From assembly GCA_016178705.1 (NCBI GenBank), contig JACOST010000031.1:248001-312000 (forward strand): DNA of 64,000 nucleotides, written 5' to 3'. Origin of the DNA: Deltaproteobacteria bacterium (GTDB taxonomy: Bacteria > Desulfobacterota > Binatia > HRBIN30 > JACQVA1). The notes beneath the pieces were generated by a model that ran no database searches, had not been told where the DNA came from, and saw only the letters and a list, made by a program, of their open reading frames with translations. Positions 1-64,000 of this stretch are shown piece after piece. The translations under genes and the position numbers were made by a program. Positions within the stretch are counted from its first letter, which is position 1; every line of letters begins with the position of its first letter.

Positions 1-1
1 G

Positions 2-1156
2 CAAACGATCCTGTATTGGTACGATCCGATGCATCCACATGTCCGCTCCGACAAGCCCGGGCCGTCACCTGATCAATGCGGCATGGACCTAGTGCCAATG
101 TACGCCGACGAGGGCGGTACAGTCGACGCGGCGCCGGGCGGCATTCACATCTCCTCCGCTCGCCAGCAACTCACCGGCGTGCGTACCGCAACGGTGGAGC
201 GCCGCACGCTGACCAAGGACATCCGCACCGTCGGGCTTGTCACCGCCGACGAAACGCGCGTGCGCAAAATTCAGAGCAAGGTCGCCGGCTGGATAGAGAA
301 GCTCTACGTGAACTTCACCGGACAAGCGGTCGCGCGCAACGAACCGATCGTGGCGATCTACAGCCCCGATCTGGTTTCCACGCAGGCGGAGTATCTGCTC
401 GCGCTGCGCGGCCATGAGGAGCTGCACCACAGCCCGTTTCCGCAAGCGGTTGATAGCGCGAAGACCTTGCTCGAAGCGACCAGGCGCAGGCTGCTGCTGT
501 GGGACATTACGCCGCAACAGATCAAGGCGTTGGAAGAGAGCGGCCAGCCGAGCCGGTCGGTCACGTTGCATTCGCCGATCAGCGGCTACGTCACCATGAA
601 GGACGTTTTCGAAGGGCGCTACGTCATGCCCGGCATGGAGTTATACACGGTGACCGACCTGGGGCGAGTGTGGGTGCTGCTCGACGTCTACCAGTACGAA
701 ATTGCGTTGGTACGGGTCGGCGAACCCGTGACGCTGACGCTGAGCTACTTCCCGGGCGAGAAGCTCTCGGGCACGGTGAGCTACATCTCCCCGTACCTCG
801 ACGAGAAAACGCGCACCAACAAGGTCCGCGTCGAACTCGACAACGTCGACGGGCGACTCAAACCCGAGATGTATGCAACGGCGGAGATTCGTGTGCCGTT
901 GGCCGATCGGCTGGCGGTGCCGGAGGACGCGGTGATCGACTCGGGCAGCGAGCAGATCGTGTTTGAGGCCAGCGGCGAAGGCCACTTCGAGCCTCGCCCG
1001 GTACGGCTTGGCCAACGGGCAGAAGGCTACGTCGAAGTGCTCGATGGTGTGCATGAGGGCGAACAGGTAGTGGTCGCCGCGAATTTCATGGTCGACTCCG
1101 AGAGCCGCCTCAAGTCCGCACTCAACGCGATGTCGGAGCATCAACATGGCCAGTAG
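2..1156 (+). CDS. cusB: HME-RND efflux periplasmic adaptor, CusB-like (5' truncated)
   Basis: Membrane-fusion adaptor linking an RND pump to an outer-membrane channel for heavy-metal (probably Cu/Ag) export. The frame is open from base 2, so the N-terminus lies outside the window. The first visible residues form a heavy-metal-binding domain (YWYDPMHPHV followed by CGMDLVPMY), the signature of CusB-type adaptors, although the usual CPxCGM is changed to SPDQCGM. A lipoyl/barrel-sandwich hybrid region (KVAGWIEKLYV, then GYVTMKDVFEG) and a beta-barrel domain follow. The stop codon overlaps the start of the next gene by 11 bp, so adaptor and pump are translationally coupled. Family assignment is strong; the metal is inferred from neighbours. 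Confidence 0.93.
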   Translation, partial: QTILYWYDPMHPHVRSDKPGPSPDQCGMDLVPMYADEGGTVDAAPGGIHISSARQQLTGVRTATVERRTLTKDIRTVGLVTADETRVRKIQSKVAGWIEKLYVNFTGQAVARNEPIVAIYSPDLVSTQAEYLLALRGHEELHHSPFPQAVDSAKTLLEATRRRLLLWDITPQQIKALEESGQPSRSVTLHSPISGYVTMKDVFEGRYVMPGMELYTVTDLGRVWVLLDVYQYEIALVRVGEPVTLTLSYFPGEKLSGTVSYISPYLDEKTRTNKVRVELDNVDGRLKPEMYATAEIRVPLADRLAVPEDAVIDSGSEQIVFEASGEGHFEPRPVRLGQRAEGYVEVLDGVHEGEQVVVAANFMVDSESRLKSALNAMSEHQHGQ

Positions 1157-4100
1157 TGGCGGCGGAGCGGAGCGTTCAACTCTCATCAATCGAGTCATCG
1201 ACTACTGCGCGCACAATCGTTTCACCGTGTTTCTCTTCGTCGCCGCAGCGGTGGCGGCCGGCCTGTGGTCGATGCAGAACCTGCCGCTTGACGCGATCCC
1301 GGATCTGTCCGACACGCAGGTGATCATCTACTCGCGCTGGGATCGCAGTCCGGACGTCATCGAGGATCAGGTGACGTATCCCATCGTCACCGCGCTGCTC
1401 GGCGCCCCAAAGGTGCAAGCCATCCGCGGCTTCTCCGACTTCGGCTACTCCTACGTGTACATCATCTTCGAGGACGGCACGGATGTGTACTGGGCGCGCT
1501 CGCGCACGCTCGAGTATCTCAGCAAGATTCTCCCCAAGCTGCCCGAGGGTGTGCAGACGGAGCTCGGGCCCGACGCCACCGGTCTCGGCTGGGTCTTCCA
1601 GTACGCCCTCGTCGATCCCACCGGCAAGCATGACCTCGCCGAGCTGCGCAGCTTTCAGGACTGGTACCTGCGCTACTACTTGCAGAGCGTACCCGGTGTC
1701 GCGGAAGTCGCGCCGATCGGCGGCTTCGTCCGCCAGTATCAGGTCAACGTCGATCCCAACGCGCTGCTCGCATACAAGCTGCCGCTGGAGAAGGTCGTCG
1801 AGGCCATCCGCCAGGGCAACAACGATGTCGGTGGCCGGCTGGTTGAGCTGAGCGGGCGCGAGTACATGGTGCGTGGGCGGGGCTACGCGCGCTCGACGAA
1901 AGATCTCGAGCAGATCGTCGTGGGTAACGACGAGCGCAGCGGAACGCCGGTGCTCATCAAGGACATCGGCCACGTCGAGTTAGGCCCGGACATTCGGCGG
2001 GGTGTCGCCGACCTGGATGGGAACGGCGACGTGGTCGGCGGCATTGTCATCATGCGCTACGGCGAGAATGCGCTGCACGTCATCGACCGCGTCAAAGCGA
2101 AGCTGAAAGAGATCGAACCGGGGCTGCCCGCCGGGGTGAAGCTGGTGACCACCTACGACCGGGCCGAGCTGATCAACCGCTCCATCGACACGCTCAAGCG
2201 CACGCTGACCGAGGAACTGGTGATCGTCAGCATCGTCATCCTGATCTTCCTCTGGCACATCCCGAGCGCGATCATCCCGATCTTCACCATCCCGATCGCC
2301 GTCATCATCTCGTTCATCCCGATGTACCAGATGCACATCACCGCCAACATCATGTCGCTCGGCGGTATCGCCGTGGCCATCGGCGCGATGGTTGACGCGT
2401 CCATCGTCGTCGTCGAGCAGACCCATAAGAAGTTGGAGCTGTGGGAGGCGGACGGGCGCCACGGCGACTATCAGCAAGTGATCATCAATGCGGTGAAGGA
2501 AGTCGGCGGCCCGAGCTTCTTCTCGCTGCTGGTGATCGCGGTGTCGTTTATGCCGGTGTTCGCGCTCGAAGCGCAGGAGGGGCGGTTGTTCAAACCGCTC
2601 GCGTTCACCAAGAACTTCTCGATGATCATCGCCGCCGTACTGGCGATCACACTCGATCCCGCTCTGCGGCTGCTGTTCACTCACATGCGCAATTTCGATT
2701 TCCGCCCGCGTTGGCTGGCGCGCGTGGCCAATGCGGTGTTGGTCGGCAAGATCCACAGTGAAGACAACCACCCGATCAGCCGGCCGCTGATGCGGCTCTA
2801 TCACCCGGTGGTCGAGTTCGCGCTGCGCCGTCGGTGGCTTGTGGTGGCGGCCGCTGCGCTCGTCATTGTGGCGACGATTCCGGCGTACCAGCGGCTCGGG
2901 TCGGAATTCATGCCGCCGCTCAACGAGGGGGCGCTGTTGTATATGCCGACCACGTTGCCGGGCATCTCGATCACCGAAGCGGCCCGTATGCTGCAAGTTC
3001 AGGATCGCGTGCTGGGGACTTTCCCCGAGGTCGAACGAGTGTTCGGCAAGATCGGCCGGGCTGATACGTCTACCGATCCCGCGCCGTTCTCGATGGTGGA
3101 AACCACCGTGCTCTTGAAGCCCGAAGATCAGTGGCGCGAGCAGCCGCGCTGGTACTCATCGTGGGCGCCCGACTGGTTGAAGGCAGTCTTGCGTCATGTC
3201 TGGGCCGATCACGTCGGGTGGCAAGAATTGGTGTATGGGCCGGGCGGGCTGAACGAGGCGCTGCAGTTTCCCGGCTGGACCAATGCGTGGACGATGCCGA
3301 TCAAGAACCGAATCGACATGCTGTCGACCGGTGTCCGCACGCCCATCGGCATCAAGGTCTTGGGCGCCGACGTCAAGACCATTCAGCGCCTGGGCGAGCA
3401 GATCGAACAAGCTATGAAGGGCGTCCCCGGCACCACCAGCGTATTCGCCGAACGGACGGCGGGTGGATTTTTCCTCGACTTCGACCTGCGCCGCGAAGAG
3501 CTCGCGCGCTACGGGCTCAGCGTCGCTGCGGTGCAAGACGTGATCATGTCTGCCGTCGGTGGCGAGAATGTCACGCGGACCATCGAGGGTCGCGAGCGCT
3601 ATCCTGTCAGCGTGCGCTATGAACGCGCCTACCGTGATGACCTCGAAAGCCTCGGCCGCGTGCTGGTGCCGACGATGGACGGCGCGCAGATCCCACTGAC
3701 GCAGTTGGCTGACATCCGGTTGGCCGAGGGACCGGGAATGATCCGCAACGAGAACGGTCTGCTGTCCGGCTATGTCTACGTCGACATGGCCGGCCGTGAC
3801 ATCGGCAGCTACGTCGAGGATGCGAAGCAAGCCGTGCGCGAGCGCGTGCAACTGCCGACCGGTTACTCGCTGGTATGGAGTGGTCAGTATGAAAACATGG
3901 TGCGAGTGCGGGAGCGCCTCGCGACCGTCGTTCCGATCACGCTCTTCATCATTGTTCTGCTGTTACACCTGAACACTGGGTCGTGGGTGAAGACGCTCAT
4001 TATTCTCCTAGCGGTGCCATTTTCGGCCGTTGGTGCGATCTGGTTCCTCTACCTGCTGGGCTACAACCTGAGCATTGCGGTCTGGGTTGGTTTGATCGCG

Positions 4101-4463
4101 TTGATGGGCGTCGACGCCGAGACCGGTGTGTTCATGCTGCTCTACCTTGAGCTCGCGTACGACGAGGCGAAGGCCAAGGGACTGCTGCGCAGTTGGGACG
4201 ACCTGCGCGCGGCGATCGTGCACGGAGCTGTCAAGCGGCTGCGGCCCAAGGTCATGACGGTGGGCGTGATGTTCATGGGGCTGTTGCCGATCATGTGGTC
4301 GACCGGCACCGGCGCCGACGTCATGAAGCGCATCGCGGCGCCGATGGTCGGCGGCATCTTCACGTCGTTCGTGATGGAGCTGGTCGTGTACCCCGCGATC
4401 TACGCGATCTGGAAGTGGGGCTGGGAGGTGAAGCCGGCTTTGGAACGGGCGGAGGGAGGCTGA
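1146..4463 (+). CDS. cusA: HME-RND efflux pump, CusA/CzcA family
   Basis: Inner-membrane proton/metal antiporter of the heavy-metal RND family; 1105 residues, full length for the family. The N-terminal transmembrane helix (residues about 22-45) is followed by a periplasmic porter domain, a block of helices and a second porter domain. The charged TM4 signature is visible as MVDASIVVVEQTH near residues 413-425, and a second conserved helix reads GLIALMGVDAETGV. It follows the adaptor with an 11-bp overlap and is followed directly by the cytochrome gene. CusA-type copper/silver export is favoured by the multicopper oxidase and CopA genes downstream, but Cu versus Zn/Co/Cd specificity cannot be proved by eye. 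Confidence 0.95.
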   Translation: MASSGGGAERSTLINRVIDYCAHNRFTVFLFVAAAVAAGLWSMQNLPLDAIPDLSDTQVIIYSRWDRSPDVIEDQVTYPIVTALLGAPKVQAIRGFSDFGYSYVYIIFEDGTDVYWARSRTLEYLSKILPKLPEGVQTELGPDATGLGWVFQYALVDPTGKHDLAELRSFQDWYLRYYLQSVPGVAEVAPIGGFVRQYQVNVDPNALLAYKLPLEKVVEAIRQGNNDVGGRLVELSGREYMVRGRGYARSTKDLEQIVVGNDERSGTPVLIKDIGHVELGPDIRRGVADLDGNGDVVGGIVIMRYGENALHVIDRVKAKLKEIEPGLPAGVKLVTTYDRAELINRSIDTLKRTLTEELVIVSIVILIFLWHIPSAIIPIFTIPIAVIISFIPMYQMHITANIMSLGGIAVAIGAMVDASIVVVEQTHKKLELWEADGRHGDYQQVIINAVKEVGGPSFFSLLVIAVSFMPVFALEAQEGRLFKPLAFTKNFSMIIAAVLAITLDPALRLLFTHMRNFDFRPRWLARVANAVLVGKIHSEDNHPISRPLMRLYHPVVEFALRRRWLVVAAAALVIVATIPAYQRLGSEFMPPLNEGALLYMPTTLPGISITEAARMLQVQDRVLGTFPEVERVFGKIGRADTSTDPAPFSMVETTVLLKPEDQWREQPRWYSSWAPDWLKAVLRHVWADHVGWQELVYGPGGLNEALQFPGWTNAWTMPIKNRIDMLSTGVRTPIGIKVLGADVKTIQRLGEQIEQAMKGVPGTTSVFAERTAGGFFLDFDLRREELARYGLSVAAVQDVIMSAVGGENVTRTIEGRERYPVSVRYERAYRDDLESLGRVLVPTMDGAQIPLTQLADIRLAEGPGMIRNENGLLSGYVYVDMAGRDIGSYVEDAKQAVRERVQLPTGYSLVWSGQYENMVRVRERLATVVPITLFIIVLLLHLNTGSWVKTLIILLAVPFSAVGAIWFLYLLGYNLSIAVWVGLIALMGVDAETGVFMLLYLELAYDEAKAKGLLRSWDDLRAAIVHGAVKRLRPKVMTVGVMFMGLLPIMWSTGTGADVMKRIAAPMVGGIFTSFVMELVVYPAIYAIWKWGWEVKPALERAEGG

Positions 4464-5063
4464 ATGCACAGGTTCACAGAGCCGGCGCTGCTGATCACTC
4501 TGATCGCGATGACGACCTTGGCCGCGGCGGCTGGGTTGCTGATGAGACACGGCTTCAGCGCTCGGGCTGAGCCCTGGTCGGGGGAGGCATTCATTGCACG
4601 CCACTTGCGCCGGCTAGCAATTCCGGCCGGCGCGCGGACTAGCGCGAATCCGATTCCGGAAGCCGCGGAAGTCATCGTCGAGGCCCGCGCGCACTTCGCC
4701 GATCATTGCGCGACCTGCCATGCCAACAACGGTAGTGGTGAAACGGCGATCGGTCGCAGTCTCTATCCCAAGGCCCCCGACATGAGGGAGCCCCTCACTC
4801 AGTCTCTCTCGGATGGCGAACTCTTCTACATCATCCACAACGGCATTCGCTTTACTGGCATGCCCGCGTGGGGAGCTGAAGACCCTAAGAGTGATCTCGA
4901 CAGTTGGAAGCTGGTGCACTTCATTCGGCGGCTCCCGAAACTGACCGCCGAAGAGATCGACGAGATGAAGAACCTGAATCCCAAGAGCGTTCACGAGATC
5001 GAAGAGGAAAACGACATCAAGCGATTCCTCTCCGGGGAAGAGGTCCAAGCACATCATCACTGA
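4464..5063 (+). CDS. Membrane-anchored c-type cytochrome in the copper operon
   Basis: 199-residue monoheme cytochrome c. One hydrophobic N-terminal segment (residues about 7-28) should act as signal or membrane anchor. The heme motif CATCH lies near residue 84, and a likely distal Met sits in GMPAWG near residue 133. The C-terminus ends in three His residues. It starts immediately after the pump stop codon, behind a GGGAGG ribosome site. Small cytochromes of this type occur in some copper-export operons and could pass electrons from Cu(I) oxidation or receive them from the oxidase. That role is inference. Confidence 0.85.
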   Translation: MHRFTEPALLITLIAMTTLAAAAGLLMRHGFSARAEPWSGEAFIARHLRRLAIPAGARTSANPIPEAAEVIVEARAHFADHCATCHANNGSGETAIGRSLYPKAPDMREPLTQSLSDGELFYIIHNGIRFTGMPAWGAEDPKSDLDSWKLVHFIRRLPKLTAEEIDEMKNLNPKSVHEIEEENDIKRFLSGEEVQAHHH

Positions 5064-5075
5064 AGGAGAAAGAGG

Positions 5076-5435
5076 ATGAAGAGTTCCACAATCTTGATGA
5101 CGTTGGTGGCGGGGCTGCTCAGTTGCAGCGTGGCCCTGGCGCACGAAGGCCAGACGCACATCATGGGCAAGATACGCAGCTTGAACCACACCGAGCTGAT
5201 GGTCGCCACACCCGACGGAGCGACGGTCTCCATAAGGGTGAACGACCGGACTGGCTACGAAGACGCCAGCGGTAAACCGACCGACGCCAGGCCCGAGGTA
5301 GGCAACCGGGTGGTAGTCGATGTGACCGGAGAACGCGACAGCCTGACCGCGACCCAGATCCGTTTCTCGACCGCCAATGCACACGGGGAGCAAGAAACTC
5401 CTTCGCATCAGCACGACCCGGAGACGAAGCCGTGA
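5076..5435 (+). CDS. Small periplasmic DUF5666-like protein
   Basis: 119-residue exported protein with a clear signal peptide (hydrophobic residues 6-20, cleavage near ALA-HE). The mature part begins with a His and carries a short beta-rich domain with the pattern GKIRSLNHTELMVATPDG, like the OB/DUF5666-type domains often found in metal-resistance operons. The tail is His-rich (AHGEQETPSHQHDPETKP). A strong AAGGAG/AAAGAGG ribosome site precedes the ATG. It is the fourth gene of the copper operon and may be a periplasmic metal-binding accessory; biochemical function is unknown. Confidence 0.75.
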   Translation: MKSSTILMTLVAGLLSCSVALAHEGQTHIMGKIRSLNHTELMVATPDGATVSIRVNDRTGYEDASGKPTDARPEVGNRVVVDVTGERDSLTATQIRFSTANAHGEQETPSHQHDPETKP

Positions 5436-5749
5436 ACCGAATCGTGGCGTACACAATCCTGTTAGTGGCGCTGGGCGGATGCACCGCCCATAGAGAGGTG
5501 GCGCCGCTGACGCCAAACCACCCAGCTAGCCCCGAGGCTGCCGAAGCACCTGCCTTGCCCGCCTCGGAGACTCTTCGCGTGGAGAGCAAGACAGCTCCGC
5601 CCGACGAAAACGACGCGGCCGCGACGCGACACCACAATCCCGGTGCTGCAAAGCCCGCCTATAGCTGTCCGATGCACTCCGAGATCACCTCGGCCACAGC
5701 GGGTCGCTGCCCAAAGTGCGGCATGAACCTCACGTTGAAGGCACCATGA
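5432..5749 (+). CDS. Lipoprotein with heavy-metal-binding domain
   Basis: 105-residue probable lipoprotein with lipobox LVALGGC and Cys17 as the lipidation residue. A Pro/Ala/Glu-rich linker of about 50 residues leads to a C-terminal heavy-metal-binding domain with the pattern YSCPMHSEI, then CPKCGMNL. It overlaps the previous stop codon by 4 bp and its own stop overlaps the channel start by 4 bp, so it is part of the operon. The domain is the one fused to CusB adaptors and CopA ATPases, here as a membrane-tethered free copy, probably presenting copper to the efflux complex. Function is inferred from the domain and context. Confidence 0.82.
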   Translation: MNRIVAYTILLVALGGCTAHREVAPLTPNHPASPEAAEAPALPASETLRVESKTAPPDENDAAATRHHNPGAAKPAYSCPMHSEITSATAGRCPKCGMNLTLKAP

Positions 5750-7194
5750 CCCAGCGTCAATTTGTTTGGGTCGGATTGTTCGGAGTCTACCTCGCTTTGG
5801 TGAACGCTGGTTGCACCGCAGTCGCGAAGGACGCCGGATTCAGCGAGGTGCAGAAGGCGATGGCCGGGCGGCTTGATCAGCGCGTTGAGTGGAACCGCAA
5901 CACAGCGGAAGACGCGGCCGTCTCCGAGGCGGTGCGACAGATGCTGCAAACCGAGCTGGGCGTCGATGAGACGCTCCAGATCGCACTGTTGAACAATCGG
6001 AATTTGCAAGCAACCTACGAGGATCTGGGCATCGCCCAGGCCGATCTGGTTCAAGCAGGCCTGCTTCGCAACCCGATCCTGAGCTTCGAGCGACGATTTT
6101 CGGGGCAGGCAGCAGAGTTCGATGCGGTGCAAGATTTTGTAGAGGCGCTGCTGATCCCTCTGCGCAAGCGGGTGGCAGGGGCGGCGTTCGAGTTGGCGAA
6201 GTTGCGCGTGGCCGGCGTGGTGGTCAGCTTTGCCGTCGACGTGAGAGCGGCGTTCTACCGGCTGCAGGGCGCGGAGCAGATGCTCGCGATGCGTCGCGCC
6301 GTCGTCGACAGCACCGAAGCGTCGGCTGAGCTGTCGCGACGTTTGCGCGTAGCGGGCAACATCACAGAGCTGGCCTTGCGCATGGAAGAGCGCCTGGCGA
6401 GCCAAGCCCGGCTGGACCTCGCCACCGCCGACGAAGACGTGGTTGAACTCCACGAGCGGCTGAACGTCTTGATGGGTTTATGGGGTTCCGACACCGCGTG
6501 GACCCTTGCGCGAGGACTGCCGGACCTGCCTGCACGTGAACCCTCTGCTCAAGGCCTGGAGTCTCAGGCGGTCGCGCAGCGCCTCGACATGGCTGCCGCA
6601 AGACAGGACATCATCGCGGCGGCAGAGCGACTGGGGCTCACGAGCATCTCGCGCCTTGTGCCCGGTGGCAGTGTGGGCTTCCACTACGAGCACGAGCCCG
6701 ATCCCTTCTTCTCGATTGGCCCGAGTCTGCACTGGGTGCTGCCGATCTTCGATTGGGGGCAGGGCGCGGTGCCGCGCGACCGTGCTGTACTTCGCCAAAG
6801 CCAGCAACGCTACATCGCGCTGGCGATCGAAGCTCGCTCGCAGGTTCGCGCTGCCTACAGCCGGATGCGGACGGCGCGCGACCGAGCTGAGTTTTACCGG
6901 CAAATGGTCTTGCCGCTGCAAGGTGACATCCTGCGGCAGGCGCAACTCCAGTACAACGCGATGATCTTGGGGCCGCTGCAACTGTTGCAGGCGAAGCAGG
7001 GCGAGATCGACACTGGGCGCGACTACATTGAGGCGCAGCGGGACTACTGGGTGACCCGCACGGAGCTGGAGCGGGCGCTTGGCGGGCGTTTCGATAACGC
7101 TATGGCCAACGCTGAGGTCCCTCCTGCAACGCTGTTCAACGGCTCGGCGAAGGGCGGTGCACACATCCACACGGACACGGAGGTCGATCAATGA
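5746..7194 (+). CDS. TolC-family outer-membrane efflux channel (lipoprotein)
   Basis: Outer-membrane channel component of the CusCBA-type complex, about 482 residues from the chosen ATG. That start overlaps the preceding stop as ATGA and gives a short signal peptide with lipobox LVNAGC (Cys23), as in CusC/OprM-type channels. An upstream in-frame start at 5716 would run through the previous gene's metal domain and is unlikely. Two long helical repeats are visible (first near LNNRNLQATYEDLGIAQAD). The His/Thr-rich C-terminus contains GAHIHTDTE. The stop overlaps the oxidase start by 4 bp. Confidence 0.92.
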   Translation: MTQRQFVWVGLFGVYLALVNAGCTAVAKDAGFSEVQKAMAGRLDQRVEWNRNTAEDAAVSEAVRQMLQTELGVDETLQIALLNNRNLQATYEDLGIAQADLVQAGLLRNPILSFERRFSGQAAEFDAVQDFVEALLIPLRKRVAGAAFELAKLRVAGVVVSFAVDVRAAFYRLQGAEQMLAMRRAVVDSTEASAELSRRLRVAGNITELALRMEERLASQARLDLATADEDVVELHERLNVLMGLWGSDTAWTLARGLPDLPAREPSAQGLESQAVAQRLDMAAARQDIIAAAERLGLTSISRLVPGGSVGFHYEHEPDPFFSIGPSLHWVLPIFDWGQGAVPRDRAVLRQSQQRYIALAIEARSQVRAAYSRMRTARDRAEFYRQMVLPLQGDILRQAQLQYNAMILGPLQLLQAKQGEIDTGRDYIEAQRDYWVTRTELERALGGRFDNAMANAEVPPATLFNGSAKGGAHIHTDTEVDQ

Positions 7195-8618
7195 AGGCGA
7201 CGACGACGGGGATCGCGCGGCGGGATTTCATTATCGCGGGCGCCGCGGCGACGGGCGGCGCGCTGCTGCTCGGAACAATCACGGAGGCGCGCGCCATCAG
7301 CGAAGTCGCGCCGCCGCTTGATAGAATCGGAAGCAGTACGCCGGGGGCTGGCGAGGCACCGGCGATCTCGCCTCAGCCCGGAATGCCTGGCGAGCATTAC
7401 ACGCCGGTCACCGTGCCGAGTGGGCGGGCGCTGCCGTGGAAGATCGTGAACGGGGTCAAGGTGTACCATTTGATTGCTGAAGAGACGGAGCACGAGTTCG
7501 CACCGGGGTTGAAGGCGACATGCTGGGGCTACAACGGTGCCGTCCCCGGTCCCGTGATCGAAGCCGTCGAAGGTGACCGCGTGCGCATCTACGTAACCAA
7601 TCGTTTGCCGGCCGCGACCACCGTGCACTGGCACGGGGTGTTGCTCCCCAGCGGCATGGACGGCGTTGGCGGGCTCAGCCAACGAGTCATCCAACCCGGC
7701 GAGACCTTCAAGTACGAGTTCACACTCCGTCAACACGGGATGCTGATGTATCACTCGCACCATGATGAAATGACACAGATCGGTCTCGGCATGACCGGCG
7801 CGTTCGTCATTCACCCGCGCCAGTGGCGGGATCCACCAGTCGATCGAGACTTCGTCATCATGCTGCATGAATGGCGCATCGACGTCGACACCCGTCGACC
7901 CAATCCGAACGAGATGACCGACTTCAACATACTGACCATGAACGGGCGGGCCTTCCCCGGAACGGAACCGTTGGTGGCGAAGGCCGGCGACCGTGTCCGG
8001 ATTCGGATCGGGAATTTGAGTCCGATGAGTCATCACCCGATTCATCTGCATGGCCACCGCTTCCGGATCGTGGAGACCGACGGCGGACCGATCTCTGAGG
8101 CGGCTCAGTGGCCGGAGACGACCGTGCTTGTGAACGTGGGCAGCACGCGAACGATCGAGTTCATCGCCACGGTGGGGGATTGGGCTCTGCACTGCCACAT
8201 GACCCACCACGTCATGAACCAGATGGGGCACCAGTTTCCCAATATGATCGGCGTTAAGCCCGGTGATCTAGACGAGAAGGTCCGGCACCTCCTGCCCGAG
8301 TACATGAGCATGGGTGAGAGCGGCATGGCCGACATGGCCACGATGGGTATGAGCGTGCCGGTGAATTCCATTCCGATGGTGGGCGGTGCCGGGCCGTTCG
8401 ACTACATCACCATGGGCGGGATGTTCACGATCCTTAAAGTGCGCGAGCAGTTGGTGAGCGACACCCGGGATCCAGGCTGGTACGACAGCCCGCCCGGCAC
8501 CGTGGCTGATCGCGCCACGGAGGCTGAATTGCGCGCCGATGGTATCAAGGTCGTGGGGAGCAGTGGCGACCACGCAATGTCGCACGGGTCGGGGGGGAGG
8601 CATGCACACGCGCGGTAG
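7191..8618 (+). CDS. Two-domain multicopper oxidase (CueO/CopA-type), Tat-exported
   Basis: 475-residue copper oxidase, probably oxidising Cu(I) in the periplasm. The N-terminus carries a twin-arginine signal (RRDFIIAGAAATGG). The four copper-binding blocks are present: HWHG near 146, HSHHDEM near 188, HPIHLHGH near 283 and HCHMTHHVMNQM near 334. The last contains the type-1 Cys and axial Met. Only two cupredoxin domains are visible, fewer than in three-domain CueO. The C-terminal part is Met-rich (YMSMGESGMADMATMGM) and ends with HAMSHGSGGRHAHAR, both plausible copper-capture segments. It is the last gene of the operon, before a terminator. Confidence 0.93.
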   Translation: MKATTTGIARRDFIIAGAAATGGALLLGTITEARAISEVAPPLDRIGSSTPGAGEAPAISPQPGMPGEHYTPVTVPSGRALPWKIVNGVKVYHLIAEETEHEFAPGLKATCWGYNGAVPGPVIEAVEGDRVRIYVTNRLPAATTVHWHGVLLPSGMDGVGGLSQRVIQPGETFKYEFTLRQHGMLMYHSHHDEMTQIGLGMTGAFVIHPRQWRDPPVDRDFVIMLHEWRIDVDTRRPNPNEMTDFNILTMNGRAFPGTEPLVAKAGDRVRIRIGNLSPMSHHPIHLHGHRFRIVETDGGPISEAAQWPETTVLVNVGSTRTIEFIATVGDWALHCHMTHHVMNQMGHQFPNMIGVKPGDLDEKVRHLLPEYMSMGESGMADMATMGMSVPVNSIPMVGGAGPFDYITMGGMFTILKVREQLVSDTRDPGWYDSPPGTVADRATEAELRADGIKVVGSSGDHAMSHGSGGRHAHAR

Positions 8619-8725
8619 CTTGCCGGGATGTGCTCTCATCGCCGTCGTGGACATCAGTTCGGGATTGACCGAGCGCGCAAATCCGACGTTTGAGTTAGTC
8701 CACCCTTGGTCCGTTTTATTCGGCA

Positions 8726-8760
8726 AAGGCGAGAACCTCCTTCGTCGAGGTTCCCGCCTT
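8726..8760. terminator. Bidirectional terminator hairpin between convergent genes
   Basis: Arms AAGGCG-x-GAACCTC and GAGGTTC-x-CGCCTT flank a 7-nt loop. The stem is 14 positions long with one mismatch. It lies between the end of the copper operon (+) and the end of the small convergent gene (-), where a shared terminator is expected. No long T-tract follows on either strand. Confidence 0.6.
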
Positions 8761-8783
8761 CTTCCGCGGCCGATGTTCGTCCA

Positions 8784-9158
8784 CTACTTCGCTGCCGACG
8801 CAGCCATGTCGGCGTGGTCCTTCGCCAGACTCTCGTACTCTGTCTTTTCCTGGAGAGCCGTCTGATACAGAAGGTCGCAGTGTCTGTTCATCGTCTTCAT
8901 GCCAGTGCCCCCGTAGGCTTTCACCATCGCTTCGTGCCGCGCAACTTCGGCCGAGGCCGCTGCCGCCTTGGTCTGGTAGTACGCGGCTATCGCTTGATGC
9001 TCTGCTGGGGTTTTCATCGTCGTGATGCGCTCGACGATGTTGTCGTCAGTCACCGGGGTTGCCTGCGCCCAGGCAGCTTGACCAACGCTGAGCAAGCCCG
9101 CGAGGCCCAAGGCCCCGAGACCATATCTAACCGACCGACTCCACGTGATGTTCGCCAT
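8784..9158 (-). CDS. Small secreted helical protein of unknown function
   Basis: 124-residue protein with a signal peptide (hydrophobic stretch GLGALGLAGLLSVGQAAWAQA). The mature part is almost entirely helical and Ala/Lys/Glu-rich (AIAAYYQTKAAAASAEVARHEAMVK, quoted in part). A conserved-looking patch MNRHCDLLYQTALQ contains its only Cys. The ATG at 9158 is preferred over a GTG nine bases upstream because AGGAGG lies seven bases before it. It converges on the copper operon. Small exported helical proteins of this size occur near metal-resistance genes, but I cannot name a family. Confidence 0.7.
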   Translation of the reverse strand: MANITWSRSVRYGLGALGLAGLLSVGQAAWAQATPVTDDNIVERITTMKTPAEHQAIAAYYQTKAAAASAEVARHEAMVKAYGGTGMKTMNRHCDLLYQTALQEKTEYESLAKDHADMAASAAK

Positions 9159-9501
9159 TCGTCTCACCTCCTATGCTTCACTTGGACGAGCAAGCGTCTT
9201 GCCAATTCTGATTCGTTATGGATCGGAGCGGTGGCGCGTTGCGTCGGCATAGTCTGGAAATCTACTCCGGAGTTTTCGCGAGAGTGAGAGGCAAAGGCCC
9301 TCGGAACGTGGTGACGTTGGGCGGCGGCTACTGGCAAGGAAATTGGTGTTCTCCGCAACGCAGCACTTCGCCGCCGGGGTGCAAGAACATGACGACAGGA
9401 ACAATGAAGAGACCCGGATGGAACGATATGCTGCTCCGCCTTCGCAACCACACTGACCTCCGCCCTGTCAACACGCCCAAGCAACAACGGATACAAGCAT
9501 C
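9159..9501. other. Divergent intergenic region, 343 bp
   Basis: Separates the small secreted protein (-) from the 477-residue protein (+), so both promoters should lie here. A short palindrome ACTCCGGAGT sits at 9264-9273. A 95-codon + strand ORF at 9218-9505 has no ribosome site and no recognisable domain. No RNA gene is seen. Confidence 0.4.
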
Positions 9502-10935
9502 ATGACTCGAGATCCATCGACCGCTGAGGCGGCGAACGCTGAGCTGGTCGCTGCCGTGCGAGCGCTCGTGAATCTGAGCGCCGTCGACCTGTTGTACGCG
9601 GATCAATACCTATGTCGTGCCGAGGCGGTGCTCCCCAGTGTATGTACGAGGGAGCAATACCGCGCGCTTCACCAAGAAGGAATTGGTTTGCCGCAACTGA
9701 CCGGCGAACTCCGGGAGGCAACCGAGCAGAGTGACTGGTCCAAGGTTCGAACGCTCGCGCAAAAGGCTGCGGAGATTCGTGAACGACTCGCCATGAACGG
9801 CGAGATCGTTGCGCTTGCGGAGGCGGTGTATGGCCCACGGTTGATTCACGCTGACGCGACGACGCTTGCCCTCAGCGGTGTCGTGGCGCAGCCGGAGTCA
9901 AGTGTCAGTCGGGCGCGCGACGTGGTCATCGGCGAGTTGCGGACCCTCGTTACTGCCGATCCACAGTGGGCATCGTTCTACCAATCTCGCATCACGCATT
10001 TCGAGCGCTGCAAGATCGTCAGCAGCGAAGATCCACGCCCGACGGTAGACCTCTTGCGTCTGCAGCAACAGATCTTGGCGGCAATTTCGGCAGGTGACTT
10101 CGGCCGAGTGAAGCGCTTGGCTGACACGGTCCCAAGCGAGCGCGGCACACCCACCGCACGACTGTGTGCGCCGCGGCGCGTGAATCACGTGCACGACCTG
10201 GCGGCTGCCTTTGGTCAATCGACGATCGACACCGCTCGCACCCTTGGACTGGCCGTGGAGACGCTGGAAGCTGTCTCAGATCTCAACGACTACCTGAACT
10301 GCTGCTGCGTGGAACGAGCCACGCTACCGGAGAAGCCACTGAGTGAAGCGCGTGCCAGCGGAGCGGACTGCACATGTGGCCATGCGTGTCCGCCGGCTGT
10401 CAGGGTCAGTTTGCGGAAGAATCTCGACCTGCTCATCGGGCATCCATTCATTAGTTCTGCCGGGTTGCGCTATCTCCCGTGGTTCGGTCCCGAAACGCTC
10501 TTGGTCGAGTCGTTCCCAGAAGATGCTCCGGATGCTCGAACCGGCCTGCTGACCGCGCTCGGTTTGGCGAAGCGGCACCGACTCGCGCGTGTTTCCATCG
10601 AAGATGCACTGCTGACACACGGCCCGCGGGTGTGTGTCGAACTCGGGCTCGACCCGCTGCAGTTCGCCGTCGCGTGTATTCCTTTTGATGCGTACGTGCG
10701 GCTTGCTCCAACACGCGGCTGGGGACGGCAGGAGTTCTGGACACACCTCGACGGGTATCAGATCACCCGCGAGTTGCGCTTGTGGGCGCTGGTGGGAGGG
10801 AACGCGAACTACGGCGGACCCGACGATCTCTCGAGTCTGGTCCGAAACTACGATTCGGAGCGATTGACCGCGCGTTTCGTCATTCTGCGGCGCGAGCGGT
10901 TTCTCGTCCGTGAAGGAAACGGAGGCGCGCAATGA
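9502..10935 (+). CDS. Conserved-looking protein of unknown function with Cys clusters
   Basis: 477 residues, no signal peptide, no membrane segment and no domain I can name. The N-terminal 200 residues are mainly helical. A middle segment is Cys-rich: three adjacent Cys in NCCCVE near residue 267, then DCTCGHAC near 290, with a further CPP. This could be a metal or cluster site. The C-terminal 180 residues are a mixed alpha/beta block containing GWGRQEFWTHLDGYQ. No Shine-Dalgarno sequence is evident before the ATG. The beta-CASP gene follows within about 20 bp, so the two are probably co-transcribed. Function unknown. Confidence 0.8.
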   Translation: MTRDPSTAEAANAELVAAVRALVNLSAVDLLYADQYLCRAEAVLPSVCTREQYRALHQEGIGLPQLTGELREATEQSDWSKVRTLAQKAAEIRERLAMNGEIVALAEAVYGPRLIHADATTLALSGVVAQPESSVSRARDVVIGELRTLVTADPQWASFYQSRITHFERCKIVSSEDPRPTVDLLRLQQQILAAISAGDFGRVKRLADTVPSERGTPTARLCAPRRVNHVHDLAAAFGQSTIDTARTLGLAVETLEAVSDLNDYLNCCCVERATLPEKPLSEARASGADCTCGHACPPAVRVSLRKNLDLLIGHPFISSAGLRYLPWFGPETLLVESFPEDAPDARTGLLTALGLAKRHRLARVSIEDALLTHGPRVCVELGLDPLQFAVACIPFDAYVRLAPTRGWGRQEFWTHLDGYQITRELRLWALVGGNANYGGPDDLSSLVRNYDSERLTARFVILRRERFLVREGNGGAQ

Positions 10936-10953
10936 ACTCAGTTGAGAGCGATC

Positions 10954-12348
10954 ATGCCTGAGCGATCGACGCTTCAATTCCTCGGTGGCGCCGGCACCGT
11001 TACCGGATCGAAGCATCTGGTCACCGCGAATGGGCACCAACTCCTGCTCGACTGCGGCCTCTTTCAAGGCTTGAAGGCGCTGCGCCTGCGCAACTGGCAG
11101 GCGCCCCCGTTGGACCCGTCTCGGCTTACGGCGGTGGTGCTAAGTCACGCGCATCTCGATCACTCGGGGTACCTGCCGCTCTTGGTCCGTCACGGTTTCC
11201 ACGGCCCGATCTACTGCACTCCGGGGACCGAAGACTTAGTGCGGGTCCTGCTCTTGGACGCAGCGCATCTGCAGGAGGAAGAGGCCGAGCGCGCCAATCG
11301 CTACGGGTATTCCAAGCACAAGCCGGCCTTGCCGCTCTACACAACTGCGGATGCGGAAGCCGCGCTTCGACTTACGGAGTCACGCACGTATGGTCAAGCG
11401 TTCGGGGTGAGCCCGGGTGTGACCGGCCTCTTCCGCCGGGCGGGCCACATCCTCGGCTCAGCGACTGTCGAGCTTCAAGTCGATGGGCCCAGCCCGCTGC
11501 GTGTGGTGTTCTCGGGTGACCTCGGCCGATGGCAGCGGCCGATCCTGCGCGATCCCGATATGGTCAGTGAAGCCGACGTGCTTCTGGTCGAGTCGACCTA
11601 TGGTGATCGGATCCATTCGCCCGACCCCGCCGGCGCTCTGGCTGCCGTCATTCGTGACGCGGTTGCGCGTAGCGGCGCGCTGATCGTTCCTGCGTTCGCG
11701 GTCGGTCGCGCGCAAGAGCTCATCTGGACGATTCGCCAACTCGAGGAAGCGGGCACGATTCCCACGCTGCCGGTGTTCGTCGACAGCCCGATGGCAATCA
11801 ACGTCACCGACATCTATTGCCAGCATCCCGAGGACCACGGCCTCGATATGAAGCTGCTGATGGATCAACACCGCTGTCCGCTGTGCTGTAAGCAGTATCA
11901 TCTTGTGCGCACGGGGGCGGAGTCAAAGGCGCTCAACGATCGGCGCGGTCCGATGATCATCATCTCGGCCAGCGGCATGGCCACCGGGGGGCGCGTGATC
12001 CATCATCTGAAGTTCAGGCTCCCGGATGAACACACCACCGTGTTGCTACCGGGATTTCAAGCCGCCGGCACGCGTGGGCGCGCGCTACAGGAAGGTGCGC
12101 AGGCGGTGCGCATTCATGGTCAAAGCATCCCCGTACGCGCGCGGGTTGTGACGCTCGATGGCTTCTCGGCTCACGCGGATCGTGACGAGATCTTACGCTG
12201 GGCCAGAGGGTTTCGTCGCCCTCCTCGGCAAACCTACGTGGTCCACGGTGAACCGCAGGCGGCGCGAGCGCTGGCCGCAACGCTGCAGGGGCAACTGGGG
12301 TGGAATGCGCGGGTGGCGCTCGATGCGGAGACGGTCGAGTTGATGTGA
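10954..12348 (+). CDS. MBL-fold beta-CASP ribonuclease-like hydrolase
   Basis: About 464 residues from the chosen ATG; a TTG at 10942 would add four. The metallo-beta-lactamase metal site reads SHAHLDHSGY near residues 64-72, with the family start FLGGAGTVTGSKHLV. The beta-CASP and RMMBL parts follow: motif VESTYGDR near 210, FVDSPMA, and the final DGFSAHADRDEI and YVVHGEPQAA blocks. This is the CPSF/RNase J-related arrangement seen in bacterial RNA exonuclease/endonuclease-like proteins. Its stop overlaps the YHS gene start by 1 bp. RNA as substrate is known for relatives, not shown here. Confidence 0.9.
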   Translation: MPERSTLQFLGGAGTVTGSKHLVTANGHQLLLDCGLFQGLKALRLRNWQAPPLDPSRLTAVVLSHAHLDHSGYLPLLVRHGFHGPIYCTPGTEDLVRVLLLDAAHLQEEEAERANRYGYSKHKPALPLYTTADAEAALRLTESRTYGQAFGVSPGVTGLFRRAGHILGSATVELQVDGPSPLRVVFSGDLGRWQRPILRDPDMVSEADVLLVESTYGDRIHSPDPAGALAAVIRDAVARSGALIVPAFAVGRAQELIWTIRQLEEAGTIPTLPVFVDSPMAINVTDIYCQHPEDHGLDMKLLMDQHRCPLCCKQYHLVRTGAESKALNDRRGPMIIISASGMATGGRVIHHLKFRLPDEHTTVLLPGFQAAGTRGRALQEGAQAVRIHGQSIPVRARVVTLDGFSAHADRDEILRWARGFRRPPRQTYVVHGEPQAARALAATLQGQLGWNARVALDAETVELM

Positions 12349-12512
12349 TGAGACGGAGCATCGAGCCCGACCGAGCGCTGATCCGTACCCACCAAGGGCG
12401 ATGCTACTACTTCTGCTCCGCAGCGAGTCGGCTGAAATTCCGTGAAAACCCCAAGGCGGCGCTGCGGACCAGCCAAGCAGCGCGCAAGGAGCTGATCCAT
12501 GCAATCGGCTGA
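12348..12512 (+). CDS. Short YHS-domain protein with degenerate metal site
   Basis: 54-residue protein starting at an ATG that overlaps the upstream stop by one base (TGATG). The pattern GRCYYFCSAASRLKFRENP is the second half of a YHS domain, as in [15 protein letters not shown] of the CopA ATPase nearby. The usual DPVCGM half is replaced by EPDRAL, and the second Cys of the FCxxxC pattern is lost (FCSAAS). Either a diverged metal-binding protein or a decaying copy. It overlaps the LOG-like gene by 14 bp. Confidence 0.65.
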   Translation: MRRSIEPDRALIRTHQGRCYYFCSAASRLKFRENPKAALRTSQAARKELIHAIG

Positions 12513-13161
12513 ATCAGGCATGTTCGTGCATCACGGCGTGCCGATGCGCCTCAAGATCGGCGTCATGGGCGCCGCGACCGGTGACTTACGCCCCGAACAC
12601 CGGCGCGCGGCGTACACCCTCGGCCACACGATCGCGGCCGCGGGCTGTATCACCATCACCGGTGCGTGCCCAGGGTTGCCGCTCGAAGCCGCGATGGGCG
12701 CGAAGGCCGCGGGCGGATTGGTCATCGGCATCTCCCCCGCACTCAGCTTGGATGAACACATCCACAAGTATCACTCGCCGGCCGATTCCCACGACCTCCT
12801 CATCTTTACCGGCAGCGGCCTGATGGGCCGCGAGGTCGTTAACATCCGCTCGTCCGACATGGTGGCGATCGTTGGTGGCCGCAGCGGAACGCTGGGGGAG
12901 CTGGCGATCGCCTACGATGAGGGCAAGCTCATTGGCGTGCTGATGGGCACCGAGGGCATCACCGACATCGCCAGCATCATTCTGCGCGCGTGCGCCAAGG
13001 ACACCGGCGCCCGCGTGATCTACGAGCGCAACCCAGAGCGGCTGGTGCATGAGCTGCTGCGTCTCTATCGCAGCGCGCACTTCCGCAAACCGTCGTGTTT
13101 CTGCGAAGAACGCTGCGCCTGTGAGCCGCGAGCGGAAGCCGAGCGCGCGCCGGCCGGCTAG
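12499..13161 (+). CDS. LOG/SLOG-family nucleotide-binding protein (TIGR00725-like)
   Basis: 220 residues with a Rossmann-like LOG/DprA-type fold: early GVMGAATGDLRPEH, then GACPGLPLEAAMGAK near residue 54, and the phosphate-binding motif VGGRSGTLGELAIAY near 125. An AAGGAG seven bases before the ATG supports this start, even though it lies inside the YHS gene. The extra C-terminal tail is Cys-rich (SCFCEERCAC), unusual for the family and a possible metal site. LOG proteins cleave nucleotide 5'-monophosphates; the TIGR00725 branch is uncharacterised. The placement next to YHS and CopA genes hints at a metal-linked role, which is inference. Confidence 0.85.
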   Translation: MQSAESGMFVHHGVPMRLKIGVMGAATGDLRPEHRRAAYTLGHTIAAAGCITITGACPGLPLEAAMGAKAAGGLVIGISPALSLDEHIHKYHSPADSHDLLIFTGSGLMGREVVNIRSSDMVAIVGGRSGTLGELAIAYDEGKLIGVLMGTEGITDIASIILRACAKDTGARVIYERNPERLVHELLRLYRSAHFRKPSCFCEERCACEPRAEAERAPAG

Positions 13162-13204
13162 AAGTCCAGCCGCTGGATCACAGTGCGTACGCGGATGCGA
13201 GTCA

Positions 13205-13221
13205 GACCATCGCCGATGGTC
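13205..13221. promoter_or_regulatory. Inverted repeat upstream of copA, possible operator
   Basis: Perfect 8-1-8 palindrome GACCATCG-C-CGATGGTC, about 100 bp before the copA start. A one-base centre cannot form a hairpin loop, so a dimeric repressor or activator site is more likely than a terminator. No regulator gene is adjacent. Confidence 0.4.
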
Positions 13222-13321
13222 GGTGCACCCCCGTAGATACTCACACCACGTAGAGGATGGAATGACGGAGCAGGCCACAGTCTTCCCCGCGAGCGTGGCC
13301 GAATGATAGGTTCATCCCCAC

Positions 13322-15652
13322 ATGCACAAGCCGTCGCTGCCTGACGATGCGGTCGCCATAGACCCCGTCTGTGGGATGAAGGTGAACCGCGTGGCGCCCA
13401 AGGGCGGCACGCACGAGCACGCTGGGCAGACGTACTACTTCTGCAATCCCAGGTGTCGAGAGAAGTTTGGCTCGGACCCGGCGAAGTACCTCGCCCCGGT
13501 ACCGGCAAGTCCGCCGACGCCCAAGAGCGAAGGGCAGGGCGGCGTGTACACGTGCCCGATGCACCCGGAGGTGCGGCAGACGGGTCCCGGCACCTGTCCC
13601 GATTGCGGCATGGCGTTGGAGCCGATCGACGTCACTGCCGAGGAAACCAGTCCCGAACTCGCCGATATGACGCGCCGCTTCTGGGTCTGCGTCGTGTTGG
13701 CGGTGCCGGTGTTCTGCCTGGCCATGTCGGAGATGGTGCCTGCATTGCCGGTTGTGCACACATTGTCACCGCGTCTACTCACATGGATACAGCTTTTGCT
13801 CGCCACGCCGGTTGTGTTGTGGGGTGGGCGGCCGTTCTTCGAGCGCGGGTGGACTTCGATTGTGACGCGCCGGCCGAACATGTTCACTCTGATCGCGATC
13901 GGCACCGGCACGGCCTACGCGTTCAGCGTCGTCGCCACGGTCGCGCCGAATATTTTCCCGGCAGCGTTCCGCGGGCACGGCGGAACGATTGCGGTCTACT
14001 TCGAGTCGGCGGCGGTGATCGTCACACTGGTATTGCTCGGGCAGGTGCTCGAACTGCGTGCTCGCAGTCAGACCAATAGTGCGATCCGTGCGCTGCTCAC
14101 CTTGACGCCGGAGACCGCGCGAGTCGTGCGCTTCGACGGGACAGAAGAAGACATTGCAATTGATGCCGTGCTGGTCGGCGATCAGCTGCGCGTGCGGCCC
14201 GGCGAGAAGATCCCGGTGGATGGGGTGGTGGTGTCAGGAGTAAGCGCGATCGATGAGTCGATGATCACCGGCGAGTCTATTCCAGTGGAGAAGCGTGCCG
14301 GCGATCGTGTGATTGGCGCGACCCTCAACAGTACCGGCGCATTCATCATGCGAGCGGAACGGGTCGGCGGCGAGACACTGCTGGCGCAGATCGTGCGCAT
14401 GGTGGGCGACGCGCAACGCAGCCGCGCACCGATCCAACGGCTCGCTGATACAGTGTCGGGTTACTTCGTACCGGCCGTGGTTATCAGCGCGGCGATCACG
14501 TTCATCGTGTGGGCCACAATCGGGCCCGACCCACGAATGGCGTACGCGTTAGTGAACGCGGTAGCGGTCTTGATCATCGCCTGTCCCTGCGCTCTCGGGT
14601 TGGCGACGCCGATGTCGATCATGGTGGCTACCGGGCGCGGCGCGCGCGCGGGCGTGCTGATCAAGACTGCGGAGGCGCTGGAAATCTTCGAGCGCGTCGA
14701 CACGTTGGTGGTCGACAAAACGGGAACGCTCACCGAAGGACGACCAAAGCTGTTGTCGGTGATTGCCGTCAACGGTTGGGATGAGGGAGAGCTGCTACAC
14801 CTGGCGGCGAGCCTCGAACGCAACAGCGAGCATCCCCTGGCGTCGGCGATCGTCGGTGGCGCCGCGCAACGCCAGTTGCTGCTGGCAGACGCGATGGACT
14901 TTCGTAGTGTGACCGGTCAAGGCGTTACGGGCCTGGTGGAGAACCATCGGGTGGCGCTCGGCAACGCGCAACTGTTTGCCGCACTGCAGATTGACCTCGG
15001 TGCGTTGGCGTCACTGGCGGAGGATCTCCAGCGCAGCGCACAAACAGCGATGTTCGTTGCCATTGATGACCGAGTGGTGGGACTGCTTGGCGTAGCCGAT
15101 CCGGTGAAGGCGTCGACGCCGGAAGCGATTCGACAGTTGCAAGGCGACGGCGTGCGGATCGTCATGCTCAGCGGCGACAACCGCACCACGGCGGAGGCAG
15201 TGGCACGCCAGCTTGGGATCGACGAGGTCGAGGCGGAGGTGTTACCGGCGCAGAAGGCAGAGATCGTGAAACGCGCGCAAGCCGCCGGTCACATCGTGGC
15301 GATGGCGGGCGACGGCATCAACGATGCCCCGGCATTGGCGCAAGCTCATGTCGGCATCGCGATGGGTACGGGCACTGACGTCGCGATGGCGAGTGCGGGG
15401 GTCACCCTGATCAAGGGCGATCTGCGTGGCATCGCCAAGGCGCGTCGCCTGAGCCGCGCGACGATGCGCAACATTCGCCAGAATTTGTTCTTCGCCTTCG
15501 CCTACAACGCGCTGGGAGTTCCGCTGGCCGCCGGGGTTTTGTATCCGATCTTCGGCGTGCTGCTCAGCCCGATGATCGCGAGCGCCGCGATGAGCTGCAG
15601 TTCGCTCAGCGTCATCGGCAACGCTCTGCGGCTGCGGCGGCTGCCGCTCTGA
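13322..15652 (+). CDS. copA: Copper-translocating P1B-type ATPase with YHS and metal-binding N-terminus
   Basis: 776-residue Cu(I) export ATPase. In place of the usual CxxC HMA repeats the N-terminus has a YHS domain (DPVCGMKV and [12 protein letters not shown], residues 14-58) and a heavy-metal-binding domain (YTCPMHPEV then [10 protein letters not shown], about 75-102). Eight predicted helices include the transport motif [10 protein letters not shown] near 421. The actuator motif TGES, phosphorylation motif DKTGTLTEG (Asp near 464) and hinge motif [12 protein letters not shown] near 662 are all intact. The tail contains the SxxS pattern [11 protein letters not shown] expected of Cu(I) ATPases. 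It pumps Cu(I) from the cytoplasm to the periplasm, where the upstream RND system and oxidase would act. Confidence 0.96.
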
Positions 15653-15657
15653 GACGG

Positions 15658-16248
15658 ATGCTCGACAGCGGCGTGCAACACTGTCCGGCGTGCCGGAGCG
15701 AGTTCATCGCCGGAGTGGCCGCGTGTACGGATTGCGGCGGTCCATTGGAACTTGGCGCGTTGCCGGATCTCGCCGCCGTGACTGCGGGGAAATCGCCAAT
15801 CGTCTACGATTCCCCCGACACCCTGCTGACAACCTTGCCAGGTGTGCGTGCCGACTTGGTCGTCCGCGCCCTCGTCATGGAAGGGATAGCGTGTCTGCTC
15901 GAGTGTGAAGGGCAGACGAAGCTGTGCGGCCCGACCGATGTGTCGCAGGGCCCCTTCGCGGTCACCTTGCCGGTGGCGATTTATGTTTCGGGTTCCCGTA
16001 TGGAGGAGGCGGTGGCGGTCGTACAGTCACTCGATCGCGCAGATCTCGTCGGCGTCGAATGGAGCGAAGGCGATCCGGTGGGGTTGAGCGCGGAATTCGA
16101 GGGCGAAGCTGAACGAGACGCGGCAAACGACGATGAAAGTCAGTTGCAGTACGCTGGCCCGCTGGCCGAAGACACAACTCATCGGCTGATCGTTCTACTA
16201 GCGATCGTCGCGGCAGTGCTGACCGTGAGCTGGGTGTTCAAGCCATGA
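15658..16248 (+). CDS. Zinc-ribbon protein with DUF2007-like domain and C-terminal anchor
   Basis: 196 residues. A treble-clef zinc ribbon uses Cys9, Cys12, Cys23 and Cys26 (CPAC and CTDC). The centre resembles a DUF2007 signal-transducing domain (LPGVRADLVVRALVMEGIAC, then SGSRMEEAVAVVQSL), linked by an acidic stretch to one C-terminal membrane helix (residues about 177-193). It follows copA by 5 bp and is probably co-transcribed. Function is unknown; a membrane-tethered sensor or adaptor is possible. A 67-bp gap then separates it from the convergent FG-GAP gene. Confidence 0.8.
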   Translation: MLDSGVQHCPACRSEFIAGVAACTDCGGPLELGALPDLAAVTAGKSPIVYDSPDTLLTTLPGVRADLVVRALVMEGIACLLECEGQTKLCGPTDVSQGPFAVTLPVAIYVSGSRMEEAVAVVQSLDRADLVGVEWSEGDPVGLSAEFEGEAERDAANDDESQLQYAGPLAEDTTHRLIVLLAIVAAVLTVSWVFKP

Positions 16249-16315
16249 ACCCCCGGACTCTGCCGTGAACCGCCGCACCCTGCCGTAAATCACTGCGGCC
16301 GGCGCGGCTACGCAC

Positions 16316-19072
16316 CTATGGCGTGGGCGTCTCGGTCGGTGTCTCCGTCGGCGTTTCGGTCGGCGTTTCGGTCGGCGTCTCCGTTGGTGTGTCGGTCGGT
16401 GCCAGGGTCACAGTCTCGGTGGCGGTGGGAGTTTCCGTATCAGTGGGCGTGCTGGTCGGCGTGTCAGTCGGGACGGGTGTTTCGGTGGGCGTCTCCGTAC
16501 CGGTGTCGGTCGGTGTTTGAGTTGGCGTCTCTGTTGGCGTGTCGGTGGCGGTCGGCGTCATCGTAGGCGTTTCAGTCGGAGTCGCGGTCGGGGTGTCGGT
16601 TGGCGTATCCGTCGCGGTGGGTGTCGCAGTCGGGGTATCGGTTGGCGTATCCGTCGCGGTGGGTGTCGCAGTCGGGGTATCGGTGGGTGTATCGGTCGGC
16701 GTATCGGTCGGCGTATCGGTCGGCGTATCGGTCGGCGTCGGTGTGGCGGTTGGGGTTTCCGTGGGCGTTGTTGTCGCTGTGTCCGTCGGAGTCTGCGTCG
16801 GCGTATCGGTCGGTGTGGGTGTCGCCGTGGGTGTTTGCGTCGGCGTGTCAGTGGGAGTCTGCGTCGGCGTATCCGTGGGCGTTGGCGTCGCGGTCGGGGT
16901 CGCGGTTGGCGTTGCCGTAGGTGTGTCAGTCGGGGTCGCGGTCGGTGTATCCGTTGGCGTTGCCGTGGGGGTCTCGGTCGGAGTTGGCGTGGCCGTCGGC
17001 GTATTGGTCGGTGTCGCGGTGGGCGTGTCTGTGGAGGTTGGGGTGGCCGTCGGGGTATCGGTTGGGGTCGCTGTGAAGGTGTTGGTCGGTGTCGTGGTGG
17101 TAGTCGGAGTGGCCGTCGGGGTGTCGGTGGCTGTCGGAGTAAATGTAGGTGTTTGGGTCGCAGTTGGCGTCGGCGTCGGACTCGCGGTCGGCGTAGCCGT
17201 CGGCGTGCTGGTGAAGGATGCCGTCGCGGTGGGTGTCGGTGTCGCGGTCGGGGATGGAGTGAAGGTCGCCGTCGGGGCAGGGGCAACGCAACCGGTGAGG
17301 GCTATGTTGACCGCCGCGATGAGCTCGTCAATCGTCACCTGGCCGTCGCCGTTGATGTCAAAGGCAACGCAACCGGCGAGCGTCGCGTTGCCGAGCGCGA
17401 TGTTGACACCCTTAATCAACTCGTCGACCGTGAGCTGACCACTGAAGTCGCAATCGCCAGTGCAGGCCACCGCGATCGCACCATCGTCGGCGCGAGACGG
17501 TAGGATTTGACCGTCGGGGTCGCTGACGTTGACGGCGCCGGCCACCAACGGATGCAATCCCGGCACTGCGTCGTTGTGAATCGTGGCGGTGCATGTGTAC
17601 AACACCGAGCCATCCGGAATCGGATCGAGATTACCGAGACCAATGATGACCACTCGCACCGCCTGACAGGTGCTGCCCACGATGCAACCGGTGGGGAGAA
17701 ACTGGAAGTTGCTGTCGCCTTTGTTGATCGCCGGATTGACGGCGCAGGACAACAGCGGCGTCGTGACGTCGAAGGTGATCTCGTTCTGTACCGACGCCAC
17801 CAAGGCGGTCGTAGCTTTGAGAGTCACGCCGACGTTGACGATGTTGCCCCACTGGCCTACGGGCGCCGCGATCTCGATTGCCGCGCCGGGGCGGTTCACC
17901 AGTAGCTGCAGCGTGCTCCCCGCATTAGATGCGACCGATCCCACCGCAACGTCAATAAGGCCGTCGCCGGTGAAGTCCGCGGCGGCGATTGTCTGTGGAA
18001 TCAGATCGGTGGCGAACAGGGGCCCTTCGCTGAAGGTGCCGGATCCGGTGCCGGCGAAGATGCGAACGACGTCACCTTGCCCAACCGATCGCCCGTTGGT
18101 GACGCCGGCGGCCAAGTCAACGAGACCGTCGCTATCAAAGTCGGCGGCGGCGACTGAGCGCGCAAAGCACGCCGGCCGATCCGGATCGCGATCGGCCGGA
18201 CACACAGCGAAGGATCCGAAATCAAAAAACCCCGTCCCGCGGCCCCGCAGAAGACTCAGATCCGTGCCGTTGCGACGCGAGAAGGGGTTCGCGGTTAGCA
18301 GGTCGGCCTTACCGTCACTGTTGAGATCTCCCAGCGCCAGCGCATCGGCACCGGCACCGACTACGAAGCCGCTCAGCGCAGTGAAGTTCGCCCCTACGCC
18401 GCCGGCCCCTCCCAGAAGCACCGTCACCGTATGGGGGCCGTTGCCGAGTTCGCTCAATATTGCGAGATCGAGGAAGCCATCAGCGTTGAGATGAGTTGAT
18501 ACAATCGGTCCGGGCTTCGATCCGGCGGGAAAGGTGCCGCCAGCCGTGAACGTCCCGCTACCCCCGCCTTGATTGAGGAGTACGACGACGACGTTGTTGT
18601 GCGAATCGGTGATGGCAAGGTCTGCACCGTTTGCGCCGTCGAAATCGCCGATGGCCACACCGTGCGGGTCACCCCCGACGGTGATTAGCGCAGGGGTACC
18701 AAACGAGCCATCGCCGTTGCCGAGCAGCAGCCACACTCCATTTGATCGCTCGTCGGCGATCACAAGATCGGGTCGGCTGTCCTGATTGAGGTCGCCCGCC
18801 GCCAAACCTTTCAGGAGTTGGCCGAGTTGGCGGGCGGTGCCGACCCGGAAGCCGCTCGGAGAACCCAGCAAGACCGTGACCGTCTTGTCTATCGCGCTAC
18901 TGATTGCCAAGTCTGCGGTGCCGTCGCCGTCGAAGTCCGCGACCGCAAAGTAGTCGGGCTGGCGAGCTACTGGAATGGTTGGAGCGGGCTCAAAGAAGAT
19001 CTGGGCCATCGCCAAATCGGCGAACAGCAGCGCGATGGCGCAAGCGGGGAGGATGGCCTTGCAACGGATCAT
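16316..19072 (-). CDS. Secreted FG-GAP protein with cohesin-like, dockerin-like and Pro/Thr-repeat parts
   Basis: 918 residues with a signal peptide (cleavage near LAMA-Q). Residues 35-400 hold about seven FG-GAP/VCBS repeats with calcium loops such as [21 protein letters not shown] and [11 protein letters not shown], which should fold as a beta-propeller. Residues about 405-530 look cohesin-like, with four Cys. A two-EF-hand dockerin-like segment follows ([12 protein letters not shown] and [14 protein letters not shown]). The last 320 residues are a Pro/Thr repeat (TPTDTPT, TPTATPT) ending at a TAG, without sortase or autotransporter signal. Such proteins are usually exported adhesins or enzymes in environmental lineages; the function here is unknown. 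Confidence 0.88.
16319..17282. repeat. Low-complexity tandem repeat encoding the Pro/Thr tail
   Basis: About 960 bp of 6- and 12-bp units. Near 16690-16740 a 12-bp unit (cggtcggcgtat) is repeated exactly several times, and a 42-bp block is duplicated around 16620-16680. On the minus strand it encodes TPTx repeats. On the plus strand it creates long Val/Gly/Ser ORFs that are shadows. The region should expand and contract easily and may be misassembled. Confidence 0.9.
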
Positions 19073-19536
19073 AGGGACAAGTACGTCCCATTAGCCATAC
19101 TAGAAAGTGTCGGATTTCGTCAAACAAAAAACGCGCACGCCGAGTTTCACCCCGATGGCCTCGGTGCGGGGTTGGCCATAGGCGTGCCGTTGACGGCGAA
19201 TTGCCTGGCCAGGTTGCAATGGTCAGTCGACAAATCGTCCGCCCCGGAACGTGCCGGACCCGAAGCCATCGCCAACGGCGGCCGCCCCATTTGAGATCGT
19301 CTCAACCGATGCACAGCATCCGGATGGTGAAACCGAGCAGCGCCCATAGTGCCACCGCCAGGATTGCGTCTAGCAGCAAGCCGATGAGCGGCATTCCGTG
19401 GACACGGTCACTCCGCCGGCGGCGCGTCGACGCGAGCGTCGGCAGCTGGCGCACGGAGGCCTCTAGGCCGACCGTGTCGAAAGGGGACGCTCCTTCACCG
19501 ACACGTGGATGGTGGGCAGTGAGTTCGGGTGGGAGG
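19073..19536. other. Intergenic region between FG-GAP gene and HTH remnant, 464 bp
   Basis: Holds the promoter side of the FG-GAP gene and the downstream flank of the IS630-like HTH gene. No DDE transposase sequence was found in any frame here. An 82-codon minus ORF (19302-19550) ends in a hydrophobic stretch but has no ribosome site. Nothing else is recognised. Confidence 0.4.
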
Positions 19537-20136
19537 CTATGCCCGGCCATCGCGGCTTCTGCGAAAGCGCCAGTAGCGACGCGATAATGGTTCGGTAAGC
19601 AAGACTCGCCGCAGCGTTTCGTGGCTGATGGTGCGTACCACGCCGTGTCGGATGAGATGGTCGCGCAGCTTGAACAGCGACCACACCGGGAATGCCTCGC
19701 CCAGCTGAGTCGGATCGATGTTCGCACGATGGCGGATCTCCGCCCGGGTCTGCGCGCCAAAGACGAGATTGCGCGATTTGCCGGAGCCCCGATGGCGCAG
19801 TCCGGCGAGGCCGTGCTGATCGAACCGCGCGAGCCAACGCCGCACCGTGTCCGGGTGCACATCAAAGCGGAGGGCGATGACGTTCAGTGTCTCGCCATCG
19901 GCCCGGGCCAGAATGAGACCGGCTCGGCGTGCAGATCCGGTCGGACGATGTTGTGCCAGGCGCTCGAGATCGGCGCGCTCGGCAGCCGAGAGTACAAGTC
20001 TGAGCTGTGGAAGCAGGGTTGCGCCCAACTCTTCCGCCGCGTGCGGGACTCTTGATGGCGACACTCCCGTGGTCTGTCGTTCAAAGGCGCCTACGCTCCG
20101 TTCAATCAATCGGTCGCTTACCTCATGCCTTGGCAT
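19537..20136 (-). CDS. IS630-type helix-turn-helix protein, probably a truncated transposase
   Basis: 199 residues from an ATG preceded by GGAGGAGG. Residues about 50-175 match the N-terminal DNA-binding half of IS630-family transposases: LSAAERADLERLAQH, a GSARRAGLILARADGE segment, the HTH block IALRFDVHPDTVRRWLARF and the second domain LRDHLIRHGVVRTISHETLRRVL. The DDE catalytic half is absent and no second frame downstream supplies it. It is either a decayed insertion sequence or a domesticated HTH protein. The extra N-terminal 45 residues are not typical of the transposase. No terminal inverted repeats were identified. Confidence 0.65.
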   Translation of the reverse strand: MPRHEVSDRLIERSVGAFERQTTGVSPSRVPHAAEELGATLLPQLRLVLSAAERADLERLAQHRPTGSARRAGLILARADGETLNVIALRFDVHPDTVRRWLARFDQHGLAGLRHRGSGKSRNLVFGAQTRAEIRHRANIDPTQLGEAFPVWSLFKLRDHLIRHGVVRTISHETLRRVLLTEPLSRRYWRFRRSRDGRA

Positions 20137-20521
20137 CGTTCCCTCCTCCCGTCGCTTATTCCCAGCAGTTGCAATCGCGATGGTCCAAGCCTCCTTCTCC
20201 CGGGAGCCGAGCAAGACCGACACCACCCTGGGGCTCGCTGTGCGCAGGTGATCCTGAGTGCCTCCTCCGGGACGGGGCTGCCCAGTATAGGGGCAACCTG
20301 GAACACCGAATGAGCATGGCCGAATCCGCAATGTTCAACTTTCTGTCTGACTGATGAAACTCATTAGATTCTCAGTCTAGAGCGGAAGGGTTGGCAATCA
20401 CGAAGACGGCATCACTTCCACGACAACCCGTGCTGCGCACGAAGCCGGAACGATCAACACAGTGTTCCTTCATGATGCTCCTCCTTGTCTGCTTCGTTTG
20501 TGGCCAAGCGCAGTTGCTGTC
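20137..20521. other. Intergenic region downstream of the porin, 385 bp
   Basis: Carries the ribosome site of the HTH gene and a weak stem (GACTGA at 20349-20354 with TCAGTC at 20372-20377), which might end the porin transcript. No gene or repeat is recognised. Confidence 0.35.
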
Positions 20522-21955
20522 TCAGAACGCGAGCTGAACCCGGCTCTCGATAACGTATTCGTTCGGTCGATTTCCTTTCTTCGCACCGTCGGCGAATTCG
20601 GTCTGGGCGTAGTCCAGCACCACCTTGACGTTCTTGTTCAGGTACCAATTGCCACCGAGCACGAACTCAGTGGCCCGATGTGCCGACTTGGTCTTGTCGG
20701 CAAAGCCAGTCGAGTACACGTCGGAGTCGATGTCGATCTCGCCATAGCGCCCAGCGAGTTCGAACGCACCTGGTCCCCAACCACCGTCGTCGAGCGGCTG
20801 GAACGGGCGGAACGGCGTCACGCCCTTGTACGACGCTGGCTCGCCCGTCAGGACATAGGAGGCCGCCACTTGCCACGCATCGTTGCCGAACGTGGCAGTC
20901 TTCTTGTCGCGTTTGTATTCCTGCGATTCGTAGACGTACTCGAAGAGCGCGCCGAATGGGCCGACGTAGTAGTAGGCCTGCGGTGACACGCGCGACCGTT
21001 GGCCGGAGGCAATCACCGGCCCGAGATTCTTGGTGGGGTCGGTCGCGTTGGTGACCGCGCCGTTGAAACTAAAGAACGTGGCCTGTCCCGTGGACTTGTA
21101 AGTCGGGACATCGGGAGTCGAGGTGTTACCACCCTGACGGCCGTACGAGCCGGCGACGCCAACCCCGAGACTCTTCAGTGCGCTGAGGTCTGTGCTCGTG
21201 AAGGGTAACGCGAACACGCGCCCGACGAAGTCCTTGTCGTCGTTCGTGTCGTTGACGTTGGTCGGGTTCAGATTGTCGGGCACGCCGTTGACGATGCCGA
21301 GCTGATAGCCGACGGCACCGTCGAATACGTCGCCGAAGAACTGTACACCGATGTCGCGGTTCGGCAGCAGATTGGTGGGCAGGCCGCGCTCCACGAACAT
21401 GAGCGACGTAGCGGATTGCAGCCGCTCGAGACCAACCGGCGGTTTGAATTTGCCGAAGCGTAGCTTGGCCTCGGGGAAATAGTTGAAGTCCAGATAAGAA
21501 TCGTAGATCTGGACGCTACTTCCGCCGAAATCGGGCAAGATGCGGAAATCGAAATACTTGAAGACGGTGCCCTGCAAGTCGAGCCGGGCGCGCCGGATAA
21601 GGAACTGGTTGGTGTTCTGGTTGGCTTCGTCGTTGACAAAGAAGCGTCCGTCGAACTGCGTGTAGGCGCCGATTCTCAGCTTGAAGCGGTTGTCGGCCGA
21701 GCTGATATAGAAGCCGTCTTTCCATTGCGCCAATGGGTTGCGGATCTGGTTGTCGATCTGCACCTCATGTTGGCGCGACTCGTGGTTGAGGCGGTCGACT
21801 TGCTCCTCCAACTCCTTCAGTCGACGCTTTACCTCGTCTGGTGTGGGATCGGGTGGTGAGCTGTCTGCTGCCGGCGCGGTCAGCGCCGCGGCCAGCACCC
21901 CGGTCAGGATGATGGCTACAATCCACCACCGGCGGCGAACGGATTGGGTACGCAT
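20522..21955 (-). CDS. OprO/OprP-family porin
   Basis: 477-residue outer-membrane porin. A signal peptide (residues about 8-30) is followed by a coiled-coil stretch (VKRRLKELEEQVDRLNHES) and then a 16-strand-type barrel of the phosphate-selective porin O/P family. Typical features are IGAYTQFDGRFF, FLIRRARLDLQGTVFKYFDFRI, the FGKFKPPVGLERLQSA stretch and a C-terminal Phe (RVQLAF). AAGGAG precedes the ATG. It sits downstream of the sulfate transporter and yezD on the same strand, separated by a hairpin, so it may serve sulfate or another anion instead of phosphate. Substrate is inference. Confidence 0.9.
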   Translation of the reverse strand: MRTQSVRRRWWIVAIILTGVLAAALTAPAADSSPPDPTPDEVKRRLKELEEQVDRLNHESRQHEVQIDNQIRNPLAQWKDGFYISSADNRFKLRIGAYTQFDGRFFVNDEANQNTNQFLIRRARLDLQGTVFKYFDFRILPDFGGSSVQIYDSYLDFNYFPEAKLRFGKFKPPVGLERLQSATSLMFVERGLPTNLLPNRDIGVQFFGDVFDGAVGYQLGIVNGVPDNLNPTNVNDTNDDKDFVGRVFALPFTSTDLSALKSLGVGVAGSYGRQGGNTSTPDVPTYKSTGQATFFSFNGAVTNATDPTKNLGPVIASGQRSRVSPQAYYYVGPFGALFEYVYESQEYKRDKKTATFGNDAWQVAASYVLTGEPASYKGVTPFRPFQPLDDGGWGPGAFELAGRYGEIDIDSDVYSTGFADKTKSAHRATEFVLGGNWYLNKNVKVVLDYAQTEFADGAKKGNRPNEYVIESRVQLAF

Positions 21956-22061
21956 GATAGGACTCCTTGCTTCGTCATGGCGTACCTCCGGTGGTCCGGT
22001 CAGTGTCGCGTGTGTTGTGTCGCGCCTCCCGTTAGCGGGTCAGCTCGAACGGCTGGTTGCT

Positions 22062-22102
22062 CGTTGCTAGGTTGTTCGTTGTTAGATCCGAACCTAGCAA
22101 CG
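22062..22102 (-). terminator. Hairpin between yezD and the porin gene
   Basis: A perfect 12-bp stem (CGTTGCTAGGTT with AACCTAGCAACG) and a 17-nt loop start about 7 bases after the yezD stop. Nearby copies of GTTGTT and AACAAC could form an alternative stem. No long U-run follows, so it may cause partial termination or protect the upstream mRNA, reducing porin expression relative to the transporter. Confidence 0.5.
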
Positions 22103-22108
22103 CAACAA

Positions 22109-22291
22109 CTAACAACCTGTCTTCTTCAGTCGCAATTTCTCCGTCCGTTCCACTTGCACGATGACGCCGTCCTGGACGATCACGGTGACCTCGCCGTAGC
22201 GCAGGCCGGTCAGCGCGTCGCGCACGCGAGCGAGCGCGTGCGCGGTGTAGTTCTCATCACTCGGACGCTGTTCGATGGAAAGGTCGGACAT
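22109..22291 (-). CDS. yezD: YezD family protein (DUF2292)
   Basis: 60-residue protein with the family core ALARVRDALTGLRYGEVTVI then VQDGVIVQVERTEKLRL. GGAGG precedes the start by seven bases. YezD-like proteins are commonly encoded with sulfate uptake and assimilation genes, as here, 15 bp after the CysW-CysA gene. Biochemical role unknown. Confidence 0.88.
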   Translation of the reverse strand: MSDLSIEQRPSDENYTAHALARVRDALTGLRYGEVTVIVQDGVIVQVERTEKLRLKKTGC

Positions 22292-22306
22292 CGTTATTCC
22301 TCCGGT

Positions 22307-24349
22307 TCAAATTGTGTAGTCTTGCACGAACACACGCACTCGGCGGGGAAAGACGAAGACGCGGTCTCCCGGCCGCAGATTGAGCCGCGCGTGCTGTTCC
22401 TGGCCGATCTCGACGTTGATGTTGATGCCGAATTCCTGGGCGGCGACCTCGACCTTCACCGCCGCGCCGGCGGCGTTGATGCGCACCACTTCTGCTTTCA
22501 GACTGGAGTTGCCGCGCGGGATGCGGTCGATCTCCAACTCGTGCGGCCGCACGTAGGCGGTGACCGGCTTCGCCGGGTCATGCGGAGAGCCCGACGGCGT
22601 GAGATCGAGACCGAATTTGGCAAAGCCTTCGGCCACGCGACCATGGAAGACGTTGACGTTGCCGAGGAAGTCCATGACGAAGGCATTCGCCGGATGGTCG
22701 AACACTTCCTGCGGGCTGCCTTGCTGCTCGATGCGGCCGCGATTCATCACCACGACGCGATCGGAAACCTCAAACGCTTCCTCTTGGTCGTGCGTGACGA
22801 ATACGCTGGTGACGTGGATCTCATCGTGCAACTTGCGCAGCCATTGCCGCAGCTCTTGGCGCACCTTGGCGTCGAGCGCGCCGAAGGGCTCGTCGAGCAG
22901 CAGCACCTTGGGCTCGGCTGCCAAGGCGCGGGCGAGCGCGACGCGCTGGCGCTGACCGCCCGAGAGTTGCGACGGCGCCTGTCGTCCGAGATCGTCGAGC
23001 TGAATGAGGCGCAACAGTTCGTGCACACGCTCTTGAATCCGCTTCTCCGGCCACCGCCGCACGCGCAAGCCGAAGGCGACGTTTTCAAACACGGTCATGT
23101 GGCGAAACAATGCGTAATGCTGAAACACGAATCCGACGTTGCGATCGCGCGCCGAGCGACTGGTGGCGTCTTCGTCCTGGTAGTGGATGGCGCCCTCGTC
23201 GGGCATGTCGAGACCGGCAATGATGCGGAGCAATGTTGTTTTACCTGAGCCCGACGGTCCAAGTAGCGCCACCAAGGACCCATGCGGTACTTCGAGGCTG
23301 ACGTCGTCGAGTGCGACGAAGTCACCGAAGTGCTTCGTGATGTTCTTGACCGAGATCCCCACGCGGCGATCCTCCTCGCTGCGAGGTACATCGTCGATCG
23401 AGTCCTCCGGCGATTTCAGATGCAGACGCGGAGTGGACGGAATCGGCCCTGATGGTTGGTTGAGGGGACTTCCGCGCAAGCGACTCTCGAGCTCGCGGCG
23501 GGTCTGCCACTCGAGCGCCGTCTTCACCGCCAGCGTCACCAGCGCCAACGACGACAGCAGCGACGCAAGGGCGAAGGCTCCAGGCATGTTGTACTCCTGG
23601 AATAGCTTCTCCACGCGCAGCGGCATGGTGTCGGTCTGACCGGTTATGTGGCCGGAGACCACATATACCGCACCGAACTCGCCCATCGCGCGCGCGTTGC
23701 ACAAGATCACGCCGTACAGCAGGCCCCACTTGATGTTCGGCAGAGTCACTCTCCGGAACATCTGCAACGCCCGGGCGCCGAGACTCACCGCCGCGATCTC
23801 CTCCTCGGTGCCGATCGCCTCCATCAGCGGAATCAGCTCGCGGGCAACGAACGGAAACGTCACGAATGCGGTTGCGAGAATCAGCCCGGGGGTAGCGAAG
23901 ATGATCTTGATGTCGTGCTCGCGGAGCCACGGCCCGAGATAGCCTTGCAGGCCAAAGATCAACACGAAGATCAGCCCGGCAACCACCGGCGAGACGGCGA
24001 ACGGGAGATCGATCAGGGCGGTCAGGAGCGTACGGCCGCGAAAGCGGAAGCGGGCGATCAACCAGGCGGCGGCGACGCCGAAGACTACGTTAAGCACAAC
24101 TGCCACCGGAGCCACGCGCAGTGTGAGCAGGATGGCACTTGTCGTGTCGGGGTCCGCAAACAGACTGTTCCAGTACACGCCGGGCCCGCGCCGAAAGGCC
24201 TCGTAAAATACATTGACGAGCGGGATGACCACGAGCACGCCCATCACCAGCATGGCGGCGGTGATCAACGTCCAGCGGATCGCGAAGGGATCCTCCTGCG
24301 CGCGCCGCTGCCCTACTTTCGCGGTGGTGACCGCAAGTTCAAGCGACAT
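22307..24349 (-). CDS. Fused sulfate ABC transporter permease-ATPase (CysW-CysA)
   Basis: 680 residues joining two normally separate subunits. Residues 1-290 are a CysW permease with about six helices and the EAA loop ([23 protein letters not shown]). A charged 50-residue linker (about 290-345) follows. Residues 345-680 are a CysA ATPase with Walker [10 protein letters not shown] near 363, signature LSGGQRQR near 460, Walker [13 protein letters not shown] near 483 and a C-terminal TOBE-like sulfate regulatory domain. The start overlaps the cysT stop by 11 bp. No stop or frameshift lies at the junction. Catalytic motifs are all intact, so the fused chain should be active. Confidence 0.93.
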
Positions 24350-25163
24350 TTCTCTTGCTCCAGCGCTCCAGCATGTTGATCAGTACCAACATGGTCAGTG
24401 AGATCGTCAGCAGGACGATGGCGATTGCCGCGGCTTCGGGGTAACGGAACTCCTCCAGCGCCGCCACGATCAAGACCGGGGCGATCTCGGTCTTGTACGG
24501 CATGTTGCCCGACACGAAGACCACCGAGCCGTACTCGCCGAGCCCGCGCGCAAAGGCGAGGGCGAAGCCGGTCACGATCGCCGGAAAGAGTGTAGGCGCA
24601 ATGACGCGGACAAAGGTTTGCACGCGCGTCGCGCCCAAGCATGCCGCCGCTTCCTCCAGCTCCGCCTCGAAATCTTCCAAGATCGGCTGCACGGTGCGGA
24701 CAACGAACGGCAACCCGATGAAGATCAACACCAGCACGATGGCAAATCTCGAGTACGCTCCCTCAATGCCGAGCGGCACGAGGAATTGGCCGAGCCAACC
24801 GCTTTTCACGTACAAGCTGGAGTAGACCAAGCCGGCAACGGCAGTGGGAAGGGCGAACGGAAAATCCACCAGGGCGTCGACGACGCGCTTGAAGGGGAAC
24901 TCGTAGCGCACCAGCACCCACGCCACCAACATTCCGAGTACAGCGTTCGCGGCGGCGGCGATCAGCGACGCACCGACGGTGAGCGTGTAGGCGGCGCGGG
25001 CCCGCGGCGTCCACACCGCCGCCCAAATCTGATCCAGCGACAACGACGCGGCCTTGAGAAAGCACGCCGTCAGTGGGATCAGTACGAGTGCGCTGAGGTA
25101 GAAGAGGGTGTACCCGAGGCTCAATTGAAACCCTGGCAAGACGCGCCGATTGACGTCGATCAT
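24339..25163 (-). CDS. cysT: Sulfate ABC transporter permease CysT
   Basis: 274-residue inner-membrane permease with six predicted helices and the EAA-type loop ([21 protein letters not shown]) that docks to the ATPase. The subfamily pattern [19 protein letters not shown] is typical of CysT/CysU. It lies 37 bp after sbp and overlaps the next gene by 11 bp. It should pair with the CysW half of the fusion, giving a transporter with two permease halves and presumably two fused chains or one fused chain plus another ATPase; the stoichiometry is unresolved. Confidence 0.94.
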
Positions 25164-25200
25164 GGTTCGCTCTCAGCGAGGCTGATCTAGAGTCCGCGCC

Positions 25201-26205
25201 CTACGCCCCTGGCTTGTAGATGCTGTCGAAGATCGCGCCATCGACGAAGAACTTCTTGTAGGCTTCGTTCCAATCCTTCGCGATCGCCGTGATTGGGAAG
25301 CGTGTGATCTCCTTGAACGTGGCCGCGTGCCGACTAAGCGCCTCTGCATTGATGGGCCGGTAGTAGTTCTTGGCAATGATCTCTTGACCCTCGGGGCTGT
25401 AGAGAAAGCTCAAGTAGGCCTCGGCCGCTTCGCCCGTCCCCTTACGCTTCACATTGGCGTCGACGACAGCGACCGGCGGTTCCGCCAGCACACTGATCGG
25501 GGGGTAGACCAGCTCCAGCTCGCCGCCAGCCTCCGCCAGCTCCAGGTATGCCTCGTTCTCCCACGTGAGGTGGACGTCGCCGATCTTTTTCTGCGCAAAG
25601 GTTGTGGTCGATCCGCGTGCGCCGGAGTCGAGCACCGGGGCTTGCCTGTACAGTTTGGTGGTGAAGTCTCTCGCCTCCTGCTCGGTGCCGCCGCGTTCGA
25701 TGACCGAGCCCCACGCGGCGAGAAAGCTGAACTTGCCGTTGCCGGAGGTCTTCGGGTTTGGTGTGACGATTTCGATGCCCAGCTTGACGATGTCGGGCCA
25801 GTCCGTGATGCCCTTTGGATTGCCCTTGCGGACGACGAACACGATGGTCGAGGTCCATGGGACAGAATTGTTCGGGAAGCGCTGATCCCAACCCTCGCTG
25901 ATGAGCCCAACCTTGCGGATGGCATCGGTGTCCGGCCACATCGCGAGTGTGACGACATCGGCATCGAGCCCGTCGACGACGGCGCGTGCTTGCGCGCCCG
26001 AGCCGCCGTGGGACTGTTTGATCGTCACGATCACGCCCTTCTCTTTGGCGTAGGCCGAGCTAAACGCCGTGCCGATGTCGCGCAACAGCTCGCGCGTCGG
26101 ATCGTACGAGACGTTCAGCAGCTCAATTGATTTCGCATCGTCCGCGCTGGCGGCCGTTGCCGCCGTGATCGCGGTTATGATTGCGAGGATAGCTGACTTC
26201 CACAT
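25201..26205 (-). CDS. sbp: Periplasmic sulfate-binding protein
   Basis: 334 residues with a signal peptide (residues 1-22). It has the family blocks LLNVSYDPTRELLRDI, KQSHGGSGAQARAVVDGLDADVVTLA and the signature NPKTSGNGKFSFLAAWG (residues about 150-170), which supply sulfate-binding residues in Sbp/CysP. AAGGAG is spaced correctly before the ATG. It is the first full-length gene of the sulfate operon and sits 73 nt after the leader terminator, so its expression should depend on readthrough. Thiosulfate as alternative ligand cannot be excluded. Confidence 0.95.
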   Translation of the reverse strand: MWKSAILAIITAITAATAASADDAKSIELLNVSYDPTRELLRDIGTAFSSAYAKEKGVIVTIKQSHGGSGAQARAVVDGLDADVVTLAMWPDTDAIRKVGLISEGWDQRFPNNSVPWTSTIVFVVRKGNPKGITDWPDIVKLGIEIVTPNPKTSGNGKFSFLAAWGSVIERGGTEQEARDFTTKLYRQAPVLDSGARGSTTTFAQKKIGDVHLTWENEAYLELAEAGGELELVYPPISVLAEPPVAVVDANVKRKGTGEAAEAYLSFLYSPEGQEIIAKNYYRPINAEALSRHAATFKEITRFPITAIAKDWNEAYKKFFVDGAIFDSIYKPGA

Positions 26206-26277
26206 GATTCTTCTCCTTTGGTTCTCCGGCCCAGACGCAATCGTCCGAGCCCAATGCTTTTCGGGTGATCAAAACGA

Positions 26278-26310
26278 AAAGGCCCGGGAGGCATTGCCTC
26301 CCAGGCCTTT
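26278..26310 (-). terminator. Intrinsic terminator in the leader of the sulfate operon (attenuator)
   Basis: 15-bp stem (AAAGGCCTGGGAGGC with GCCTCCCGGGCCTTT) and 3-nt loop, followed by TCGTTTT on the minus strand. The one non-Watson-Crick position is a U-G wobble on the minus transcript but an A-C mismatch on the plus transcript, supporting the minus orientation. It lies before the sulfate genes, not after a gene, as an attenuator should. Confidence 0.8.
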
Positions 26311-26334
26311 CAAGTCGTGCGTTTCAGTTCGGGA

Positions 26335-26427
26335 TTAGTGCGAGACAATGAACGCAGGGCGACTGCAAGCGCGGGAGACCTCCCAGGCCTTGGTACAGCA
26401 ACAACAGGTCGCAAACCGTACGTTCAT
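26335..26427 (-). CDS. Cys-rich leader peptide of the sulfate operon
   Basis: A 30-codon ORF beginning MNVRFATCCCCTKAW and ending SH. Codons 8-11 (26395-26406) are four consecutive Cys codons; a fifth Cys is codon 21. The stop TAA lies 25 nt before the terminator hairpin. The start lies about 8 nt after a candidate -10 element, so the mRNA may be leaderless; no Shine-Dalgarno sequence is present. Poly-Cys upstream ORFs that sense Cys-tRNA supply are known before sulfur genes in mycobacteria. Here the arrangement suggests ribosome stalling at the Cys run when cysteine is short. Translation is unproven. Confidence 0.72.
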   Translation of the reverse strand: MNVRFATCCCCTKAWEVSRACSRPAFIVSH

Positions 26428-26431
26428 TGCC
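26344..26431 (-). ncRNA. Folded leader RNA region with alternative hairpins
   Basis: The segment is closed by an 11-position stem: GGCAATGAACG (26421-26431) with CGTTCATTGTC (26344-26354). Inside are GCGAC/GTCGC and a GGGA-GGTC-TCCC hairpin (26373-26384). The GTCTCCC element (26373-26379) can instead pair with GGGAGGC of the terminator 5' arm (26296-26302), giving a candidate antiterminator. The 13-mer AAGGCCTGGGAGG occurs at 26379-26391 and again in the terminator arm at 26297-26309. The outer stem overlaps the leader ORF start codon. Confidence 0.6.
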
Positions 26432-26435
26432 GGGC

Positions 26436-26464
26436 AAAATGCCCAAGTGCACCTTTCGTGTCAA
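26436..26464 (-). promoter_or_regulatory. Candidate sigma-70 promoter of the sulfate operon
   Basis: Perfect -35 TTGACA (26459-26464), 17-bp spacer and -10-like CATTTT (26436-26441). Predicted transcription start at about 26427-26430, at the leader ORF's AUG. The -10 match is only moderate. Confidence 0.55.
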
Positions 26465-26687
26465 GTATCCCATGGCGGAATAGAGACAAATGTATTGAGG
26501 CGCACTCGACCCTTCTAGAAGCAGTGTGTAATCGGTTCAGGCCGGAAGGTCGTAAGGTGTTCTTCCAATTGACCTGGAAGTTCTGGTGGGCGTAAGGACG
26601 ATAGATCGATGACAACGCAGCCTAACACTGCGGCGTTCGTGGAAAAGCTCGCGAGCGGAGTTCGCCATCTCAGCGGGAGGATCCATC

Positions 26688-29066
26688 ATGCCTCTGCCCA
26701 AACTCGCGCCCGATCAAGGCGCGCCACCAGTGGACATTCAGCAGACCGCGTTCAGTCACGATGTGATGGGTCGCTACGTTTGCAACAACTGGAATGAAGC
26801 CGTCGCATCCCAGGTCAACGGCGGGTATCCGTTCGACGCGATCGTGATCGGCGCCGGGATGTTCGGTGGCTACTGCGCCGAGAAGCTCTATCGCCTCGGA
26901 GCCCCGCACGCATTGCGTGTCCTCATCCTGGAGGCCGGCGCTTTCCTCTTGCCATCTCATATTCAAAACCTCCCGCAACGGCTCGGCGGCGACGTCGGTG
27001 GACCGGCGTACCTCCGCCAACGCGACGATGCCAACGGGACGTTGAACACGGTGTGGGGGATGCCCTGGATCAGCAACGAGAAGTTTCCGGGTCTCGCGTA
27101 TTGTGTCGGGGGGCGCTCGCTCTTCTGGGGCGGTTGGGCGCCGAGACTGACTGACGCAGACCTGGCGAACTGGCCTCAAGATGTCGTCGCCTTTCTGAAA
27201 GGTCAGGCCGGACAGCCGGCCGCGTATGCCGACACCGAGATCGAGACCGGCGTTGTCCCGACCACCGAGTACATTTCCGGCCCGCTCTTCGATGCGCTGA
27301 AGACAGCCTTCGCTGCGGCAAAGGCGGGCGTGCCTCAGATCACCGACATCGCCGAAGCCCCGCTTGCGGTCCTTGGTGCCTCGCCGGCTCCGGGAGTCTT
27401 CCCGTTCGATAAGTTCAGCAGCGGCCCGTTCCTCATGGATGCCATTCGTCACGATGTCGGGAACAACGCGCGCTACGGAGATCTGAGCCGCCGAGTATTT
27501 CTTGTTCCGCGTACTCAAGTGCTTCGGCTCAACCTCTCGGGCAACGCCGCTACGAGCATTGATGTGAGCTCAGACGGTCAGCGCTTCAACCTTCCTGTCG
27601 TGCCGACGTGCGCGGTCGTGCTTGCGAATGGGACGATCGAGGCGACACGGCTTGCGTTGGATTCGCTCGGCATCGGATCGCATCAGTTCGGGGCTCCGCG
27701 CGTCGGCAACCTCATGGCGCACCTGCGCAGCAACATCACCGTGCGCATCAAGCGCGCCGCGCTCGGAATCACTGCCGCTCTCGACACACTCGAGACCGCC
27801 GCCCTGATCGTGCGGGGCACGGCGCTGGGTCGGCGCTTCCACCTCCAGGTAACGGCGGCAGCGGTCGCCGGCGCATCTCCCGAGCAGAATCTCTTCAGCA
27901 TGATCCCGGACATCGACATCTTGCACACCATCGTCGCAAACCAGGACCCGAACTGGATCGTTCTCACGTTCCGCGGAATCGGCGAGATGGAAGATCAGCG
28001 CACGGCAAGTCCGAACCCGGCGATGAGTTGGATCGACTTAAGCAACGAGACTGACGCGTGGATGATGCGACGGGCCTATGTAAACTTGGTGCCGACGCCA
28101 GCCGACAATCAGTTGTGGGCTGCCATGGACAAGGCAGCCTTCGAGCTCGCTCGCCAACTCGCCAAGAGTTCCACGAACATCCAGTATCTGGTCGGCGGGA
28201 AGTTCCAGGATACCCAACCGCTGCCAGATGCGAACGGCAAGGGTCCCTGGCAAGACTTGCTCGGGACGACGCACCACGAAGCTGGAACATTGTTCATGGG
28301 CGCTCCGGGGGCATCCGTCACCGATACCGCCGGCAAGTTCCACAACGTCGCGAACGTTTACGTCGCCGGACCGGCGATCTTCCCGACCCTCGGTTCTGCC
28401 AACCCCTCGCTTACCGCGCTCACGCTTGCTCGGCGCACCGCGCAGACGATAGTCCAGGCCAATCGGCAACCCGGCCCAGCACAAACAAGCTTTACGCCCC
28501 TCTCGCTCAGCCCGATCGACTGGACGATGGTTCAGCAGCCCGGCTCGCTCGCCGGGGTCGTTCACCACGGTAGTGTTCTCGAAACCGTCGGCTCTGCGAC
28601 CCAGCTCTCCTACGGTCTCTACTGGTACACCAAGGAAACCCTCGCCAACTTCCGTCTGTGGGTCGAGTGGCGCGTTGCCAAGCTCGACGACAACTCCGGG
28701 GTCTACATTCGCATCCCACCGCCGAACACGGCCAATGCCCTCGTGGCGGCCGACGAGCAAGGGTACGAAGTACAGATCGACGAGCGCGGCTACGACTCGG
28801 CAACCAACACGACGGGAAATGCGATCCAGCGAACCGGCGCGGTCTACAAGCTCTGTGCGCCCTCGGGCTTTCCGTCAAACCCGATCGGCCAATGGAACAG
28901 CTTCCTCATCGAAGCGAACGGGCAGGTCATCACCGTGACACTCAACGGTCAGCTCGTCACCACATGCACCGGGACAAGGCGAACTTCCGGACACCTCGCG
29001 TTGCAAGTCCATCACGGCACGTCACGGACGCAGTTTCGAAATCTGCAAATTGCGAAGTTGCCGTAG
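26688..29066 (+). CDS. GMC oxidoreductase fused to DUF1080 (3-keto-glycoside hydrolase-like) domain
   Basis: 792 residues without signal peptide. Residues about 45-590 form a GMC flavoprotein: FAD motif AIVIGAGMFGGYCAEKL near 50, LEAGA, the substrate-domain core, and a C-terminal active-site block with GTTHHEAGTLFMG near 527 and ANPSLTALTLARR near 570. Residues about 604-792 form a DUF1080/LamG-like beta-sandwich (YWYTKETLANFRLWVEWRVA quoted in part, then GYEVQIDERG). In known sugar degradation pathways a GMC-type 3-dehydrogenase makes 3-keto-glycosides that DUF1080 proteins cleave, so the fusion could do both steps. GGGAGG lies seven bases before the ATG. Substrate is inference. Confidence 0.9.
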   Translation: MPLPKLAPDQGAPPVDIQQTAFSHDVMGRYVCNNWNEAVASQVNGGYPFDAIVIGAGMFGGYCAEKLYRLGAPHALRVLILEAGAFLLPSHIQNLPQRLGGDVGGPAYLRQRDDANGTLNTVWGMPWISNEKFPGLAYCVGGRSLFWGGWAPRLTDADLANWPQDVVAFLKGQAGQPAAYADTEIETGVVPTTEYISGPLFDALKTAFAAAKAGVPQITDIAEAPLAVLGASPAPGVFPFDKFSSGPFLMDAIRHDVGNNARYGDLSRRVFLVPRTQVLRLNLSGNAATSIDVSSDGQRFNLPVVPTCAVVLANGTIEATRLALDSLGIGSHQFGAPRVGNLMAHLRSNITVRIKRAALGITAALDTLETAALIVRGTALGRRFHLQVTAAAVAGASPEQNLFSMIPDIDILHTIVANQDPNWIVLTFRGIGEMEDQRTASPNPAMSWIDLSNETDAWMMRRAYVNLVPTPADNQLWAAMDKAAFELARQLAKSSTNIQYLVGGKFQDTQPLPDANGKGPWQDLLGTTHHEAGTLFMGAPGASVTDTAGKFHNVANVYVAGPAIFPTLGSANPSLTALTLARRTAQTIVQANRQPGPAQTSFTPLSLSPIDWTMVQQPGSLAGVVHHGSVLETVGSATQLSYGLYWYTKETLANFRLWVEWRVAKLDDNSGVYIRIPPPNTANALVAADEQGYEVQIDERGYDSATNTTGNAIQRTGAVYKLCAPSGFPSNPIGQWNSFLIEANGQVITVTLNGQLVTTCTGTRRTSGHLALQVHHGTSRTQFRNLQIAKLP

Positions 29067-29074
29067 GCGAGTGG

Positions 29075-29500
29075 TCAGCGCGAAGCGATCCGAGCCTTGC
29101 AATAGGCGTAGAGGGCATCGTACACCGCGAACTGCCGCGCCATGTTGTCGTGGTCGTCGCGTGAGATCCGCCGGAATCCGTCTGCGATGGCCTCCAAGCC
29201 CACACCCTCGGGTGCCCATGACTTGTCCCAGGTATCGGCCGCCCGCACGATCTTCGCCAGTTCCATCAACGCTGGATCGCTGAGCTGGTACTTCTTCACG
29301 ATCGCGTCGAACGAACACTCGGCTCCGTGGTGGCCCAGCTCACACTCGGGCACGTCATACACGGTGCCATCGGTGATCGATTTCCAGTCTGTGTCGGAGG
29401 AAAGGAAAACAAACTCCGCATCCGGGTCGACGAACTTCTTGATCAGCCACGGGCAGGCGATGCGGTCGACCTTGGCGAACTCTCGCGTGATCCAGCGCAT
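29075..29500 (-). CDS. Stand-alone ChrB C-terminal-domain protein
   Basis: 141 residues resembling only the C-terminal domain of chromate-resistance protein ChrB: RIACPWLIKKFVDPDAEFVF, ECELGHHGAECSFDAIVKKY and HDNMARQFAVYDALYAY. It lacks the N-terminal regulatory half seen in the full-length ChrB of this window (44479-45453), with which it shares the pattern DRxAxxWLIxxFxDPxAxF. It is the last gene of the minus-strand ABC cluster, 21 bp after the secreted protein. Chromate function is not certain; many such single-domain proteins are uncharacterised. Confidence 0.82.
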   Translation of the reverse strand: MRWITREFAKVDRIACPWLIKKFVDPDAEFVFLSSDTDWKSITDGTVYDVPECELGHHGAECSFDAIVKKYQLSDPALMELAKIVRAADTWDKSWAPEGVGLEAIADGFRRISRDDHDNMARQFAVYDALYAYCKARIASR

Positions 29501-29521
29501 GCGACACCTCCGGAGGAACTC

Positions 29522-30253
29522 CTAACGCGCATCTCGCGCGACGGTGAAATCGTCGAACAGTACCTGTGAATCGGCCTTCGACCACAGGCCACACCGTCCC
29601 GACGGCTGGGTGTCGGTGTCGCGCGTGAGTCGTTCCTGCCCATCGACGTCGACCGCGAGGTTGCGCCCCTGCAATCTGACTTTCAGCGTGTGCCACGTGC
29701 GCGTGGGTGTACTGACGCCACGCACCGTGTCGATGATGGTCCGCTTCCCGCGCACGACTCGGAAAAAGAGCAGGTTGTCTTCCAATGCGTTCGCCCGCAC
29801 ACCGAAGTAAGAGCCGTCGGGCGCAATGCCCCAAGCAATCCCAGCTCCCTGATCGATGCGGCCGTCCTGCGGATAGAACCGCACCGACATAGTTAGATCG
29901 TCGCCAGAACAATCGCCTTGCCACACTGCGAGTGGGAAGTAGGCGTAGGACTTCACGCCATCGAGAAACTCGGCGTAGCGCTCGCCATACAGCCGTCGTG
30001 CCTGATCGGCCAGATTCGCCGACGGCACGCCTTGGCGCCACTTGCTGCCGTCGACGAGGAGTCCGTGGGCGCCGGCGAGGTCGGCGACATACCAGTCGCC
30101 AACGACTGCCTCGAAGGATGTCGGAGGCGCACCGGGCGCATCGCTATTGAAATTCACAACCAGCGGTGTCGCCGGGGTAGTCGGCAATTCCGCCGGCACC
30201 GCGCTCGCCCCCATGAGTGCGACGACCGCGATGATCATCCAGCGACGAATCAT
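29522..30253 (-). CDS. Secreted LamG/DUF1080-like protein
   Basis: 243 residues from an ATG that overlaps the permease stop as ATGA and is preceded by GGGAGG. Signal peptide MIRRWMIIAVVALMGASA, cleavage near AVPA. The mature protein is a concanavalin-like beta-sandwich: FNSDAPGAPPTSFEAVVGDW, AYFPLAVWQGDCSGDDLTMS, GAGIAWGIAPDGSYFGVRAN and the final QVLFDDFTVA strand. These features resemble 3-keto-glycoside hydrolase/LamG proteins. Possible role in binding or processing a polysaccharide; no catalytic residues assigned. Confidence 0.75.
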   Translation of the reverse strand: MIRRWMIIAVVALMGASAVPAELPTTPATPLVVNFNSDAPGAPPTSFEAVVGDWYVADLAGAHGLLVDGSKWRQGVPSANLADQARRLYGERYAEFLDGVKSYAYFPLAVWQGDCSGDDLTMSVRFYPQDGRIDQGAGIAWGIAPDGSYFGVRANALEDNLLFFRVVRGKRTIIDTVRGVSTPTRTWHTLKVRLQGRNLAVDVDGQERLTRDTDTQPSGRCGLWSKADSQVLFDDFTVARDAR

Positions 30254-31572
30254 GGTGACCTCCCTCTCATTGTCCGCGTCGACCATAGCCCTGCCAGGAT
30301 ACATGCCGCGGGGAGACCGAGATAGGCGATGAGAAGAGTCAGCGTGCGGCGCTGCCCGTCTATCACCAGCGGGTACCCCGGGTACTCGGCGGTCGACCAA
30401 TCTGGGACGGGCCGGCCGGTGGCTTCGAACAGCAACGTGACGATCTCTTTGCGGCTCGTCGAGTAGGTCACCCGTGTCTGATCGCCAACGTGAACGATGA
30501 TTCGACCATATCCCTCATCACGCTCGCCGACCGCCGGCGCGGGCTGCTCGTCGAGCGGGGTTCGTACTTCCACGTCCGAACGCGCCAACCGCAGCTTCAC
30601 TACCACGTCACCTTCGAGTTGCTGCCGGCGCGCATCGTCTCGGTCGAGGTAGACCTCAAGAGATACCGCTCCGGGTATTTCCCGGAGTCCTGCGCTGACG
30701 GCGGGGGGCAGCGAGACGCGATTGAACTCGGTGCAATCGAAGACTATGCGCACACGGTTGGCGCCCAGACCGGCGCCCGCCGTCAGGGCCATGATGAGGA
30801 TCGCAAAAGCCACCCGTCGTCGGCGCGGTACGTCGAAGCGGGTACCCACATAGGCGATTGCGAACGCTCCGATTGTGGTGACGCCCATCCACAAACACGC
30901 GCCGAACGATAGCGTCCCGCGTTCCATGGGCGTGAGATGCGTGCTCACCGACCAGTCGAGGGCGCGACCGAGCCAAGCCAGGGCGGCGAAGCCTTCCGAT
31001 GCATCGATGGCCCACGAAGCGGCGACGATAACGATGGTAGCAGTTGCGGCTTGCGCCAGGGTGTTGGTCCACGCGGCGGCGGCCATCGCCAGCGCGGCAA
31101 CCAGGATGACGTACAGCGCCTGGCCAAGCAGCGCTGCCGCCGTCTCGCCGAGGGCAAGATGGCCACCCAGCACCACCCAGAGTCCGAACAGTCCGATGGG
31201 AGCTATGGCCTGGAGCGCGAGGCTCATGACACCCGCCACGCCTTGCGTCGCGAGGACACGCATCGGCGAGGTGGTCTGCAAGAGCAAGCTATGGAAAGTC
31301 CGGCGCTCCTTTTCGATCGCGAGAGGCCGGACGGCGACGACGGCACCGAGCAAGGAGACGGCGAAGTACAGACCACCCAGCGTTGGCCGCACGATGCCGA
31401 GGAGTGGATCGAACTCGCGTGACATCAACCGATTCGTCAGCGCCGACCGAGAGCCAGCGGAGTACAGATCGGTTGCGAGGACAAAGCTGTGACCGACAAG
31501 CAGCGCGGACAGCGCCGCTTGCAACCACGTGACCTGCGCCCGAAACATGATCGAGAGTTCACGGCGCAACAT
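30250..31572 (-). CDS. ABC-2 type permease with GldG-like periplasmic segment
   Basis: About 440 residues from an ATG that overlaps the ATPase stop by 14 bp. The N-terminal two-thirds has six or so hydrophobic segments (for example LSALLVGHSFVLA and GGLYFAVSLLGAVVAV) and an amphipathic linker LAIEKERRTFHSLLLQTTS typical of GldF/NatB-like ABC-2 permeases. A periplasmic stretch (FNRVSLPPAVSAGLREIPGA onward) resembles the start of GldG-type auxiliary proteins, then a last helix ends the chain. It forms an exporter with the adjoining ATPase. Substrate unknown. Confidence 0.82.
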   Translation of the reverse strand: MLRRELSIMFRAQVTWLQAALSALLVGHSFVLATDLYSAGSRSALTNRLMSREFDPLLGIVRPTLGGLYFAVSLLGAVVAVRPLAIEKERRTFHSLLLQTTSPMRVLATQGVAGVMSLALQAIAPIGLFGLWVVLGGHLALGETAAALLGQALYVILVAALAMAAAAWTNTLAQAATATIVIVAASWAIDASEGFAALAWLGRALDWSVSTHLTPMERGTLSFGACLWMGVTTIGAFAIAYVGTRFDVPRRRRVAFAILIMALTAGAGLGANRVRIVFDCTEFNRVSLPPAVSAGLREIPGAVSLEVYLDRDDARRQQLEGDVVVKLRLARSDVEVRTPLDEQPAPAVGERDEGYGRIIVHVGDQTRVTYSTSRKEIVTLLFEATGRPVPDWSTAEYPGYPLVIDGQRRTLTLLIAYLGLPAACILAGLWSTRTMRGRSP

Positions 31573-32320
31573 GGGCCACCTTGGTTTGGAGAATCCGCAG
31601 GAACACTTCTTCGAGCGGCGCTGTTGGGCAAGCGATCTGTGCCCGCAAGTCCGGAAGGGTACCAACCGCGATCAGTCGCCCGCTGTCGAGCAGCACGACC
31701 CGCGAGGCGATCTTCTCGGCGTCGGCCATTTGATGGATGCTCATCAGGAAAGACACACCCGCACGAGCGCGCTCTCGCAGCACGTCGACAATGCCGATCA
31801 GCTGCAACGGATCGAAGACTCCGAGCGGTTCGTCGAGTACGACAACCGGGCGGTCACTGCACAGCGCGCCGAACAACATCAAGCGGCGCTTTTCGCCACG
31901 CGACAACTCGCCGACCAACGCCGATCGCAGCGGCGTGAGCGTCAGTGCGGCCAGCAACTCATCACCCGCATCGGTTGAACCGGCACTGCGGCGCGCGTGT
32001 TCGATGAAGGCGGCGACGCGCACTTCCGCCGGCGGCTCGGCGGCATCAGGCATGAAGGCGAATACGCGCGCTCGATCGCGGAATCCGCCAATTGGCTGTC
32101 CCTGATACCGCACGCATCCCTCGGCCAGCGGCAAGACTCCGACGACGGCTTCGAGGAGCGAGGTCTTTCCCGCGCCGTTGGGGCCAATCACCGCGACGAT
32201 CTCTCCCGGCCGTACCTCGAATGAGACGTCGACCAACACCGGCCAGCCGCCCCGACGCGCAGATACCGACTCGATGATGAGCCCAGCCTCTGGCGAACTG
32301 CGCCGGACGACTTCGTGCAT
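31559..32320 (-). CDS. ABC transporter ATP-binding protein
   Basis: 253 residues. Walker A GPNGAGKTSLLE near 47, Q-loop region FAFMPDAAEPP, signature LSRGEKRR near 135 (a variant of LSGGQ), Walker B VVVLDEPLGVFDP and the switch His in MSIHQMADAE. These are features of ABC-2 exporter ATPases of the NatA/GldA type. It overlaps the permease gene by 14 bp. A 71-bp gap without an obvious terminator separates it from the MBL gene upstream on the same strand, so it may belong to the sigma-factor operon. Confidence 0.92.
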   Translation of the reverse strand: MHEVVRRSSPEAGLIIESVSARRGGWPVLVDVSFEVRPGEIVAVIGPNGAGKTSLLEAVVGVLPLAEGCVRYQGQPIGGFRDRARVFAFMPDAAEPPAEVRVAAFIEHARRSAGSTDAGDELLAALTLTPLRSALVGELSRGEKRRLMLFGALCSDRPVVVLDEPLGVFDPLQLIGIVDVLRERARAGVSFLMSIHQMADAEKIASRVVLLDSGRLIAVGTLPDLRAQIACPTAPLEEVFLRILQTKVAHVAP

Positions 32321-32391
32321 TCCAGTAGTCTGCTACAGGATGCCGGCGCTTCACAACCGCAGCTTCGCGGCACTTTGGTCCGCGCGCAGCA

Positions 32392-33471
32392 CTACAGAAG
32401 ATTTCTCGTGCTGAGCTCGCCACCACCGGCCGGGAGACTCATCAGGTCTCCATCATTGGCGATGAGCAACGGCCCGGAAAAGTGTTGACGGGCATCGCCC
32501 AGAAACGGGCCTTCGAGGGCGCCCAACGGCACCGGCGGAATGAAGTGGGTGAAGACCAATGCGTGCACTTGAGCCTCGGTTGCCTCGTCCGCGGCATCCG
32601 ACGGGGACGTGTGAAAGGAGCCGGTGTCGTGGAAGAGGTGGGCGGGAGCGTTGCGGCCGGATGCCTGAGCCGTCTCTTCCAACACGCCGACGAGACGCGG
32701 TGACCTAGCCTCGTGAACCAGCAGATCAGCGCCGGTCGCGACCCGCACCAGGTTGCTCGACTTGGCGGTGTCGCCACTCACCACGATGCTGCGCCCCTTG
32801 TAGTCGAAGCGATAGCCGACTGCTGGAAGGACCGGCTCGTGATTGACGTTGAAAGCGGTGATGCGCAGACCATCGTGATCAAGGATGACGACCGATTGGT
32901 CTCCGTTGGCGAGCTCAAACGGACGCGCCGTCAGCCCAAACCCCGATGGCGCGGCGATCGCGGGTCCATGATGAGCAATGCGGAAGGTTCCGTTCAGGGC
33001 GTGGACCTCGTTGAAGCCGTTGACCACGCGTTCGACGCCGGCCGGCCCAATGACGACCAACGGCGCTTGCGCACTGCCGGCCAACCAGTGCAGCTCGCCC
33101 AGCTGGCCAAGGCCGTCGATGTGGTCGGAGTGAAAGTGGGTCAAGAGAACCGCTTCGATCCGTCCGGACTGCAGACCCATGCGCGCGATGACGTCGGCCG
33201 CGCCGCGTCCGGCATCGACGATGAAGAGCCGGCCACCGGCGACGATCGCGGTGCAGGGACCCGAACGAGTTGGGGAGGGAAACGGCGAACCCGTGCCGCA
33301 GAATCCGACATGCAGACCATCTGGAAGCGTGCTGATCGTGTCGGTAAAGATCGAGTTGGTGGCAACTCTTCGCATCAGCGCAACGCTAATCTCGCCGCGA
33401 GTCAGATAGGCCGCGCAACCGGCGAGAGCTAGCACCATGAAGCCAAACAGTATCGTCGTGCGGCGCCTCAT
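32392..33471 (-). CDS. MBL-fold hydrolase, RNase Z-like, probable lipoprotein
   Basis: 359 residues with an N-terminal hydrophobic segment and lipobox VLALAGC (Cys19), so anchored outside the cytoplasm. The metal site is THFHSDHIDGLGQL near residue 111, with further ligands in VSGDTA near 232 and FTHFIPP near 308. The overall pattern (GTGSPFPSPTRSGPCTAIV) is of the RNase Z/arylsulfatase-like branch, but export makes tRNA processing unlikely. The start overlaps the upstream hydroxylase stop as ATGA, indicating co-translation. A lipid- or ester-related substrate is possible but unproven. Confidence 0.87.
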   Translation of the reverse strand: MRRRTTILFGFMVLALAGCAAYLTRGEISVALMRRVATNSIFTDTISTLPDGLHVGFCGTGSPFPSPTRSGPCTAIVAGGRLFIVDAGRGAADVIARMGLQSGRIEAVLLTHFHSDHIDGLGQLGELHWLAGSAQAPLVVIGPAGVERVVNGFNEVHALNGTFRIAHHGPAIAAPSGFGLTARPFELANGDQSVVILDHDGLRITAFNVNHEPVLPAVGYRFDYKGRSIVVSGDTAKSSNLVRVATGADLLVHEARSPRLVGVLEETAQASGRNAPAHLFHDTGSFHTSPSDAADEATEAQVHALVFTHFIPPVPLGALEGPFLGDARQHFSGPLLIANDGDLMSLPAGGGELSTRNLL

Positions 33472-34283
33472 GCAGAGATCTCCGGAATCGTTTCCGATTC
33501 CACCACCTGGAACGGCATCGCAAGTAGTTCCGTAAGCGAGTTGGCGTGCAGCGGATCTACGTCGTCGAGTCCGTAGACGACCGAGAAGGCTCGCTCGGTC
33601 GGTGTGAAGGTGCGAAGGATGCGGTCGTAGATCGAAAGAATGTTGCCGTAGTTCGAATTCGTCTCGACGCTATCGCGGGAGTGATGCACCTTATGCATGT
33701 TGGGGGTCACCCAGACCAACGACAAGGCGCGGTCGAGCGGTGGCCAGAGCCGGATATTGGCATGCTCCAGGCCCCCGTTGATCACGGTGAGCAGCCGCTG
33801 GAGCACAACCGCCTCGGCCGGTAGGCCCAAGATCCACACCGGGATCACGATGAACAAGAAGCGCCACACGCCTTCTATCGGATGGTTGCGGAACGTCGTC
33901 GTGACATCGACGAACGGATCACTGTGATGAATCCGGTGAGCTCGCCACAGGGTCGGCGACATGTGCATCGCCCGGTGCGCGAGATAGCCGAAAGAAAAGT
34001 CGATCACGACGAAGCCGACGACGATCTGTGCGGCGAGCGGGACCCCGAGCCGCGTCATGAGGCCGGGGGCTTGCAGTGACAAAGCGAGCGCGACCACAGC
34101 CGCAGTCCAATTCAATGCCCAGTTCACGGCGAGCGTCACGCCGGTCAAGCCCAGATTGACAGTGCGGTGTGCCCGCTGCGCCGGCGTTGGTGTGAACAAC
34201 GGTAGCGCCAGTTCGACAAAGGCGCTCAGCCCCATGGTCACCGAGATGATCGTTAAATTTGTCAGGAATTCGCGTGCGTTCAT
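33468..34283 (-). CDS. Fatty acid hydroxylase / sterol desaturase family membrane protein
   Basis: About 271 residues from the ATG following a GAGAGAGGGA ribosome site. Four or more helices flank the di-iron His motifs HRAMH, HRIHH and HKVHH, plus a conserved NHPIEG patch. These define the integral-membrane hydroxylase superfamily that oxidises lipid chains or sterols. A two-part ECF-type promoter identical in layout to the one before the sigma gene lies about 30 bp upstream. This makes it the likely direct target of that sigma factor and suggests membrane lipid remodelling under stress. Confidence 0.9.
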   Translation of the reverse strand: MNAREFLTNLTIISVTMGLSAFVELALPLFTPTPAQRAHRTVNLGLTGVTLAVNWALNWTAAVVALALSLQAPGLMTRLGVPLAAQIVVGFVVIDFSFGYLAHRAMHMSPTLWRAHRIHHSDPFVDVTTTFRNHPIEGVWRFLFIVIPVWILGLPAEAVVLQRLLTVINGGLEHANIRLWPPLDRALSLVWVTPNMHKVHHSRDSVETNSNYGNILSIYDRILRTFTPTERAFSVVYGLDDVDPLHANSLTELLAMPFQVVESETIPEISA

Positions 34284-34311
34284 GACTGCTGTCCCTCTCT
34301 CTATTGGCAAG

Positions 34312-34338
34312 AACGTTTCAGGTCAGGAAAGCGGTACG
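34312..34338 (-). promoter_or_regulatory. ECF-type promoter of the hydroxylase gene
   Basis: CGTACC at 34333-34338, 17-bp spacer, CGTT at 34312-34315, then a short leader to the ATG at 34283. The spacer ends in TGAAA and the following bases are CTTGCC. The same arrangement occurs at 35312-35338 before the sigma gene. Confidence 0.65.
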
Positions 34339-34362
34339 GCAACTGCGTGAGACAACCGACTA

Positions 34363-35289
34363 TCAGTGACAGGTTGGCTTCTCCGCTGAGAGATGCTGCA
34401 GCTTGGTGGGATCGCGCACGATGCGCAGCGCGGCGATGCGGCCCGCACGCGTTTCGACATGGATGGAGGCGACGAAGGCGCCGGCAACGCCCTCCAGCGC
34501 AACGACCACCGCGGGCTCGCCGTTGAGCCGGCGGATGCTCGCGCGCAGCGGCACGGCGAGGCGCCGGTTGGCATTGGCCCACTGGCGCGACACGGCGCGG
34601 ATGCCGAACGTCGGCTTTTTCGCCGCTTGAACTACACCACCGCCGTCGACGATGCCCCACACCTCTTCGTCGAGTAGCTCGGTTACGGCGTCGACCGAGC
34701 GCAGCGCGATCGCGCGCACCAAGCGATCGACAACCCCGCGATCGGCCACTGGATCGACATCGATGCGGTGGCGGCTGCGCGCCAGCGCCGTCCGCGCGCG
34801 ATTGACAAGAGCCTTTGCTGCGTTCGCATTGGTCCCGAGTGAGTCGGCGATTTCGCTCAATGGATAGTCGCACACATCGTGAAGAATCAGCGCCGCGCGC
34901 TGGCGCCCCGAGAGTCGTTGCAGCGCCACGATGACCGCGAAGCGAACGTCGTCTTTCATGATCGTCGCGGCCTCGGGACTCGGCCCCGGCGCGACGCCAG
35001 GAAGAAGTTCCGGATCGTCGAGTGGATCGGCCAGATCGGTGACGCGGCGGACGATCTTTTGATGTCGTTGATGATCGAGGCAGACCGTGGTGGCGATGCG
35101 GACAAGCCAACCGTCGAGCCGTTCGTGATTCGCCAACGTGTCTTCGCGCTCGATGGAACGGGCGATCGCCTCCTGGCTGAGGTCATCGGCGTCGTGGCGG
35201 CTGCCGGTCATGCGGTAGCACAGACCCCACAGCCGCTTTCGGTTCCGCTCGATCGCGGCAAGCAGCGTGCTGGATGGCGTGGAGTTCAA
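34363..35289 (-). CDS. ECF RNA polymerase sigma factor with SnoaL-like C-terminus
   Basis: 308 residues from a TTG start; no in-frame ATG occurs before residue 27. Region 2 reads ERNRKRLWGLCYRMTGSRHD then DDLSQEAIARS. Region 4 reads LQRLSGRQRAALILHDVCDY then LSEIADSLGTNANAAKALVNRARTAL. A C-terminal SnoaL-like domain (about 180-308) follows, as in ECF41 and SigJ types, where it acts as a built-in regulator replacing an anti-sigma factor. The downstream genes (hydroxylase, MBL) are not the usual ECF41 partners. Its own upstream promoter copy suggests autoregulation. Confidence 0.92.
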   Translation of the reverse strand: MNSTPSSTLLAAIERNRKRLWGLCYRMTGSRHDADDLSQEAIARSIEREDTLANHERLDGWLVRIATTVCLDHQRHQKIVRRVTDLADPLDDPELLPGVAPGPSPEAATIMKDDVRFAVIVALQRLSGRQRAALILHDVCDYPLSEIADSLGTNANAAKALVNRARTALARSRHRIDVDPVADRGVVDRLVRAIALRSVDAVTELLDEEVWGIVDGGGVVQAAKKPTFGIRAVSRQWANANRRLAVPLRASIRRLNGEPAVVVALEGVAGAFVASIHVETRAGRIAALRIVRDPTKLQHLSAEKPTCH

Positions 35290-35311
35290 AAGATCGGCTC
35301 TAATCAGCGAG

Positions 35312-35338
35312 AACGTTTCAAGCGAGGCAAATGGTACG
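35312..35338 (-). promoter_or_regulatory. ECF-type promoter of the sigma gene
   Basis: CGTACC at 35333-35338, 17-bp spacer ending TGAAA, CGTT at 35312-35315. The TTG start follows about 20 bases after the -10. Spacing and both hexamers match the copy at 34312-34338 exactly, offset by 1000 bp. Confidence 0.65.
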
Positions 35339-35390
35339 CGCGAGATGAGGGACGCTTTGACACGCTGAATCGCATGGGTCGGAGGCTATC

Positions 35391-35945
35391 ATGGAAGTTC
35401 CCCACGGAGGGAGTCAGGTAAGCTCTGGGCTATTCTGCGGGGCGCGTGGGTTCAAGTTGACCCGGCGTGCTGGACGGCGTATCTCTCGCCGCGTGATCAG
35501 GTTGCGGCCGCTCCTCACGGTGCTTCTCATGGCGGTATGGATACCCATCCAATGCCCGTGGGCGGGTGCGCTGGCGATTCTCGTGCACGAGGCAGACGAG
35601 GTACATGAGGCCTCTCTGTCTTGGAAACACGGTCATCTGCACGTCGTTCTTCAACATCCTCGAACCGCGTCCGAGCACGCTGCCCAAACCCGTCGAGACG
35701 GTATCATCCAGGTCAGCGCCACCCATGATGAGGATGCGGATCATGTTTTCCATCCATTGACGCTGGGTCAGTTCCTTCGTGCCAGTGCGACGAATCTTCC
35801 TGCGTACGCTCGGCTCTGCTCTGGCTTAGCGCGTTCACGGTGCGCCGCGATGCCTGAGCACAGGGTTGCCTCTTGGCGCGCGCTTGCTCTGTCGCGGTCC
35901 AGCCCGGAAATCGACTCTCCTCGAACCACCATTCTGGTGATCTGA
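35391..35945 (+). CDS. Small exported protein preceding the second RND system
   Basis: 184 residues from the first ATG; a GTG at 35493 or TTG at 35457 may be the true start because the signal-peptide-like stretch LRPLLTVLLMAVWIPIQCPW then lies at the N-terminus. The mature part contains several His (LVHEADEVHEASLSWKHGHL and HDEDADHVFH), suggesting metal contact. The C-terminal end SPEIDSPRTTILVI resembles the ends of small proteins often found just before CzcC-type channels. It precedes the channel gene by about 130 bp. Function unknown. Confidence 0.6.
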   Translation: MEVPHGGSQVSSGLFCGARGFKLTRRAGRRISRRVIRLRPLLTVLLMAVWIPIQCPWAGALAILVHEADEVHEASLSWKHGHLHVVLQHPRTASEHAAQTRRDGIIQVSATHDEDADHVFHPLTLGQFLRASATNLPAYARLCSGLARSRCAAMPEHRVASWRALALSRSSPEIDSPRTTILVI

Positions 35946-36113
35946 TCCTCTCTCGCACATTGGTCGGTCGGCGGCTTCCTGGCGTAGTGCCATCCCCGCC
36001 GTTCGCGGTAGCCGTCCTGTTGTGTGACGGCATCCTTCACCTCCAGCGTTTGGGAACGAGAGAGTTGAGTTTACCCCATGGGGCAGATTTCTCCGACTAT
36101 ACAAGGGGCCGTG

Positions 36114-37424
36114 ATGCTCCTCATGCTGCTTCGAAGCGCATTGACTTTCGCCGTCGAACCCTCGCCGGTTGCCGTGGATGCGCTCGTGGCCGAGACCGTT
36201 GCACGAAACCCCGAGCTGCAATTTTACGAAGCGGAGATCGCCGCGGCCCGCGGCGGGAGCACCTCCGCGGGCGCGTGGGCGAACCCGGAATTAGGCAGCG
36301 AGCTCGGGCACAAGAGCGTACACGATCTTGGTGGGAACAACATCGGTGACGGACCGAGCTGGTCGGTGTCGCTGTCCCAGACGTTTGAATTTCCTGGGCG
36401 TCTCAGCCTGCGGAAGGCCATCGCAAACCGACAGGTCGAACTGGCAGAACTCGGACTTCAACAATTTCGCGCTGCGCTCGCCATGCGAGCGCGCTCGCTC
36501 GCGTATCGGTTGCTTGCGGCGCAACAGCGCGCAGCAGCGGCGGACGAGGTGTCGAAGCGGTTTCAGGATTTGCTTGCTGTCCTGGTTCAGCGCGATGTCG
36601 CCGGAATCGCCCCCATGCTGGAGACGCGCATCGTCGAGGCCAGTGCCCTGACGCTGAACCGCCGCTCAAGCGAGGCCCGCATCGCGGCGCGCGATGCGCA
36701 GTTCGAGTTGAACCAATTGCGCGGGCTACCGATCTCGACGCCGGTCGAGGTGTCGCGCACCCACCTTCCGTTGAAACCAGCCCCCGCGCTGGACACGCTC
36801 CTTGCCACCGCGCGCGAGCGGAACTTCAGCATCCGCGCGCGTATCGCCGAACTTGAGCAGCAAGGCCTTCGTGTACAGCTGAGTCGAAACGAACGATGGC
36901 CGTCCGTGCGGGTGGCGCCCTTCATCAAAGAGGAGAATGCGGGGGACAGAGAGCGTCAGGTTGGCCTGGGCGTGAGCATTCCGCTGCCTCTGCTCAACCT
37001 CAACGCCGGTAACATAGAAGCCGCGAAGGCGCGGGAGACGCAGGCGGAGGTGGCGCTGACCGTTGCCTTGCGCGAGGTCGAGCGGAGAATCGCTGCTGCC
37101 CGCAACGCCTACGAGACCTTCCTCGCTGAGATAGCGAGATCGCCAACGGATGCGGTGCAGAAGTTTCGCGACGCTGCTCGCATGGGCGACGAACACTATC
37201 GCCTCGGAGCGCTCCCGATAGGCACATACACCGCGCTGCAAACACAGTATCTCGACGCCGTCGACGCGCTGCTGAGCACGCAAGCCGACGCTCTCGAAGC
37301 CCGGCAGCAACTCGAACTCTTCAGCGGGCTGAAGCTCGACGACGAGCCGGTCGCGGCAAGGAACACCGCGGCCGACCAGTCCCCACTCTCAAACCCTCTC
37401 CCGAGTCTCCCCGCAAATGACTGA
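36114..37424 (+). CDS. TolC-family channel, CzcC/CusC-like
   Basis: About 436 residues from the ATG preceded by AAGGGG; an ATG at 36078 gives 12 more residues. A short signal peptide (MLLMLLRSALTFA) is followed by the two helical OEP repeats: ETVARNPELQFYEAEIAAAR and SVSLSQTFEFPGRLSLRKAI, then LGVSIPLPLLNLNAGNIEAA and YRLGALPIGTYTALQTQYLD. These patterns are characteristic of CzcC. Its last 8 bp overlap the pump start. It forms the outer-membrane part of the second metal exporter. Confidence 0.9.
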   Translation: MLLMLLRSALTFAVEPSPVAVDALVAETVARNPELQFYEAEIAAARGGSTSAGAWANPELGSELGHKSVHDLGGNNIGDGPSWSVSLSQTFEFPGRLSLRKAIANRQVELAELGLQQFRAALAMRARSLAYRLLAAQQRAAAADEVSKRFQDLLAVLVQRDVAGIAPMLETRIVEASALTLNRRSSEARIAARDAQFELNQLRGLPISTPVEVSRTHLPLKPAPALDTLLATARERNFSIRARIAELEQQGLRVQLSRNERWPSVRVAPFIKEENAGDRERQVGLGVSIPLPLLNLNAGNIEAAKARETQAEVALTVALREVERRIAAARNAYETFLAEIARSPTDAVQKFRDAARMGDEHYRLGALPIGTYTALQTQYLDAVDALLSTQADALEARQQLELFSGLKLDDEPVAARNTAADQSPLSNPLPSLPAND

Positions 37425-40400
37425 CAGGATTCTCGAGTTCGCACTCCGCAACCGCGCGCTGGTCCTGCTCGCTGCGTTTGGCTTGCTCGGAGCCGGCTCA
37501 TGGTCAGCGGTGCATCTGCCCATTGACGCCGTGCCAGACATCACCGGCGTGCAGGTGCAGGTGAATACGGAAGTCTCAGCGCTGGCTGCGGAGGAATCGG
37601 AAAAGCTCGTCACGCGGCCCATCGAAGTGGAGCTTGCGGGCTTACCAGGCGTCGAGGAAATGCGTTCGCTGACGAAGTTCGGGCTCTCGCAGGTCACGCT
37701 GCAGTTTGCCGACGGCACCGACATCTACCGCGCGCGTCAGTTGGTTGCGGAGCGGTTGCAAAATGCGATCGAGCAATTGCCGCCGCGTACCACGCCGAAG
37801 CTCGCACCGATCAGCACCGGCCTGGGTGAAATCTTCTACTACAACGTTCAATACAAGCCCGACGCGCGGCACAAGCCGGCGAGCGAGATGGACCAGCTCA
37901 TCGAGTTGAGTGAGATCCAGGAATACGCGATCAAGCCGCTCCTCCGCACAGTTCCCGGCATCGTGGAGATCAACGGCAGCGGCGGGTACGAGAAGCAATA
38001 CGTCATCCAGCCCAAGCCCGAGGCGTTAGAAGATGTCGGCATGACCTTCAGCGAGCTGGCGGAGATCATCGAGCAGAACGTCGAGAACGCGGGCGGCGGC
38101 ATCATCAGCCGAGACGGCCAGCAACTCACCATCCGCGCCGTCAGCCGCGTAACGACGCCGGAGGAGATCGGCAACCTGCCGATCAAGTTCGGTGCGGCCG
38201 TGCGCCCGTTGCTGGTGAAGGACGTGGCCGAAGTAAGCTTCGGTACAAAGGTCCGTACCGGCGCCGCCACGCTGAACGGTCACGAGACTGTGATTGGTAC
38301 AACGCTGATGCTCGCAGGGGAGAACGGCCGCGAAGTCGGCGAACGGGTGAAGGCGCGGATCGCCGAGATCCAAACGAAGCTGCCGGAGGGCGTGGAGATC
38401 GTCCCGCAGTACGACCGATCGCAGCTCATCGACCGCACGGTGGCGACGGTGAAGAACAACCTCTTCGAGGGCGCCATCCTCGTTGTCGCGGTGCTCCTCG
38501 CGTTGCTCGGCAACTGGCGCGCCGCGCTGATCGTCGCCACGGCCATCCCCTTGTCGTTTCTCTTCGCCCTCACCGGCATGTTGCGCGGCGGCGTCTCCGG
38601 GAATCTGATGAGCCTCGGCGCGGTCGATTTCGGTCTCATCATCGACGGCGCGGTGGTCATCGTCGAAAACATCGTCCGCCAGCTCGGGTCGCGCCAGCAC
38701 AAGCTGGGACGCGTGCTCACCGACCAAGAACGCTCCGCAGTCGTGCTCGCCGCCAGCAAGCAGGTCGGCTCGCCCATGTTCTTCGGTGTGGTCATCATCA
38801 CCATCGTCTATATCCCGATCCTCGCACTGTCCGGCATCGAAGGGAAAATGTTCCACCCGATGGCCATCACCGTCATGCTCGCGCTCGCCGGCGCGTTGCT
38901 CCTCGCTCTCACCCTCATGCCGGTGCTCTGCTCCTTCCTGCTTCGCGGGAAGATCGACGAAGGCGACAACGTCCTCATGCGCCTGGCCAAGGCCGCGTAC
39001 GAGCCATCCCTACGGGCGGCGCTGAAGCTACGCTGGGTCGTCGTGGTTGCCGCTGTGTTGCTCTTCGCCGGCTCCCTCTTGGTCTTCGGGCGGCTCGGCG
39101 CCGAGTTCGTTCCGAAGCTTGATGAAGGCTCGATCACTGCAATGCTGTACAAGCCCGTCGGCATGAGCCTGGAGGCGTCGATGCAGACCGACATCGCCGT
39201 TGAAACTCTGCTGCTCAAGGAGTTCCCGGAGCTCAACCGCATTTTCTCGCGCATTGGTACCAGCGCCATCGCGTCCGATCCGATGCCGCCGAATGAGAGC
39301 GACGTATACGTCTTCTACAAGCCCCTGGCCGAATGGCCGAAGACAGCCGGCCGACCGACGAACAAAGCTGAACTGCGCGAGCGCATTGAGGCGGCCTTGA
39401 AGGAGATGAACCCCGAATACGACATCCTCTTCGCCCAGCCCATCGAGATGCGTTTCAACGAAATGCTCGAAGGCACCAAGACCGAGCTGTCGGTGAAGAT
39501 ATTCGGTACCGACTATGACGTGCTCGAGACGCTGGCGACGCAGATCAAGGCTATTCTCGAAACGACCCCCGGTGCGGCGCAGGTGGAGTACGAAACAGAA
39601 GGTCGCACGCCGCAGCTCCAGATCGAGGTGAAGCGCGCCGCCCTCCAACGTTACAGCCTCCAGGCGGGGGAGGTGAACAAGGCGGTCAGCGCCGCGCTCG
39701 GTGGGCAGATAGTTGGCTCAGTTGTCGATGGCAACCGCCGGCGCAGCATCGTGGTTCGGATGCCTGAACAACTCCGCGCTGACGATGAGCAGATCAAAAG
39801 GCTGCCACTCCGAGTCGGCGAGACTGGCCTCATTCGGCTCGGCAACGTTGTCGAGTTCAAAACGTTGAAGACCGTCGAACCGATCCGGCGCGACGATGGC
39901 CAGCGCCGCGCGGCGCTGATGGTGAATCTCGGCGGACGAGATGTGGAGAGCTTCGTGCACGATGCAGAACAGCGGATCAAGGAACGGGTGCAGCTTCCGG
40001 AGAACTACATCGTCGAGTTCGGCGGACAGTTCAAAAACTTGCAGGAAGCGCGTACGCGCCTCGCCGTGGTCGTCCCTTCCGCGCTCCTGCTCATCTTCAT
40101 CCTCATCTTCCTCGCTTTCGGCAGCGTGCGACAGGCGCTCATCGTGTATTCCGGCATCCCACTCGCGATGACCGGTGGCGTCGCAGCGCTGTGGCTGCGC
40201 GGCATGCCATTCAGCATCACTGCAGCCGTCGGCTTCATTGCGCTCAGCGGAGTGGCCGTGCTCAACGGCTTAGTGCTGGTGACCTACTTCAACCAGCTTC
40301 GCGCGCAAGGCCGCACCATCCGCGACGCAGTGCTCGAAGGCTCCTTCACTCGCCTACGTCCGGTGCTCGTGACCGCGCTCGTGGCCTCTCTCGGATTCGT

Positions 40401-40563
40401 GCCGATGGCCATCGCCACCGGCGCGGGCGCGGAGGTGCAGCGGCCGCTCGCGACAGTTGTCATCGGCGGCGTAGCTAGTTCCACGGTGCTTACCCTGATC
40501 GTTCTGCCGGTGCTCTACTGGATGGTCCATCGTCAAGAAAACTTCGCTGGCCGCGCCACCTGA
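37417..40563 (+). CDS. HME-RND efflux pump, CzcA/CusA family (no adaptor in operon)
   Basis: 1048 residues, full length. N-terminal helix (residues about 13-30), two porter domains and two helix bundles are present. The TM4 motif DFGLIIDGAVVIVENIVRQ near residues 408-425 is the HME-RND signature. It begins inside the channel gene, but no HlyD/CzcB-type adaptor gene lies before, between or after the pair, unlike normal CzcCBA operons. It may share the adaptor at the left end of this window or one encoded elsewhere. Substrate metal unknown. Confidence 0.94.
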   Translation: MTDRILEFALRNRALVLLAAFGLLGAGSWSAVHLPIDAVPDITGVQVQVNTEVSALAAEESEKLVTRPIEVELAGLPGVEEMRSLTKFGLSQVTLQFADGTDIYRARQLVAERLQNAIEQLPPRTTPKLAPISTGLGEIFYYNVQYKPDARHKPASEMDQLIELSEIQEYAIKPLLRTVPGIVEINGSGGYEKQYVIQPKPEALEDVGMTFSELAEIIEQNVENAGGGIISRDGQQLTIRAVSRVTTPEEIGNLPIKFGAAVRPLLVKDVAEVSFGTKVRTGAATLNGHETVIGTTLMLAGENGREVGERVKARIAEIQTKLPEGVEIVPQYDRSQLIDRTVATVKNNLFEGAILVVAVLLALLGNWRAALIVATAIPLSFLFALTGMLRGGVSGNLMSLGAVDFGLIIDGAVVIVENIVRQLGSRQHKLGRVLTDQERSAVVLAASKQVGSPMFFGVVIITIVYIPILALSGIEGKMFHPMAITVMLALAGALLLALTLMPVLCSFLLRGKIDEGDNVLMRLAKAAYEPSLRAALKLRWVVVVAAVLLFAGSLLVFGRLGAEFVPKLDEGSITAMLYKPVGMSLEASMQTDIAVETLLLKEFPELNRIFSRIGTSAIASDPMPPNESDVYVFYKPLAEWPKTAGRPTNKAELRERIEAALKEMNPEYDILFAQPIEMRFNEMLEGTKTELSVKIFGTDYDVLETLATQIKAILETTPGAAQVEYETEGRTPQLQIEVKRAALQRYSLQAGEVNKAVSAALGGQIVGSVVDGNRRRSIVVRMPEQLRADDEQIKRLPLRVGETGLIRLGNVVEFKTLKTVEPIRRDDGQRRAALMVNLGGRDVESFVHDAEQRIKERVQLPENYIVEFGGQFKNLQEARTRLAVVVPSALLLIFILIFLAFGSVRQALIVYSGIPLAMTGGVAALWLRGMPFSITAAVGFIALSGVAVLNGLVLVTYFNQLRAQGRTIRDAVLEGSFTRLRPVLVTALVASLGFVPMAIATGAGAEVQRPLATVVIGGVASSTVLTLIVLPVLYWMVHRQENFAGRAT

Positions 40564-40764
40564 GGCAAATCCATTTCGATTCGGTGAAGGATGGGGATCT
40601 ACTCTCTCAGAAATCCGATCGTCACCGCTCCACCTTTGTCGACGCAGGGATCTGGTCTCGAAAACACTCGCAGGATCTCGGACTCTGGTTTTGGCGGACC
40701 TCGTCCCGCTGCTCCGACTGCGCAAGGCGCCCCTGGTCGAACACCACACCGGGTGCTGGCTACG
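40564..40764. other. Convergent gap after the second RND pump
   Basis: 201 bp between the RND pump (+) and the small membrane protein (-). Overlapping short ORFs on both strands lack ribosome sites and domains. No convincing terminator stem was found. Confidence 0.3.
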
Positions 40765-41007
40765 CTAGACGTCAGCATGACGGCTTGGGCCGCGCCGGCC
40801 GCGGAGGAGCACGATGCCCACCGTCGTGAGGAGCGCGGCAGCCACACCGCCAATCACGGTGGTTCCCACAGTACGACCGCCCGGATACAACATTCCCATC
40901 AGCCCTAGGGTGACGTGCCCCGATTCCACAGCCTCTTCGATCGCTCTCACCAGGGCTGGAGCAGACGAAACAAACTGTCCGCCGAGGAGCGCTCCGACGA
41001 CTAGCAT
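40765..41007 (-). CDS. Small two-helix membrane protein
   Basis: 80 residues with two hydrophobic segments: MLVVGALLGGQFVSSA at the start and GTTVIGGVAAALLTTVGIVLL near the end, joined by a short loop with GHVTLGLMGMLYPGG and followed by a basic tail (RGRRGPSRH). The reading frame stays open upstream into the PepSY-like gene without another usual start codon. It lies 37 bp after that gene and may be the last gene of the chromate operon. No family recognised. Confidence 0.5.
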   Translation of the reverse strand: MLVVGALLGGQFVSSAPALVRAIEEAVESGHVTLGLMGMLYPGGRTVGTTVIGGVAAALLTTVGIVLLRGRRGPSRHADV

Positions 41008-41044
41008 GAGCGCCCCAACGACCCGGGAGTTAGTAAAGCCAGGT

Positions 41045-41563
41045 CTAGTCGAGTCTCTCTCTGAGCGTCTTCCACGCTTTACCCTTCACGAGCTCGACCT
41101 CCGCAATCGGGTGCCCGTTCTTGAGCGACGGCGCGACGCTGACGGCTCGGTAGCCGCTGTGTTCCGCGACCGCCTTGGCCACTGCCTCGGTCAACGACGC
41201 TTTCGCTTTCGCCATCGCTGCGCTCTGGCTCTTGGCGGCTGCGAGATCGTCACCCTCAGTGATCGCCTCGCTCTTGGCAACCTTGCCGCTTTGCTGATCG
41301 ACGACGACCTCGCTGAATTTCCCGTCCTTCTCCGCGTATACCGAGAGCTGCAGTTTCCCGTCTTCCACTTCGAACTTCGCTGAAATCGGCTTGCCCTCGC
41401 TCGCGCTCGCCGTCAGTCCAGCCCCGAGGGACACCTTCGCACTGCCCAGAGCTTTCGCGAGTTCCGCGTGTTCTTTCTCCCCGCTCTCCTCGGCCCACAC
41501 GACCTGACTCCCGACCAGAGTTGCGAGCGTCATCGTCAGTACGTACCCAGTAACGTTTGTCAT
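41045..41563 (-). CDS. Secreted PepSY-like protein
   Basis: 172 residues from the ATG eight bases after AAGGAG; the ATG six bases upstream is too close to the ribosome site. Signal peptide with cleavage near VVWA-E. The mature part is Ala/Lys-rich with two PepSY-type halves: SAKFEVEDGKLQLSVYAEKD, FSEVVVDQQSGKVAKSEAI, and later ASLTEAVAKAVAEHSGYRAV, VAPSLKNGHPIAEVELVKG. PepSY proteins often occur with respiratory or metal proteins. It follows the pentaheme cytochrome on the same strand, after a 113-bp gap. Confidence 0.8.
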   Translation of the reverse strand: MTNVTGYVLTMTLATLVGSQVVWAEESGEKEHAELAKALGSAKVSLGAGLTASASEGKPISAKFEVEDGKLQLSVYAEKDGKFSEVVVDQQSGKVAKSEAITEGDDLAAAKSQSAAMAKAKASLTEAVAKAVAEHSGYRAVSVAPSLKNGHPIAEVELVKGKAWKTLRERLD

Positions 41564-41676
41564 CGCCATTCTCCTTCTGAGACAAGTTGCCGCCCTGCGC
41601 TCTCACCTCGAGCAAGCCGCTCCGACCGGCGGAGCGCGGCCCTGACGCTGCCGCGCAGCACCCTTCATTCTCTCCG

Positions 41677-42333
41677 CTATTGCAGGAGCGCGGGGTGACA
41701 GCCCTGACATGGTCCAAGCACCTCTTGCGGCCAACGGTGATAGTCGATGAAGCCGAACGCTTCGCTCGTTGGCGCGTGCACCACGTGACACACAAGGCAC
41801 TGCGCGTGGTGGCCGGCGTGGTCTTTCTCACGGTGAAAGCCGCGGAGACCCGCGGGCGCGTGACACTTCGTGCAACTGCGATCGGTGAGCGGATGGCGCA
41901 TGCCTTCCCTCTCTTGCTGGTACTGCCCGGTGGTGTAGTGCGCGACGTCGAGGCCAGCGAAGAGCAGGACCGCAGCTCTGCCTTTCACCCCCTCACCGAC
42001 GTGACAACTGATACAAGTGAAGTCGTTCTCCCGGCGGCGGTGAAACGCCGCGAGATCCGGCACCGCGGATGGAAGCTCGGCGCGAAAGCGGCCGTACTCG
42101 GCTTCGTGCAGGTGGCAGGACACGCAGAACGCGTCGTGCGACTCGATCAGGTACGCTGCGCGGTGCACGCCGTACGTCAGGGCAAGGTTCGCCACGCACC
42201 ACAGCGGCACGAGCCCGACGAGCGCGGTACGCAGTGGCCACAGGCCGCGCCCGAGCGCCAGCGACGCACCCAGGAGCAGCGCAGTGATGATAAGAAAGCT
42301 GAAGAGTGTGACGCGCCAGAGCGCTGGGCTCAT
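41677..42333 (-). CDS. Membrane-anchored pentaheme cytochrome c
   Basis: 218 residues with two N-terminal hydrophobic segments (residues about 8-28 and 36-54) and five CxxCH heme motifs: CVSCH near 70, CISCH near 107, CTKCH near 154, CLVCH near 179 and CQGCH near 209. The layout recalls NapC/NrfH-type quinol dehydrogenases but with one extra heme. The ATG at 42333 lies 5 bp after the chrA stop, so it is in the chromate operon; a much longer open frame upstream runs antisense-free through chrA and is not real. It might deliver electrons for chromate reduction (inference). Confidence 0.9.
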   Translation of the reverse strand: MSPALWRVTLFSFLIITALLLGASLALGRGLWPLRTALVGLVPLWCVANLALTYGVHRAAYLIESHDAFCVSCHLHEAEYGRFRAELPSAVPDLAAFHRRRENDFTCISCHVGEGVKGRAAVLLFAGLDVAHYTTGQYQQEREGMRHPLTDRSCTKCHAPAGLRGFHREKDHAGHHAQCLVCHVVHAPTSEAFGFIDYHRWPQEVLGPCQGCHPALLQ

Positions 42334-42338
42334 GAACG

Positions 42339-43520
42339 TTATCCTTTGACGAGAAGACCCACGACCCCAGCGGCTAGAATGACCACCGGTTCCGGAACCC
42401 GTCGCGCGTAGACCAACGCGAGCAAGGTGACGACACCGATGAGAGCCGTCGGCACGTCGACGATAGCGCGCCGGCCGAGGACGAAGGCCGCGCCAGCGAT
42501 GGCCCCGGTGGCTGCCGCGGTTACGCCGTCGACGAAGGCTTTTACCCTCGGATCTTTTGCCGCCCGGCGGAAGTACCTCGCGGGAATGATCACGAACAGG
42601 TAGCAGGGTAGAAACACGCCGATCGCGGCCAACGTTGCGCCGACCGGACCACCCACCAGGTATCCAATGAAGGCCACGGTGATGACCACCGGCCCTGGAG
42701 TGATCATGGCGACCGCAACGGCATCGAGGAACTGTCGTTCGCTCAGCCAGTGGAACTGCCCGACCACACCACCGTGGAGGAACGGGACAATCGCAAGTCC
42801 ACTGCCGAACACGAATGCCCCGGCCTCGGCGAAGTACAGGGCAATTTTCCACAGCGTCCCCACGCTCGCGGGTCCGGCGAGCCCCGCGACCAGCCACGTC
42901 GGTGCGATCGCCAACGCGGCAGCGCGGCTGTTGAAGCGCGGCCGCGCCTTGACGACGAGCGCCGTCACGCCGCTCAACACGAACAGCCACACCACTTCGC
43001 TCTCGGTCCACGCCGTCACCACGCCGCTCAGGACGAAGAGCGCCCACAAGAGCCGGTCCTTGCCGAGCGTCATCCGCACAAGTTTGTAGGCGCTGCGTCC
43101 GATGATGGCGATGACGGCGGCACCGATGCCATAGAACAGACCCTGCATCCACGCGAGGCCGCCAAAGCGCACGTAGACGGCAGAGAGCCCAAGCACCATC
43201 AGAAACGACGGCAGGATGAACGCCGCGCTCACCAGTGTCGCGCCGAGGTTCCCGGCGCGCACCCAGCCGAGGTAGATCGCGAGCTGCGCCGCCAGCGGCC
43301 CGGGCGCGAGCTGCGCCAGCGCCAGCCCCTCGACGTAGTCCTGTTGCGAGATCCACTTGCGCCGCTCGACCAAGTCGCGCTGCATGTAGCCGGCGAGAGC
43401 GATCGGCCCGCCGAACCCGAGCGCGCCGAGACGCAGGAAGTACGTAAGAAACTCGCGCAGCGTGCAGGGTGTCATCTCAGAGGTCGCGACTGCCACGGCG
43501 GGAGTCGTTGCTGCTTTCAT
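42339..43520 (-). CDS. chrA: Chromate transporter ChrA
   Basis: 393 residues with the two-repeat CHR architecture. The N-terminal domain carries the signature FLRLGALGFGGPIALAGYM then YVEGLALAQLAPGPLAAQLA. The second repeat carries FAEAGAFVFGSGLAIVPFL then FLDAVAVAMITPGPVVITVA. About 10-12 hydrophobic segments are present. It exports chromate from the cytoplasm. It follows the DUF1259 gene by 11 bp and precedes the cytochrome by 5 bp. Confidence 0.95.
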   Translation of the reverse strand: MKAATTPAVAVATSEMTPCTLREFLTYFLRLGALGFGGPIALAGYMQRDLVERRKWISQQDYVEGLALAQLAPGPLAAQLAIYLGWVRAGNLGATLVSAAFILPSFLMVLGLSAVYVRFGGLAWMQGLFYGIGAAVIAIIGRSAYKLVRMTLGKDRLLWALFVLSGVVTAWTESEVVWLFVLSGVTALVVKARPRFNSRAAALAIAPTWLVAGLAGPASVGTLWKIALYFAEAGAFVFGSGLAIVPFLHGGVVGQFHWLSERQFLDAVAVAMITPGPVVITVAFIGYLVGGPVGATLAAIGVFLPCYLFVIIPARYFRRAAKDPRVKAFVDGVTAAATGAIAGAAFVLGRRAIVDVPTALIGVVTLLALVYARRVPEPVVILAAGVVGLLVKG

Positions 43521-43531
43521 GGAGCCCCGCG

Positions 43532-44428
43532 CTAGTGCTTCTGCGTGCCGAGCGCCGCCTTCAAGCCCTTCGCCAGCGCTTGCGTTGGGCCAACGCCCCA
43601 GTAGTGGAGGAACATGACTCGTGGCAACTCGCCGGTCATGTGTTGGTGGATGGCGACGATGTTGATGCCCGCTCCGCGCAACGCTTTGAGCACTCCCTGC
43701 AGCTCGGTTTCCAGCATGGCGAAGTCGCCGTCGACGACCGCCTTGTCGTCGGATCCGGCGAACGCCGCCCAGGTGTTGACGCCCATCGTGTTGCCGATCT
43801 CTGTGCCGTGCATCTTGGACGTGCGGCCGATGACGACCTTGTACACCCCGTCCTTTAGATCGCCCTTCGCACCCAAGACCGCTTCAATCTTGTCCGGCGC
43901 GAGCGAGGTCTTCCCTGGATCGATGTCCGCCGTGGGCACATCGCCCTTCCCACCGCTCGTGTCCTTGATCTTCGCGAAGACCTTCCCGACCGCGGCGGCG
44001 AGCGTGGCCTCGTCGCCCATGCCGCCGATGTGCATGAACATCACCCTCGGTGTGTCCCAGAAAAAATGGTTGTGCAGCGCGGTGACCTCGAGGCCGTTGT
44101 CGAGCGCCACGCTCATCACTGCGTTTACCTGATCTTCGAGGAGCACCGTGTCCCCCATGACCATGGTGTGCGAACCCGTGCGCTTGAAGGCCGCCCAGGA
44201 GGTCAACCCCATCGGTGGCGTGAGTCGGACTCCGGCTGCGGTGACCGAGAGGTCGTTCCGCGGCATCGAGACCTTGAACGCGCCCTCCTTCTCGTCGAGC
44301 TTTCCCTTGGCGCCGGTGAGTTGCTCGATCCTTATGGTGTCGAGCTTCGCACGCTCCGCGGCGATCGCCGTCCGCGCCATTGCAGCCGACGCTACCAGCG
44401 GCACGAGTATGAAAATCCACTTGCGCAT
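43532..44428 (-). CDS. DUF1259 (LppY/LpqO-like) secreted protein
   Basis: 298 residues from an ATG preceded by AAAGGAG. A signal peptide is followed by two copies of the DUF1259 domain: IEQLTGAKGKLDEKEGAFKV to HNHFFWDTPRVMFMHIGG, and IEAVLGAKGDLKDGVYKVVI to HQHMTGELPRVMFLHYWG. The repeated H-x-H plus PRVMF/LH pattern is the family hallmark and could bind metal. DUF1259 proteins are known neighbours of chromate resistance genes. Function unknown. Confidence 0.9.
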   Translation of the reverse strand: MRKWIFILVPLVASAAMARTAIAAERAKLDTIRIEQLTGAKGKLDEKEGAFKVSMPRNDLSVTAAGVRLTPPMGLTSWAAFKRTGSHTMVMGDTVLLEDQVNAVMSVALDNGLEVTALHNHFFWDTPRVMFMHIGGMGDEATLAAAVGKVFAKIKDTSGGKGDVPTADIDPGKTSLAPDKIEAVLGAKGDLKDGVYKVVIGRTSKMHGTEIGNTMGVNTWAAFAGSDDKAVVDGDFAMLETELQGVLKALRGAGINIVAIHQHMTGELPRVMFLHYWGVGPTQALAKGLKAALGTQKH

Positions 44429-44478
44429 CTTCCGTCTCCTTTCGTTCAGCCGATTCGGCCAAGTTGGGCACCGGGCAC

Positions 44479-45453
44479 TCATCCCGGTTTTCTCTTGAAG
44501 TATTCGTAGAGGTCATCGAAGACGGCGGCGCCGCGTTCGAGACGTGCGCCATCGTCCTTGTGCGCCATGGCGATCCCGGCCACCAAGTGGTCGATGCCTG
44601 CCGCTTCGGGTCGGTCGAACTTCGCGTCCTTGAGGTCGATGTCGTGTACGATTTCCGCGATCGGCCGCAGCGCCGGTTCTTCCAAGTGGAACCGCTTCAC
44701 CAACACCTCGAAGGTACAGTGATCGCCTTCGTGTGTGTACTCGGCTTGAAACATGTCGAAGCGTATCTCTCCGTCCCCGAGCTCGTAGCCCTTGCCTGGG
44801 ACGAACTTGAATGTGGCGGTTGGATCTATGAAGCGTCGAATGAGCCACGCGCTGGCCATGCGGTCGATGTGAATCCCCTTGCGCGTGACCCAGGTCCCGC
44901 CGCGAACCGAGCGTGCCGTGGGCGCCGATCTGGCCGCAGATCCGTCGGGCTTGGCCTGAGCGCGTTGAGTGATGCTCGCTAGTAGGCCGTCCACCACCTC
45001 GCGACCGGGGGCACCAAAGAAGTCGATCGTCGCAATCTCCGCAAATCGCCGCTCAACGCGAGTCAGGCTGGTTTCGAGCTGGCTGCGTCGATCGTCGCCG
45101 ATGTCCCGCCCGCGCGGCAGCGCTTTGAACAGACCGCGAAGGTCCTCGGCGAGTTGTGCGTAGTCGGCATCGCGTGCCGCGTGGAAAAGTCCTTCGAGCT
45201 GCTCATCCGAGAGTCCTTCGACAAATCGGGCCTCGCAGATCGAAGCGTCGCCACCGCGCTCCGCTATCTCGCGTAGAGTCCATTCGAGGTCCTCCCGTGC
45301 TTGCTCACTACACGGCAACACATAGACGGAATTCTTGACGGCCACGGCGCCTACGCGTTGAAGCCGTCGCCAGATCTTGACGCGTAGGTAGTTTGGCTTC
45401 GGCGGAAGCTGATGGATCAACAGAAGCCAGCGCGCCTTGCTTGGTTTGGCCAT
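44479..45453 (-). CDS. chrB: Chromate resistance protein ChrB
   Basis: 324 residues, full length. The N-terminal regulatory half reads WLLLIHQLPPKPNYLRVKIW then VGAVAVKNSVYVLPCSEQAR. The C-terminal domain reads IHIDRMASAWLIRRFIDPTA, FDMFQAEYTHEGDHCTFEVL and IVHDIDLKD. ChrB is known to act as chromate-responsive regulator and aid ChrA-mediated resistance. It heads the operon, and a 14-bp palindrome lies 28 bp upstream of the start. Confidence 0.94.
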   Translation of the reverse strand: MAKPSKARWLLLIHQLPPKPNYLRVKIWRRLQRVGAVAVKNSVYVLPCSEQAREDLEWTLREIAERGGDASICEARFVEGLSDEQLEGLFHAARDADYAQLAEDLRGLFKALPRGRDIGDDRRSQLETSLTRVERRFAEIATIDFFGAPGREVVDGLLASITQRAQAKPDGSAARSAPTARSVRGGTWVTRKGIHIDRMASAWLIRRFIDPTATFKFVPGKGYELGDGEIRFDMFQAEYTHEGDHCTFEVLVKRFHLEEPALRPIAEIVHDIDLKDAKFDRPEAAGIDHLVAGIAMAHKDDGARLERGAAVFDDLYEYFKRKPG

Positions 45454-45480
45454 ATCGAGAGAAGCAACTGGATCACTTCT

Positions 45481-45494
45481 GATACGGTCGTATC
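45481..45494. promoter_or_regulatory. Palindrome upstream of chrB, candidate operator
   Basis: Perfect 6-2-6 inverted repeat GATACG-GT-CGTATC, 28 bp before the chrB ATG, in the short gap before the DMT transporter gene. Since ChrB-type proteins bind DNA near their own operon, autoregulation is a reasonable inference. Confidence 0.45.
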
Positions 45495-45576
45495 ATTTTC
45501 GTTCGACCGGCTGCAACGGGGCCTCTCGGTAAGAACGAACGGCAGGTCTTTGCAGCACGCTGGGGAGGATTACGAA

Positions 45577-46617
45577 TCAATCCTCGTGGGTATGCCGGTG
45601 GTGCAAGTCCGGCCAGTGCGGATGTGTGTGCGTGACGGGCACGTGCTCATGCCAGTGTGAATGTTCGCGCGTCGAATCGGCGTCGGGGTGCGGATGCGCG
45701 TGGTGTTGATCGTCGTGGCGATGACGGTGGATGTGACCGATGGCCTCGTGCGAGTGCAAATGAAGATGGCGATCGCGGAAGACGAGGGCCAGCGAGATCA
45801 TCAGCCCAACTGCCGCCGTGATCTGGAGAAAGGAAATGTATTCGCCCAGGGCAACCGCCGACAGCAGCAAGCCGAAGAACGGTGCGCTGGCGAACAGGAC
45901 CTGCGCTCGGATCGCGCCGAGACTCTGCGCCGCAGTGATGTAAAGCGCGATGCTGGCGCCATACGCGAGCGCGCCGACGGCGAGGGCCGCGAGCACCGGT
46001 CGAAGGGCGACGGTCGGACTTTCAAGGGCAAAGCTGAGAACGAGATTCACCGCGCCTGCGACAACGCCCTTCCAACAAGTGATCTGCGTCGGGCGCAGCC
46101 CGGAGACCAGAGCCGTGAGGTTGTTGTCGAGGCCCCAGGCCACACAGGCGGCCAGTGCGAGTGCCCCCGCCACCACGCCCGCAGGGCCTTGGCCCAGACA
46201 GAGCAAGGCGCTGGCGGCAATCGTTCCGGCGACTCCAAGCCAACCGGAACGGCTGAGATAGTCTCGGAAGAATACGCGGCCGAGCACGGCCGTCGCGGCC
46301 AATTCGAGCGCGAGCCAGAGCGCCACCGATCCGGCGGCCGCGCGTTGCAGCGCGAGCAGCAGAAGGACGGGGCCAACAACACCACCGCAGAAGATCGCGC
46401 CTAGCAATCTCATCTGCTGCAGCCGAGCCGATGGCCAGGGTAAACGCGGCGCCGCACCGCGAAGCATGGCGGGTAGCACGCCCAGGCCAGCCCCCAGGTA
46501 GAGGAGCGCGGCGGTCTGCAGCGGCGGCAGCTCGCGCAGTAGCAGCTTGCCCGCGGGCGCCGCGGCGCCGAACAACACCGCTGACATCAGTGCGAGGAGA
46601 AAGGGCGACCAGCTCAT
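45577..46617 (-). CDS. DMT/EamA-family exporter with His-rich C-terminal tail
   Basis: About 346 residues from the chosen ATG (MSWSPFLLALMSAVLFGAAA). Ten helices form two EamA repeats. After the last helix a tail of about 60 residues is packed with His (HLHLHSHEAIGHIHRHRHDD, HHAHPHPDADS, then HSHWHEHVPVTHTHPHWPD), about 26 His in all. Such tails are typical of zinc/nickel/cobalt carriers such as ZIP, CDF or RcnA, not EamA proteins, pointing to a metal substrate or sensor. It lies upstream of chrB on the same strand. Confidence 0.88.
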   Translation of the reverse strand: MSWSPFLLALMSAVLFGAAAPAGKLLLRELPPLQTAALLYLGAGLGVLPAMLRGAAPRLPWPSARLQQMRLLGAIFCGGVVGPVLLLLALQRAAAGSVALWLALELAATAVLGRVFFRDYLSRSGWLGVAGTIAASALLCLGQGPAGVVAGALALAACVAWGLDNNLTALVSGLRPTQITCWKGVVAGAVNLVLSFALESPTVALRPVLAALAVGALAYGASIALYITAAQSLGAIRAQVLFASAPFFGLLLSAVALGEYISFLQITAAVGLMISLALVFRDRHLHLHSHEAIGHIHRHRHDDQHHAHPHPDADSTREHSHWHEHVPVTHTHPHWPDLHHRHTHED

Positions 46618-46848
46618 CGAATTCAAGCGACGCCGACAGTAGCAGGCGTCGCATCGGGCGTCGACGGGAGCGAGAGGGAGATCGCCCCGGGTTGATTCGT
46701 GTTCCGGCGATCTCGCGAGCCTGTGCCTTCGCCCCAACAGCGCAGTTGAGTTTGATGCAATGCCCTAACAATGGGCAGCGCTGGCCAGACTCTAGGCAAC
46801 TACTGATCGCGTGGCAGTCGCTGCGCACGCGGTGCGCTTGCCTTCCAG

Positions 46849-46864
46849 TGGCATCGGCATTGCA
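46849..46864 (+). promoter_or_regulatory. Sigma-54 promoter of amt-glnK
   Basis: TGGCATCGGCATTGCA matches the -24/-12 consensus TGGCAY-N5-TTGCA with correct GG-to-GC spacing. Predicted start near 46876, giving a leader of about 155 nt. Nitrogen control through RpoN/NtrC is the known mode for amtB-glnK operons. Confidence 0.8.
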
Positions 46865-46987
46865 GTTTGCAACGTGTTGCGGACTCGGAAGAGCCGTGGC
46901 GCGCATTGGTTGCGTTGCCAGCACCGAGAATCAATGGACCCTGTCACTGTCACCAGTAGGTGTGATGGTGAGAGGGCAAGGGTCTAG

Positions 46988-47010
46988 GTCGGCGAACAGG
47001 GATCGCCGAC
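46988..47010 (+). other. Leader hairpin before amt
   Basis: 8-bp stem GTCGGCGA/TCGCCGAC with a 7-nt loop in the amt 5' leader, 20 bases before the AAAGGAG ribosome site. Possibly structural or regulatory; no U-tract follows. Confidence 0.35.
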
Positions 47011-47030
47011 TTGGGGAGAAAGGAGTGAGA

Positions 47031-48737
47031 ATGAGGTCCGGTCGTCTATTCATCGCGTCCATCTGTGTATTCACTATAGCGCTGCTAAGCAGCCCGTCGC
47101 ATGTGCGGGCCGACGAAGAGGCACCCGCCGCTGCGCCACCGCTGCCGGCATACTTCTCAGGCACCAACGCGGATCCCGCCAAGCCACTGTGGCCAGACCA
47201 GACCGGTGCGGCATCCGGAGCCTGGGCGGCGCCCGCCGGTGACAGCAAAGGCGATACGCCGGCGACACTGTCGTTGCCCGACGTCTACGATCGGGTCGCG
47301 CACAATCTCTTCTCCATCAACTTCGTGTGGACGCTCGTCACCGGATTTCTGGTGATGTTCATGCAAGCGGGGTTCATGTACGTCGAGACTGGGTTGTGCC
47401 GCGCGAAGAACGCGGCGCATACCTCGGCGATGAACTTCATGATCTATCCGCTCGGTTGCTTAGGATTCTGGGCCTACGGCTTTGCCCTCGGATGGGGTAA
47501 CTGGTTCAACGGCCCGGTCCCGCCGGGTTGGTATGCTTCGCTCGGGCCTGGCCTGGCGGTCCTCAACGGAGGCATCGGGCTCGGTGCGGCCGTTGATGCC
47601 GCCGGCAATGCTACTGGTGCTTACACATACGGATTGATGGGTACCAAGGGATTCTTTCTCAGCAGCTCAGTCGGCGACGTTGGGGTGCTTGCACTGTTCT
47701 TCTTCATGATGGTGTTTATGGACACCACGGCGACGATTCCGACCGGGGCGATGGCGGAACGTTGGTCGTGGAAGAACTTTTGTCTCTACGGTTTGTGGGT
47801 CGCGTTGCCGTACTGCATCTACGCGAACTGGCTGTGGGGAGGAGGCTTCCTGGCCCAGGGTGGGGTCAATTGGGGATTGGGACACGGCGCCGTCGACTTC
47901 GCCGGGTCGGGTGTCGTCCATGGAATGGGCGGCATCATTGGGCTTGCGGGGGCGATGGTGATCGGCCCGCGCATCGGCAAATACTCCCAGGGCAAGCCGC
48001 AGGCGTTGCCGGGGCACGACATTCCGATGGTCGTACTCGGCACGTTCATCCTGGCGTTCGGCTGGTTCGGCTTCAATCCCGGTTCGTCGCTAGCCGGGAC
48101 GGACTTACGCATCAGTTACATCGTCGTCAACACCATGTTGGCGAGCATCACCGCCGCCATCGGGGCAATGCTGACGCTGCAGGTGAAGGGGCTCAAGCCG
48201 GATCCCACGATGCTGTGCAACGGTATGTTGGCCGGCCTGGTTGCGATCACTGCGCCCTGCGCATTTGTCGATCCTTGGGCCGCCGCACTCATCGGCCTGA
48301 TCGCTGGAGTGCTGGTGGTGGTGAGCGTGTTCTTCTGGGAAGCCCGCGGCGTCGACGATGTGGTCGGTGCAATCTCGGTACACGGCGTGGGCGGACTCTG
48401 GGGCGTGCTGTCGGTCGGAATTTTCTCCACCGGGCAATATGGTGCCGGCTGGAACGGTGTGGTGCGTGATGCGTTCGTAAAGGAATACGGCGCTGACGGT
48501 GTTCGCGGCCTGCTGTACGGCGACTTCTCGCAGTTCGTGATGCAGTTCATTGATTGCGTCGTGCTCGTAGTCTTCGGATTCGTGATGGCGTACGCCTGGT
48601 TCAAGATCAGCGATCTCATCACGCCGATTCGCGTCAGTGCGGAAACTGAGATGGAAGGCCTCGACGGACCGGAGATGGGCGCGATTGCCTACCCGGACTT
48701 TGCCGTGCACGGCGGCACCAAGAAGGTGATCGGATGA
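47031..48737 (+). CDS. amt: Ammonium transporter (Amt family)
   Basis: 568 residues from the ATG preceded by AAAGGAG; the open frame extends further upstream but without a ribosome site. A signal peptide (cleavage near VRA-DEE) and an 80-residue N-terminal extension precede eleven helices. The channel His residues lie in GSGVVHGMGGIIGLAG near 296 and ISVHGVGGLWGVL near 448, and the GAMAERWSWKNF block is conserved. It moves ammonium/ammonia across the inner membrane. It is followed by the PII gene 27 bp later, the partner that closes Amt channels in nitrogen excess. Confidence 0.95.
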   Translation: MRSGRLFIASICVFTIALLSSPSHVRADEEAPAAAPPLPAYFSGTNADPAKPLWPDQTGAASGAWAAPAGDSKGDTPATLSLPDVYDRVAHNLFSINFVWTLVTGFLVMFMQAGFMYVETGLCRAKNAAHTSAMNFMIYPLGCLGFWAYGFALGWGNWFNGPVPPGWYASLGPGLAVLNGGIGLGAAVDAAGNATGAYTYGLMGTKGFFLSSSVGDVGVLALFFFMMVFMDTTATIPTGAMAERWSWKNFCLYGLWVALPYCIYANWLWGGGFLAQGGVNWGLGHGAVDFAGSGVVHGMGGIIGLAGAMVIGPRIGKYSQGKPQALPGHDIPMVVLGTFILAFGWFGFNPGSSLAGTDLRISYIVVNTMLASITAAIGAMLTLQVKGLKPDPTMLCNGMLAGLVAITAPCAFVDPWAAALIGLIAGVLVVVSVFFWEARGVDDVVGAISVHGVGGLWGVLSVGIFSTGQYGAGWNGVVRDAFVKEYGADGVRGLLYGDFSQFVMQFIDCVVLVVFGFVMAYAWFKISDLITPIRVSAETEMEGLDGPEMGAIAYPDFAVHGGTKKVIG

Positions 48738-49103
<366 letters not shown>

Positions 49104-49110
49104 GGTCCAG

Positions 49111-49263
49111 ATGCCATCCTCAATCCTCATGATCGGTGGAAGCGTCGTCATGGCCCTGCTGGCGGCTGTGGTGTTGTTGCACGCCCCGCTGATTCCAGCG
49201 GTGTTGGGAGCTGGCGGAGCGGGTGTGCTGATCTATTGGCGCGCCCGCCGCGCGCCGGCCTGA
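49111..49263 (+). CDS. 50-residue membrane protein after glnK
   Basis: A short ORF of 50 codons starting MPSSILMIGGSVVMALL and ending RARRAPA, eight bases after the glnK stop. Two hydrophobic stretches, SVVMALLAAVVLLHAPL and IPAVLGAGGAGVLIYW, followed by a basic tail, would form a small helical hairpin in the membrane. No strong ribosome site, so translation may be coupled to glnK. No family recognised. Confidence 0.5.
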   Translation: MPSSILMIGGSVVMALLAAVVLLHAPLIPAVLGAGGAGVLIYWRARRAPA

Positions 49264-49452
49264 GCAGCGATTCGACCCCATGTCGGCCGTCACGAGGTGA
49301 CTGCATTGCGGTGCACCCCCGCAACCAGTCGCCCGTGGCGGTCGACACTCTCTCCCGTGATCGGCACCCCCTTTGCCGTAGCGGGAGAGCTGGGCGGTAA
49401 GTGAGATGCGTACGCATCGGAGCTTGCCGCCCTGTTCTTCGTAGGCAAACAT

Positions 49453-51843
49453 TCAGAATTCGTACAGGTAGTATACGGGGCGACCCGTATGATCGCGCTG
49501 CACTTGGGGTACGACACGTAAATCGGCTTGGGGTGTGCCATCGTCTCGCCGTCCGATGACTGATGGATTGTGTTCTACGAACTCGTCGCCGATCACCACA
49601 ATGTCGGATTGCTTGACGGGACCGAGCCGACCGAAGTCCGGGATCTCCTCGTTCGTCAGTTCGTGAGCGGTGAATTGGCCGCGGGCAAGGAACGCGCATT
49701 GATTGGAAGACCAGAAGGCGACATCAGCCGTCCAGTAGACGTGCACGTCACGGCGTTGTCCGAGGTATTCGCACAGTGTCCGGCCAGTGAGGTCCATTTC
49801 ATAGTCGGCGGTCGGATCGGCAGGCTCAAGCACGAAGTATTGGTACGCGTTGACCACCGTGGCGCCGATCACCAACAGAGCGATCACAGTCCGCCGAACG
49901 GACGCGTGCAGCGGCGCAAGCACGCTGGTCGCACCACGCGCCGCGAAGAGGATCGCCGGCGGGGCTAGCCCAAGGTAGCGCGTCGCGTGCGGCGCATCGC
50001 GGGTCAGACTCGCCAGCACTAAGAAAGTCAGGAACCAACTCCACAACATCCGAAGCCCGCGTCGATTGGCCGGGGCCACGGGTGCCGCGAAACCGATCAA
50101 CAGCAGCGTCGCTGTGATGGGATCGAGGTGCGGCGCTCCAGATAAGTTGTGTCGGATCAGCTCTTCACCACGGTGGTTGAGCGAGAAGAAGCCCTTGCCG
50201 ATCTGGTGCAGCCACGGCAGCGGCGTGCGGTAATACGCCATGTACTGAGTGAGCGATACCTCGTTGTAGCGCTCCCAGAAGCGTTGCGGCTGCTGCCATG
50301 CGAAGAGCAGCAATGGGGCGGCGAGAATGACTCCGAGCAGCCCGCTCGCCAGCAGTCCACGCCAGCGTCTCGTGATGCCCGCGCGCTCGCGGCTGATCAG
50401 TTCAATGCCGAGAAACGCGAAGGCAGTCAGCGGCACGGCACGAAACGCCGCGTAGGTGTACAAGCCGGTGGTGAACATCAAGGCGGCGAGCAGCAGGCTC
50501 ACCATCGAACGGCGCCCGCCGCGCAGTCCCCACAGCAACAGCGCAAAGCCGCTGGCGGACAGGAATGGCACGCAGTTCACTTCCCAGGCCATGCGGTTGT
50601 AGTGGATGTTCCAGCGCGACACGGCCAAGAAAAACGCGGCCCACAATCCCACGCGCGCACCGAAGCCGATTCGCCCAACGGCGTAGATGGTGACCACCGC
50701 GGCGACGCCGAAGGCGACCGGCAAGACTTTCAGACTCAAGTAGCCAACGCCGAAGAGGCGCAGGCAAGCACCCAGCAAGTACAGAAACAGCGTGGGGCGA
50801 CCGCCGATGCTGTCGTTCCATAGTTGCAGCTCATCGCCACTCCAGAGTTCGAGCGCGTCGTTGCCGTTGATCGCTTCGTCTTGATAGAAGCCAACCGGGA
50901 TGCTGTCGAGTCGATAGACGCGCAGGCCCACCGCGAGAAGTAGGATCGCGAACAACAGCAGGCGCTCGTAGCGCACCGGAGCCGCTGGCGATTGGTCCTC
51001 GCGCGCGGAGCACACGCCCAAGGCGGCGACGAGCACGCCGAACGAGACCAATGGGAGCCAGCTCCAGGCGGCCCACGCATGGTACTGAAAGCTGGTATAC
51101 AGATCGGTGGTGAGCAGAAGCAGCTGGGCGCTGGCCGCGACGGCTACGATGAGTCCGACGCGCGCCATTGCCGACAGCTGCAAGAGGTTCGGCACGACCC
51201 GGCGCCGCAACAGCGGGCCGGCAATCAGCACGGCGGCGACACTCAGGAGCACCGCGAGTCCGATCAACCACGGCTCCGCAGCCTGCCACCGATCCATCCA
51301 GATGGCCCGCCCGCTCACCGGCGGAGCGGGAACCCCCGGAACGCTCAGCGAGAACAGCGCGCCATGATCGTAGCCCTCGTTGATCAGCTTGAGCGCGATC
51401 AGATTAGGGCCGGCGTTCAGCAGCGCCGAGATGTCGTAGGCCTCGCCCGGGAGCGGACTCCCTCCGTGCGGACTGGCGCCGACGAAGCGGCCGTTGACGT
51501 ACAGCTCGTAGGCATCGTCGACCCACACGTGGGCGAGCGCCCGCGCGGCGGGCGGCGCGGCCAGATCGAAGTGGCGACGGACGCAGGCGACATCGGCGCT
51601 GGTTGCCTCCCAGAACGGCCGCGCGTCCGCGTCAACCGCCGTCCAATCCTGTGGCCACAGCAGCAGCCATGGCCACCGCACCGGCGGCCACGTAGAGTCG
51701 TCGGTGGCGGGCTCGGCCCACCCTTCGGGACAGTCCGGCACGCCGCGCCACTCACGATCGCCGCGCACGGTGAGGGCACACACCGGCGTGCTCAACGCGA
51801 TCATCACGATCGCGACTACGCCTGCGCGCCATCGGAGCATCAT
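49453..51843 (-). CDS. GT39/ArnT-like membrane glycosyltransferase with N-terminal jelly-roll domain
   Basis: About 796 residues from MMLRWRAG; the frame is open further upstream but lacks support. A signal/anchor segment is followed by a periplasmic beta-sandwich (residues about 30-180; VWVDDAYELYVNGRFVGASP) resembling glycosidase sugar-binding domains. A GT-C-type core of 10-12 helices follows, with the catalytic-loop pattern VGFYQDEAINGNDALELWSG containing the expected acidic pair, then a soluble C-terminal domain. It should transfer a sugar from a polyprenyl-phosphate donor. Acceptor unknown. The domain combination is uncommon. Confidence 0.85.
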   Translation of the reverse strand: MMLRWRAGVVAIVMIALSTPVCALTVRGDREWRGVPDCPEGWAEPATDDSTWPPVRWPWLLLWPQDWTAVDADARPFWEATSADVACVRRHFDLAAPPAARALAHVWVDDAYELYVNGRFVGASPHGGSPLPGEAYDISALLNAGPNLIALKLINEGYDHGALFSLSVPGVPAPPVSGRAIWMDRWQAAEPWLIGLAVLLSVAAVLIAGPLLRRRVVPNLLQLSAMARVGLIVAVAASAQLLLLTTDLYTSFQYHAWAAWSWLPLVSFGVLVAALGVCSAREDQSPAAPVRYERLLLFAILLLAVGLRVYRLDSIPVGFYQDEAINGNDALELWSGDELQLWNDSIGGRPTLFLYLLGACLRLFGVGYLSLKVLPVAFGVAAVVTIYAVGRIGFGARVGLWAAFFLAVSRWNIHYNRMAWEVNCVPFLSASGFALLLWGLRGGRRSMVSLLLAALMFTTGLYTYAAFRAVPLTAFAFLGIELISRERAGITRRWRGLLASGLLGVILAAPLLLFAWQQPQRFWERYNEVSLTQYMAYYRTPLPWLHQIGKGFFSLNHRGEELIRHNLSGAPHLDPITATLLLIGFAAPVAPANRRGLRMLWSWFLTFLVLASLTRDAPHATRYLGLAPPAILFAARGATSVLAPLHASVRRTVIALLVIGATVVNAYQYFVLEPADPTADYEMDLTGRTLCEYLGQRRDVHVYWTADVAFWSSNQCAFLARGQFTAHELTNEEIPDFGRLGPVKQSDIVVIGDEFVEHNPSVIGRRDDGTPQADLRVVPQVQRDHTGRPVYYLYEF

Positions 51844-51996
51844 CGGCTCGACCCTTATCGCAGGCACGCCGCCGGCGTCCATCGGGGCGTTCGCGGATGA
51901 GCAACAGTGACGAGCGATTGACCTGCAGGTTGGAGGGAGTCTAGATTTGTTCCATGCGCGCCTGGCAACCAGCACGACCGTGCGTGGAGACCGCCA

Positions 51997-52479
51997 ATGA
52001 CCACTAAGCGCGCTCTGCGCAGCACGCGTGCGCATCGCAGCTCGATCATGAACGTCGGTCGCCGCGTCGACTACGCGGTACGGGCGTTATCCTATCTGGC
52101 CGGGCAGCCTTCCGATCGCGTCGTGTCCCGCGTTGAGATTCAACAGCACCAGGCTATCCCACCTCATTTCTTATCGAAGATCCTGCGCGCGCTGGTCAAC
52201 GCCGGATTTCTCGACTCGGTGTCGGGCAGCCACGGTGGCTTCCGCCTGACCCGCGCTCCCGATAGCATTTCGATCCGCGAGGTCTATGAGAGCGTCGAGC
52301 GGCCGCTGTCGTTGATCGACTGTGTTGAGTTGCGCGGCGAATTCTGCCAATTCGCTCCAGTCTGCACCCAGATTGATGTGTGGGCGGGCGCGCAACAGAT
52401 GTTGGCGGACTATCTGGCGCGAATTACGATCAGTGATATAGCTGATCAACCAGGCTTGGTGGCCCGGTTGCGGGGCTAG
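51997..52479 (+). CDS. Rrf2-family transcriptional regulator
   Basis: 160 residues from an ATG preceded by GGAG; an internal ATG at 52048 ([20 protein letters not shown]) matches the usual family N-terminus. The winged HTH includes [19 protein letters not shown] and [15 protein letters not shown]. The cluster loop has Cys residues in [15 protein letters not shown], the spacing used for [2Fe-2S]/[4Fe-4S] binding in IscR/NsrR/RsrR. It lies 50 bp before the ferredoxin gene and probably controls it. Confidence 0.92.
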
Positions 52480-52529
52480 GGGACGCCGGCACCGCTACTG
52501 CCCCAGGCAGTTCGAAGGAGGACGACCGA

Positions 52530-52883
52530 ATGGCGTACATCATTACGCGGCTGTGCCGCGATTGCGTCGATACCGCATGCGTGGCCGTGTGCCCGGTGGA
52601 TTGCATCTACAAGTACACCGGCAGCGATGCGGCCACGTTTCCGCATCAACTGTATATCCATCCCGACGAGTGCATCGATTGCGGCGCCTGCGAGCCCGAG
52701 TGCCCGTGGCAAGCCATCTTCGAGGAAGCCGGGGTGCCCGAGGTCTTCAAGGACGACACCCCCCTCAACTACAAGATGATGGAGCACACCGGCGATTTCG
52801 AAGTCTGCAAACACGAGCAGACGCCCCGGCCGAGCGCCGAGGAGATCGCGGCCAATAAGAAAAAATGGGGTTGGGACAGCTGA
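52530..52883 (+). CDS. Ferredoxin with two [4Fe-4S]-type clusters
   Basis: 117 residues. The first cluster site uses Cys9, Cys12, Cys17 and Cys21 (plus Cys25), and the second uses Cys48, Cys51, Cys54 and Cys58 ([11 protein letters not shown]). A 50-residue C-terminal extension ends [16 protein letters not shown] precedes the start. It resembles ferredoxins paired with acyl-CoA or flavin dehydrogenases and could be the electron acceptor of the downstream acyl-CoA dehydrogenase. Confidence 0.94.
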
Positions 52884-52892
52884 GCATTGCAC

Positions 52893-52952
52893 GGTGGCGG
52901 GTGCCCGAGACGAACCGTACGGACACCCGCCACCGAGTACGTTCTCGGGCAC
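52893..52952 (+). other. Pair of mutually exclusive inverted repeats before the acyl-CoA dehydrogenase gene
   Basis: Stem A is a perfect 11-bp pair (GGTGGCGGGTG at 52893-52903 with CACCCGCCACC at 52924-52934). Stem B is a perfect 10-bp pair (GTGCCCGAGA at 52901-52910 with TCTCGGGCAC at 52943-52952). They share bases 52901-52903 and interlock, so only one can form fully. No U-tract follows either stem. Confidence 0.6.
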
Positions 52953-52976
52953 CGCTGCCATGACGGCTTCCGAGGC

Positions 52977-54176
52977 ATGACGGTTTCCGAATCTTGGCAG
53001 TCCTTCGATCTGTTCGCGCCTACCGACGAACATCGCTTGCTGGCGCAAACGCTAGCCGATTTCGTCACCAACGAAGTTGCCCCGCAGGCCGACGCCTTCA
53101 ATCGCGAGGAACGCTTCAACCTCGCCTTGTTCCGCCGCGCCGGTGAACTCGGGTTGCTTGGTCTGACCGCGCCAGATGTCTACGGTGGGGCAGGGATGGA
53201 CGCGGTCGCTGCCGTCATCGTCCACGAAGCGCTATCGACCGCCGACCCCGGCTTCGCGCTCGCCTACCTGGCCCACAGCGTGCTGTTCGTCAACAACTTC
53301 AGCCGCAACGCGAGCGCGGCGCAGTGCCAGCGGGTGTTGCCCCGTGCCGTCTCTGGTCAATGGATCGGTGGCATGTGCATGACCGAGCCCGACGCCGGAA
53401 CCGACGTGCTCGGCATGCGATCAACCGCTCGCCGCGAAGGCGATCACTACGTCCTCAACGGCCGCAAGACCTTCATCACCAACGGCGCCCTCGACGAGAC
53501 GACCCTCGGTGATGTGTTCTTGGTTTACGCTAAGACCGGCGAACGCTCGCTGAGCACGTTTCTCGTCGAGAAGGGCTTCGCGGGGTTCAGCCTCGGGCAG
53601 AAGCTGAAGGATAAACTCGGCGTTCGCGCGTCGATGACCGCGGAGTTGGTTTTCGACACCTGCATCGTCCCGGTCGACAATCTGATCGGCGCCGAAGGCG
53701 ACAGCACGCGGCACATGATGCGCAATCTCGAATTGGAGCGCCTCACGCTCTCGGCCATGTCGCTTGGCATCGCGCAACGCTGCCTACAAGTGATGGTCGA
53801 CTACGCGAACCAGCGCAAGACCTTCGGTGTGCTCATTCGCGAGCACGGCCAGATCCAGCGCCTCATCGCCGAATCGTATGCCGAGTACAAGGCCGCGCGT
53901 TGCTACGTGTACGAAACCGCCCGCCGCCTCGATCTCACCTCATACGGCAACCGCGTCGATGCCGACGGAGTGAAGCTCTTTGCCGCTCGCGTCGGCAAGG
54001 ACGTCGCCGACCGCGCGATTCAAGTGCTCGGCGGCAACGGCTACATGGGTGAGTACGTGGTCGAACGCTTGTGGCGTGATGCCAAACTGCTCGAGATAGG
54101 CGGCGGCACGCTCGAAGCTCATCAGAAGAACATCACCAAGGATCTGTCGCGCGCTCCCGAATTGATCCGGCGCTAA
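52977..54176 (+). CDS. Acyl-CoA dehydrogenase
   Basis: 399 residues. Family blocks are present: N-terminal helical domain (FRRAGELGLLGLTAPDVYGG), FAD/substrate signature GGMCMTEPDAGTDVLGMRS near 145, NGRKTFITNG, LGVRASMTAELVFDTCIVPV, and C-terminal signature IQVLGGNGYMGEYVVERLWR near 355. The catalytic Glu in this subtype sits in the EYVVERLWRDAKLLEIGGGT region. It resembles the isovaleryl/butyryl-CoA group. Its start region is duplicated just upstream (see findings). The CoA-transferase follows with a 9-bp gap. Confidence 0.94.
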   Translation: MTVSESWQSFDLFAPTDEHRLLAQTLADFVTNEVAPQADAFNREERFNLALFRRAGELGLLGLTAPDVYGGAGMDAVAAVIVHEALSTADPGFALAYLAHSVLFVNNFSRNASAAQCQRVLPRAVSGQWIGGMCMTEPDAGTDVLGMRSTARREGDHYVLNGRKTFITNGALDETTLGDVFLVYAKTGERSLSTFLVEKGFAGFSLGQKLKDKLGVRASMTAELVFDTCIVPVDNLIGAEGDSTRHMMRNLELERLTLSAMSLGIAQRCLQVMVDYANQRKTFGVLIREHGQIQRLIAESYAEYKAARCYVYETARRLDLTSYGNRVDADGVKLFAARVGKDVADRAIQVLGGNGYMGEYVVERLWRDAKLLEIGGGTLEAHQKNITKDLSRAPELIRR

Positions 54177-54185
54177 GGGGATGCC

Positions 54186-55595
54186 ACGGACAAGGTCGTT
54201 GACAGCGCGGCCGCAGCGGTCGCCGACATTCCTGACGGCGCCAGCATTCTGCTCGGCGGGTTCGGCGTCATCCAAGGCTGGCCGTCCAGCCTCATCACCG
54301 CGCTGCAGCAACGCGGCTCGCGCGCGTTGACGATCATCTGCAATACGCCGGGAGTTGGACCCACCTCGCCGCAGATCCTGTGCGAGAGCGGCCAGATCCG
54401 AAAACTGATCGCCAGCTTTGCCGCGTATCCGACCCGGCCGACGCCGGTCGAAGCCGCCATCAAAGCGGGCGAGATCGAGCTCGAACTGGTGCCGCAGGGG
54501 ACGCTGATCGAGCGCGTGCGCGCGGGCGGGGCCGGACTGGCGGCGTTCTACACGCCGACCTCGGTCGGCACCGAAATCGCCCGCGGCAAGGAAGAGCGCC
54601 TCTTTGATGGCCGCCGCTACGTGCTCGAAACCGCGCTGCGCACGGACTTCGCGATCATCCGCGCCGCGTGTGCCGACCGCCACGGCAACCTCGTCTATCG
54701 ACGCGCCGGCCGCAACTTCAATCCCCTGTTCGCCACGGCGGCGCGCACGACCATCGCCGAAGTCGACGAGATCGTCGCGCCTGGCGATATCGACCCCGAA
54801 TCCGTGGTCACGCCCGGCGTGTTCGTCGATCGCGTGGTGAAGTGTGAGCGCCCGCTCAACGTGAGCGCCATTCGCGAGCTGTCGCGGCGCTACGGCAAGC
54901 AGTGGGATCTTGAGGTTCGGCAACGCACGGTCGGGCCGCAGGGCATTCCGCCCGATCTAATGGCGCGCAAGGCGGCGCTTTTGCTGCGGCGCGGCGAGTA
55001 CGTCAACCTCGGTCTTGGTTTGCCGACACTGATTTCGAACTTCATCGGCCCCGCCGATGACGTGATCTTGCACTCGGAGAACGGCATGCTGGCGTTTGGT
55101 CCGCTGGTGACCGACGGCAGCGAGGACATCGATCTCTACAACGCCAGTGGCCAGCTCGTCAGCCTGTTGCCGGGGGCGAGTTTCTTTCACAGCTGCGATG
55201 CGTTCGCCATGGCGCGTAGTGGACGCGTCACGACGGTCGTGCTCGGCGGCTTTCAAGTATCGGCCTCGGCTGATCTTGCCAATTGGAATGTCCCCGCAAC
55301 CGGCGTGGGTGGCATTGGCGGGGCCATGGATCTGGCCGCGGGTAGCGCGCGCATTCTCGTGTTGATGTTCCACCTTACGCGCGACGGCGAGTCGAAACTC
55401 GTCGAGCGCTGCACCTACCCGCTGACCGCCATCGGCTGTGTGGCGACTGTGGTCACTGATCTTGCCGTACTCGACATCGACGCCGATGGATTTCTGGTGC
55501 GCGAACTGGCGCCCGGCGTTACGACGGACGACGTGCGCCGCGCCACCGCCGCGCCCGTGCGCTTCGCGTCCGATTTACATGAGATGGAGTTTTGA
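54186..55595 (+). CDS. Fused CoA-transferase alpha-beta subunit (SCOT-like), ACG start
   Basis: About 469 residues. The alpha half begins TDKVVDSAAAAVADIPDGAS and contains LLGGFGVIQGWP, the family's N-terminal glycine motif. The beta half carries the catalytic Glu in SENGMLAFGP near residue 298 and GGFQVSASADLANW. The frame has no ATG, GTG or TTG until 54327, which would remove the glycine motif, so the start is taken as the ACG at 54186, five bases after GGGGA. It transfers CoA between 3-oxoacids and succinyl- or acyl-CoA. Confidence 0.88.
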   Translation, partial: TDKVVDSAAAAVADIPDGASILLGGFGVIQGWPSSLITALQQRGSRALTIICNTPGVGPTSPQILCESGQIRKLIASFAAYPTRPTPVEAAIKAGEIELELVPQGTLIERVRAGGAGLAAFYTPTSVGTEIARGKEERLFDGRRYVLETALRTDFAIIRAACADRHGNLVYRRAGRNFNPLFATAARTTIAEVDEIVAPGDIDPESVVTPGVFVDRVVKCERPLNVSAIRELSRRYGKQWDLEVRQRTVGPQGIPPDLMARKAALLLRRGEYVNLGLGLPTLISNFIGPADDVILHSENGMLAFGPLVTDGSEDIDLYNASGQLVSLLPGASFFHSCDAFAMARSGRVTTVVLGGFQVSASADLANWNVPATGVGGIGGAMDLAAGSARILVLMFHLTRDGESKLVERCTYPLTAIGCVATVVTDLAVLDIDADGFLVRELAPGVTTDDVRRATAAPVRFASDLHEMEF

Positions 55596-55889
55596 AGGCT
55601 GCGCCGCGCGCAATAGTGCCGACCAGCGTTTTGCCGGCTCGTTGCGGATGTCCTTGAGAACTTGGCCACGCACCCACTCGGAGTCTATGCCGAGAAAACC
55701 GCAGACGTTCAAGAACGAGCAGGGCCAGTCGCGATCTTCGCTAAAGATCCAATCGAGATCGGCTTGTGCAAAGCGGACGCAGTACGCCGGTCCCTCGAGT
55801 CCCTTGCGAATCAACCGGATCGCGTCTTCGAGCACAGCCATGAACAGGCGACGCTCCGCGTCGGCGCGCGAATTGTTCGCTCCACTCAT
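55575..55889 (-). CDS. Small conserved-looking soluble protein of unknown function
   Basis: About 104 residues from the chosen ATG; an upstream ATG at 55949 would add 20. The sequence contains RRLFMAVLEDAIRLIRKG, then DLDWIFSEDRDWPCSFLNVC and GFLGIDSEWVRGQVL. This pattern (an N-terminal helix with LEDAIR, then W-x-F and a C-terminal L-G-I-D-S helix) recalls small hypothetical proteins seen in deltaproteobacterium-like genomes. It overlaps the CoA-transferase end by 21 bp, in the opposite direction. No function assigned. Confidence 0.6.
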   Translation of the reverse strand: MSGANNSRADAERRLFMAVLEDAIRLIRKGLEGPAYCVRFAQADLDWIFSEDRDWPCSFLNVCGFLGIDSEWVRGQVLKDIRNEPAKRWSALLRAAQPSKLHLM

Positions 55890-56066
55890 CGAACTCACAG
55901 CAAGAATCACCGGCAGGTGGCGCTCGGCGTGTGCGCGTCTTGGTTGCATCCGTGTCCCAAGTATCCCAGTGTGCTCAAGCTCACCATCCCACGATCACCC
56001 TACGGATAGCGTCGCTGCACCCTACGTCTAGATCGGCGTCAGTGCGGAAGCGGAATTCCCCACGCC

Positions 56067-56963
56067 TCAGGCATGGCTGCGTCGCAGCTCGGCACGCTCA
56101 GCGAACTCTTCAATCAACTCGAGTGCGTGGGCGAAGCTGCGCGCCCAGAACAGGATCGGCGCGTTGGCGATGGTCACGCCAATCGCGGCCATCCGCGGCA
56201 GGCGTTCGAACAAGTCATCCATCGATGTCGCGCCGCCGGCCGATGCGATTCCGAGCGTCGCGCTATCGCGGCCGGCCTGCTCGGCGAGGCGGCGAATCTC
56301 CGCGATGTCGTTGGCGAGATCGTCCAGGCGCGGACGTGGAACCGCCACCCAGCCATCGCCGAAGCGCGCCACGCGTCGCAATGCCGCTGGGCTGCTGCCG
56401 CCGATCCAGATCGGTGGCGGTTGTTGTATGGGCTTGGGAAAGAACGCGGCGTCGCGCAGCGTGAACCAACGGCCGCTGAAGTTGACGCGTTCCTCGGTCC
56501 ACAGCGCGCGCAGGAGCGTGAGGTACTCGTCCATGCACGCGCCGCGTTCGCTGAACGCTATCCCGAGTAACTCGAACTCTTCGCGCAACCAGCCGCCCCC
56601 GACGCCGAGCAGCAGCCGTCCGCCGGACAGCACATCGAGCGTTGCCAACTCCTTCGCCAAGACGATCGGGTTGCGGTACGGCAACACCATCACCGAGGAT
56701 CCGAGGCGAATGCGCGAGGTGATCGCCGCGACATACGACAGTGTCGCCACCACATCGAGGATCGGATCGGTGACCGGGTAGGGGAAGCGCCCGCCATACG
56801 GGTACGGCGTGGTCACTTCGGATGGAAAGATGATGTGCTCCGCCGTCCACAGCACGTGATAGCCGAGCCGATCCGCACTGACCGCAACCTGCCGGATGCG
56901 TTCGCGCACCTCCGGACCGCGCGCCCACGCGCCGAACTGCGGCAGCAGAACACCGAACTCCAT
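56067..56963 (-). CDS. LLM-class F420-dependent oxidoreductase
   Basis: 298 residues with a luciferase-like TIM barrel: MEFGVLLPQFGAWARGPEVR, DRLGYHVLWTAEHIIFPSEV, TSRIRLGSSVMVLPYRNPIV and RLLLGVGGGWLREEFELLGI. The pattern matches the F420-dependent TIGR03619-type subgroup. A GTG three bases upstream is an alternative start. F420 dependence is inferred from the subgroup. The VOC-like gene lies 32 bp upstream on the same strand. Confidence 0.92.
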   Translation of the reverse strand: MEFGVLLPQFGAWARGPEVRERIRQVAVSADRLGYHVLWTAEHIIFPSEVTTPYPYGGRFPYPVTDPILDVVATLSYVAAITSRIRLGSSVMVLPYRNPIVLAKELATLDVLSGGRLLLGVGGGWLREEFELLGIAFSERGACMDEYLTLLRALWTEERVNFSGRWFTLRDAAFFPKPIQQPPPIWIGGSSPAALRRVARFGDGWVAVPRPRLDDLANDIAEIRRLAEQAGRDSATLGIASAGGATSMDDLFERLPRMAAIGVTIANAPILFWARSFAHALELIEEFAERAELRRSHA

Positions 56964-56994
56964 CACGCCCTGGATCTCTCGAACTCTTCAACCC

Positions 56995-57507
56995 CTACAG
57001 CCGAGCCTGCATCTCGAAGGTGTTGCGATATGGCCCCAACAGGCCGATGCGAATGAACGCCTGATAGAGATAGTCGGTGAGTGCGCGGCCGTCGCCGGGG
57101 CGGTAGACGTCGGCGACGCGAATCTCGAACTCCGGTCGATCGCGCTGCAGGCGCTCGGCTATCGCCAATCGCTCCTCCCACTCCGCAACCGTCGGCACCA
57201 TGAAACCGCTATGGTCGTTGTAGTCGACCTCGACGCTCTCCAAGCCGACCAGCGCAAGATCCAGCTCGGGATCTTGCGCACGCAACCGGGTCACCGCCGC
57301 ATGGAGCGACGCCGCGGCCGCGACCGGACGGAAGTACAGCGCGGCCGCGTGCAAATCGTCGCCCAGGCGATAGCCGAGCAGATGCGGCTTGCTGACGATC
57401 TTCGCCCACGGGAACAGCGCATCGAAGCAGGCTTCGATCAGCGGCAAGCGGGCCGGCGGCACGGCGTAGTTGTTGTGGTTCCACCGATGCTGGACGGGGT
57501 CGGGCAT
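56995..57507 (-). CDS. VOC/glyoxalase-like protein
   Basis: 170 residues beginning after GGAGGACAAC. Contains LIEACFDALFPWAKIVSKPH, HAAALYFRP and DYNDHSGFMVPTVAEWEERL, a beta-alpha-beta pattern resembling vicinal-oxygen-chelate domains, though the metal ligands cannot be assigned. Followed 32 bp later by the luciferase-like gene on the same strand. Divergent from the heme-oxygenase-like gene. Function unknown. Confidence 0.65.
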   Translation of the reverse strand: MPDPVQHRWNHNNYAVPPARLPLIEACFDALFPWAKIVSKPHLLGYRLGDDLHAAALYFRPVAAAASLHAAVTRLRAQDPELDLALVGLESVEVDYNDHSGFMVPTVAEWEERLAIAERLQRDRPEFEIRVADVYRPGDGRALTDYLYQAFIRIGLLGPYRNTFEMQARL

Positions 57508-57591
57508 GTTGTCCTCCGAGATTACGCGATTGCTCGGAAACCGGCCGGCGCGCTATGTACCGCGCCGGACGCGGCATCACAAGGAGGGCAT

Positions 57592-58308
57592 ATGGGTCCG
57601 TCGAACGATCGGGCAATGAGCCCGCGCGAGTTCCTCGACGAGTGCTACACCTTCAAGCGCGAGCACGCACCGCAGAGTGCGTTCATGCGCCGTCTGATGG
57701 CCGGGAAGTGTTCGCGCGCGGAACTGCAGCGCTGGGCGAAGGATGCGTACTACTACACCGAGCCGGCGGTGCCGACGATCGCGGCCTGGCTGAGTCAGGC
57801 ACCGATCGTTCCCGATCGCTCGATCTACAAGGCCCTCAGTCGCAACCTCGCGGGCGAGATGGGCTACATCCGCGAGGCCGAGCACTTCGAACTCTACGTG
57901 CAGTTCCTCGATGGTTTGGGCGTTCCGCTCGACGAGGTGAAGGCGTACCTCCCGTTGGCGTCAACCCTCGGCGCGGCGGCCGCGATGGGCTACTTCTGCC
58001 GCTCGTCATTCGAAGAAGGCCTGGGCGCCTTCGGCCTCGCGGTCGAAATGCAGGTGCCCGGTCGCGCCGCCGGTGCGCAGGTGATCTACGATGCGCTGAA
58101 GAGCTACTACGATCTCGATCGGCGCACGTTGGAGTTCTACGAAATCCACGTCGAAGCCGAAGACGAGCACGGCGACAATGCGATGAAGGCGGTCGAGTGG
58201 TTTGCGCAGACCTCCCAGCAACAAGCCCGCGTCCGTCGCGCCTTCCGCTGGAGCGTGCTCGCGCACACCGCGATGATCGAAGGATTCGATCGGTTGCTCG
58301 ACGTTTAG
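57592..58308 (+). CDS. PqqC/TenA-like heme-oxygenase-fold protein
   Basis: 238 residues, all helical, starting after AAGGAGGGCAT. Likely ligand residues for a diiron or substrate site are in WAKDAYYYTEPAVPTIAAWL, GEMGYIREAEHFELYVQF and FYEIHVEAEDEHGDNAMKAV. The Glu/His/Asp pattern in these helices is that of the HDO (heme-oxygenase-like diiron) and PqqC groups. No pqq genes are in the window. Substrate unknown. Its end overlaps the convergent RluA gene by 4 bp. Confidence 0.82.
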   Translation: MGPSNDRAMSPREFLDECYTFKREHAPQSAFMRRLMAGKCSRAELQRWAKDAYYYTEPAVPTIAAWLSQAPIVPDRSIYKALSRNLAGEMGYIREAEHFELYVQFLDGLGVPLDEVKAYLPLASTLGAAAAMGYFCRSSFEEGLGAFGLAVEMQVPGRAAGAQVIYDALKSYYDLDRRTLEFYEIHVEAEDEHGDNAMKAVEWFAQTSQQQARVRRAFRWSVLAHTAMIEGFDRLLDV

Positions 58309-59243
58309 GTGTAAGTGGGTCGGTGCCCGAGAGTCGCGCGCAAATCCGCCGGCAACGGGCTCTCGACGGTGACGCGCTCGCGGGTGCGGGGATGAGTGAA
58401 AGTGACGCGCTCGGCGTGCAGCATCTGTCGCGCCGCGCCGCGCCCACCGTACAATTCGTCGCCAATGATGGGATGGCCGACGAAGGCGAGATGCGCTCGA
58501 ATCTGATGGCGCAACCCGGTGGGAATCTCGATCGCGAGTACGGTGCGGGTACCGAGCCGCCGCAACGGCCGGTAGCGCGTGAGGGCAGGGCGGGCATGCC
58601 ACGCCACAGCTTGATCGGGATTGTCGCACACGCGCATGCGACGGCGATTGCGCGCATCATGGGCTATCGGGGCGGTGATCTCACCGGACGCAGCTACATC
58701 GCCATCGACCAGCGCGACATATTCTTTGTTGACCGTGTGCGCGCGGAATTGCCGCCGCAACGCCGCGTAGGCATCGACGGTGCGCGCAACTAACAGCACG
58801 CCGGATGTGTCGGTGTCGAGGCGATGCACCAACCCCGGCTCACGCTCGTCCTTGCCGACCGCGCGGCTGAGCGCGCGCAGCTCGGGAAAACGATCGACCA
58901 GGAAGTTGGCAAGCGTGGCGGTCTCATCGGCCCGCAACGCGTGTGACGGCAGGCCGGCGGGCTTGTCGAGCGCGATGACTTCCGTATCTTCATAGAGGAT
59001 CGGCACGTCCAGACTCGCATTGGAAAGCAGGGTCGCAGCGCCGGGATCGCTCCAGTCGTCAATCTGAACGGCGTCGCCGGGCTGGAGCGCGGCGCTCTTG
59101 TGCACCCGCCGCCCGTTTACGCGTACGCCCCCGCCGGCGATCAGCGCGCGCACGCGCTGGCGCGACGCGCCGGGAAGCGTCCGCGCGAGAAACACATCGA
59201 GGCGTTGCGCCGCGCTGTCGGCGGCCATCAGCAGATCGAGCAT
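58305..59243 (-). CDS. RluA-family pseudouridine synthase
   Basis: 312 residues. An N-terminal S4 RNA-binding domain (QRLDVFLARTLPGASRQRVR) is followed by the catalytic domain with motif GLVHRLDTDTSGVLLVAR near 135-150 (catalytic Asp in RLD) and IPTGLRHQIRAHLAFVGHPI near 240. It isomerises uridine in rRNA or tRNA. RluA, RluC and RluD subtypes cannot be told apart here. It is 17 bp after the unknown gene on the same strand. Confidence 0.95.
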   Translation of the reverse strand: MLDLLMAADSAAQRLDVFLARTLPGASRQRVRALIAGGGVRVNGRRVHKSAALQPGDAVQIDDWSDPGAATLLSNASLDVPILYEDTEVIALDKPAGLPSHALRADETATLANFLVDRFPELRALSRAVGKDEREPGLVHRLDTDTSGVLLVARTVDAYAALRRQFRAHTVNKEYVALVDGDVAASGEITAPIAHDARNRRRMRVCDNPDQAVAWHARPALTRYRPLRRLGTRTVLAIEIPTGLRHQIRAHLAFVGHPIIGDELYGGRGAARQMLHAERVTFTHPRTRERVTVESPLPADLRATLGHRPTYT

Positions 59244-59260
59244 GCGCGAAATCGAGCCGA

Positions 59261-59809
59261 TTAGTTGTTCGACAGACCCGGACGCAGTTGGCAGTCCACC
59301 TGGCGCAGGAACTCGGCGAACGGATGCGTGCCCGGGCTGCTGGCGAAGTAGGCTTTGCGCACGTAGTCGAGCGCGCTTGAGTAGCGCTCGAAGTTTTGCG
59401 ACAGATCCTCAAATAGCAAAAAGCCTGCGCGGTAGAGTGCGGTATCGAGTTCAGACACCGCCTGGTAGGACCGTTGCCCGGTGGTGATGTAGTAGTTGAG
59501 ATATCCACGCCGCTCGCTGTGACTGCGGAAGATCCCGCTCATGAACAGCGCGTAGTCGCCGATGTACTGGCGCATCTCACGTTCGCGCTCCAGCTTGGTC
59601 CGCTCGCTGGCTCCGGGCAACTCGATCATCGTATCGAGCAGTTTGTCCAAGCGCTCGCCTTCGATCGTGGTGAGCCGGAGCAAGTGCGCGCTGTCGGCAA
59701 AGTCGGCGAGGACGGTGCCGACGTGGTCGACCACCGGTGGTTCCGCCAGCTTGAGCTCCCAAAACGCGCGTTGCACGATGGTGTCGAAAAATCGCTTCAG
59801 CCGTTCCAT
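59261..59809 (-). CDS. Helical soluble protein of unknown function
   Basis: 182 residues without signal peptide or membrane segment. Almost all helix, with an N-terminal MERLKRFFDTIVQRAFWELK and later EREMRQYIGDYALFMSGIFR, LNYYITTGQRSYQAVSELDT and FEDLSQNFERYSSALDYVRK. The Tyr- and Phe-rich helices suggest a globular bundle. It is divergent from the aminotransferase with a 36-bp gap and precedes rluA-like by 17 bp. I do not recognise the family. Confidence 0.75.
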   Translation of the reverse strand: MERLKRFFDTIVQRAFWELKLAEPPVVDHVGTVLADFADSAHLLRLTTIEGERLDKLLDTMIELPGASERTKLEREREMRQYIGDYALFMSGIFRSHSERRGYLNYYITTGQRSYQAVSELDTALYRAGFLLFEDLSQNFERYSSALDYVRKAYFASSPGTHPFAEFLRQVDCQLRPGLSNN

Positions 59810-59845
59810 GGATTGGGATTATAAAGACCCGGGCGGAGGTCGGCA

Positions 59846-60970
59846 ATGAAATTCGAACGATGGCGCGCGGAGTTTCCGGCGAGCGAAGGGCTGATCCACT
59901 TCAACCACTCGGGTCGCGCGCCGGTGCCGCTACGCACGACGCGGGCGGTAAGCGATTTCATAGCCGAGGCGACCGTCGTCGACAGCGCCACCTATGAACG
60001 CTGGCAAGCCCGTACAACGGCGGTGCGCGAGTTGTGTGCGCGGTTGGTTGGAGCGACAGCCACGGAGATCGCTTTCATCGCCAATACCTCGACTGGACTC
60101 TCGCTGATCGCCTCCGGCCTCACCTGGCGCGCCGGCGACAACGTCGTCGCGGTCGACGGCGACTATCCCTCGAACGTCTATCCCTGGTGGGGGCTGCGTC
60201 GCTTCGAGGTCGAGACCCGCATGGTTGCACCGCGTAACGGTCGGGTCACGGTCGACGACATCCGCACGCTCGTCGATGACCGCACTCGCGTGGTTACCGT
60301 CAGCGCGGTCGATTGGCAGACGGGATTTCGTTGCGATCTTGCATCAATCGGCAGCTTCTGCCGCGAGCGCCGCGTCTTGTTCTGCGTCGACGGCATTCAA
60401 GCCGTGGGTGCGCTGCAGATCGACGTTGCGCGCGCCCTGATCGATTGCATGGCGGTGGGGGGTCACAAGTGGTTGCTGGCGCCCGAAGGCTGCGGCTTCC
60501 TCTTCGTCTCGCGTCGCGTGGTCGAGCAGCTGCAACCGTCGCTGCTGGGTTGGAACAGCGTCGTCGATCCCGACAACCACCTGCCGTATCATTTCGATCT
60601 GCGGCCGGATGCGACACGTTTCGAGTCCGGGTCGCCGCCACATCTGGGCGTCCACGCGCTCGGTCCCTCTCTCGAATTGCTCCACGAAGTTGGCGCGGCA
60701 GCGATCGAGGCGCGGGTCATCGATCTCACCGCGCAACTCGCCGCGGGGCTACGCCAGCGCGGTGCCGAGATCGTCAGCCCGTGGGGTGCGCGCGAGCGCT
60801 CGGGGATTCTAACGTTTCGCCTCGGGAGCGATCCGGCGGGTCTGGTCGACAGGCTCGATGCCCAGGGCGTTCTGTGTCGGTCGCGCGCCGGCGGCGTGCG
60901 CTTGGCACCGCACTTCTACAACAACGAACACGATATCGCGCGCTTCTTCGCCGTGCTTGACGCGGTATAG
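59846..60970 (+). CDS. Class V PLP aminotransferase / cysteine-desulfurase-like
   Basis: 374 residues. The PLP lysine is Lys208 in MAVGGHKWLLAPEGCGFLFV. Other blocks are HFNHSGRAPVPLRTTRAV, ANTSTGLSLIASGLTW, SAVDWQTGFRCDL and FCVDGIQAVGALQIDV (PLP-stacking Asp). The C-terminal RSRAGGVRLAPHFYNNEHDI is typical of CsdA/isopenicillin-epimerase-like members. No obvious desulfurase Cys loop is visible, so a transaminase or epimerase role is equally likely. GGAGG precedes the start. Confidence 0.92.
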   Translation: MKFERWRAEFPASEGLIHFNHSGRAPVPLRTTRAVSDFIAEATVVDSATYERWQARTTAVRELCARLVGATATEIAFIANTSTGLSLIASGLTWRAGDNVVAVDGDYPSNVYPWWGLRRFEVETRMVAPRNGRVTVDDIRTLVDDRTRVVTVSAVDWQTGFRCDLASIGSFCRERRVLFCVDGIQAVGALQIDVARALIDCMAVGGHKWLLAPEGCGFLFVSRRVVEQLQPSLLGWNSVVDPDNHLPYHFDLRPDATRFESGSPPHLGVHALGPSLELLHEVGAAAIEARVIDLTAQLAAGLRQRGAEIVSPWGARERSGILTFRLGSDPAGLVDRLDAQGVLCRSRAGGVRLAPHFYNNEHDIARFFAVLDAV

Positions 60971-61452
60971 CGCGCGTGTGCCGGCTGCGTCCCGCGCAAA
61001 TTTCGGGGCTCGCAAACGTCACTAGCATGCGATCTTCTCTGAAGGCGTAGGGGCGATGCATGCATCGCCCTCCGTCTTCTCCGCGGCAGGTACCCCAACC
61101 TTGATCTGCCATACCATGAGCGGCGGGGTTGCGGCGTGCCCGCACAACCTGCGGAGCAGGCATGTCCCACGGTGCCGTTCTTAACATCATTGCGAATGAC
61201 GTCTTGGGAGGGCGAGGCTCCCGCCGAGCCGCCGCACCATCGCCGCGCCGCGGCTCGCCGGAAGGCTCGCCCTCCCGGATGCGCCCACCGATCGTTTGTC
61301 CCATCAGGGTTAGTTCGCGGGCGACGCATGCGTCGCCCCTACAGAGAACGGGACATCAGTAGGCAGGAACGGCATGAGAGCGCGGTGCCCGCGTAGCGCA
61401 GTAGCGCCGAGTCGGGCTTGAGTCGCTGCCGGAAACGTCGCAAGCTGCGACG
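60971..61452. repeat. Palindromic GC-rich repeat island
   Basis: Contains two perfect 20-bp palindromes, GGGCGATGCATGCATCGCCC at 61051-61070 and GGGCGACGCATGCGTCGCCC at 61319-61338, which differ at only two positions. Between them is an imperfect 27-bp inverted repeat (61206-61232 with 61250-61276) whose outer arms read GGGAGGGCGAG and CTCGCCCTCCC. No ORF with support is present. The layout suggests a REP/BIME-like or MITE-like element. Confidence 0.7.
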
Positions 61453-63243
61453 GTGACGACAGGACAGTCGATAAGCCTTCCGCTCGATACGAGCGAACCA
61501 GTCCGCTTCGCCGCCGGCGAGTTGCGGCGCTACGTCGCGGCAATCACCGGCGTTGCGCCGCCCATCACCCCGGCGGCGGCGGCGGCCAACTCGCTGCGCC
61601 TCGGCGCAGAGCCGATGACGGGCATAGCAGTAGCGCGCGGGGGCGATGCCTTCGAAGTCCAGCCGACGACCGATGGTGCGGTGATTCAGGGAGCATCGCC
61701 GCGCGCCGTGCTCCACGGTGTTTACGCGCTGTTGGAACAATTCGGTTGCCGCTGGTCGCTGCACAGCCGCAACGAAGAGGTAGTCCCGCGCTTCGACACG
61801 CTGCCGGCCGTGCAATCGATCCGCTCGGCTCCGCGCTACAGCGTGCGCGGCTACAGCGCCGATATCATGACCTGGCACTACGGCGACTCCGCACAGTTCG
61901 CCGAGCACCTGGCCGCGGACTACGAGTTTGTCGACTGGATGGGCAAGTCGGCGGCCAACGCGTATCTGTTCATCCGCCATCCGTTTGACTCGCAACTGAC
62001 GATCCCCGAGTTGTTGCCCGAATTCGCGCGCCGCGGCATCGCGGTCGAGTATGGCGGCCACGTCATCCCACTTCTGCTGCCGCGCGAGCTGTTCAAGGAC
62101 CATCCGGAGTTCTTTCCGCAACGGGCCGGCGGCGAGCGTACGGAGTTCGGCAACTTGTGTACGGCGAACGCCACAGCGATGCATCTCGCCAGCGCGAATG
62201 CGGTGCGCTACGTGCGCGAGCATCCCGAGTTGAGCGTGCTGCACATCTGGGGTGCCGATCTGTGGGACGGTGGGTGGTGCCACTGCGCGCAGTGTGTCAG
62301 CGCGACGGTACAGGATCAGAGCCTGCGCCTGTGCAATGCGGTCGCCGGGGCCCTCGCCGCCGAGGGTGTAACCCGCCCGGTCTGCTACATCGCGTACCAC
62401 GACACCATCGATCCCGACCTGCACGTGCGACCCGCGCCGGGCGTGTGGGTGGAGTATGCGCCGCGCGAGCGCTGCTACGGACATGCACTCGATGATCTGA
62501 CGTGTCGCACCAATCGGCACTACCGCGAATCGCTGGAGCGCTATGTCGAGCTGTTTGATGGCCGCGTGCGCATCTTCGAGTACTACGCCGACGCGATACT
62601 GTTCTGTGGGTGCGCCGTACCATTGGCGGAGGTCATTGCGGCTGATCTCGACTACTTCCATCGCCTCGGCATTCGCGAGATTACCAATCTCCAGTTCGGC
62701 GCCTTCAGTCTGTGGGCGTATCCGACGAACTTCCTCGCCTACGCCGCCGCCACGCAGGCCGGCGGATGCGATGTGGCCCAGCTCCGCACCGGTTACGCGC
62801 AGCGATTCGGAACCCACGCTGCGCTGATGGCCGCCACGCTGGCTGAACTGGAAGCGATCATGCGCAACGTCGTCACGTTCGGCGACATCCGCCGACCGCC
62901 GACCAAGGCGGATGCGGTGCAACGATTGCGGCCACGCGTCGAGACGGCCACAACGCACCTCGCGGCGCTCGCCGATCGCTTGAAGTCAGCCGGTGACAAT
63001 CCCGCGATCGCCGCACAACATGGTCTGCTGCGGTACACCAACGGGGTCTTACTCGGCGTCCTGCATCAGCTCGACAACCTACCGGCCGCCGCGGACTATG
63101 AGATGGCGATGGCGATCATGCGCGACATCGACCGCCGCTTCACCGGCTTGTGGGGTGCTGTCAATCTGCCCGTCATTCACGCGTATCACTCACACGCTTA
63201 TGACACGCGCGCCAATCACGCACGCGAACCGAACACGCCCTGA
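61453..63243 (+). CDS. DUF4838-type glycoside-hydrolase-like protein
   Basis: 596 residues from a GTG. The N-terminal domain (EPVRFAAGELRRYVAAITG; GASPRAVLHGVYALLEQFGC) is of the type that precedes GH-like TIM barrels in DUF4838 and hexosaminidase-like proteins. The barrel contains LHIWGADLWDGGWCHCAQCV, CYIAYHDTIDPDLHVRPAPG and VRIFEYYADAILF. A helical C-terminal region follows. No signal peptide is visible. A sugar substrate is likely by family but unknown. It is 8 bp before sppA. Confidence 0.85.
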   Translation: MTTGQSISLPLDTSEPVRFAAGELRRYVAAITGVAPPITPAAAAANSLRLGAEPMTGIAVARGGDAFEVQPTTDGAVIQGASPRAVLHGVYALLEQFGCRWSLHSRNEEVVPRFDTLPAVQSIRSAPRYSVRGYSADIMTWHYGDSAQFAEHLAADYEFVDWMGKSAANAYLFIRHPFDSQLTIPELLPEFARRGIAVEYGGHVIPLLLPRELFKDHPEFFPQRAGGERTEFGNLCTANATAMHLASANAVRYVREHPELSVLHIWGADLWDGGWCHCAQCVSATVQDQSLRLCNAVAGALAAEGVTRPVCYIAYHDTIDPDLHVRPAPGVWVEYAPRERCYGHALDDLTCRTNRHYRESLERYVELFDGRVRIFEYYADAILFCGCAVPLAEVIAADLDYFHRLGIREITNLQFGAFSLWAYPTNFLAYAAATQAGGCDVAQLRTGYAQRFGTHAALMAATLAELEAIMRNVVTFGDIRRPPTKADAVQRLRPRVETATTHLAALADRLKSAGDNPAIAAQHGLLRYTNGVLLGVLHQLDNLPAAADYEMAMAIMRDIDRRFTGLWGAVNLPVIHAYHSHAYDTRANHAREPNTP

Positions 63244-63251
63244 GGTATCGT

Positions 63252-64000
63252 ATGAGCGGTCGCCGCATCCGGATTCTCCTGCTCCTTCTGCTGGTCGTGC
63301 TAGTGGGCACGCTGCTGGCCCGTAGCTACCTGCTGCCCGCACGCGTCCCGCCGCAAAGCGTGTTGCTCCTCGAATTGGCGGGTGCCTACGCCGAAGCTCC
63401 GCCACCCGACGCGCTCGCACGGATCTTTCGTCGACACGAGCAGACGCTGCTCGACCTCGTCAGCTTGCTGCGCCGCGCCACCAAGGACGATCGAATCAAA
63501 GGCGTGGTACTGCGCGTCGGCAAGCTCCAAATCGGCTGGGCGAAGGCGCAAGATCTCCGTGAAGCGCTGGTGAACTTCAAGGCCAGCGGCAAGCGATTGG
63601 TGGCCTACCTCGAACAGGAGGTCAGCCAGGGCAATCTCGAATATTACCTGGCGAGCGTGGCCAGCGAAGTCTATCTGCCGCCCGACGGCAGCGCGCCCCT
63701 GACGGGGTTGTCCTCGCAGTTCTTCTTCCTCGGTGGCGTGTGGGAGAAGCTCGACATCGAAATGCACGTCGAGAAAATCCGCGAGTACAAGACCTTTGGT
63801 GACATGCTTGCGAACAAGTCGATGACCGCCGCGCATCGCGAGATGGCGAACTCGCTGCTCGACAGCGTCAATCAGCAATTCGTCGGCGGCATCGCCTCCG
63901 CCCGCGGTCTCGACGACAGCGCGGTGCAAGCGGCGATCAACGACTGCCCGATTACTCCGGATGCGTTTGCGAAAGCACACCTCAGCGATGGGACCAGATT
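63252..64000 (+). CDS. sppA: Signal peptide peptidase SppA-like (3' truncated)
   Basis: About 249 residues visible; the gene runs off the window. A single N-terminal hydrophobic anchor (IRILLLLLLVVLVGTLLA) precedes the S49 peptidase fold: VLLLEL strand, then LVSLLRRATKDDRIKGVVLR, LREALVNFKASGKRLVAYLE, and the likely general-base Lys180 in VEKIREYKTFGDML. The catalytic Ser would lie in the missing part. SppA degrades cleaved signal peptides in the membrane. It follows the DUF4838 gene by 8 bp. Confidence 0.88.
   Translation, partial: MSGRRIRILLLLLLVVLVGTLLARSYLLPARVPPQSVLLLELAGAYAEAPPPDALARIFRRHEQTLLDLVSLLRRATKDDRIKGVVLRVGKLQIGWAKAQDLREALVNFKASGKRLVAYLEQEVSQGNLEYYLASVASEVYLPPDGSAPLTGLSSQFFFLGGVWEKLDIEMHVEKIREYKTFGDMLANKSMTAAHREMANSLLDSVNQQFVGGIASARGLDDSAVQAAINDCPITPDAFAKAHLSDGTR

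Follow-up and report, generated by a model that had tools for sequence, protein, structure and literature searches.

A putative cysteine-sensing transcription attenuator on a leaderless poly-Cys reading frame upstream of a sulfate uptake operon in the Binatia

The window, by which we mean the whole 64,000-nucleotide stretch of DNA analysed here, carries on its minus strand a sulfate uptake operon preceded by a candidate cysteine-responsive leader. In the direction of transcription the features are:

26459..26464, minus strand: -35 element TTGACA, read from the sequence and compared across the aligned leaders
26436..26441, minus strand: weak -10 element CATTTT after a 17-nt spacer, from the sequence and the comparative promoter table
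26335..26427, minus strand: putative leaderless leader ORF of 30 codons, MNVRFATCCCCTKAWEVSRACSRPAFIVSH and a stop, with homologous ORFs at 24 other loci
26395..26406, minus strand: putative sensor, the four tandem Cys codons TGT TGT TGC TGT, codons 8-11
26381..26390, minus strand: segment 1, AGGC.TGGGA, 5' arm of the anti-antiterminator, from hairpin prediction with segment 2
26384-26380, minus strand: GGGAG motif, from the sequence
26367..26379, minus strand: segment 2, GTCTCCCGCGCTT, partner of either segment 1 or segment 3
26379-26373, minus strand: GTCTCCC motif, from the sequence
26296..26311, minus strand: segment 3, GAAAGGCCTGGGAGGC, 5' arm of the terminator and 3' arm of the antiterminator
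26302-26296, minus strand: GGGAGGC motif, from the sequence
26277..26292, minus strand: segment 4, 3' arm of the terminator, then the T-rich tail CGTTTT
26213..26218, minus strand: Shine-Dalgarno sequence AAGGAG of sbp, from the sequence
25201..26205, minus strand: sbp, sulfate ABC transporter substrate-binding protein (TIGR00971, 362 bits; NF008022)
24339..25163, minus strand: cysT, sulfate permease (TIGR02139, 359 bits)
22307..24349, minus strand: cysW-cysA fusion, permease and ATPase, 680 aa (TIGR02140 over residues 24-284, TIGR00968 over residues 332-567)

Unlike the fused gene of the window, cysW is a separate ORF in one relative (L130). A porin-like gene of 477 aa with a weak ExtI match follows the window operon (20522-21955, minus strand), and porin or outer-membrane-protein genes also lie 3' of poly-Cys leaders at L258 and L262, which may point to an outer-membrane channel tied to sulfur uptake.

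The promoter-like pair TTGACA-N17-CATTTT followed by an ATG, the 30-codon ORF with cysteine at codons 8-11 (26427-26335) and an sbp with its own ribosome site (AAGGAG at 26218-26213, start at 26205) are all present as the preliminary description gave them, its positions being correct and only its ascending listing at fault, as the features run on the minus strand. The ATG at 26427 lies 8 nt past the -10 hexamer, itself a poor match at which a strict promoter scan gave no promoter. The intrinsic terminator (26311-26277) has been kept with an amended stem, counted at 16 pairs rather than 15, with a 3-nt loop and T-rich sequence after the stem. The 12-nt TGYTGYTGYTGY string is by itself not unusual in the window genome, with 71 occurrences against 72 in a reversed control; TGY runs are thus not rare as DNA, and the case rests on context and conservation. 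What stands above chance is the combination, kept in relatives, of an ORF with an in-frame Cys run, a constant spacing between it and TTGAC, and a terminator after it.

The distribution of this arrangement was followed with a covariance model of ten leaders, run on the order and on the 148-genome class with strong matches read individually, and a second model (R2) was built from 23 leaders. Covariance search and inspection gave 25 convincing leaders in the class, in seven families (f1, f3, f4, f7, f9, f13 and f17). Nineteen lie 5' of sbp and one directly 5' of cysT (G074); two precede cysK-cysE (G011, G081), one an outer-membrane-protein gene and then metY (G081), one a gene named porin-like from sequence reading only (G105) and one, the least certain of the loci, an ACP-like gene (G072). 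The identities of cysK, cysE and metY are from NCBIfam, read from L124 and L262. A close sbp is found in nine of the 15 genomes of the order, eight of which have the leader arrangement 5' of it, and two further named relatives from the class (L012, L013) carry it as well. The ninth, G005, has no such leader upstream of sbp. About 270 nt 5' of its sbp (L010) is a Cys-containing ORF, MTAETISGTERRVAEAACCCRVPSSSPPCRWTCRQAA, with a Shine-Dalgarno-like sequence and a TAG stop inside the inverted repeat GGCGGC-aTA-GCCGCC. Across the class 19 of 48 sbp genes have the leader, and 21, which together form a group of higher score, lack a Cys ORF in the roughly 420 nt upstream, a few of these loci ending at contig edges.

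Other candidates were set aside. Matches outside the class, in a 395-genome sample of the phylum, were weak and lacked a Cys ORF, being ordinary GC-rich terminators, as were four matches within it (L125, L140, L141, L143); none of the further model matches in the window's own genome had a Cys ORF. A search of that genome for the TTGAC-start-Cys pattern found no second convincing locus, and its three best cysK-type genes have no upstream Cys leader. Permissive Rfam matches over the window (ar35, uc_338 and others) were at chance level or covered the terminator hairpin only. One possible further leader, not counted here (L139, G093:C23:13082-13196), begins with GTG, spaced from a TTGACG as a leaderless start would be, and encodes a Cys-x-x-Cys peptide beginning VSFVRTERSCTRCLDD; a terminator and an MgtC-like gene follow.

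A Cys-rich leader ORF is present at all 25 loci. Its Cys codons exchange synonymously (67 TGT and 31 TGC in 23 ORFs), which indicates that the amino acid is kept and not the DNA. Outside the Cys run and a segment encoded by segments 1 and 2, A-R/W-E-A-S, the peptide varies in sequence and length; that motif recurs after the Cys run because the 1:2 hairpin lies within the coding frame. Segment 1 starts 4-10 nt past the last Cys codon, a near-fixed distance. The -35 TTG is present in all 23 aligned leaders, as TTGAC in 20 and TTGCG in three, two of these from family f13, in which the second G105 copy also reads TTGCGC. The promoter spacer is 17 nt in 16 of the 23, and the start codon (ATG, or GTG in family f7) falls 6-13 nt past the -10 hexamer, with a distance of 7-9 nt in 16 leaders. 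By a criterion independent of the covariance model, TTGAC stands at promoter-plus-leaderless distance from an in-frame ATG or GTG in 20 leaders, where shuffling of the 60 nt upstream gives an expected 0.27. The leaderless start that the preliminary description suggested is supported in that all 23 keep a fixed promoter-to-start spacing and none has a Shine-Dalgarno-like site before the leader start; the lack of room for a normal 5' UTR is strong comparative evidence for leaderless initiation.

Downstream of the Cys run four segments recur, 1 being GGCCYGGGAG-like and 2 CTCCCGGSC-like, with 3 in the sense of 1 and 4 in the sense of 2, so that 1:2 would form an anti-antiterminator, 2:3 an antiterminator and 3:4 the terminator. 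The antiterminator shares the 5' arm of the terminator and the two pairings are mutually exclusive; the choice of partners first proposed for GTCTCCC, between GGGAG and GGGAGGC, is likewise retained as an exclusive pairing in 18 further sbp leaders of the class, and the same 18 keep the Cys codons and the terminator. A loss of Cys codons or terminator among homologous leaders, which the preliminary description would have taken as refuting, was looked for and not seen in them. For 3:4, 92% of cells are paired, six pairs have changed on both sides and none of 500 shuffles scores as high. For 2:3, 92% of cells are paired against at most 62% when the segments are slid, its covariation score is matched in one of 500 shuffles, and segments in their native combination form stabler duplexes than in swapped combinations (-20.2 versus -18.3 kcal/mol; 19 non-redundant leaders, p = 0.0003). 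Matched changes in 2:3 include GGCCCGAGAGG with CCTCTCGGGCC in L005 and L007, and CGTGAGG with CCTCACG in L136. Eight leaders have an A.C mismatch in the terminator at the A of segment 3, an A that in most leaders finds a U partner in segment 2; keeping such a mismatch is expected if segment 2 constrains segment 3. The 1:2 hairpin is predicted in most leaders at -7 to -14 kcal/mol; it has 77% of its cells paired, compared with 54% at most for slid segments, and shows no covariation beyond shuffling in the aligned leaders.

Fold predictions suggest how these pairings might compete. In the unbound nascent RNA of the window, before segment 4 is made, 1:2 is predicted at 0.39 and 2:3 at 0.04; holding the RNA single-stranded as far as 10 nt beyond the final Cys codon raises 2:3 from 0.04 to 0.97, and once the RNA is complete the terminator prevails. 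When all leaders are pooled, free nascent RNA at equilibrium is predicted to favour 2:3 (0.67) over 1:2 (0.04), so the real decision would have to be kinetic, with 1:2 forming first during transcription as in classical attenuators. This switching between fold states is a model. The claim that a stalled ribosome would cover GGGAG stands in part: a ribosome whose A site holds the last Cys codon spans about 10 nt downstream and would cover the outer part of segment 1, GGGAG being abutted and not fully covered. A ribosome halted earlier, at the first Cys codon or codons, is predicted to leave segment 1 unblocked.

We therefore arrive at a ribosome-mediated transcription attenuator that would sense charged tRNA-Cys on a leaderless leader ORF, a reading we hold to be very probable. 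Transcription would start at or beside the leader ATG, and a 70S ribosome would presumably load at the RNA 5' end without a Shine-Dalgarno sequence. With ample Cys-tRNA it would pass the Cys codons, 1:2 would form behind it and then 3:4, and polymerase would stop before sbp. When Cys-tRNA is scarce the ribosome would stall on the Cys run just 5' of segment 1 and block 1:2, the emerging segment 3 would be captured by segment 2, no terminator would form, and transcription of sbp-cysT-cysWA would raise sulfate import. This proposal draws on the anatomy of the leader, its conservation in seven families, covariation of 2:3 and 3:4, the promoter-start distance and the cysteine genes it precedes, and supports the interpretation first offered; stalling, kinetics and the physiological signal we infer. 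The copies before cysK-cysE and the metY-linked copy match the predicted cysteine signal. Besides the points on 1:2, equilibrium folding and early stalls given above, it counts against this reading that G005 has sbp but no such leader and that none was seen in the second sbp clade of the class.

Conserved poly-Cys ORFs and a structured leader could in principle be explained in other ways. The stalled ribosome might expose the site at which translation of the first gene begins, the hairpin being a nonfunctional terminator; leaderless poly-Cys ORFs reportedly work by translational attenuation in Mycobacterium smegmatis (Canestrari et al. 2020, cited in PMC9031893 and PMC13236596), and in several members of the class another Cys-containing ORF lies closer to sbp. 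Such a mechanism is hard to reconcile with a strong GC stem and T-rich tail that are kept and covary in the 23 aligned leaders, with the sbp ribosome site of the window lying about 60 nt beyond the terminator, or with leader-to-gene distances of about 20 to 540 nt among relatives, and we think it very improbable.

A structured leader with a terminator would also suit a metabolite riboswitch or a T-box that terminates transcription, the Cys ORF being incidental. No Rfam family reached the gathering threshold over the window, however, and the Cys run is the feature common to the peptides, with synonymous codon exchange and a near-fixed distance to segment 1, which leaves this explanation with still less credit. 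No more can be given to a functional Cys-rich small peptide, for example one that binds metal, with a terminator providing partial polarity only: the ORF is conserved, and peTrpL is a precedent for a leader peptide acting in trans (PMC7298713), but sequence and length vary outside the Cys run and A-R/W-E-A-S, and no Pfam or NCBIfam family matched the leader peptide.

Beyond the leader itself, a second, longer ORF lies between the leader terminator and sbp in L127 and L126 (f17), L134 (f9), and L137 and L142 (f13), with Cys-containing tails shortly 5' of sbp that end, for instance, in SRCCRLASCRRAA, HTCLCCPC or GCLCCR before the stop; in L126 and L127 a short GC inverted repeat contains or adjoins its TAG stop. 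This second ORF looks like a tandem Cys-sensing uORF, perhaps a translational one. It is conceivable, at somewhat less than an even chance, that transcription attenuators on leaderless poly-Cys ORFs control a cysteine regulon of several operons throughout the class, that some families have in addition a translational attenuator on a second Cys ORF ahead of sbp, and that leaderless initiation forms part of the sensor in this lineage. Two Chloroflexota loci (L054, L056) have a conserved short ORF starting MHLYSV, 100-200 nt 5' of sbp, whose Cys runs lie at its very end (HIACCGCR and TACCCRCY, each followed by the stop); a terminator is not evident, and the ORF resembles actinobacterial cys leaders.

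Were the attenuator to operate as predicted, leaderless poly-Cys sensing would extend beyond the Actinobacteria and be coupled to transcription termination, and a leaderless leader ORF could serve a classical four-segment cysteine attenuator. The aligned leaders yield a ready covariance model and allow operons for sulfur starvation to be predicted in uncultured soil bacteria; leaderless initiation in the lineage becomes testable with a single reporter.

Canestrari et al. 2020 (Mol Microbiol 114:93) are said to have described leaderless poly-Cys ORFs that attenuate translation in Mycobacterium smegmatis. The leaders described here share with the mycobacterial system an uninterrupted run of Cys codons in a short ORF ahead of sulfur genes, Cys pausing as the proposed sensor and occurrence at several operons; a leaderless start, too, is predicted here from promoter spacing and the lack of a Shine-Dalgarno site. 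The lineages are unrelated, and whereas the mycobacterial ribosome, once stalled, is reported to expose a sequestered ribosome-binding site and to act on translation (cited in PMC9031893 and PMC13236596), with no place for an intrinsic terminator, the conserved, covarying terminator and competing antiterminator here point to transcription. Cys-run short ORFs have also been predicted before actinobacterial cys operons (Seliverstov et al. 2005, PMC1262725), where, unlike here, the Cys codons cluster towards the end of the ORF, close to the stop, and terminators were not detected. Closer in architecture is the uORFC-8-2 motif (RNA Biol 2021, PMC8632094), a predicted ribosome-mediated Cys-codon uORF with an intrinsic terminator; it occurs only before cysS in the Rhodobacterales, and its two Cys codons, at positions 14-15, fall within the first stem, whereas the present leaders are probably leaderless, have 2-5 Cys codons 5' of the first stem (codons 8-11, outside it, in the window) and precede sbp, cysK and metY. 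Leaderless leaders with Rho-independent terminators are known from S. meliloti trpL (PMC7298713) and from LeuL2, TrpL1 and IlvL of Streptomyces lividans (PMC8079986), which start the ORF at the 5' end of the transcript and sense Trp, Leu or Ile/Val/Leu in place of Cys. With attenuators of the trp and his type the present leader shares a leader ORF, here Cys-rich, an intrinsic terminator and an exclusive antiterminator using the terminator's 5' arm. The open-access literature gave no report of a leaderless poly-Cys ORF combined with a terminator, or of such a leader in this lineage or regulon, in agreement with the preliminary description. The predicted mechanism is classical and its sensor known, while their combination and its taxonomic spread, as read from the comparison of leaders, are new.
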